Positions 1-32,558 of a DNA stretch of 32,558 nt are shown here, in pieces. Every line of letters begins with the position of its first letter. Position 1 is the stretch's first letter. The DNA lies in assembly GCA_021798135.1 (NCBI GenBank), contig JAJZYI010000002.1:1-32558 (forward strand). Direction: 5' to 3'. This stretch comes from Actinomycetes bacterium (GTDB lineage Bacteria > Actinomycetota > Acidimicrobiia > Acidimicrobiales > UBA8190). The position numbers and the translations under genes are program-made. Below the pieces are notes generated by a model, which did not search any database, had not been told where the DNA came from, and saw only the letters and a program-made list of their open reading frames with translations.

Positions 1-54
1 CGGAGGGACCGGCGCAGCTGGCGCCGCCGGAGGGACCGGCGCAGCTGGCGCCGC
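1..54. repeat. Exact 27-bp tandem duplication (2 copies) encoding GGTGAAGAA in the fliO-like frame
   Basis: cggagggaccggcgcagctggcgccgc occurs at 1-27 and 28-54; the array may continue upstream of the window. Confidence 0.9.
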
Positions 55-286
55 CTCGCCGGTCCGGCGGGCGCTGCGGCGCGGTCCCGAGGTCGTCGAG
101 GTCGTGACCGCCGGCGGTGCCCCGTCCATCCCGGCGGGGGCGTCCGCCCCCAGGGGCAGCGCACCACATCACCGATCCGGCACGGGCAAGGGATCCGCTC
201 GTGCCACCCACCGCGGGGCCCGCCCCGCACCGACATGGACGTCGGCCATCGAGCAGCTGCGGGAGCGCACCGTCCGCCGAGCGTGA
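2..286 (+). CDS. C-terminal part of a FliO-like flagellar export protein (5' truncated by window)
   Basis: Frame open from position 2 to TGA 284-286; ends ..TWTSAIEQLRERTVRRA, like FliO tails; sits directly upstream of fliP. Confidence 0.5.
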   Translation, partial: GGTGAAGAAGGTGAAGAASPVRRALRRGPEVVEVVTAGGAPSIPAGASAPRGSAPHHRSGTGKGSARATHRGARPAPTWTSAIEQLRERTVRRA

Positions 287-326
287 GCCGGCGGCGGCGG
301 TCCCGCCCGTCGCGAGAGGACAGTCC

Positions 327-443
327 ATGTCGACGTCGAGCGAGCGCGTCGAGACGCGCGCGGCCGCAGGCGGCCGCCTGCGCACGCTCCCGGGCAGCAC
401 GGCGCCCACGGCGCCCGTGCGCGGCGTGCCGGCGGTCTCCTGA
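327..443 (+). CDS. Possible 38-aa small ORF between fliO-like gene and fliP
   Basis: ATG 327 preceded by GAGAGGA; MSTSSERVETRAAAGGRLRTLPGSTAPTAPVRGVPAVS; its TGA overlaps the fliP ATG (TGATG). Confidence 0.3.
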   Translation: MSTSSERVETRAAAGGRLRTLPGSTAPTAPVRGVPAVS

Positions 444-1126
444 TGGGCCTGCTCGTGGCGGCGGGGTCGTCGATCACGGTGAACCTCGGCCAGACCCTGG
501 CGAAGCCGTCGCAGAGCCTGATCGTCATCCTGGCGATCACCCTGCTGGCGGTGGCCCCGTCGCTCCTCGTCCTGCTCACGGGCTTCGTCCGGATCGTGGT
601 CGTCCTCAGCCTGACGCGCAACGCCCTGGGCCTGCAGACGACGCCGCCGAACCAGGTGCTCGCCGGCCTGGCGCTCTTCCTCAGCCTCTTCCTGATGATG
701 CCGGTGCTGAAGCAGGTCAACCAGGTGGCGGTGCAGCCCTACCTCCACGGCAAGGAGAGCGCGGTGGCCGCCTACCGCGAAGCCGAGGTCCCCCTGCGGT
801 CGTGGATGCTGAAGCAGACGGGCCCCAGCGAGATGGCCCTCACCGAGAGCGTCGACCACGAGCACCCGGCCAAGCCGCAGGACATCTCCATGGCGGCGCT
901 CGTCCCGGCCTTCCTGCTCTCGCAGCTCAAGAGCGCCTTCATCATCGGCTTCGTGGTGTTCGTGCCGTTCCTGATCATCGACCTGGTGGTGGCGTCGGCG
1001 CTCATGTCGATCGGGGTCGTCATGTTGCCACCGACCCTGGTGTCGCTGCCGTTCAAGCTGCTGCTGTTCGTGATGGTGAACGGCTGGGTCCTGATCACGC
1101 ACTCCCTGGTGGTGAGCTTCCGATGA
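443..1126 (+). CDS. fliP: Flagellar type III export membrane protein FliP
   Basis: Hydrophobic segments, FVRIVVVLSLTRNALGLQTTPPNQVLAGLALFLSLFLM and LVVASALMSIGVVMLPPTLVSLPFKLLLFVMVNGW are FliP signatures; followed by fliQ. Confidence 0.97.
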   Translation: MGLLVAAGSSITVNLGQTLAKPSQSLIVILAITLLAVAPSLLVLLTGFVRIVVVLSLTRNALGLQTTPPNQVLAGLALFLSLFLMMPVLKQVNQVAVQPYLHGKESAVAAYREAEVPLRSWMLKQTGPSEMALTESVDHEHPAKPQDISMAALVPAFLLSQLKSAFIIGFVVFVPFLIIDLVVASALMSIGVVMLPPTLVSLPFKLLLFVMVNGWVLITHSLVVSFR

Positions 1127-1395
1127 CCGACGTGGAGGTGACCCACCTGGCCACGCAGGCGCTCCTCATGGGCGCCAAGCTGGGCGCACCGATCCTGCTG
1201 GCGAGCCTGGTCGTCGGCCTGGTGGTCTCCCTGTTCCAGTCGGTGACCCAGCTGCAGGAGGTGACCCTCACCTTCGTGCCGAAGCTGGCGGCGATCGCCC
1301 TGGTGCTGCTGTTCTCCGGTCACTGGATGCTCTCCCAGTTCGTCGGCTACGTCCAGCAGCTCTTCGGCCACGTCACCACCCTGGTCGGGGGCTGA
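1123..1395 (+). CDS. fliQ: Flagellar export protein FliQ
   Basis: ATGA overlap with fliP; 90 aa with two TM segments; SLFQSVTQLQEVTLTFVPKL is the FliQ signature. Confidence 0.96.
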   Translation: MTDVEVTHLATQALLMGAKLGAPILLASLVVGLVVSLFQSVTQLQEVTLTFVPKLAAIALVLLFSGHWMLSQFVGYVQQLFGHVTTLVGG

Positions 1396-1407
1396 CGCCG
1401 TCCGGCG

Positions 1408-2175
1408 ATGCAGATCTCGCTCGACCCGACGTGGCTGATCGGCTTCCTCCTGGCCTTCGTGCGCTCGGCCGCATGGCTGGCGGTGGTGCCGCCGTTCTCC
1501 AACGTCCAGAGCCTGCCCCGGACGGTCCTCGTCGGCGTGGCGGGCGGCTTCGCCATCCTGTCCGCCCCCCTCGTCGCCGCCGCCGGCGTGCCCACCACCA
1601 CGCCGGCGCTCGTCGGGGCCATCGTGATGCAGGTCCTCGCCGGGGTGGCGCTCGGCTTCTCGGTCCGGATCCTGGTGGCCACCATCGGGTCCGCCGGTGC
1701 CATGGTCGACCTCCTCGGGGGTATCAGCGTGCCACCGTCGATGGACCCCCTGTCGGAGAGCCAGATGCCGCTGATCGGCCAGCTCTACGACCAGGTGGCG
1801 ATCGTCGCGCTGTTCGCCAGCAACGGGGAGCTGCTGCTCGTGCGCGGGTTCGAGTCGTCGTTCGCCACCAGCGGGGTCGTCGCCGGCAACGGGAGCCACC
1901 TGGCGAACGTGCTGGTGGCCGACCTCGCCACCTTCTTCACGGCATCGCTCGAGATCGCCGCCCCGATCCTGGCCGTGCTGTTCTGCACCCAGATCAGCCT
2001 GGCCCTGCTGGCGAAGGCCGCGCCACAGCTCAACGCCTGGTGGCTCGGCATGCCGCTGCAGATCCTGCTGTCGCTGCTCATGACCGCCTTCGCCATCCGC
2101 GTGGTGCCCGGCTACCTCACGCAGCTGGTCGACCGGGCGCTGCAGGACGCGCACCTGATCCTCGGGCTGGCGTGA
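1408..2175 (+). CDS. fliR: Flagellar export protein FliR
   Basis: 255 aa polytopic protein between fliQ and flhB; FCTQISLALLAKAAPQLNAWWLGMPLQILLSL is FliR-like. Confidence 0.94.
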   Translation: MQISLDPTWLIGFLLAFVRSAAWLAVVPPFSNVQSLPRTVLVGVAGGFAILSAPLVAAAGVPTTTPALVGAIVMQVLAGVALGFSVRILVATIGSAGAMVDLLGGISVPPSMDPLSESQMPLIGQLYDQVAIVALFASNGELLLVRGFESSFATSGVVAGNGSHLANVLVADLATFFTASLEIAAPILAVLFCTQISLALLAKAAPQLNAWWLGMPLQILLSLLMTAFAIRVVPGYLTQLVDRALQDAHLILGLA

Positions 2176-2182
2176 GGCGACC

Positions 2183-3286
2183 GTGGCGGGGAACCGTGAC
2201 GACCGCACCGAGAAGCCCACCGCCAAGCGCAAGCGCGACGCGCGCCGCGAGGGGCAGATCGCCAAGACGCCCGAGCTGGCGGGGTGGCTGTCGCTGCTGG
2301 CGGTGACGGAGGCGGCCCCCAGCCTGCTGCGCAGCGCCACCACCCGGATCGAGGGGGTGTTCGCCCAGGCGTCGCACGTGATGGCGAACCCGACGGCGCC
2401 CGGCGCGCTCGCCGTGTTCGAGTCCGGCCTCGGCCAGGCGGTCTTCGTCACGCTCCCGATCCTCGGCATGGTCGGCGCGCTGGCGCTGTTCGCCACGGTG
2501 AGCCAGGTCGGGTTCGTGGTGGCCACCAAGGCGGCGGCGCCCAAGCTGTCACGCCTGAACCCGATCGAGGGCCTGCGCAACCTGCTGTCGCCGGCGACGC
2601 TGTGGGCGCTGGCCAAGGAGATCCTCAAGCTGGCCGTCGTCGGCCTGCTCTCCTACCAGGTCATCAGCGGCATGGTGCGCGAGCTGGTGGACGCCCAGCC
2701 GACCGGCCTGGGCCCGGTCGTGACGTACGCGGCGGGCCGGATCCTCGCCATGGTGCGCGAGGTCGCCGGGGCGGGCCTGCTCATCGCCGTCGGCGACTAC
2801 GCGTACCAGCGGCACCGCATCGGCAAGAACATGAAGATGACCAAGCAGGAGGTGAAGGAGGAGGCCCGCAACCAGGAGGGCGACCCGCACCTGAAGGGGG
2901 CGATCAAGCGCAAGCAGCGCCAGCTGAGCCGCATGCGGATGATGGCGGCCGTCGCCGGCGCCGACGTGGTCGTCACCAACCCGACGCACTACGCCGTCGC
3001 CCTGCGCTACGACCCGGACGCGGGGCAGGCGCCGCGGGTGGTGGCGAAGGGCGCCGACGAGGTGGCGCGCCGGATCCGCGAGGAGGCGCACGAGCACGCG
3101 GTCCCCGTCGTCGAGGACCCGCCGCTGGCACGGGCCCTGTACGCGGCGTGCGACGTCGACGCGCTCGTGCCCCACGAGCTGTACGTGGCCGTGGCCCGGT
3201 TGCTGGCCTTCGTCTTCATGCTCCCGGCGGTCGTGCGCGCCTCGGGCAGCGTGCACCGCCGGCCCACTTCGGCGATGATCGCCTGA
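2183..3286 (+). CDS. flhB: Flagellar export switch protein FlhB
   Basis: N-terminal DRTEKPTAKRKRDARREGQIAKTPEL and C-terminal autocleavage motif NPTH (VVVTNPTHYAVALRYD). GTG start. Confidence 0.97.
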   Translation: MAGNRDDRTEKPTAKRKRDARREGQIAKTPELAGWLSLLAVTEAAPSLLRSATTRIEGVFAQASHVMANPTAPGALAVFESGLGQAVFVTLPILGMVGALALFATVSQVGFVVATKAAAPKLSRLNPIEGLRNLLSPATLWALAKEILKLAVVGLLSYQVISGMVRELVDAQPTGLGPVVTYAAGRILAMVREVAGAGLLIAVGDYAYQRHRIGKNMKMTKQEVKEEARNQEGDPHLKGAIKRKQRQLSRMRMMAAVAGADVVVTNPTHYAVALRYDPDAGQAPRVVAKGADEVARRIREEAHEHAVPVVEDPPLARALYAACDVDALVPHELYVAVARLLAFVFMLPAVVRASGSVHRRPTSAMIA

Positions 3287-3307
3287 CCGGGCGGGCCGAG
3301 CGCCCGG
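3287..3307 (+). terminator. Hairpin immediately after flhB stop (7-bp stem, 7-nt loop, no U tract)
   Basis: CCGGGCG-ggccgag-CGCCCGG begins one base after the TGA. Confidence 0.4.
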
Positions 3308-3410
3308 CCCGCGGTTCCCCGCCGGCGCACCGGGAGCCCTGTAGCGTCGGGCCGAGACCGGGTCGTACCGCCGCGATCGGCGGGATCCCGCGCGAGCGAG
3401 GAGATCCCTC

Positions 3411-4067
3411 TTGGAAGGGCACGAGTTGGGAGCGCTGGTCGGCCGGTGGGCCCGTCTCCGGCCGACCGACGGGGCGGGCATCGTGAGGGACGGGGCGAGC
3501 CGCCGCCCGGCCGGCGACTGGGTCGAGGTCGCCGTGGTGTCGAACCTCGACACCGTGCTCCGCTGCGAGACGCGCGACCAGCGGGCGCTGGGGCTCGCCG
3601 GCCGGCCGGTGCTCGTGGAGCTCGGCGCGCCGGAGGCCATGGTCCGCCTGCCGGCGACGGTGCGCGTGCTGGTCGGCTCGCCGCCGCCGGTGGTGCTGGC
3701 GGTCGCCGTCGCGGGCGAGCTCGAGCACCTGCAGCGGCGGGAGTGGGTCCGTGCCCGGGTCACCGTGCCGGTCGAGATCACGGTGGACGCCACGCACGGG
3801 GGCGGGTCGTTCCGCAGCACCACGGTCGACCTCTCCGGCGGCGGGGTGCGCATCCGCCTGGCCGGGCCGCTCGAGGAGGGCGAGCCGGTCGGCCTGACCC
3901 TCTGGCTCCCCACGGGCCCGATCGAGGTCGACTGCACCGTGCTGGAGGTCACCGAGGACGGCATGGCCCGCCTGGCCTTCGACCGTGCGCCCGAGGCGGT
4001 GTCCAAGCGGCTCGTCCGGTTCGTCTTCGACGTGCAGGTCCGCAACCACCGTCTCGCCGAGCCCTGA
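3411..4067 (+). CDS. PilZ-domain protein (putative YcgR-like c-di-GMP receptor)
   Basis: TTG start with GAGGAG upstream; QRREWVRARVTV (RxxxR) and DLSGGGVRI (D/NxSxxG) PilZ motifs. Confidence 0.85.
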   Translation: MEGHELGALVGRWARLRPTDGAGIVRDGASRRPAGDWVEVAVVSNLDTVLRCETRDQRALGLAGRPVLVELGAPEAMVRLPATVRVLVGSPPPVVLAVAVAGELEHLQRREWVRARVTVPVEITVDATHGGGSFRSTTVDLSGGGVRIRLAGPLEEGEPVGLTLWLPTGPIEVDCTVLEVTEDGMARLAFDRAPEAVSKRLVRFVFDVQVRNHRLAEP

Positions 4068-4149
4068 ACGGCCGGCCGGAGGGCTCCGGGTCGCGGAACG
4101 ACGATCCGCCGTCCTCAAGCCGGGCCCCGGCCGCGCCGACACCTGCCAC

Positions 4150-6354
4150 ATGGGTGAGCTTCGACCGGCCGCGCCCTCCTGGGAGCCGCTCGTGGAGCGT
4201 GCCAGGACGCCGAGCGGCCGCGGTCCCGCGGCAGAGGTCCCGCCGGGGCCGGCCGGCCGGGCCGGCAGCGGCTCGATCCTGGCCCGCAACGCCGTCGCCG
4301 TCGTGCTGGCCCAGGTGGAAGCCGAGCGCGGCCTGGAGGGCGTCGACGCCGTGCTGGGGGCCGTGAGCGCCCGGCGGCAGCGGGTGGAGGACCTGGCGGC
4401 GCGGTCGTGGACGCCGGTGCAGGAGGTCGTGGCGGTGTTCCAGGCGGCAGCGGTCACCGTCGGCGACCCGGCCGTGAGCAGGCGCGCGGGCGCCAGCGTG
4501 TTCGCCCAGCCGCACATGGCGCCGGTGGTGGCGCTCCTGCGGACCCTCGACCGCCCGTCCGATGCCCTGGAGCTCATCGCCGACACGGCGGCGACCGAGT
4601 CGGCCGTCCTGGACCTGACGCTCGACGGGGTCCGGGGCGACGTCGCCTCCGTGTCGATGGCGATCCGCCCACCGCTGGCGCCCGACCACCTGCTCTGCGG
4701 GTACGCCGCCGGGCTGCTCTCGTCGGTCCCCGGCCTCTTCGGCCTGGCGCCGACCTCGGTCACCGAGACCGAGTGCCAGGCCGACGGCGCGCCCCGGTGC
4801 CGCTTCGTCGTCGCGTGGGGCGCCGACGCCGACGCCGGCGCCGCCGGCACCGGGCGGCGCCAGGAGGAGGGCGGCACCGTCGCGGAGCGAGTCGCCGCGA
4901 GCCTCGCCGCCCCGGGTGACCTCGACCGGACGCTCGCCGACGTGGTCGCCGGGGCGACGGGGGCGGCCGCCGGGCGCCGGGGCCTGCTGGCGGTGCGCGT
5001 GCCCGCCGGGGCCGGCGCGCCGGGACCGCTCGGCGACGGCGAGCCGCAGGTGTTCGCCTACGGGCTGACCGACAGCGAGGCCCGGGGTGCCGCCCGTGCC
5101 CTGGACCGCGTCCCGGTCCGGCCCGGCATCGCCGTCCGGGGTGCCGGCGGCTGGTGGCTGGCGCCGATCGACGACGGGTCGGGGCCGGCGGGCTACCTCG
5201 CCGTCGACGGGCCGGCGTGCGACGACCCCGGGCGCCGCGTGGCGTCGTGGTCGGCGATGGCGTCGATCGCCGTGCGGACGGCGACGCTGGGCGCTGCCGT
5301 CCGCGGCCGCGCGCAGGCGGCGTCGGCGCTGGCGGACGCGGCCGGTGATCTCGCCCGGGCCGGCAGCAAGGCCGACGTCGCCCGGGTCCTGGCCCGGGCC
5401 GCGCCGCTCGTCGTCGGCGGGCACCGGGCCGTGGTGGCGGAGTGGCTGCCGGCGTCGGGGAGCCTGGTGACGCTGGCGCGCACCGCCCCCCGGGCGCTGC
5501 AGCGCACCGACCCCCCGCCGGTGGTCGCCTGCGGGCCGTTCGTGGAGCGGTTGGTCCGCGGCGGCCACGCCATCGCCCTGCAGGCGAGGGACACCGAGCC
5601 GGTCGTGGAGGACCTCTGCCGGGTCGCGGGGTTCGACACCGGCCTGGTGGTGCCCCTGGTCGCCCGGTCGAGGTGCTACGGCGTGCTCGTGGTCGACGCG
5701 GACCCGGAGGGGGCAGGTGCCGGCGGGCCCGCCGGCGGGCACCGCCTGCCCCGGCTGGCGCGCGGCGAGGCCGCGGCAGGGCTGGCGAGCATGGCCGCCC
5801 TGGCCTTCGACCGGGTGGCCCTGGCCGACCAGGCCGAGCGGGGCGAGCACCACGACGCCCTCACCGGTTTGCCGGACCGGCGGCTCCTGGAGCTGCACGC
5901 CCGGCGGGCGCTGGCTGCCGCCCAGCGCGAGGGCCGCTGCACGGCGATGCTGTACGTCGACGTCGACGGCCTGGCCGCGCTGAACGACCGGTTCGGGCGC
6001 GCCGTCGCGGACCAGGTCCTGGCGGCGGTGGGCCGGCGGCTGCAGGCCGCGGTGCGGGTGGCGGACGTGGTGGCCCGTTCCGGCGGGGACGAGTTCGCCG
6101 TCCTCCTCCCGTCGACGTCGCTGCCCCAGGAGGCCACCGTCGTCGCCGAGCGGGTGGCGGGAGCCTTCGCCGTCCCGGTCGTCGTCGGCGGGGTGGAAGC
6201 GGCCGTCACGGTGAGCGTCGGTGCCGCGCTCAGCGAGCCGGGGGACGAACCCCGCGAGCTCCTGGCCCGGGCCGTCGGGGCGATGCGCGCCGCCAAGGCC
6301 GCCGGACGCGGGCGGATCCGCCTGGGATCCCCACCGGGGTCCACCGGGACCTGA
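4150..6354 (+). CDS. Diguanylate cyclase with V4R-like N-terminal and GAF-like middle region, C-terminal GGDEF
   Basis: HHDALTGLPDRR...RSGGDEFAVLLPS intact active site; RVAD five residues before GGDEF matches the inhibitory I-site RxxD; VTETECQADGAPRCRFVV resembles V4R. The V4R and GAF calls are weaker than GGDEF. Confidence 0.85.
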   Translation: MGELRPAAPSWEPLVERARTPSGRGPAAEVPPGPAGRAGSGSILARNAVAVVLAQVEAERGLEGVDAVLGAVSARRQRVEDLAARSWTPVQEVVAVFQAAAVTVGDPAVSRRAGASVFAQPHMAPVVALLRTLDRPSDALELIADTAATESAVLDLTLDGVRGDVASVSMAIRPPLAPDHLLCGYAAGLLSSVPGLFGLAPTSVTETECQADGAPRCRFVVAWGADADAGAAGTGRRQEEGGTVAERVAASLAAPGDLDRTLADVVAGATGAAAGRRGLLAVRVPAGAGAPGPLGDGEPQVFAYGLTDSEARGAARALDRVPVRPGIAVRGAGGWWLAPIDDGSGPAGYLAVDGPACDDPGRRVASWSAMASIAVRTATLGAAVRGRAQAASALADAAGDLARAGSKADVARVLARAAPLVVGGHRAVVAEWLPASGSLVTLARTAPRALQRTDPPPVVACGPFVERLVRGGHAIALQARDTEPVVEDLCRVAGFDTGLVVPLVARSRCYGVLVVDADPEGAGAGGPAGGHRLPRLARGEAAAGLASMAALAFDRVALADQAERGEHHDALTGLPDRRLLELHARRALAAAQREGRCTAMLYVDVDGLAALNDRFGRAVADQVLAAVGRRLQAAVRVADVVARSGGDEFAVLLPSTSLPQEATVVAERVAGAFAVPVVVGGVEAAVTVSVGAALSEPGDEPRELLARAVGAMRAAKAAGRGRIRLGSPPGSTGT

Positions 6355-6487
6355 CCCGGGCAGCCGGGCACGGAAGGCGACGCCGGCGACGGCACTAGGC
6401 TGGCCGGGTCGTCCGGGCGCGCTGTCGCCGCCGTCGTCGACGTCGTCGACGACGCCTGCCGCGCCGCCCCTGTCACCGAGAGGGACC

Positions 6488-7744
6488 GTGAACGTTTCGG
6501 ATCTACGGGGAGAGACCGTCGCCTTCTGTGCATCGGGCGGCCTCGACAGCTGCACGATCACCCACTGGCTGAGCGAGCAGGGCGTCCGGGTGGTCTGCTA
6601 CACCGCCGACCTGGGGCAGACGGACGAGGCCGACCTCGGGCAGGTGGCGGAGCGGATGCGCGCCTGCGGGGCGGCCGAGGCCCACGTCGTCCCGCTGCGA
6701 CCGGAGATGGGGGAGGCCGGCCTCCGCGCCATCCAGGCGCAGGCCCGCTACGAGGGCGGCTACTGGAACACGACGCCGCTCGCCCGCTACGTGACGGTGC
6801 GCGGCGTGCTGCCGCCGGCCATGGCCGCGGGGGTGAGCGTGCTCAGCCACGGCAGCACCGGCCGGGGGAACGACCAGGTCCGCTTCCAGCTGGCCACGAA
6901 CATGCTCGCCCCGTCGATGGAGGTCTACGCGCCCTGGCGGGACCAGGCGTTCCTGGACGCTTTCGGCGGGCGCGAGGAGATGATCCGGTACTGCACCGAG
7001 CACGGCCTCCCCATCAAGCCGCCGAGCCGGTCCCTGTACTCGACCGACGCCAACCTGCTCGGCCTGACCCACGAGGCCGGCGAGCTCGAGTCCCTCACCA
7101 CGCCGGCGACCTTCGTGGAGCCGGAGATGGGCGTGCGCCCGACGGCAGCCCCCGACACCCCCGAGCGGGTCACCGTCCGCTTCGAGGCCGGCCGGCCGGT
7201 CGACGTGGGCGGGACCAGCGTGGACGGCGCGGCGAGCGCCTTCGAGGTGGCGAACCGCCTCGGCGGGCGCCACGGCGTCGGCATCAACCTGCACCTGGTG
7301 GAGAACCGGTTCGTGGGGGTCAAGTCGCGCGGCGTGTACGAGGCACCGGGCCTGGAGCTGCTCGGCACCGCCTACGACTTCCTGCTGCAGCTGGTGCTGG
7401 ACCGCCGCGCCCGCCGCCTGTTCGACGCCAACGCCACCTTCCTCGCCGAGCAGCTCTACCAGGGGTACGGGGAGGACCTGGCGTCCCGCCTGGCGCAGGA
7501 CCTGGCCACGTCGGTGGCCGAGCTCGTCACCGGCACGGTGACCGTCGAGCTGTACAAGGGGGCCGTGAGCTTCGTGTCGGCCACCGACGTGCCCCACTCG
7601 CTCTACGTCGAGGAGGCCGCCTCGATGAGCCGGTCCGACGCGTTCGACCACAAGGACTCGGAGGGCTTCGTGCGGGTGCTGGGCGTGAGCGCCCGGGCGG
7701 CGTCCGAGCGGGGGCTCGTCGCAGGCGTCCTCGAGCGGAGCTGA
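6488..7744 (+). CDS. argG: Argininosuccinate synthase
   Basis: GTG start; AFCASGGLDSCTITHWL PP-loop, YTADLGQ, SHGSTGRGNDQVRFQL, SLYSTDANLLGLTHEAGELE. Confidence 0.95.
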   Translation: MNVSDLRGETVAFCASGGLDSCTITHWLSEQGVRVVCYTADLGQTDEADLGQVAERMRACGAAEAHVVPLRPEMGEAGLRAIQAQARYEGGYWNTTPLARYVTVRGVLPPAMAAGVSVLSHGSTGRGNDQVRFQLATNMLAPSMEVYAPWRDQAFLDAFGGREEMIRYCTEHGLPIKPPSRSLYSTDANLLGLTHEAGELESLTTPATFVEPEMGVRPTAAPDTPERVTVRFEAGRPVDVGGTSVDGAASAFEVANRLGGRHGVGINLHLVENRFVGVKSRGVYEAPGLELLGTAYDFLLQLVLDRRARRLFDANATFLAEQLYQGYGEDLASRLAQDLATSVAELVTGTVTVELYKGAVSFVSATDVPHSLYVEEAASMSRSDAFDHKDSEGFVRVLGVSARAASERGLVAGVLERS

Positions 7745-7778
7745 CCGCTCCGGAGGCGCCGGGGCGACGGCGCCGGGG

Positions 7779-7784
7779 TAACGT
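7779..7784 (+). promoter_or_regulatory. Candidate -10 element TAACGT (TANNNT), 7 nt before ATG
   Basis: TAACGT-cgccggg-ATG implies a leaderless or near-leaderless transcript for the SDR gene. Confidence 0.45.
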
Positions 7785-7791
7785 CGCCGGG

Positions 7792-8559
7792 ATGAGCGAC
7801 CTCTTCGACGTCTCGGGGAAGACCGTCGTGGTGACCGGCGGCTCGCGGGGCATCGGCCGGATGATCGCCGAGGGCTTCGTCGACGCCGGCGCCACCGTGT
7901 ACATCGCGGCCCGCAAGGCGGACGCCTGCCGGCAGACGGCCGAGGAGCTGTCGGCGCGGGGATCGTGCACGGCCATCCCGGCCGACCTGTCGACCGAGGC
8001 CGGGTGCCGTGCGCTGGCGGACCAGATCGCGGGCAGCGAGGAGCAGGTGCACGTGCTCGTGAACAACGCCGGCGCCACGTGGGGGGCGCCGCTGCAGGAG
8101 CACGACGACGCCTCGTGGGACCGCGTCCTGGGCGTGAACGTGAAGGGCGTGTTCCACCTCACCAAGTTCCTGCGGCCGCTGCTGCAGCGGGCGTCGTCCA
8201 CCGACGACCCGGCGCGCGTGATCAACATCGGGTCGATCGACGGCATCCACGTGCCGCTGCTCGAGACGTACTCCTACTCGTCGTCGAAGGCCGCCGTGCA
8301 CCAGCTCACCCGGCACCTGGCCCGGTTCCTCGCCCCCGGGATCACGGTCAACGCCATCGCCCCGGGCCCGTTCGAGTCCAAGATGATGGCGGCCACGCTC
8401 CGGGCCGTCGGCGACCAGATCGCCGCGTCGGCGCCGCTCAAGCGCATCGGCCGCCCCTCCGACATGGCCGGCACCGCGATCTTCCTGGCCTCGCGCGCCG
8501 GGGCGTACCTCACGGGGGCGGTCATCCCGGTCGACGGCGGGATCGCCACCGTCGGCTGA
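7792..8559 (+). CDS. Short-chain dehydrogenase/reductase (SDR)
   Basis: VVTGGSRGIGR, LVNNAG, YSYSSSKAAV (Ser/Tyr/Lys) and GAVIPVDGG. Confidence 0.95.
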   Translation: MSDLFDVSGKTVVVTGGSRGIGRMIAEGFVDAGATVYIAARKADACRQTAEELSARGSCTAIPADLSTEAGCRALADQIAGSEEQVHVLVNNAGATWGAPLQEHDDASWDRVLGVNVKGVFHLTKFLRPLLQRASSTDDPARVINIGSIDGIHVPLLETYSYSSSKAAVHQLTRHLARFLAPGITVNAIAPGPFESKMMAATLRAVGDQIAASAPLKRIGRPSDMAGTAIFLASRAGAYLTGAVIPVDGGIATVG

Positions 8560-8582
8560 CAGCGCCACTGTCGGCTGACGGT

Positions 8583-8600
8583 GCCGGTCACGGGACCGGC
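8583..8600. terminator. Hairpin between convergent SDR and acyltransferase genes
   Basis: GCCGGTC-acgg-GACCGGC, 7-bp perfect stem overlapping the acyltransferase stop codon. Confidence 0.45.
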
Positions 8601-10021
8601 GGGCGGGCGACGACGATCCCGAGCAGCGTGCAGGCCACGGCCGTCGCCCCCACGGGCACCACCAGGCGGCGCGCCGCGGCCCGCGGCGCCAGCCGCCGGG
8701 CGGGGAGCTCGACCAGGTAGCGGCTCGCCAGCGCGGCGCCCACCGTCGCCGCGGCCTGGACGGCGCCGAGCCCGGCGCCCGACAGCCCGGTGGTCCGCGG
8801 CGTCAGCAGGACGATCAGCGGCCAGTGCCACAGGTACACCGCGTAGGAGATCCGGCCCAGGGCGACCGCGGGTGCAGACGCGAGCAGGCGGGTGGCGGGT
8901 GCGGCCGGGGAGCCGACGGCCGACCAGATCAGCGCCGCGGCGGCGAAGCTCACGGCGACGAGACCGCCGCGCAGCACCCAGGGAGCGCCGATGCCGGGAG
9001 CCGTCGCGGCGAAGGCCAGGATCCCCGCCAGCCCGACGACGCCGGCGGCGCCCCGGACCGGAGCGACGAGCGCCGTTCGGGGACGCGCCGCGAGGGGCCG
9101 GGCCGCCCGGTCGGAGCGGTCGCTCCTGCCGGACGCGGCAGCCCGGCCGGACCGGCCGGCGATCGGCGCGGCGAGCGCCAGCCCGGCTCCCACCAGGAGC
9201 TCGAAGGCCCGGCTGCCGGTGTCGTAGTAGGTCGGCAGCGGGGCCACCCCGGCCACCGACATGGCGGCCATGGCGGCGGCGGACGCGACCGTGCCGACGA
9301 CGACGACACCCCACAGGCGTGACCTGCCGGCATCCCCGGCGCGCCCCGGACGGGCGACGGCGAGGACGACGAGCGGCCAGACCAGGTAGAACTGCTCCTC
9401 GACGGCCAGCGACCACGTGTGCAGCAGGGGCGACGGCGTGAAGATCTGGGCCACCTGCTGGGCGTGCGACTGGAGCGCCAGGTTCCAGTTCTGGACGTAG
9501 AAGAGCGTGGCGAGGCCGTCGGTGCGCAGCGCCGCCGGCGAGACCAGACGGGGATCCGTGGCAGCCAGCGCGGCCAGCACGAGCAGCAGCAGGCACAGCG
9601 CCGGGAGCAGGCGCCGGGCGCGGCGGGCCCAGAACCGCGCCACCCGCACCGTGCCGCAGCGGCCGGCCTCGTCGAGCAGCAGGCCCGTGATCAGGTAGCC
9701 GGACAGGACGAAGAACACGTCCACGCCGACGAAGCCGCCCGGGAGCCAGGTGGCACCGAGGTGGAACAGGACGACGAGGGCGATGGCGACACCGCGCATG
9801 CCGTCGAGCGCGCCGACGTGGGGGAGGGTGACGCCCTCGTCGGCGGCGGTTGCGGCGGCGGCGGGGGAGGCGGTGGCGGTCGCGGAGGCGGGGCGGCGGC
9901 CGCCGAGGACCTCGGCCAGCGCCGAGGCCACCATGTCGGGCGTGAACACGGCGGCCAGCGAGGAGGCGACGAGACCGCCGTCGGCCCGGCCGCCACCGAC
10001 CCGCTGCACGTCGTCGCCCAC
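8588..10021 (-). CDS. Acyltransferase 3 (OafA/YrhL-type) membrane protein
   Basis: LDGMRGVAIALVVLFHLG, GGFVGVDVFFVLSGYLIT, LLHTWSLAVEEQFYLVWPL; multiple TM segments. The N-terminal ~60 aa may be untranslated (start uncertain). Confidence 0.9.
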   Translation of the reverse strand: MGDDVQRVGGGRADGGLVASSLAAVFTPDMVASALAEVLGGRRPASATATASPAAAATAADEGVTLPHVGALDGMRGVAIALVVLFHLGATWLPGGFVGVDVFFVLSGYLITGLLLDEAGRCGTVRVARFWARRARRLLPALCLLLLVLAALAATDPRLVSPAALRTDGLATLFYVQNWNLALQSHAQQVAQIFTPSPLLHTWSLAVEEQFYLVWPLVVLAVARPGRAGDAGRSRLWGVVVVGTVASAAAMAAMSVAGVAPLPTYYDTGSRAFELLVGAGLALAAPIAGRSGRAAASGRSDRSDRAARPLAARPRTALVAPVRGAAGVVGLAGILAFAATAPGIGAPWVLRGGLVAVSFAAAALIWSAVGSPAAPATRLLASAPAVALGRISYAVYLWHWPLIVLLTPRTTGLSGAGLGAVQAAATVGAALASRYLVELPARRLAPRAAARRLVVPVGATAVACTLLGIVVARPPVP

Positions 10022-10172
10022 AGGCAGCCTGCTCGGCGTCGGTAGCGTCTTCGCCCCCTGCTCGTCGCGCTCGAGCCGCAGCTCGTGGCGGCAGCCCGGT
10101 CATCGGCGGGCCGGCCCGGTGGGGGAGCCGCCGCCGGCTCAGCCTAGTTCCCGGTGCCGGAACGGCGCACCG

Positions 10173-10751
10173 TCAGACGACGTGGACCACGTGGACCCGC
10201 ATCGGCTCCAGGCGGGCCCGGCCTCCCAGGGCCGGGAGCTCCAGGATCGCCGCGAGGCCGGCGACCGACCCGCCGGCCCGGCTCACCAGGCGGTGCGCGG
10301 CCGCCGCCGTGCCCCCGGTGGCGACCACGTCGTCGACGAGGAGGACGCGCTCTCCCGGACCGACGGCGTCACGGTGCATCTCGAGCGTCGCCGAGTCGTA
10401 CTCGAGCTCGTAGGCCTCGTGCAGGGTCGGCCCTGGCAGCTTGCCTGCCTTGCGCAGCGGGACGAAGCCGGCCCCGAGGGCCAGCGCGACCGGCGCGCCG
10501 AGGATGAAGCCCCGGGCCTCGATGCCGGCGACGAGGTCGACCGTCCCGCGGAACGGCTCGGCGAGCGCGGCCACCACCGAGCCGAACAGCTCGTGGTCGG
10601 CGAGGACGGGTGTGATGTCCTTGAACACCACGCCCGGGCTCGGGTAGTCGTGCACGTCGCGCACGGCGGCGGCGACGCGCTCGGCGGTGAGCACCGCGCC
10701 CGCGGTCGTGGCTGGGTCGGTGTGTCCCTGCGCTTCAGTGTGGCTGACCAC
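10173..10751 (-). CDS. apt: Adenine phosphoribosyltransferase
   Basis: FKDITPVLAD, GIEARGFILGAPVALALGAGFVPLRKAGKLP and PRPP motif VLLVDDVVATGGTAAAA. Confidence 0.95.
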   Translation of the reverse strand: MVSHTEAQGHTDPATTAGAVLTAERVAAAVRDVHDYPSPGVVFKDITPVLADHELFGSVVAALAEPFRGTVDLVAGIEARGFILGAPVALALGAGFVPLRKAGKLPGPTLHEAYELEYDSATLEMHRDAVGPGERVLLVDDVVATGGTAAAAHRLVSRAGGSVAGLAAILELPALGGRARLEPMRVHVVHVV

Positions 10752-10871
10752 GATGCGAGCTGCTCCTCTCCGTACCGGCCGTCATGTGCGACGGGCCGCT
10801 CCCGGGGACCCGATCATGCCAGGGCAGGCCCCCGATCGTGGCGGTCCCGTCGCGCGCCGCACGACCGCGGT

Positions 10872-10911
10872 GGCGTGGGCGGCGTGGAGGGGAGGGCACG
10901 CCGCCCACGCC
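10872..10911 (-). terminator. 15-bp perfect inverted repeat just downstream of HtrA-like gene
   Basis: GGCGTGGGCGGCGTG-gaggggaggg-CACGCCGCCCACGCC; 5 nt from the stop codon at 10917-10919; no U tract. Confidence 0.65.
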
Positions 10912-10916
10912 GGCCG

Positions 10917-12596
10917 TCACTGCGGCGGTCCCTGGGCCAGCGCGACCGTCGCGGTGTGCTGGTTGCCGGACGGTCCGTCCCAGGTGATCCTGACGCGGTC
11001 ACCCGGGTGGTAGGCGATGAGGGCGTCGGTGAGGTCGGTGGCGGAGGTGATGGTCTTGCCGTTCACGCCGGTGATCACGTCCCCCTGGGCCAAGCCGGCC
11101 TGGGCTGCCGGCGAACCGGGGACCGTGCCGTCGACGACGGCACCGGCCGTGCTGCTGCCGCCGCCGATGCCGCCGAACCCGCCGATGCCGAGGCCGCCGC
11201 CGTTCGACGCCGTCGACACCTCGACGCCCAGGAACGCCGTGGCGCCGATGTGCACGGTGGACGAGGCCTTGCCCTGCTCGATCTGGCGGGCGACGCTGAG
11301 CACCTCGTTGGAGGGGATGGAGTAGCCCTGGTTGCCCCCGCCCTGGAACTGGAACCCGGCCGATGCCGCCGTGTCCATGCCGATCACCTTGCCGGCCGTC
11401 GTGACGAGCGGACCGCCGGAGTCACCGGGCTGGATGTCGGCGTTGGTCTCGATCAGCCCCGACAGCTGCTCGCTCGTCCCGTCGGCGGCGTCGCTGGCCG
11501 TGATCGACTGGTTCAAGGCGGTGATGGTGCCGCCAGCGAAGCTCGGGGTGCCGCCGACGCCCCCGGCGTTGCCGATGGCGACCACCGACGTGCCGACGAC
11601 CGCCTTGGAGGAGTCGCCGAAGGTCACCGTCTTGAGGTTGGAGGCGCCCTGCATCTGCAGCACGGCGATGTCGCGCGAGTGGTCGTAGCCGACCACGGTG
11701 GCGCTGTAGGTGCGGCCGTTGCCGACGTCGTAGACCTTGATGCTGGTGGCCTGGTTGATCACGTGGTTGTTGGTGATCACCTCACCGGTGGACGTGACCA
11801 CCATGCCGGTGCCGGCCGCGGCCGCCTGCTGGTAGCCGAGCGTGGTGTTGATGTCGACCAGGGCTGGGGTGACCTTGGCGGCGATGCTCGCGGGATCGCT
11901 CGGTCCCGTGGGCTGGGCGAACCCGCCCGACGGCAGGGGCGAGGTGACCGACGAGTTGTCCGACACGGGAGCCGTGGAGAAGGCGCTGCGGCCGATGGCG
12001 ATGCCGGCTCCGGCCGCCACCAGGACGGCCAGCGTGGTCCCCACGACGGCGCGGGTGCGCCGGGCCCGCGGCGACAGGGCCTTCGGCGGTGGTGCCCAGT
12101 GGGGACCGGGGTGCGACCACCAGGGGTTCCACGGGTTCGCGGGGCCGCCGGGGCCACCGGGGCCGCCCGGGCCACCGGGGCCACCGGGGCCGCCGTAGGC
12201 GTAGGGCCCAGGGCCGCCGTAGCCGAAGGGGTAGGCGCCGGGACCGGGGAGGCCGTAGCCTCCAGCACCGTGCTGAGGGGGCGAGGCCGCGTGGGCCCCC
12301 CACGTCCCCGGCGGCGCGGCGCCGGCCGGCGTGTCGGTCCACCGAGGCTCACCGGCGGTGCCGTCGTCCGCGGCCGGGTCGTCGTGGCCTGCGGCGGGCG
12401 CCCAGCCCGCCCACGGCGTCGCCGTGCCGGGCCCCACCGGGTACTGGGCGGTGGCGGGCTGCTCGGTCGTCGGCGAGGGGTCGGCGTCGGTGCCCGGCGC
12501 AGAAGGCCCGTCGCCGGCCTGCGGTCCGGGTGCGCTCAGGTCCCGGGCGTCCCGGTCCTGGTCCTGGTCCTGGCTCCGGTCCTGGTCGTCCGTCAT
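10917..12596 (-). CDS. HtrA/DegP-type membrane-anchored serine protease with C-terminal PDZ
   Basis: Catalytic triad regions TNNHVI, HSRDIAVLQM and QPGDSGGPLV; PDZ AAQAGLAQGDVITGVNGKTI; N-terminal Pro/Gly-rich region then TM; AGGAGG upstream of ATG. Confidence 0.93.
   Translation of the reverse strand: MTDDQDRSQDQDQDRDARDLSAPGPQAGDGPSAPGTDADPSPTTEQPATAQYPVGPGTATPWAGWAPAAGHDDPAADDGTAGEPRWTDTPAGAAPPGTWGAHAASPPQHGAGGYGLPGPGAYPFGYGGPGPYAYGGPGGPGGPGGPGGPGGPANPWNPWWSHPGPHWAPPPKALSPRARRTRAVVGTTLAVLVAAGAGIAIGRSAFSTAPVSDNSSVTSPLPSGGFAQPTGPSDPASIAAKVTPALVDINTTLGYQQAAAAGTGMVVTSTGEVITNNHVINQATSIKVYDVGNGRTYSATVVGYDHSRDIAVLQMQGASNLKTVTFGDSSKAVVGTSVVAIGNAGGVGGTPSFAGGTITALNQSITASDAADGTSEQLSGLIETNADIQPGDSGGPLVTTAGKVIGMDTAASAGFQFQGGGNQGYSIPSNEVLSVARQIEQGKASSTVHIGATAFLGVEVSTASNGGGLGIGGFGGIGGGSSTAGAVVDGTVPGSPAAQAGLAQGDVITGVNGKTITSATDLTDALIAYHPGDRVRITWDGPSGNQHTATVALAQGPPQ
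12141..12194 (-). repeat. Six 9-bp units encoding collagen-like Gly-Gly-Pro repeats in the HtrA N-terminal region
   Basis: ggggccRcc-type unit x6 (one unit begins cgggcc); encodes GGPGGPGGPGGPGGPGGP on minus strand. Confidence 0.85.
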
Positions 12597-12794
12597 CGTT
12601 CCTCCTCGACCACGTCGGCTCGGTCAAGTCCTGGTGGGCCAACGGTCCGCTGCCTGGTGTCGGCACCAACGACAACCAGTAGATCGGGTGAACCTGTGAA
12701 TCTCCTTTATCGGCTCTGTGGGTCTCGTGAGGCCGGGACGGGCGGCCGAGACGGATCCGCCACGCGGGGCTCGCCGGCAGGCCATCATCTTGAG

Positions 12795-13406
12795 GTGCCT
12801 GCTCACCCTCCGCTCGAACCCGCCACCCCGGGGGCGTCGCCGCCGGTGGCGAGGGGTCGGCTCCTCGTCGCCTCCCCGCAGCTGAGCGACCCGAACTTCG
12901 ATCGCAGCGTCGTCCTCGTCCTCGAGCACGGCGACGACGGCACGCTCGGGCTCGTCCTGAACCGGCCGACGGCCACACCGGTGGCCGACGTCCTCGCGCC
13001 GTGGGCGGGTGCCGCCGACCAGGCCCCTCCGGCGGTCATCTTCGAGGGCGGGCCGGTGTCTCCCGACGTGGCCGTCGGCCTGGCAGGCGCCAGCGCCGGC
13101 GGGACCGCTGGCGACGGTGACGCCTGGCACCCGGTGGTGGGCGACGTGGGCCTGGTGGACCTGTCGGCCGGCCCGGCCGGTCGTGCCGGAGCCCCTTTGG
13201 CCGTGCGCGTCTTCGCCGGGTACGCCGGCTGGGGACCGGGCCAGCTCGACGGCGAGCTGGCGGAGGGGGCGTGGTTCGTGGTCGACGCCCAGGCGTCGGA
13301 CCTCGTCGCCGGCGAGCCGGCCGACCTGTGGCGCGCCGTGCTGCGCAGGCAGCCGGGCGCGCTCCGGATCCTGGCGTCGTACCCGGCCGACCCGGCCGCC
13401 AACTGA
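12795..13406 (+). CDS. YqgE/AlgH family protein (UPF0301)
   Basis: GRLLVASPQLSDPNFDRSVVLVLEHGDDGTLGLVLNRPT, FEGGPV, VRVFAGYAGWGPGQLDGELAEGAWFVVDA. Start could also be 12846. Confidence 0.92.
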   Translation: MPAHPPLEPATPGASPPVARGRLLVASPQLSDPNFDRSVVLVLEHGDDGTLGLVLNRPTATPVADVLAPWAGAADQAPPAVIFEGGPVSPDVAVGLAGASAGGTAGDGDAWHPVVGDVGLVDLSAGPAGRAGAPLAVRVFAGYAGWGPGQLDGELAEGAWFVVDAQASDLVAGEPADLWRAVLRRQPGALRILASYPADPAAN

Positions 13407-13490
13407 ACGCCGGGCGCCCGGTGCCGGCCGGGCCGATCGTCCTGGTGCGCCGCCGGGTCACGTGGCTGCGCCTGGCGGCACGCCCGGCCG

Positions 13491-13496
13491 TAACAT
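13491..13496 (+). promoter_or_regulatory. Candidate -10 element TAACAT, 7 nt before a GTG
   Basis: TAACAT-cgcggct-GTG(13504). Confidence 0.4.
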
Positions 13497-13503
13497 CGCG
13501 GCT

Positions 13504-13557
13504 GTGCCGGCAGCGAAGACGGTGCGGCAGGTTGCTCGCGTGCCGAGGTGGTCGTGA
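13504..13557 (+). CDS. Candidate 17-aa leader ORF upstream of and overlapping the GNAT gene
   Basis: GTG CCG GCA ... TCG TGA = MPAAKTVRQVARVPRWS; its TGA overlaps a GNAT in-frame GTG at 13554 (GTGA). Confidence 0.3.
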   Translation: MPAAKTVRQVARVPRWS

Positions 13558-14201
13558 CCTGCGCGGGCCGATGGGAGGCCGAGGACGGCGGGCCGGCCGT
13601 CCGGCTCGCCGGGAGCGCTGACGTCCGCCGGCTCGTGGCCGTGCTGGTCCGGGCGTTCGAGGACGACCCCGTCGCCGGCTACCTGTTCCCTGGGGCCCGC
13701 TCTCGGGCACGCGGCCTCCGCCGGTTCTTCGGCACGCAGGTCCAGACGATGATCGCCGGGGCCGGCGAGGTCTGGACCACCCCGGAGGTCGCCGGGGGGG
13801 CGCTGTGGGCACGGCCGGGCACGCCGCGGCAGGCGACCCTGCGTGATGCGATGCGGCTCGCTCCGGTGCTCTGGGAGGTCGTGCTCGGCGGCCGGGCGTC
13901 GGCGGGGTTCCGCCTGCTCGCCGACGTCGAACGGGCGCGACCGACCCAGCCGCACTGGTACCTCGCCACGCTGGGGACGGATCCGTCCCGGCAGGGCCGT
14001 GGCATCGGGTCGGCCCTGCTCAGGCGCGTGCTGCGGACCGCCGACGAGGACCAGGTGCCGGCGTACCTGGAGTCGTCGAAGCAGCGCAACGTCCCCTTCT
14101 ACGCGCGCCACGGGTTCGAGGTGACCGGCGAGATCCGGTCGGAGGAGGGTGCGGTGACCCTGTGGCCGATGTGGCGGGCGCCCCGACCGCCGGGTCCTTG
14201 A
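13548..14201 (+). CDS. GNAT family N-acetyltransferase
   Basis: HWYLATLGTDPSRQGRGIGSALLRRVL acetyl-CoA motif; YARHGFEVTGE. Start may be 13554. Confidence 0.9.
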   Translation: MVVTCAGRWEAEDGGPAVRLAGSADVRRLVAVLVRAFEDDPVAGYLFPGARSRARGLRRFFGTQVQTMIAGAGEVWTTPEVAGGALWARPGTPRQATLRDAMRLAPVLWEVVLGGRASAGFRLLADVERARPTQPHWYLATLGTDPSRQGRGIGSALLRRVLRTADEDQVPAYLESSKQRNVPFYARHGFEVTGEIRSEEGAVTLWPMWRAPRPPGP

Positions 14202-14219
14202 CAGCCGGCCTTGCCCTCG

Positions 14220-15191
14220 TCAGCCGTTCGGAACGCCCAGCACGCGTAGCGAACCCTCGGCCTTGGCGACCGCCTCGGGCTCGATGGGGCGGAGGCCGGA
14301 GGGAAGCGGGTCGGCGACGCGGGCCAGCCGCCGGATCGTGTCGATCACGGCCCGGGTGGGCGCGGCTGGGAGCCCGCGGCTCCGTTCGGCGAGACCCACG
14401 GTGCGCGGCGGCATGCCGTCGATCGGCAGCGACCGGAAGCTCGGACGCAGGTGCGCCGGGACGGCACTGGCCGGCAGGATGGCCGGGCCGTAGCCCTCGA
14501 AGACCAGGGAGGCGATCAGGCGCACGCCGTCGAGCTCCGCTCGTGGCCGGAGCGTCACGTCGGCACGGCGCAGCGCAGCGTCGATCTCGGAGCGGAACGG
14601 CGTGCCAACCGCCGGCAGGAGCAGGTCGAGCGCCCCGAGCTGGTCGATCGGCACCTCGGTGAGCCCCGGGTAGGGATCCTGGTCAGCGGGGACGACGAGC
14701 ACGACGTCCTCCTCGAGCAGGGGCTCGAAGCTCAGCTCGCGCGACGGCACGGGCGCGCTGAGCAGGGCGAGGTCGAGCCGTCCGCCGCTGAGCGCCGGTT
14801 CGAGCACGGTGGTGGCACCTTCCGAGACGACCAGGCGCAGCTTGGGATGGCGCTCCGACAGGTCCGACAGGAGCATCGGCACGATCCACCGGGCGACCGT
14901 CCCGATCATCCCGCAGCGCACCGTGCCTGCGACCTCCTGGCGCAGCGCGCCGATGTCGGCCGTGAGGGCCTCGACCTCGCCGAGCACCCGGTAGGCGCGG
15001 CTGACCACGATGTCGCCTTCGGTCGTCAAGCGGCCGCCTGGTCGCTCGATGAGCGTGGCGCCCAGCTCCCGCTCCAGGCGGGCGACGTGGGCCGAGACGT
15101 TGGACTGCACCGTGCCGATGGCGTCGGCGGCAGCCGAGAACGACCGGTGCTCGGCCACGGCGACGAGGGCTTGGAGGTGTCGGAGCTCCAT
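14220..15191 (-). CDS. LysR family transcriptional regulator
   Basis: N-terminal wHTH MELRHLQALVAVAEHRSFSAAADAIGTVQSNVSAHVARLERELGATLIER and substrate-binding domain. Confidence 0.95.
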   Translation of the reverse strand: MELRHLQALVAVAEHRSFSAAADAIGTVQSNVSAHVARLERELGATLIERPGGRLTTEGDIVVSRAYRVLGEVEALTADIGALRQEVAGTVRCGMIGTVARWIVPMLLSDLSERHPKLRLVVSEGATTVLEPALSGGRLDLALLSAPVPSRELSFEPLLEEDVVLVVPADQDPYPGLTEVPIDQLGALDLLLPAVGTPFRSEIDAALRRADVTLRPRAELDGVRLIASLVFEGYGPAILPASAVPAHLRPSFRSLPIDGMPPRTVGLAERSRGLPAAPTRAVIDTIRRLARVADPLPSGLRPIEPEAVAKAEGSLRVLGVPNG

Positions 15192-15200
15192 CGCTTTGAA

Positions 15201-15221
15201 CGATACCAGATATCGCTGATA
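15201..15221. promoter_or_regulatory. Overlapping inverted repeats upstream of lysR (candidate LTTR box)
   Basis: CGATA-ccaga-TATCG and TATC-gct-GATA; AT-richer than surroundings, 10-30 bp upstream of the lysR ATG. Confidence 0.35.
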
Positions 15222-15308
15222 CCTGTTTGACTGATCACCGGCCGAGGAGCAGAATGTCCTCAGACCACAGGGAGCTGGATCCCCCCCCTCCACTACCTGG
15301 CGAGTCAT

Positions 15309-15346
15309 GCGAAGGGACCGGACACCCCCCCCTCCGGTCCCTTCGC
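15309..15346. terminator. 14-bp perfect inverted repeat with C-rich 10-nt loop in a divergent intergenic region
   Basis: GCGAAGGGACCGGA-cacccccccc-TCCGGTCCCTTCGC; no U tract. Function uncertain. Confidence 0.5.
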
Positions 15347-15370
15347 CGCGTCCGGGGGACGGTCCGCCCG

Positions 15371-15406
15371 CGGCCAGCTCGGCCAGCTCGGCCAGCTCGG
15401 CCAGCG
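15371..15406. repeat. Four tandem 9-bp units (cggccagct), last unit with one mismatch, intergenic
   Basis: cggccagct x3 + cggccagcg. Confidence 0.85.
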
Positions 15407-15447
15407 GGCGGCCGCCCACCGGGTCCACGGCCCGGCGGACTCGGCGG

Positions 15448-15453
15448 TAACGT
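15448..15453 (+). promoter_or_regulatory. Candidate -10 element TAACGT, 8 nt before ATG of HAD/PlsC gene
   Basis: TAACGT-cacgtggc-ATG; same arrangement as the SDR gene. Confidence 0.45.
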
Positions 15454-15461
15454 CACGTGGC

Positions 15462-16916
15462 ATGGCGACGGCGAGCTCCGGGGCGGCACGCGGCACGGCT
15501 GGCGGGCGGCGGCGCGCCCGACCGGTGGGAGCGGTCTTCGTCGACCTGGACCGCACGCTCCTGTCCGGGGCGAGCGGGCTCGTCCTGAGTGCCGCCCTTC
15601 GGGCCGAGGGGCTGCTCGACGGGCGGCCCCGCCTCCCCGGCGAGCGGCTGCTGTACGGCGTCTACGACGCCGTGGGCGAGAGCGTGCCGTTCATGGCGAT
15701 GGTCCGCGCCGCCGTGCGCTTCGTCCGAGGCTGGCCGGTCGAGTCGGTCCGGCGGGCCGGCGAGCTCGCCGCACCCGAGCTGCTGGACCTGCTCCAGCCG
15801 TACGCACCGGGTGTGCTGGCCGAGCATCGCGCCGCTGGCCGCCGCATCGTGCTGGCGACGACGTCGCCGGTCGACCTGGTGGAGCCGTTCGCCCGGCTGA
15901 TCGGGTTGGACGACGTCATCGCCACCCGCTACGAGCAGTCGGGCGGCCGGTACACCGGGCGGATCGAAGGCAGCTTCGTCTGGGGGGTGGGCAAGCTGGC
16001 CGCGGTGCGCGAGCGGGCTGCCACGCAGGGGTACGACCTGGCGGAGAGCCACGCGTACTCCGACAGTGTCTTCGACGTGCCGCTCCTCGGCAGCGTCGGC
16101 CACGCCCACGCCGTGCAGCCCGACCTCCGCCTCCGGCTGGTGGCCACGATGGCGCGCTGGCCGATCGAGCACTGGGACCGGCCGGCGGGCGTGCCCGGGC
16201 TGGCCGGGCTCGAGACCTACCACCTCCTCCGACCTTTCGTGCGTCCCGAGGCGTTCCCGTACGCGCGCTTCGACGTCCAAGGCGTCGAGAACGTGCCTGC
16301 TCGCGGGCCGGTGCTGCTGGCGTCGAACCACCGCAGCTACTTCGACGTGGTCGCCCTGGCGATCGTGGCGGCGCGGATCGGCCGGCCCGTCCGCTTCCTC
16401 GGCAAGCGCGAGCTGTTCGACGCCCCGGGGCTGGGCTGGCTGGCACGAGCGCTGGGCGGCATCCCCGTGGACCGCGACGACGACCCGGCCCGCGCCCTGG
16501 CCGCCGCACGCCAGGCGCTGCAGGCCGGCGAGCCGGTGATGATCATGCCGCAGGGCACCATCCCGCGTGGCAGGGCGTTCTTCGAGCCCGCGCTGCGCGG
16601 CAAGACGGGCTGCGCGCGGCTGGCAGCCATGACCGGCGCACCCGTGGTCCCGATCGGGCTCTGGGGCACCGAGGCGGTGTGGCCCCGAGCGGCGAAGCTG
16701 CCCACCGTCACGACGGTCGGAACCGGCCCGACGGTCCGGGTCCGGGTCGGCGACCCGCTCGACCTCGCTGCCGAGGCGGCGACGGACCCGGCGGCCGCGA
16801 CCGAGCGCCTGATGGCAGCGATCGTCGCGCTGCTCCCGCCCGAGGCGCTGGTGGAGCGGGAGCCGACCGCGGCGGAGATCGCACGGGCCACGCCGTCGAG
16901 CCGCCGCAGCCGATGA
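15462..16916 (+). CDS. HAD-IB phosphatase / 1-acyl-glycerol-3-phosphate acyltransferase (PlsC) fusion
   Basis: HAD motifs VDLDRTLLSG, GKLAAVRE, YSDSVFDVPLL; PlsC SNHRSYFD (HX4D) and MPQGTIPRG. Confidence 0.93.
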   Translation: MATASSGAARGTAGGRRRARPVGAVFVDLDRTLLSGASGLVLSAALRAEGLLDGRPRLPGERLLYGVYDAVGESVPFMAMVRAAVRFVRGWPVESVRRAGELAAPELLDLLQPYAPGVLAEHRAAGRRIVLATTSPVDLVEPFARLIGLDDVIATRYEQSGGRYTGRIEGSFVWGVGKLAAVRERAATQGYDLAESHAYSDSVFDVPLLGSVGHAHAVQPDLRLRLVATMARWPIEHWDRPAGVPGLAGLETYHLLRPFVRPEAFPYARFDVQGVENVPARGPVLLASNHRSYFDVVALAIVAARIGRPVRFLGKRELFDAPGLGWLARALGGIPVDRDDDPARALAAARQALQAGEPVMIMPQGTIPRGRAFFEPALRGKTGCARLAAMTGAPVVPIGLWGTEAVWPRAAKLPTVTTVGTGPTVRVRVGDPLDLAAEAATDPAAATERLMAAIVALLPPEALVEREPTAAEIARATPSSRRSR

Positions 16917-16944
16917 CCCGGCGCGGGCCCGCCTCGTCGCGCCG

Positions 16945-19086
16945 GTGAGCGCCGTTCGCGTCCGCCTGGCGGTGGCGGCAACCGTGGCCGTGGGGCGAGC
17001 GTCGCGGTGGCTGGGGCGGGGCAGCGGCTCGGTCGTCGGGGGAAGGGCGGGCCTGGCCATCGCTCCCGACCTCGTCCGCTCGCTCGCCGCCGACCGGATG
17101 GTCGCGCTGGTGAGCGCCACGAACGGCAAGACGACCACGACCCGGCTCCTCGTCACTGCCCTCGGTGGCACTGACCGGGTGGCGACGTCGGCGGCGGGCG
17201 CCAACCTGCCCGCCGGCATCGCCGCAGCGCTGGCGGGCGCCGATCCCGGCAGCCCCGCCGTCCTGGAGGTCGACGAGGGCTACCTGGCATCGGTGGCGGA
17301 CGCGGTGCGGCCGACGGTCGTCGCGCTGCTGAACCTGTCGCGTGACCAGCTCGACCGCGTCAGCGAGGTCCGCGCCATCGCGACGAGGTGGCGGGCTGCG
17401 CTCAGCCGCCTGCAAGGCACCACCGTCGTGGCCAACGCCGACGACCCCCTGGTCGCGTGGGCGGCGTCGTCGGCGCCGTCCGTGCGGTGGGTCGCCGCCG
17501 GACAGCTGTGGCGTGCCGATGCCACCGGCTGCCCGTCGTGCGGCGGCCGCATCCAGTTCGGCGGTGACGAGGGCGACGTGGGGTGGGCCTGCCCCGCGTG
17601 CGGGCTGCGCCGGCCGGAGCCGATGGCAGTGCTGCGGGGCACCACGCTGGGGCTCGCCGACGGGCGGCGGCTGCCCGTCGCGACCAGGCTCCCGGGCCGG
17701 TGCAACGTGGCGAACGCCGCCATGGCCGCAGTGGCGGCCGAGGTGATGGGCGTCGACGCGGCGGAGGCGCTCGCGTCGATGGCGGCCGTGGCCGAGGTAG
17801 AGGGCCGGTTCGCCGTGGCCCGCCATCGCTGCGGGGCGGACGGGCACGAGGTGGCGGCGCGGCTGCTGCTGGCGAAGAACCCAGCAGGGTGGGTGGAGCT
17901 GCTCGACCTCCTCGACGGCGGTCGCAGCGAGCCGCGGCCGGTGGTCGTCGGCATCAACGCGCGGATCGCCGACGGGCGCGACCCGTCGTGGCTGTGGGAC
18001 GTGGCGTTCGAGCGGCTGGAGGGTCGGCTCGTGGTCGCCACAGGCGAGCGGGCGTGGGATCTGGCCGTCCGCCTGCGCAGCGCCGGGGTCGACCATCGCG
18101 TCGAGCCCGACCAGGTGGCGGCGCTGCACGTGCCGGGGGTGGCCGAGGTCGACTACGCCGGCAACTACACGGCGTTCCAGGAGCTGCGGCGGCGGCTCGA
18201 CCGTGGGCGGGGAAGGCGGGATCGCTCCGGCGAGCAGCCGCGAGTGGTCGCCGGCGCCCCGGCCGCGGGATCGGGCGGGCGGGCACGTCCGTCGGGCAGC
18301 GAGCTGCGGGTCGTCGTGGTCCACCCGGAGCTGCTGGGGACGTACGGCGACGGCGGCAACGCGACGGTGCTCGCGGCACGGGCGGCCTGGCGGGGGCACG
18401 ACGTGGACGTGGTCCTGGCCGGCGCCGACGACCCGCTGCCCGCCTCGGGGGACGTGTACCTGCTCGGCGGGGGCGAGGACGGGCCGCAGGTGCAGGCCGC
18501 GGCCGTGCTGGCGCAGACCTCGCTGCGCCGGGCGGTCGACGGTGGCGCCGTCCTGCTCGCCGTCTGCGCCGGCTTCCAGGTCGTGGGGACCTCGTTCCCG
18601 GGGCCCGACGGCCTGCTGCGAGACGGCCTGGGCCTGCTCGACGTCGCGACGGTCAAGCGCAACGGACCGAGAGCCGTCGGCGAGCTGCTGGCGGAGCCGG
18701 TCGCAGCGGAGGAGGGCGCCGGCGAGCCGGTGGCCCGGGGCCTGGTGGCGTCGGGCGGTCTGCTCACTGGCTTCGAGAACCACAGCGGCGCCACCACGCT
18801 GGGACCGGCGGTGCGGCCGCTCGGCCACGTGACGCGCGGTGTCGGCAACGACGGCGGCGGCGGCGAGGGCGCGTGGTCCGGCCGGGTCGTCGGGACCTAC
18901 CTGCACGGTCCCGTCCTGGCGCGCAACCCGGCGCTCGCCGACGCGCTGCTGGCGATGGCCCTCGGAGCGGCGCCGGAGCCGATCGACGACGCGGAGGAAG
19001 CCGAGCTCCGTCGGGAGCGGATCGGTGCCGCGACCGCGGCCGACCGGGGGCGGCTCGGTCGGTTCCGGGTCCATCGACGCCACTGA
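16945..19086 (+). CDS. murT-gatD: MurT-GatD single-chain fusion: lipid II D-Glu amidation (Mur-ligase-like + glutamine amidotransferase)
   Basis: MurT part: SATNGKTTTTRLL P-loop, CPSCGG..CPACG Cys4 zinc ribbon, DUF1727 INARIADGRDPSWLWDVAFE; GatD part: LLGTYGDGGNATVL, VCAGFQVVG (Cys), GTYLHGPVLARNP (His). One uninterrupted frame. Confidence 0.93.
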   Translation: MSAVRVRLAVAATVAVGRASRWLGRGSGSVVGGRAGLAIAPDLVRSLAADRMVALVSATNGKTTTTRLLVTALGGTDRVATSAAGANLPAGIAAALAGADPGSPAVLEVDEGYLASVADAVRPTVVALLNLSRDQLDRVSEVRAIATRWRAALSRLQGTTVVANADDPLVAWAASSAPSVRWVAAGQLWRADATGCPSCGGRIQFGGDEGDVGWACPACGLRRPEPMAVLRGTTLGLADGRRLPVATRLPGRCNVANAAMAAVAAEVMGVDAAEALASMAAVAEVEGRFAVARHRCGADGHEVAARLLLAKNPAGWVELLDLLDGGRSEPRPVVVGINARIADGRDPSWLWDVAFERLEGRLVVATGERAWDLAVRLRSAGVDHRVEPDQVAALHVPGVAEVDYAGNYTAFQELRRRLDRGRGRRDRSGEQPRVVAGAPAAGSGGRARPSGSELRVVVVHPELLGTYGDGGNATVLAARAAWRGHDVDVVLAGADDPLPASGDVYLLGGGEDGPQVQAAAVLAQTSLRRAVDGGAVLLAVCAGFQVVGTSFPGPDGLLRDGLGLLDVATVKRNGPRAVGELLAEPVAAEEGAGEPVARGLVASGGLLTGFENHSGATTLGPAVRPLGHVTRGVGNDGGGGEGAWSGRVVGTYLHGPVLARNPALADALLAMALGAAPEPIDDAEEAELRRERIGAATAADRGRLGRFRVHRRH

Positions 19087-19111
19087 GCCACTGCGAGGCA
19101 GGTGCGGCGGC

Positions 19112-20464
19112 CTACGGCGGTGGCCGGCGGATCCTCGATGGTCGTGGCTGGCGGTTGCCGGCCGCCCGGCGGAGGATGCGGCGGGCGCGCTCGGCATGAT
19201 CGCCACCGGTCTCGTCACCGGGGTCGGTGCGCGGCAGGTCGAGTGGCGGCGGGAGCCAGTGCCAGTCGCCCGGTCCGCCAGCGAGGGTGAACCCCTCGAA
19301 GGTCTTCTGCCGGTGGTGGAACGAGCAGAGCCGGGCGAGGTTGCGGAGCTCGGTCCGTCCGCCCAGCGCGAGCGGGACGACGTGGTCGATCTCGAGGTAG
19401 CGACGGTTGCCGCAGCCGGGGACGACGCACACAGGGTCACGCGCCACCAGCGCCGTGCGCAGCCGGGCATTGATGGTGCGCCCGAGGTGGGAGACCGCCG
19501 TCACGTCGGAGCCGTCGGCGACGGCGGCCGACAGGGACGCCTGGGCGGCCAGCTGCCGGACCACGTCCACCGGGACGGGACCTGCACCGTCCACCTCGCA
19601 CCGTTCCCCGGGGCGCACGCTGCCGCGCTGGTACGCGGCGGCGTCGACGCGCACGATGATCGAGGCGCGCGGCGCGGAGACGGCATCGCCGAGGACGAGG
19701 CGAGTGAGCGCGTCCGCAGCACAGGCGCGGTCCGGCGGGTGCGTCCCGGCGCGACGGGCGTCGGACCGCACCGCTCGCGCCTCGTCCTCGATCCTGGCCC
19801 AGATGCGGGCGCCTACGTCGGGGGTGAGGCGCCCGTCGAGGCGGAACGTGCCGTCGGGATCGGTCCAGCGTCGCAGGCACCGCGACCGGTGGATGCGCGC
19901 GTATGCCGCCCGCTGGTCGGTCGCCGCCGCCCGGACCCTGCGACACTGCTCGCGCAATGCCTGCAGGCTGGAGCCGCCGACGCCCTGCAGCAGCGCCTGC
20001 TCGGAGCCGGGATCGGCGGCGACGGCGCCCGTGACCTCCCGCACCTGGGGGAGGGACAGGTCGCCGCGGCGCAGGGCCCGGTCCGTCGCCGATCCGGCGA
20101 CGAGGTCCTGCGCCGCCCGGAGCAGGCCGGCGGCGCTGCCGACCGAGTCACCGGTCTCCGCAGCGAGCCAGTGCGCGGCCGAGCGGTGGGCGCCGCCCGC
20201 CCAGCTCTGCGTGGCGTCGACCCGCCGCGCGGCCAGGAGCCGCCCGGCCTGGGCGAGGCGCTCGAGCGTGGAGAACTGCGCGACGACCCGCTTGGCGTCG
20301 TCGCCCGAGAGCCGGTCGGGCGCCAGCTCCTCCACCACCCGTCGGAGCCGTTCCGTGAGGTCGCTCAACAGCGCCGGCTGGGTCGCCTCGGTCGGCCCGG
20401 TCGGAACCGCGAGCCCGTCGGGCCGGGCCGGCTCGGTCGGACGCTCGGGGTCGCGCGGTGCCAC
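19112..20464 (-). CDS. DUF222 / HNH endonuclease domain protein (13E12-repeat-like)
   Basis: CVVPGCGNRRYLEIDHVVPLALGGRTELRNLARLCSFHHR HNH motif with DUF222-like N-terminus. Confidence 0.92.
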   Translation of the reverse strand: MAPRDPERPTEPARPDGLAVPTGPTEATQPALLSDLTERLRRVVEELAPDRLSGDDAKRVVAQFSTLERLAQAGRLLAARRVDATQSWAGGAHRSAAHWLAAETGDSVGSAAGLLRAAQDLVAGSATDRALRRGDLSLPQVREVTGAVAADPGSEQALLQGVGGSSLQALREQCRRVRAAATDQRAAYARIHRSRCLRRWTDPDGTFRLDGRLTPDVGARIWARIEDEARAVRSDARRAGTHPPDRACAADALTRLVLGDAVSAPRASIIVRVDAAAYQRGSVRPGERCEVDGAGPVPVDVVRQLAAQASLSAAVADGSDVTAVSHLGRTINARLRTALVARDPVCVVPGCGNRRYLEIDHVVPLALGGRTELRNLARLCSFHHRQKTFEGFTLAGGPGDWHWLPPPLDLPRTDPGDETGGDHAERARRILRRAAGNRQPRPSRIRRPPP

Positions 20465-20596
20465 CGTGACAGCATGACGCGAGGGTGTGCCGGGAGAGAG
20501 GGTGTGCCGGGCGCGAGGGCACGGACCGCCGCAGCTGCGCGAGCCTCCCTCGGGGGCGAGGCCCCGTCGGCCGGAAGGCCCCGTCGACCGGGAAGC

Positions 20597-21649
20597 TCAG
20601 TCCCGGCGCACCGCCCAGCGGCGGGGGTCGCCGTCGCCGTGCGCCGACGAGCTGTCGTGCTCGCCGGTCCAGGCGGCGGGCGTCCCGCCGAGGGCCCAGG
20701 CCCGACGCCATGGAGAGGCGTCGGGGCCCCGGGCGTCCTGGACGGTCGTGCCGGCGGCGGCCTGGCGCCGGGCGGTCCACCAGTCGGTGCGGGACTCGGC
20801 CGCCAGGGTCGCCAGCGCCGTCTCGAGCCGCGCCGACAGGTGCCGGGCGTCCTCGCCGTCCTCGGGGTACAGCGGTGCGCCGACGACGACCGTGGTGCGG
20901 GCGCGCCGGACGCGCGTGCCGCCCTTGGGGAGGATCCGGTGGGTGCCGGCCAGGTGGACGGGGATGACCGGGCGACCGGTGCGCGCCGCCGGGAGGCTGG
21001 CGGCCCGGTGCAGCTCCTGCTGCCAGCCGTCGGGCGAACGGCCCCCTTCTGGGAAGATGAGGAGGCTCCAGCCGTCCTCGACGAGTGCCGTGGCTTCGTC
21101 GACCGACCGCCGGCTCACCCGGTTGCGCTCCAGCGGGATGGCCCCGAGGAGCCCGGCCCACAGATGGGCCTTCCACCGCCGGTCGAAGAAGTGGTCGGCG
21201 GCCGCCGCCACCACGGTGCGGTGGCGGATGCGGTCGGGCAGGACTGACAGCAGCAGCGGCGTGTCGAGGTGGCTGGTGTGGTTGGCGACGATCACGACGG
21301 GCGCTTCGGCCATGTCGAGCAGCTCGGCGCCGCGGACGAGCGGGGACGCCAGGAGGTGGACCGCCGGGCGGGTGAGGTTGTCGGTGACCATCGCGCGGGC
21401 GAGGCGGACGGGGTACCGGCGGGCCCAGGCCGTGTCGTACTCGTCGCCCAGCCCGGAGGACGGCACCGGCCTGGCGACGGTCCCGGGCCACGTCGGCGCG
21501 CCCCACGGGAACGGTGCCGGCCTGGTCGCCCTGCGCAGGCGGGCGCGCGCGAGGCGGCCGACCCCGGTGACGGCCGAGGCCGACCATGCGCGCCGTCCCG
21601 TCGGCTGCCGGCCGGCTCCGAGGTCTGGGTCGCGGCGTGCTGCGGTCAT
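20597..21649 (-). CDS. 1-acyl-sn-glycerol-3-phosphate acyltransferase family (PlsC)
   Basis: VANHTSHLD (HX4D), LLIFPEGGRS, VIPVHLAGTHRILPKG. Confidence 0.9.
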   Translation of the reverse strand: MTAARRDPDLGAGRQPTGRRAWSASAVTGVGRLARARLRRATRPAPFPWGAPTWPGTVARPVPSSGLGDEYDTAWARRYPVRLARAMVTDNLTRPAVHLLASPLVRGAELLDMAEAPVVIVANHTSHLDTPLLLSVLPDRIRHRTVVAAAADHFFDRRWKAHLWAGLLGAIPLERNRVSRRSVDEATALVEDGWSLLIFPEGGRSPDGWQQELHRAASLPAARTGRPVIPVHLAGTHRILPKGGTRVRRARTTVVVGAPLYPEDGEDARHLSARLETALATLAAESRTDWWTARRQAAAGTTVQDARGPDASPWRRAWALGGTPAAWTGEHDSSSAHGDGDPRRWAVRRD

Positions 21650-21659
21650 GCTCCTGCCC

Positions 21660-23246
21660 TCACCGGACGTCGGCGATCATGAGCGGCGGGGCGTGGAGGT
21701 GGGTGACCGACGGGCTCGGCCCGACCACGTCGGCAGCGATCTCGAGCGCGTCGGCCAGGGTGGACGCCGGGCGGAAGCCGAGCCGCCGGACCGTCGAGGG
21801 CTCCCCCCCGACGACCACGACGGCGCCGAGGTGGTCGAGGGCGTGGGCGCACCAGTACCACATGTAGAAGGGGTGGACGCCGTGGTAGGCGTGGCCGGTG
21901 CGGTAGAGGTGGACGTACCAGGGGTCGGTGGCGAACGCCTCTTCCCACTTGTGGATCTCGGCCGGATCGGTGGTCTCGGCCAGGATCTCCTCGTAGAAGT
22001 CGATGTAGCTGGGATGGTGGCCGGGGTGGAAGGCCTTGCGCGTGGGATGGCTCATGATGAGCACGCCGCCCTCGCGCACGAGCGGCCTGCCCCGGTACAG
22101 GTTGAAGAAGTACCCGAGGCCCAGGCAGGCGACGAGGATCGGGTTCATGATGGAGTTGACGTTGTACGGGCTGATGTACGGGAGCCCCATGGTGAGCACG
22201 TCGCTCTGGCCGTCGACCTCCACCAGCTGCTGGGCGTGGACGTGCCCGGTCGTGACGGCGTGGACGGCCTCGACCTCACCGGCCTGCACCGATGTCATGC
22301 GGTGGGGACCGGCGATGCCGTGCAGCACGCTCCGGGCCAGGCGGGCCGGCGTCCGCGCCAGGGCGGCGCTCGACGCCACGAAGGCGGCCCGGTCGCGGGC
22401 GCTCCACTCCCACTCCCTGCGCTGGAGGAACCGGAACTGCTCCGGGAAGGCGTCGTTGTTCAGGGTGGTCTCGATCTGGAAGACCCGGACGCCGCTGGCG
22501 GCGATGAGGCGTCCCATGCGCCAGTTGCTGCTGTGCAGCTCGGACCGGTGCTGGTCCATGAACGAGCGGCTGTGACGCATGGTGTGGGCATTGTGGTGGT
22601 GGCGCAGGCTGCGGTACGAGGCCAGGCCGGTGGCCACCGACTTGTGGCCGCCGTCCATGGCGACCAGGTTGATGTTGACGTAGACGAGCAGGTCGGACTC
22701 CGCCGCCCGGCGCGAGAGCTCCACGTCCTCGCCCTGGTCGGTCGTGCCGAGGTGGACCAGCTCGGACGGGTCCTCGGCATCGTGCTGGCGCAGCAGGCCG
22801 TGCGGGGCGAAGGCGTCGTAGATCCGGTCGCCGAGCGCGTGGCGCAGCTCCGCCTCGGTCATGCGGCGGTGCAGCGCCAGCGCGGCGATCAGCACCACGT
22901 CGTCGACGCCCGCCTCGGCCGCCAGGTCGAGCACCTGCTCGATGACGAGCTGCCGGTTGTCGGGCCGGCGCATGGGGGGCAGGGGCAGGGACACGTCGTC
23001 GAAGGCGATGGTGAGCCTCATGCCGGGCCGCAGCAGGCTGCGCAGCGGCTGGCTGTCGCCGAGGGGGTGGTCCAGGGCGTGGCGGACGGCGGCCACCGGG
23101 TCGGCGAGCGGCTCGATCGGCTCGGGCGCGTAGACCACCCGGCTGCCCTGCGGCAGGCGCTCCAGGCGGTAGCCCTCGCCGTGCCAGAACAGCGTCGGCG
23201 GGGTGGACCGGTCCACCTCCAGCACATAGCCGGGTCTGGGGCTCAT
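21660..23246 (-). CDS. LarA-like (lactate racemase N-terminal / DUF2088) protein, 528 aa
   Basis: FDDVSLPLPPM, ALHRRMTEAELRHALGDRIYD, GTTDQGEDVELSR, MDGGHKSVATGLASYRSLRHHHNAHT. Confidence 0.8.
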   Translation of the reverse strand: MSPRPGYVLEVDRSTPPTLFWHGEGYRLERLPQGSRVVYAPEPIEPLADPVAAVRHALDHPLGDSQPLRSLLRPGMRLTIAFDDVSLPLPPMRRPDNRQLVIEQVLDLAAEAGVDDVVLIAALALHRRMTEAELRHALGDRIYDAFAPHGLLRQHDAEDPSELVHLGTTDQGEDVELSRRAAESDLLVYVNINLVAMDGGHKSVATGLASYRSLRHHHNAHTMRHSRSFMDQHRSELHSSNWRMGRLIAASGVRVFQIETTLNNDAFPEQFRFLQRREWEWSARDRAAFVASSAALARTPARLARSVLHGIAGPHRMTSVQAGEVEAVHAVTTGHVHAQQLVEVDGQSDVLTMGLPYISPYNVNSIMNPILVACLGLGYFFNLYRGRPLVREGGVLIMSHPTRKAFHPGHHPSYIDFYEEILAETTDPAEIHKWEEAFATDPWYVHLYRTGHAYHGVHPFYMWYWCAHALDHLGAVVVVGGEPSTVRRLGFRPASTLADALEIAADVVGPSPSVTHLHAPPLMIADVR

Positions 23247-24562
23247 GGGGTGCGTCCTTTCCGGGTTCCGGACCTGCGCGTGCCGCCGGCACCCGAGCGG
23301 CCGCCAGCGGGCCGGGGCGCGCCGCTGGCGACGGTCCGGGGAGCCCGCTCGTCCGGCGGCACCTGGCGTGGCGGCCGCTGACCGGGCTCGAACACGATCT
23401 TCACGGCTCCGCGTCGACCGGCGGCACCGGCGTGGGCGAGCGCCTCGGCGTAGCGCTCCAGGGGGTAGCGGGCGGACACCAGTCGGCCGAGCCCGGCGGC
23501 GGCGACGACGTCGAAGGCGAGGTCGAACGTGCGGCGGCCGCCGGCCTCCAGTCCGTAGGCGTAGGTCCCGGCCAGGGTGACCTGGCGGTGCCACAGGGGA
23601 GCCAGGTCGACGTGCAGCCGACCGGGCATGCCGACGAGCACCACCCGGCCGCGGGGCCTGACCATGGCGAGGCTGGCGGCGAGCGACGCACTGCTGCCGA
23701 CGCAGTCGACGACGACGTCGGCACCGGCGGTGACCTGGCCGGCCAGCCGCAGCGAGCGTGTGGCGCGGCGCACCGACCGGTCGAGCTGGTCCGGCTCGAC
23801 CGCCCGGTCGGCACCGAGCTCGAGGGCGAGGGACCGCTGGTGCGGGTAGCGCGCGCCGACGAGCAGCTGGCCCGGGTCGGACAGCCGGCGGAGGGCGGCG
23901 ACGGTGGCGAGCCCGAGCGTGCCGGCGCCGAGCACCGCGACGCATGCCCCATCGGCCACCTCGGCGGCCAGCGCGCCGTGCACCGCGCACGCGGTGGGCT
24001 CGACCATCACCGCGTCCTCGTCGCTCAGGCCGTCGGGCACGGCGTGGAGCTGGCTGGCGTGGGCGACCAGGCCGGCCGCCGACCAGCCGCCCCCCGTGTC
24101 GGCGCAGTAGCCGATCTGCAGGCCCGGCGAGAGGTGGCCGACGGCAAGGTGCTGGCAGGCGCCGGTGTCGCCCGCGGCACAGGCGGGGCACGGCGGCTCC
24201 ACGCCTCGCGGCACGCAGCCGATCACGGGCTCGATCACGACGCGGCTGCCGGCGGCCAGCGGCGATCCGTCGGGCGGCTGCTCGAGCGTGCCGACCACCT
24301 CGTGGCCGGGCACGAAGGGGAAGCTGACCATCTCCTCGAAGTACCGCGAGCTGGCCCCGTCCACGGTGGCCAGGTCCGAGCCGCAGATCCCGGCCAGCAG
24401 GGGGCGGACACGACCCCACGCCGGTCCCGGCAGGTCCGGCTGGTCGGCGTCGACCATGCGCAGCGGCCCGGCCGCGGCGCCGTGCCCGCTGCCCCGGAGC
24501 GTGGCGGCGACGCGGGCGGCGGCGAAGCGGGCCACGGCCCGCTCGAACACCAGTGCCTTCAT
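23243..24562 (-). CDS. Zinc-dependent alcohol dehydrogenase (MDR superfamily)
   Basis: GICGSDL, GHEVVGTLE, structural-Zn-like CPACAAGDTGACQH, VLGAGTLGLATVAAL cofactor motif; ATGA overlap with the LarA-like gene. Confidence 0.92.
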   Translation of the reverse strand: MKALVFERAVARFAAARVAATLRGSGHGAAAGPLRMVDADQPDLPGPAWGRVRPLLAGICGSDLATVDGASSRYFEEMVSFPFVPGHEVVGTLEQPPDGSPLAAGSRVVIEPVIGCVPRGVEPPCPACAAGDTGACQHLAVGHLSPGLQIGYCADTGGGWSAAGLVAHASQLHAVPDGLSDEDAVMVEPTACAVHGALAAEVADGACVAVLGAGTLGLATVAALRRLSDPGQLLVGARYPHQRSLALELGADRAVEPDQLDRSVRRATRSLRLAGQVTAGADVVVDCVGSSASLAASLAMVRPRGRVVLVGMPGRLHVDLAPLWHRQVTLAGTYAYGLEAGGRRTFDLAFDVVAAAGLGRLVSARYPLERYAEALAHAGAAGRRGAVKIVFEPGQRPPRQVPPDERAPRTVASGAPRPAGGRSGAGGTRRSGTRKGRTP

Positions 24563-27063
24563 CGGCTCTCCCGCAGGGCGTGGTCGATGCGGGCCCACCA
24601 TCGCGACGCGGCCCCGTCGAGCGGGCCCATCGGCAGCGGCGGGCGGGTGGCGGCCCGGTCCCAGTGCTCCACGTGCCAGCCGCGGCGCCGGGCGATGGCC
24701 GCCAGCTTGGTCTCGGGGTTGACGGCCACGGGGAAGCCCACGCACTCGAGCAGGGGCAGGTCGGACGCCGAGTCGGCGTAGGCGACACCCTCGCCGAGGT
24801 CGAGGCCCTCGGCCTCGGCGTACTCGGCCAGCACCAGCGCCCGCGCCTCGCCGGTGGGCGGCAGGCGCACGAGCCGCCCGTCCACGCGGCCCTCGGCGTC
24901 GACACCGAGCTCGGCGCAGACCACCTCGTCGAACAGCGGGCGCAGCCCCTCGACGACGAAGTCGAGCGCGCCGGTGATGAGGACGGTCCGGTGCCCGAGG
25001 GCCCGGTGGCGCCGTACCCGGGCGATGCCGGCCGGGAACGACTTGGCCAGCAGCAGGTTGTGGAACAGCTCCAGGCCGTCGCGGCGGAGCACGTCGGCCG
25101 GGGCGCCGTCGTAGCGGCGGTAGAAGCCGCGGAGGAAGTCGCCGCGGTCGCGCCGGTCGACGGCGGCCAGCCCGGGCGCGGCGGCCAGGATCCGTGCCGC
25201 GAAGGCGGCGCGCTCGCCGGCGGGGAGGTGGCGCGTGGCGAGCCACGTGTACGACTCCACGACGTTGGACGCCACCAGCGTGTTCTCGAGGTCGAAGGCG
25301 GCGAGGTGGCGATCGGGCGCCAGGATGGCGCGCCGGGCCCGGTCCCCGCGGTTGGCCATCACCGACTTCCCCGGCGTGGTCCGGACCCGGGCGTGCTGCA
25401 CCACCGACGGCAGGTGGATGTCGTGGACGTAGGCGTCCCAGTCGACGACGCCGGGATCGAAGCAGAACGCCCGCTGGTCCTCGGGCGACAGGCGCTCCCA
25501 GAGCGCGAGCAGCCGGTCGACCCGGAAGAGGGCTTCGGTCTCGGTGTACGCGCCGTACAGCTCCACGTAGGAGCGGGCCCGTTCCGCCTGCATCCGGCGC
25601 TCCTCCACGCGGCCGGCGAGCTCGGCCCGCTCCCCGCGCAGCGGCAGGCTGGTGAGGAGCCGCTCGGCCAGCTTCAGCACGTCGGTGGCCCGCTGCAGCT
25701 GCCGCTGGACGCGTCCGTGCCCGGGGAACGACCACTCGGGCACCACGATCGGCTGGCCGTCGCCGTCGTAGAGCGGATGGTCGGTGAACCAGCGCTGGAC
25801 CAGGTCGACGAGCTGGCCGTAGCGCAGCGGGTTGCGCACCCCCGACGCGACCTGGACCACGGACGGTCCCGCAGGGTCGGGCCCGTCCGCGGCCACGGCC
25901 ACGATGGCGGCGACCACCAGGTCGACCGGGATGACGTCGATCACGCCCTCGGGGAGGCCGGGGAACTCGCGCAGCAGGCCGCGGGCGTACGACACGATGA
26001 TGGGCTCGGCCATCCGGAAGCCCCGGATCCAGCCGGGCTGCGGCTCGGCCAGCGCCGACTCGATGATCGACGGGCGGACGACCGTGATGGGGAGGTCGCC
26101 GTGCTCGCCGACCAGCAGCCGCTCGCCGAGCGCCTTGGTGAAGGCGTAGGCGTCCGGCCAGCCCAGCGCCTGGGCCCTGGCCCGGCCGGCCTCGACGAGC
26201 TCGGCGCGGACCCAGTCGTCGCGCAGGCGCTCGGCGCGCTCGGCCAGCAGGTGGACGCCCGCGGCGCCGAGCTCTCGCCGTGCCGCGGCGGTGAAGCCGC
26301 CGAGCCGTTCGGGTCGCCGGGACGCCGCCTCGAGGTCGTCGCGCAGCCGCCGGACGGCAGTGACCTCGGCGGCGATGTCCACCTCGGTGGTGACCGTGGT
26401 GTGGGTGCGGGCCCGGGCTCCGGAGGCCATGGCCGCGGTGGCCAGCGTCTCGGTGGCGTGCCCCTGGTGGGTGCCGGCCACGTAGGCGGTCGACACCGAG
26501 ACCAGGTGGGTGGGCGGCGCTCCGGGGCGCAGCTCGGCCCGCAGGTCAGCGGCGGCGGCGATCGCCGCGCCGACGCGGGCCGGGCCGAGCAGGTTCACCT
26601 CGACGGCGGCGTCGAAGGCGGCGTCGAAGGCGACGGTGGCGGCCGAGTGCACCACGATGTCGGCCGCGGCGAGGGCGCCGCGCCCGGCGTCGTCGAGCCC
26701 GAGGCCGTCGCGGCCCACGTCCCCGGCCACCGCGGCGAACCGGCCGGCCACCTCGCCGTCGAACCGGTCGCCCAGCTCGTGGCGGAGGCGGGCGAAGCAG
26801 TCGTTGCCCAGGATCTCGCGCCGGGCGCGGGCCGCGGCGTCGAGGCGCCGGGTGGGGCGCACCAGGACGGTCACGTGGCAGCCGGGGACGCAGCGGAGCA
26901 GGCGCTCCACCAGGGCGGTCCCGAGGAACCCGGTGGCGCCGGTGACGAAGAGCCGCTGGCCGGCGAGCTGCCCCGCGATCCCGGGCCCGGTGGTGGCGCC
27001 GGCCGTCGACCTGGTGCGAGACTTCGTCGGCCCGGGGCGGCTCGGCGGGGTGGCCTGTGGCAC
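24559..27063 (-). CDS. Fatty acyl-CoA reductase (NAD-binding_4/Male-sterility type) fused to C-terminal HAD-IB-like domain
   Basis: FVTGATGFLGTALVERLL, YAFTKALGE (YxxxK); C-terminal FDLENTLVASN, YADSASDLPLL; ATGA overlap with ADH. GTG start. Confidence 0.9.
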   Translation of the reverse strand: MPQATPPSRPGPTKSRTRSTAGATTGPGIAGQLAGQRLFVTGATGFLGTALVERLLRCVPGCHVTVLVRPTRRLDAAARARREILGNDCFARLRHELGDRFDGEVAGRFAAVAGDVGRDGLGLDDAGRGALAAADIVVHSAATVAFDAAFDAAVEVNLLGPARVGAAIAAAADLRAELRPGAPPTHLVSVSTAYVAGTHQGHATETLATAAMASGARARTHTTVTTEVDIAAEVTAVRRLRDDLEAASRRPERLGGFTAAARRELGAAGVHLLAERAERLRDDWVRAELVEAGRARAQALGWPDAYAFTKALGERLLVGEHGDLPITVVRPSIIESALAEPQPGWIRGFRMAEPIIVSYARGLLREFPGLPEGVIDVIPVDLVVAAIVAVAADGPDPAGPSVVQVASGVRNPLRYGQLVDLVQRWFTDHPLYDGDGQPIVVPEWSFPGHGRVQRQLQRATDVLKLAERLLTSLPLRGERAELAGRVEERRMQAERARSYVELYGAYTETEALFRVDRLLALWERLSPEDQRAFCFDPGVVDWDAYVHDIHLPSVVQHARVRTTPGKSVMANRGDRARRAILAPDRHLAAFDLENTLVASNVVESYTWLATRHLPAGERAAFAARILAAAPGLAAVDRRDRGDFLRGFYRRYDGAPADVLRRDGLELFHNLLLAKSFPAGIARVRRHRALGHRTVLITGALDFVVEGLRPLFDEVVCAELGVDAEGRVDGRLVRLPPTGEARALVLAEYAEAEGLDLGEGVAYADSASDLPLLECVGFPVAVNPETKLAAIARRRGWHVEHWDRAATRPPLPMGPLDGAASRWWARIDHALRESR

Positions 27064-27072
27064 CCGCCTTGT

Positions 27073-27086
27073 CTACCATGTGGTAG
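27073..27086. promoter_or_regulatory. Palindrome CTACCATGTGGTAG between divergent tetR and FAR genes (candidate TetR operator)
   Basis: CTACCA-TG-TGGTAG, perfect 6-bp arms, inside the 23-bp intergenic region. Confidence 0.6.
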
Positions 27087-27809
27087 GTGGCCGGGTCGAA
27101 CACGAAGGCGGGCACGGGCAACGGCCACGGCCCCGGCGACCATGGCCGTGGCAGCGGCGGCCCCGGCGACGCCGGCCCTGGCGGCGGCAAGGGCGGCAAC
27201 GGCGGCGGGCCGAAGCAGCGCACGCCCGACCGCATCCTCGCTGCCGCCCTGGCGTCGTTCGCCGAGCGCGGGTACGAGGGGACGTCGCTCGACGCCCTGG
27301 CCGAGGGCCTGGGGCTGCGCAAGCAGTCGATCCTGTACTGGTTCCCCTCCAAGGAGGCCCTGCTCCTGGCCGTGATCGACGGGGCGGCCGCCGACCTGGC
27401 GGACGCGCTCCAGGCGGCCCTCGGCCGCGCCGGCGACGGGTGGTCCCGGGTGGAGGCCGTGGTCCGCTCGGTGTTCCGCCTGGGAGCGGCCCGCCCGGAG
27501 CTGCTTGGCCTGGTGCGCGAGGCGGCCCGCCTGGGCCCGCCCGCATCCACCCGGCTGGTCGGCGCTCTCGGGCCCCTGGTGGACCGGGCCTCGGCGTTCC
27601 TGGAGGCCGAGATGGGGGCCGGCCACATGCGCCGGCACGAGCCGCGCCTGCTGCTGCTGGCGATCTACTCCACCGTGGTGGGCATGATCACCGAGGTGGA
27701 CGTGCTCCGGGCCCTCGGCGAGGAGCCAGATGCCCGCTCCCTGGTGCGCCGCCGCCAGGAGATCCTGCGGCTGCTGCGCAGCGCCCTGGTGCCCGAGCCG
27801 GCCGCCTAG
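27087..27809 (+). CDS. TetR family transcriptional regulator
   Basis: TPDRILAAALASFAERGYEGTSLDALAEGLGLRKQSILYWFPSKEALLLAVID HTH; Gly-rich N-terminal extension. GTG start. Confidence 0.93.
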   Translation: MAGSNTKAGTGNGHGPGDHGRGSGGPGDAGPGGGKGGNGGGPKQRTPDRILAAALASFAERGYEGTSLDALAEGLGLRKQSILYWFPSKEALLLAVIDGAAADLADALQAALGRAGDGWSRVEAVVRSVFRLGAARPELLGLVREAARLGPPASTRLVGALGPLVDRASAFLEAEMGAGHMRRHEPRLLLLAIYSTVVGMITEVDVLRALGEEPDARSLVRRRQEILRLLRSALVPEPAA

Positions 27810-27813
27810 GCGC

Positions 27814-27830
27814 CGGGCGCGTGCCGCCCG
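27814..27830. terminator. Hairpin between convergent tetR and membrane-protein genes
   Basis: CGGGCG-cgtgc-CGCCCG, 6-bp stem. Confidence 0.35.
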
Positions 27831-27831
27831 C

Positions 27832-28875
27832 TCAGCGGTCGTCGGCCTTCGGCTTGGGCGGGGTGTAGCGCTTGTTCGGCGGCGGCCCGACCTGCGCTGG
27901 TGCCTTGCCGCGCCGGACCCTGCGCTGGCGGCCTTCGGGAGCGGCGGAACCCGATCGGGCGGCGGCGGCACGACGGTTGGCGCCCCCGCCGCGGGCGGCG
28001 GCACCCGAGCGCGTGCCGCCGCCGGCACGGGCCCGCTGCTGGCGGGGATGGTCGCCCCGGCTCACCAGGGCCTTCTGCATCTTGTTGGAGCGGAAGATGA
28101 ACCAGAGCCCGAGCCCGAGGAAGGGCAGGGCCGCGAACGAGCCGCCTGCGAGCGACGCGCCGAAGCCGAGGAACATGAGCGAGAAGGCGGCGAACGAGCG
28201 CTTGCGGAGCAGCCCGCCGACCAGCGCCAGGACCGCCAGCGCGATGGCGATGGCCCCGACGAGGAGGATGGAGCTGGGGCTCTGGTGGCCCTTCACCCCG
28301 ACCGCCGGGTTGCGCTGCAGCGTGACGATCATCCCCGTGATGCCGACGGCAGCGCCGAGCGGCGCGGCGATCAGGGTGTAGAGACGCTCGCGGTCGTCCA
28401 GGGTGCGGATCTGCGAGCGGAGCTCCTCCGAGGACTTGTCGGGGAACGGGTCGGCCTTGGTCGGCTGGCGCTTGGCGCCGCCGCCAGGCGCCGAAGTGCC
28501 CGGCGCCGGCTTGATCAGGCTGTCGCGCAGCCGGGCGCCGAGCGGCTTGGTCGCCGGGGCACCGCCGGCGTCGGCCTTGTCGCCACCGCCCGTGTCGCCG
28601 CGCGACGGGCCGCCGCCTGGCGGGCCGCCGCGAGACGAGCCGCCTCCGGGCGACGGCGCGGGGCGCCCCGCGGGCCGCTTGGCCGGGGCCTTCGCCGACG
28701 GGGTCGAGACCTCCGGGGCCTTGCCCGCAGGCTGCCTGGACGCGGTGCCCCCGGTCCCGGGCTGGAGCTTCGGCAGCTTGGTCAGCACGCGCTGCCCGAG
28801 GGTCAGCTTGGCCGCCGGCCGCCGGGTGGGGGTGGTCGTGGGGGTGCGTTCGGCGGGCCGGTCGGGCGGTGTCAC
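27832..28875 (-). CDS. Predicted membrane protein with disordered Pro/Ala/Gly-rich N- and C-terminal regions
   Basis: Hydrophobic segments (LYTLIAAPLGAAVGITGMIV, ILLVGAIAIALAVLALVGGLL, FAAFSLMFLGFGASLAGGSFAALPFLGLGLWFIF); basic tail ending PPPNKRYTPPKPKADDR. Confidence 0.75.
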   Translation of the reverse strand: MTPPDRPAERTPTTTPTRRPAAKLTLGQRVLTKLPKLQPGTGGTASRQPAGKAPEVSTPSAKAPAKRPAGRPAPSPGGGSSRGGPPGGGPSRGDTGGGDKADAGGAPATKPLGARLRDSLIKPAPGTSAPGGGAKRQPTKADPFPDKSSEELRSQIRTLDDRERLYTLIAAPLGAAVGITGMIVTLQRNPAVGVKGHQSPSSILLVGAIAIALAVLALVGGLLRKRSFAAFSLMFLGFGASLAGGSFAALPFLGLGLWFIFRSNKMQKALVSRGDHPRQQRARAGGGTRSGAAARGGGANRRAAAARSGSAAPEGRQRRVRRGKAPAQVGPPPNKRYTPPKPKADDR

Positions 28876-28884
28876 GCTTCCAGG

Positions 28885-29892
28885 CTAGGGGTTCGTGCGG
28901 CAGAGCACGAGTCGGGTCCCGAGGTTGGCCTCCGGCGGCACCACCGCGACGGCGCAGTCGCCGTCGCGCAGCCCGAGCCGGTCGACCGGGTCGCAGGCGG
29001 GCACGCCGACGAGGGCCGTCCCGTCCCCGGCGGCGAGCGGGGCGCCGACCGGATGCAGCGCGACCGCCCCGGTGACCCGGTCGGGGGCGGCGCAGGCGAA
29101 GGCGACGTGGTGGAGGCGGCCCGACCTCCCGCCGAGCCACGAGCGCAGCGCTGCCTCGCTGCCGGGCGCCTCGCTGCCAGGCGCCTCGCTGCCAGGCGCC
29201 TCGCTGCCGGGCGGCTGGGTGTGGGGCGCCTCGGCGCGCGGGGCCGGGCCGACCAGCCGCAGGCCGAGCGGGCCCCGCCACGCGAGGTCGACGGCCAGCG
29301 TGCGGCCGTCGGCCGACGTGGAGCGTGCCGCCACGGCTCCCCCCAGCAGCCCGGCGAACAGGGCCTCGCCCGCGGCGAGGTCGGCCACCGAGTGGGTGGC
29401 GCGCACCAGGCTGGCCGCCGGTCGTGCCGGCTCCGGGAAGTCGTCCGGGGCGGGGAGCTGCCAGTCGCCCCGCTGCTGGGCGAGCTGCACCACGATGCCG
29501 AGGGCCCGGGCCGGGTGGATGAACGCCTCCTGCCAGCCGGGGTCGCTGCGGTCCACGTTCACGGGCTCGATGCCGCGGTCGCGGCACGCGTCGATGGCGG
29601 CGTCGAGGTCCGGGACCTTGAACGTGAGGTGGTGGGGTCCCGCGCCGCTCCGGTCGATGAACCGGCGGAGGAAGGGGTTCAGCTCGGGGCGGTGCGGGGC
29701 GAGGATCTCCAGCCTGGCGCCGTTGGCGAAGGCGAGCTGGCAGGGCGCGAAGCCCGGGCCGCGCTCGCCCGACGACCACGAGCCGCCCAGCTCGCCGACG
29801 TAGCGCGGCCACGCCTGGTGCCACGTCTCGGCGGCGACGGCCACGTGGTCGAGGACGGCGGGGATCGAAGGTGGTGTGCCCTGGTCGGCCAT
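28885..29892 (-). CDS. VOC (glyoxalase/bleomycin-resistance-like) two-domain protein
   Basis: LDHVAVAAETWHQAWPRYVGELGG...GPHHLTFKVPDLDAAIDACRDRGI; second domain RATHSVADLAAGEALFAGLLGG...LHHVAFACA. Confidence 0.82.
   Translation of the reverse strand: MADQGTPPSIPAVLDHVAVAAETWHQAWPRYVGELGGSWSSGERGPGFAPCQLAFANGARLEILAPHRPELNPFLRRFIDRSGAGPHHLTFKVPDLDAAIDACRDRGIEPVNVDRSDPGWQEAFIHPARALGIVVQLAQQRGDWQLPAPDDFPEPARPAASLVRATHSVADLAAGEALFAGLLGGAVAARSTSADGRTLAVDLAWRGPLGLRLVGPAPRAEAPHTQPPGSEAPGSEAPGSEAPGSEAALRSWLGGRSGRLHHVAFACAAPDRVTGAVALHPVGAPLAAGDGTALVGVPACDPVDRLGLRDGDCAVAVVPPEANLGTRLVLCRTNP
29161..29205 (-). repeat. 15-bp tandem repeat (3 near-identical units) encoding GSEAP in the VOC protein
   Basis: gccRggcgcctcgct x3, flanked by partial units; protein PGSEAPGSEAPGSEAPGSEA. 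Confidence 0.85.
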
Positions 29893-29995
29893 CGGGACAG
29901 GTTGGCCCGGCGGCGCCAGCCTGTCGAGCCTGCCGCGGCGACCGGCGGGGAGGGCCGGGTGGGCGGCAGGCCGGCGAGCGTGCTACGAGAGAGGT

Positions 29996-31408
29996 GTGGA
30001 CCTGGACTTCCGCCTCCGGCGCGTGCAGGACCTCGCGGCCGACGTCCGCCGGGGCCGGCTGTCGGCTCGCGAGGTGGTGGGGCACGCCCTGGCCAGGATC
30101 GACGCGGTGGACCCGTCGGTCGGGGCGTTCGTGGCCGTCGACGGGGACCGGGCCATGGACGCCGCCTCGACGGTCGACGCGGCGGTGGCAGCAGGGCGCG
30201 ACCCCGGCCCCCTGGCCGGCATCCCCGTCGGGGTGAAGGACCTGGAGGACGCAGCCGGCTTCGTCACCGCCCGCGGCTCCCTCGCGCTCGACCCGGGCCC
30301 GCCGGCCGAGCGCAGCTCGGCCCTGGTGGCACGGCTGGTGGCGGCCGGCGCCGTGGTGGTGGGCAAGACGAACACGCCGGAGCTGGGCCACAAGGCGGAC
30401 TGCGACAACCCCCGGTTCGGCCCGACGTCCAACCCGTGGGCGCCCGAGCGCACCCCGGGCGGCTCGTCGGGAGGCTCCGCCGCGGCGATCGCCGCCGGCA
30501 TGGTGCCGCTCGCCACCGGGTCGGACGGCGGCGGATCCATCAGGATCCCGGCGGCGTGCTGCGGCCTGACGGGGATCAAGCCGTCACTCGGGCGGGTGCC
30601 GTCGGGCGGGCAGGCGCCCCCGGACTGGATGGACCTGTCGACCCGCGGCCCGATGGCGTACCGGGCATCGGACGTCGTCGCCGCGCTCGACGTGGTGGTC
30701 GGCCCGGACCCGAGCGACCTCCGCTCGCTGCCGCATCCCGACGTGCGGTGGGCCGACGCGCTGGTCGAGCCGGCCCTGCCGGCCCGCGTGGCGTGGTCGC
30801 CGACCCTCGGGTACGCGCCGGTGGACCCCGAGGTGCGACAGGCCTGCGAGCGGGCGCTCCACGCGCTGGAGGCGGCCGGCACCGAGATCATGGTGGTGGA
30901 CCGCCTGTTCGACGAGGACCCCCTGGAGACCTGGCTGGTGCTGAGCGCCACCTACAACCTGCGGAGCCTGGCGCACGTGCGGGGGACCCCGGCGTGGGAG
31001 CAGGTCGACCCGCTGCTGGCCGCCTCGGTGGAGTGGGCGGCCGGCCTGTCCACCCTCGACCTGGTGCGGGCCCAGGACGACTGCCACCGGCTCAACCTGC
31101 GGCTGGTGTCGCTCTTCCGGGACGTCCGGCTGCTGCTGACGCCGACCACCGCCGGCGTCGCGCCGCCGCGGTCGCTCGGGGGCGCCGGGGAGGTCGACGG
31201 GCAGGTCGACGTCAACTGGGTGCGGTTCACCTACCCCTTCAACCTGACCCGCTCGCCGGCGGCCAGCGTGTGCGTCGGCCTCGGGGCGTCCGGCGTGCCG
31301 ATCGGCATGCAGCTCGTCGGGCCGCAGCACGCCGACCTGGTGGTGGTGCGGGCGGCCGCAGCGCTGGAGGCCGCCGTGGGCTTCGACCGGACGGCGCCGG
31401 TCGGCTGA
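29996..31408 (+). CDS. Amidase signature family enzyme
   Basis: GIPVGVKDLED (Lys), TPGGSSGGSAAAIAAGMVPLATGSDGGGSIRIPAACCGLTGIKPS (Ser-cisSer); GAGAG RBS, GTG start. Confidence 0.94.
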   Translation: MDLDFRLRRVQDLAADVRRGRLSAREVVGHALARIDAVDPSVGAFVAVDGDRAMDAASTVDAAVAAGRDPGPLAGIPVGVKDLEDAAGFVTARGSLALDPGPPAERSSALVARLVAAGAVVVGKTNTPELGHKADCDNPRFGPTSNPWAPERTPGGSSGGSAAAIAAGMVPLATGSDGGGSIRIPAACCGLTGIKPSLGRVPSGGQAPPDWMDLSTRGPMAYRASDVVAALDVVVGPDPSDLRSLPHPDVRWADALVEPALPARVAWSPTLGYAPVDPEVRQACERALHALEAAGTEIMVVDRLFDEDPLETWLVLSATYNLRSLAHVRGTPAWEQVDPLLAASVEWAAGLSTLDLVRAQDDCHRLNLRLVSLFRDVRLLLTPTTAGVAPPRSLGGAGEVDGQVDVNWVRFTYPFNLTRSPAASVCVGLGASGVPIGMQLVGPQHADLVVVRAAAALEAAVGFDRTAPVG

Positions 31409-31512
31409 GCCGGCGGTCCCGCCGCTGCCCGGCCCCCGGAGGCCCGGTCACCCGGCAGGGGGTGCAAGGGGTCTCCGTCGCCCGGGTGTCAGCGAGGGCC
31501 CGCCGCGCCCGC

Positions 31513-31518
31513 TACCAT
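31513..31518 (+). promoter_or_regulatory. Candidate -10 element TACCAT for tRNA-Val
   Basis: TACCAT ends 10 nt before the tRNA 5' end. Confidence 0.45.
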
Positions 31519-31528
31519 TTGGCACCCC

Positions 31529-31602
31529 GGGCGCTTAGCTCAGTTGGTTAGAGCGCAGCCTTCACACGGCTGAGGTCGTGGGTTCGAGTCCCGCAGCGCC
31601 CA
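31529..31602 (+). tRNA. tRNA-Val (anticodon CAC)
   Basis: GGGCGCT/AGCGCCC acceptor, D-arm GCTCAGTTGGTTAGAGC, anticodon arm CAGCC-TTCACAC-GGCTG, T-arm GTGGG-TTCGAGT-CCCGC; no encoded CCA. Confidence 0.96.
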
Positions 31603-31701
31603 CTCGGGAAAATCCAGGTCAGCGACCTGAGCAACGCCCGATGAAGGATGGGGTGATTGGGCTGATCGCGCGTGCATCGCGCGGCGGCGTGGAGGGGCGT
31701 C

Positions 31702-32558
31702 GTGGGGCCGTATGTGCCACGGAGCAAACGCGGGACCCTGGCGGCCGAGGAGTACGTGAGGCCCGTGGAGGGAGTGCCGGCGTACCTGCGTTCGGCGCTC
31801 CTCAGGTGGACTCGAGCGCGGTTCACCGTCACAGGCGCTCCCCTCGGGATTCGCCAGGACGCGATCAGTGGCCGATACCTCGAGCGAATCGAGGGGGCGC
31901 TGCGTATCGACTTGGGCCCATTCTCCGCTCAGGAACGGCTGGACGGGCTCCTTGATCGGGTGTCTGATGACGGGGAACTCTGGCTGGACCTCATCGATTT
32001 CGTGTTGCGGAAGCCGGTGAAGGCGAACACACCGTTCCGCGAGACGCCGAGGTTCGAGGCGGCGGCGGACCTCGCTGGCATCCTGGAGGACGCCAACTCA
32101 GCATGGACCGTTGCACATCGCGAGGCCGGCGGGTACTTCCTGGCGCGGCGCGTGCCGGCAGGAGCGGACCAGGCGCTTGCTGAGGCATTGGAGCCTGCCG
32201 ACGCGGCAGCACACCACCTCTCGGCCGCATGGGAACTCGCCTACCAGAGAGGACCCAGCCCGGGGGAGGCGTACCGAGAGGCCGTCAAGGCCGTGGAGTC
32301 CCTGGCCTGCTCACTCGTCGAACCGAACAACCGGAAGTCCACGCTCGGGACCGTCTTGGGTGTCCTGAAGACGACCGTCGGTTCAGGCCGCTGGAGCGCA
32401 ACCCCGCCGGTCACCGAGCAACTCGTGGTCGAGATGATGAGCGCCCTCTGGCAGCACCAGCTTGGGCGCCACGGAGCAGCCGGGACGGTGCCTCCGCCAG
32501 CGAACACAGCGGAGGAAGCCCAGGCTGCCGTGCATCTTTCGATCACGCTCGTCCAGTG
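31702..32558 (+). CDS. Partial ORF open to window end; C-terminal part resembles Abi_C/HEPN-type proteins
   Basis: Hand translation MGPYVPRSKRGTLAAEEYVRPVEGVPAYLRSALLRW...AAHHLSAAWELAYQRGPSPGEAYREAVKAVESLACSLVEPNNRKSTLGTVLGVL... has no stop; not in the ORF track because it runs off the end. Alternative start GTG 31672. Confidence 0.75.
   Translation, partial: MGPYVPRSKRGTLAAEEYVRPVEGVPAYLRSALLRWTRARFTVTGAPLGIRQDAISGRYLERIEGALRIDLGPFSAQERLDGLLDRVSDDGELWLDLIDFVLRKPVKANTPFRETPRFEAAADLAGILEDANSAWTVAHREAGGYFLARRVPAGADQALAEALEPADAAAHHLSAAWELAYQRGPSPGEAYREAVKAVESLACSLVEPNNRKSTLGTVLGVLKTTVGSGRWSATPPVTEQLVVEMMSALWQHQLGRHGAAGTVPPPANTAEEAQAAVHLSITLVQ

Follow-up and report, generated by a model that had tools for sequence, protein, structure and literature searches.

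The window, i.e. the whole stretch of 32,558 nucleotides analysed here, is part of contig C66 of a 3.27-Mb genome with a completeness of 83%, whose nearest named relatives are for the most part Acidimicrobiales MAGs. It contains four minus-strand genes and a divergently oriented tetR gene with the following features:

20597–21649, minus strand, PlsC-like acyltransferase (PF01553, 64.6 bits; HxxxxD and PEG motifs intact)
21660–23246, minus strand, LarA-like protein, a LarAH14/15/16 member retaining one catalytic histidine (Lar_N; NF052592, 885 bits; fold nearest to 9q3k)
23243–24562, minus strand, MDR-type zinc alcohol dehydrogenase (Zn-ADH; PF08240 ADH_N and PF00107 ADH_zinc_N)
24559–27063, minus strand, FAR-HAD with a predicted GTG start (PF07993, 182 bits; PF03015; PF12710; PDB match to the fatty acyl-CoA reductase 7eoz, E=1e-62), by profile match a fusion of NAD_binding_4, Sterile and C-terminal HAD-IB domains
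24745–25302, minus strand, HAD domain of FAR-HAD (profile and motif check)
27073–27086, no strand assigned, candidate TetR operator, palindrome CTACCATGTGGTAG, overlapping the start region of FAR and tetR
27087–27809, plus strand, TetR-family regulator, divergent from the operon (PF00440 TetR_N, 51.9 bits)

The ORF coordinates confirm the positions given in the initial annotation for the four genes and the divergent tetR, the ATGA overlaps at 24559–24562 and 23243–23246 and the short gap ahead of PlsC, the LarA–PlsC spacing being 10 nt. The domain content was likewise recovered as proposed, namely a FAR with C-terminal HAD, an MDR zinc ADH, a Lar_N protein, PlsC and TetR. The predicted FAR and tetR starts lie 23 nt apart, with an approximate start codon choice for both.

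Besides the NAD_binding_4 and Sterile domains, FAR has intact GxxGxxG and YxxxK motifs (GxxGFLG, YxxTK). The zinc ligands of Zn-ADH are intact as well; judged from its sequence the enzyme is closest to polyol/ketose dehydrogenases, and its best PDB matches include sorbitol dehydrogenase (1pl6) and ketose reductase (1e3j). In HAD phosphatases motif I is usually DxD. The HAD domain of FAR-HAD has DxE instead (E in 67 and D in 6 sequences), and its phosphatase activity is therefore uncertain. FAR-HAD and PlsC, together with a PlsY gene adjoining FAR in one relative (L039), point to a lipid context.

LarA-like proteins scoring over the NF052592 cut-off were detected in 87 of the 398 actinobacterial genomes sampled across the phylum, i.e. 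in about a fifth, and within the order in 21 of 30. As far as the short flanks of the first 30 loci extend, FAR, ADH and PlsC are again the neighbours, in unchanged order. The order FAR-ADH-LarA-PlsC was found in 80 of 99 wider loci, 43 of these with a divergent TetR, while in two more of the 99 TetR is located downstream; 39 further loci agree with this arrangement. Exceptions among the 99 are mainly due to contig ends, to one family without adjacent PlsC and to five distant LarA homologues (24–42% identity) without operon partners. The neighbourhood-conservation check thus clearly upheld the grouping of the four genes: their order and orientation are the same in almost all intact relatives, except for one family where PlsC is not adjacent. 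In family f26 the FAR-ADH-LarA triad is kept as a rule, and in four f26 genomes with an isolated LarA a FAR-HAD is found a few kilobases off or elsewhere in the genome. In other families tetR is co-directional and positioned downstream of plsC. Overlaps of four nucleotides are the commonest junction (FAR-ADH 47/67, ADH-LarA 34/67), and in the 69 loci with four full-length genes the pairwise-distance correlations amount to 0.78–0.84. Full-length FAR-HAD is present in 11 of 11 LarAH+ genomes and in none of 28 LarAH− genomes (Fisher p=6e-10, a value which, like the other p-values given here, overstates certainty since the sampled genomes are related and not independent); the breadth across more than ten families holds independently of these p-values. 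When other conserved partners were sought across several families, only the core genes recurred, plus LarE in three, and a plasmid search yielded no plasmid copies of the LarA-like family. These data support a single co-inherited functional unit, and the operon is tightly conserved in many soil and aquatic actinobacteria.

A chance adjacency of the four genes was rejected on the basis of the conserved gene order and the strict co-occurrence of LarA and FAR. The latter also argues against an operon for wax-ester or fatty-alcohol storage with a LarA-like gene of unrelated function. FAR would certainly supply the fatty alcohol required for wax esters, but WS/DGAT is distributed independently of the operon (20/31 LarAH+ versus 12/17 LarAH− genomes, p=0.76), which leaves an obligate wax-ester role unsupported and makes the storage function very improbable. 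The AGPAT-HAD/WS-DGAT storage clusters of Actinomycetota (PMC10351704) also possess HAD and PlsC domains and occur in the same phylum; however, their domains are combined differently, the described arrangement includes neither FAR nor LarA, and the operon of the window, unlike these clusters, shows no association with WS/DGAT.

Three LarA homologues (L043, L044 and L045) are ca. 40% identical to that of the window and score 420–540 bits, below the family cut-off. They have no FAR, ADH or PlsC neighbours and therefore probably differ from it in function.

The LarA-like gene is also linked to the genes for the nickel-pincer (NPN) cofactor. Of 43 LarAH+ genomes, 41 contain a LarC scoring above its cut-off; within the order and class the ratio is 19/21 LarAH+ versus 0/17 LarAH− genomes (p=1e-8), LarB follows the same pattern, and LarE is present in 30/33 versus 0/17 genomes. 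In one relative (L048 in G291) larE, larB and larC are located directly beyond plsC, larE in opposite orientation, and in two others (G227 and G052) the three genes lie just beyond plsC by their coordinates. Of the 19 genomes of the order that carry LarC, 12 encode no Lar_N protein besides the LarA-like one, and the NPN genes have therefore no other visible client there. Correspondingly, no Lar_N protein was found in any of the 17 LarAH− genomes. The genome of the window harbors larB and larC on contig C31 and, at 83% completeness, no LarE over the cut-off. Altogether, the gene linkage supports an NPN-dependent LarA-like protein that presumably is occupied by the cofactor. Alternatively, the protein might dispense with NPN and have a binding or structural role, as two genomes (L041 in G265 and L042 in G296) carry an intact LarA-like gene with the invariant residues kept and no detectable larB, larC or larE; genuine loss, salvage or an assembly gap may account for this absence. 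The strength of the larBCE linkage, the adjacency in some lineages and the genomes with the LarA-like protein as sole LarA speak against an NPN-free role, which we regard as rather improbable. In G265 FAR is directly followed by LarA, ADH being missing between them. The genome of the window encodes a second LarA (L002; G000:C315:12816-13271), which is in frame with a gluconokinase and approaches NF052594, a family of putative hexonate epimerases, with a score of 440 bits (cut-off 500).

The LarA-like protein matches NF052592 with 885.3 bits (cut-off 740) over residues 8–528 of 528 and is by this score a strong LarAH14/15/16 member, i.e. of the same family as Frankia LarAH14 (PMC7583248). Alignment with the malate racemase Mar2 identifies D84 as the conserved aspartate, H126 as the first catalytic histidine, K202 as the NPN lysine and H218 as the nickel histidine, all of them invariant in 128 sequences; K202, H218 and D84 match the superfamily residues Lys184 (NPN-binding), His200 (Ni-ligand) and Asp72 of LarA. 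From the H108/H174 pair of LarA only the first member is kept (H126), while the region of H174 is a gap resulting from a deleted loop, and the catalytic H171 and the specificity loop residues Y172 and K173 of Mar2 equally fall into an alignment gap. The position of Arg75 (R74 in Mar2), which in LarA contacts the NPN phosphate and the substrate carboxylate, is occupied by L87, and by Leu or Ile in 127 of the 128 sequences. The C-terminal half does not align by sequence to canonical LarA, Lys298 included. An AlphaFold2 model (pLDDT 80, pTM 0.84) resembles the single-histidine LarA structures 9q3k and 9q3j most closely, more so than canonical LarA. These solved structures (9q2u/9q3k and 9q3j; PMC12611868), from Streptococcus plurextorum and Blautia wexlerae, share with the window protein one catalytic histidine, an alignable C-terminal His-rich stretch and ca. 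20–23% identity in the structural alignment. However, their second histidine is replaced by Asn, whereas in the window protein the loop is deleted, and their genes have sugar-gene neighbours instead of lipid-gene neighbours.

The initial annotation had assigned to the LarA-like enzyme the setting of a hydroxy stereocentre. The deletion of the H174 loop and the missing Arg75 make such a role in 2-hydroxyacid chemistry unlikely. The second catalytic histidine is reported to be missing in LarAH groups 14/15 as well, with no difference at family level, and enzymes of this kind may not catalyse inversion of a stereocentre (PMC12611868 and PMC7583248); according to the latter, none of seven assays showed activity of Frankia LarAH14. 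Nevertheless, the protein could racemise or epimerise a 2-hydroxyacyl group, possibly in one direction, which is subsequently reduced and built into a lipid. Retention of the cofactor-binding residues and of H126, the NCBIfam label of NF052592 as hydroxyacid isomerase and a one-base racemase acting one way, as proposed for a related single-histidine subfamily (PMC12611868), are in line with this possibility, but the residue losses in nearly all relatives and the inactive Frankia enzyme render it doubtful. As the carboxylate-binding arginine is lost, we infer that the substrate carries no carboxylate.

What the initial annotation had envisaged as a lipid pathway thus persists as a co-inherited, lipid-like unit, yet without the stereocentre-setting function of the LarA-like protein. 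We slightly favour a lipid pathway in which one step is NPN-dependent without being a racemase reaction. In such a scenario FAR-HAD would convert a long-chain acyl thioester into an aldehyde or alcohol, and LarB, LarC and LarE would make the NPN carried by the LarA-like protein. The latter might then transfer a hydride on a carboxylate-free alcohol or carbonyl intermediate (lipid or polyol) in an intramolecular or ping-pong manner, e.g. from a hydroxyaldehyde to a hydroxyketone, instead of inverting a 2-hydroxyacid. The polyol-type Zn-ADH would reduce to, or oxidize, a secondary alcohol and PlsC would acylate the product, presumably a membrane or surface lipid. Both the reaction type and the order of these steps are tentative. 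The use of NPN in LarAH14 for hydride-shift isomerisation or transhydrogenation of a carboxylate-free lipid intermediate, rather than for racemisation or epimerisation, is a serious possibility, albeit short of an even chance. One fully specified sequence, from a 2-hydroxyaldehyde (FAR) via a 1-hydroxy-2-ketone (LarA-like) and a 1,2-diol (ADH) to the acylated product (PlsC), is a long shot. The two genomes without detectable larBCE, the family without adjacent plsC and the DxE motif of HAD count against the preferred non-racemase step, as does the proposed one-way single-base racemase (PMC12611868).

A different lipid product is conceivable. The FAR-derived alcohol might enter 1-O-alkyl glycerolipids, with PlsC acylating the sn-2 position and the LarA-like protein and ADH handling the glycerol/ketone side. 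Alkyl ethers are abundant in Rubrobacter, and the PlsY gene beside FAR in L039 would suit such a route. A precedent for uniting FAR and PlsC-like functions is ElbD of Myxococcus; this, however, is a single multidomain protein with FadD and ACP, described with neither a LarA-like nor a Zn-ADH partner (PMC11948995). No ElbD-type FadD-ACP-FAR-PlsC fusion occurs in the operon or among its conserved neighbours, an ether-bond-forming enzyme is absent from these neighbours, and lipid data on the host organisms were not found in the literature searched. On balance, ether lipids appear to be an unlikely product.

The palindrome CTACCANNTGGTAG is present in about one copy per genome at the FAR/tetR gap. 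Among 42 relatives whose tetR is divergent, 31 carry this motif or its core TACCATATGGTA, in some cases with 10-bp arms. In a search of 27 genomes, exactly one site was detected in each of 13, against a chance expectation of ca. 0.03 per genome; 12 of the 13 sites are located at the FAR/tetR gap and one (in G221) is flanked by neither gene. The motif is absent from six genomes without the operon. CTACCANNTGGTAG is therefore a likely single-operon TetR operator by its distribution, and a TetR dedicated to this operon offers the simplest reading; its binding to CTACCANNTGGTAG would repress this operon, apparently only this one. That TetR also controls genes outside the operon, e.g. larBC, was rejected because of the maximum of one site per genome.

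The operon had been considered undescribed. This applies to the pathway, for which no characterised counterpart was found in the literature searched, and not to the LarA protein, whose family NF052592 is already named and whose missing histidine is published. Descriptions of the operon, its larBCE linkage or its operator were not encountered in the main text of this literature. New are the co-occurrence of larB, larC and larE with the LarA-like gene, their position next to the operon in some lineages and the frequent lack of any other LarA. The operon probably belongs to a so far undescribed lipid pathway and may lead to a lipid of the membrane or surface that has gone unrecognised. By supplying partner genes, a regulator, a probable operator and a link to lipids, it brings the long-standing question of what the single-histidine LarA enzymes do within experimental reach. 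Wherever activity of an NPN enzyme is demonstrated in the literature searched, it is the racemisation or epimerisation of 2-hydroxyacids; a non-racemase reaction of LarAH14, if true, would represent new NPN chemistry in a widespread, undescribed actinobacterial lipid pathway.

Outside the operon, the window encodes at 15462–16913 (plus strand), ca. 4 kb away, a fusion of HAD-IB with a PlsC acyltransferase that scores above the TIGR01490 cut-off, similar to the AGPAT-HAD proteins of actinobacterial storage-lipid clusters. An apparent MurT-GatD type fusion in one frame, composed of a Mur ligase middle domain, a MurT C-terminal domain and a CobB/CobQ-like glutamine amidotransferase, is located at 16945–19083 (plus strand), and three genes at 443–3286 (plus strand), judged by eye, resemble the flagellar export genes fliP, fliR and flhB.
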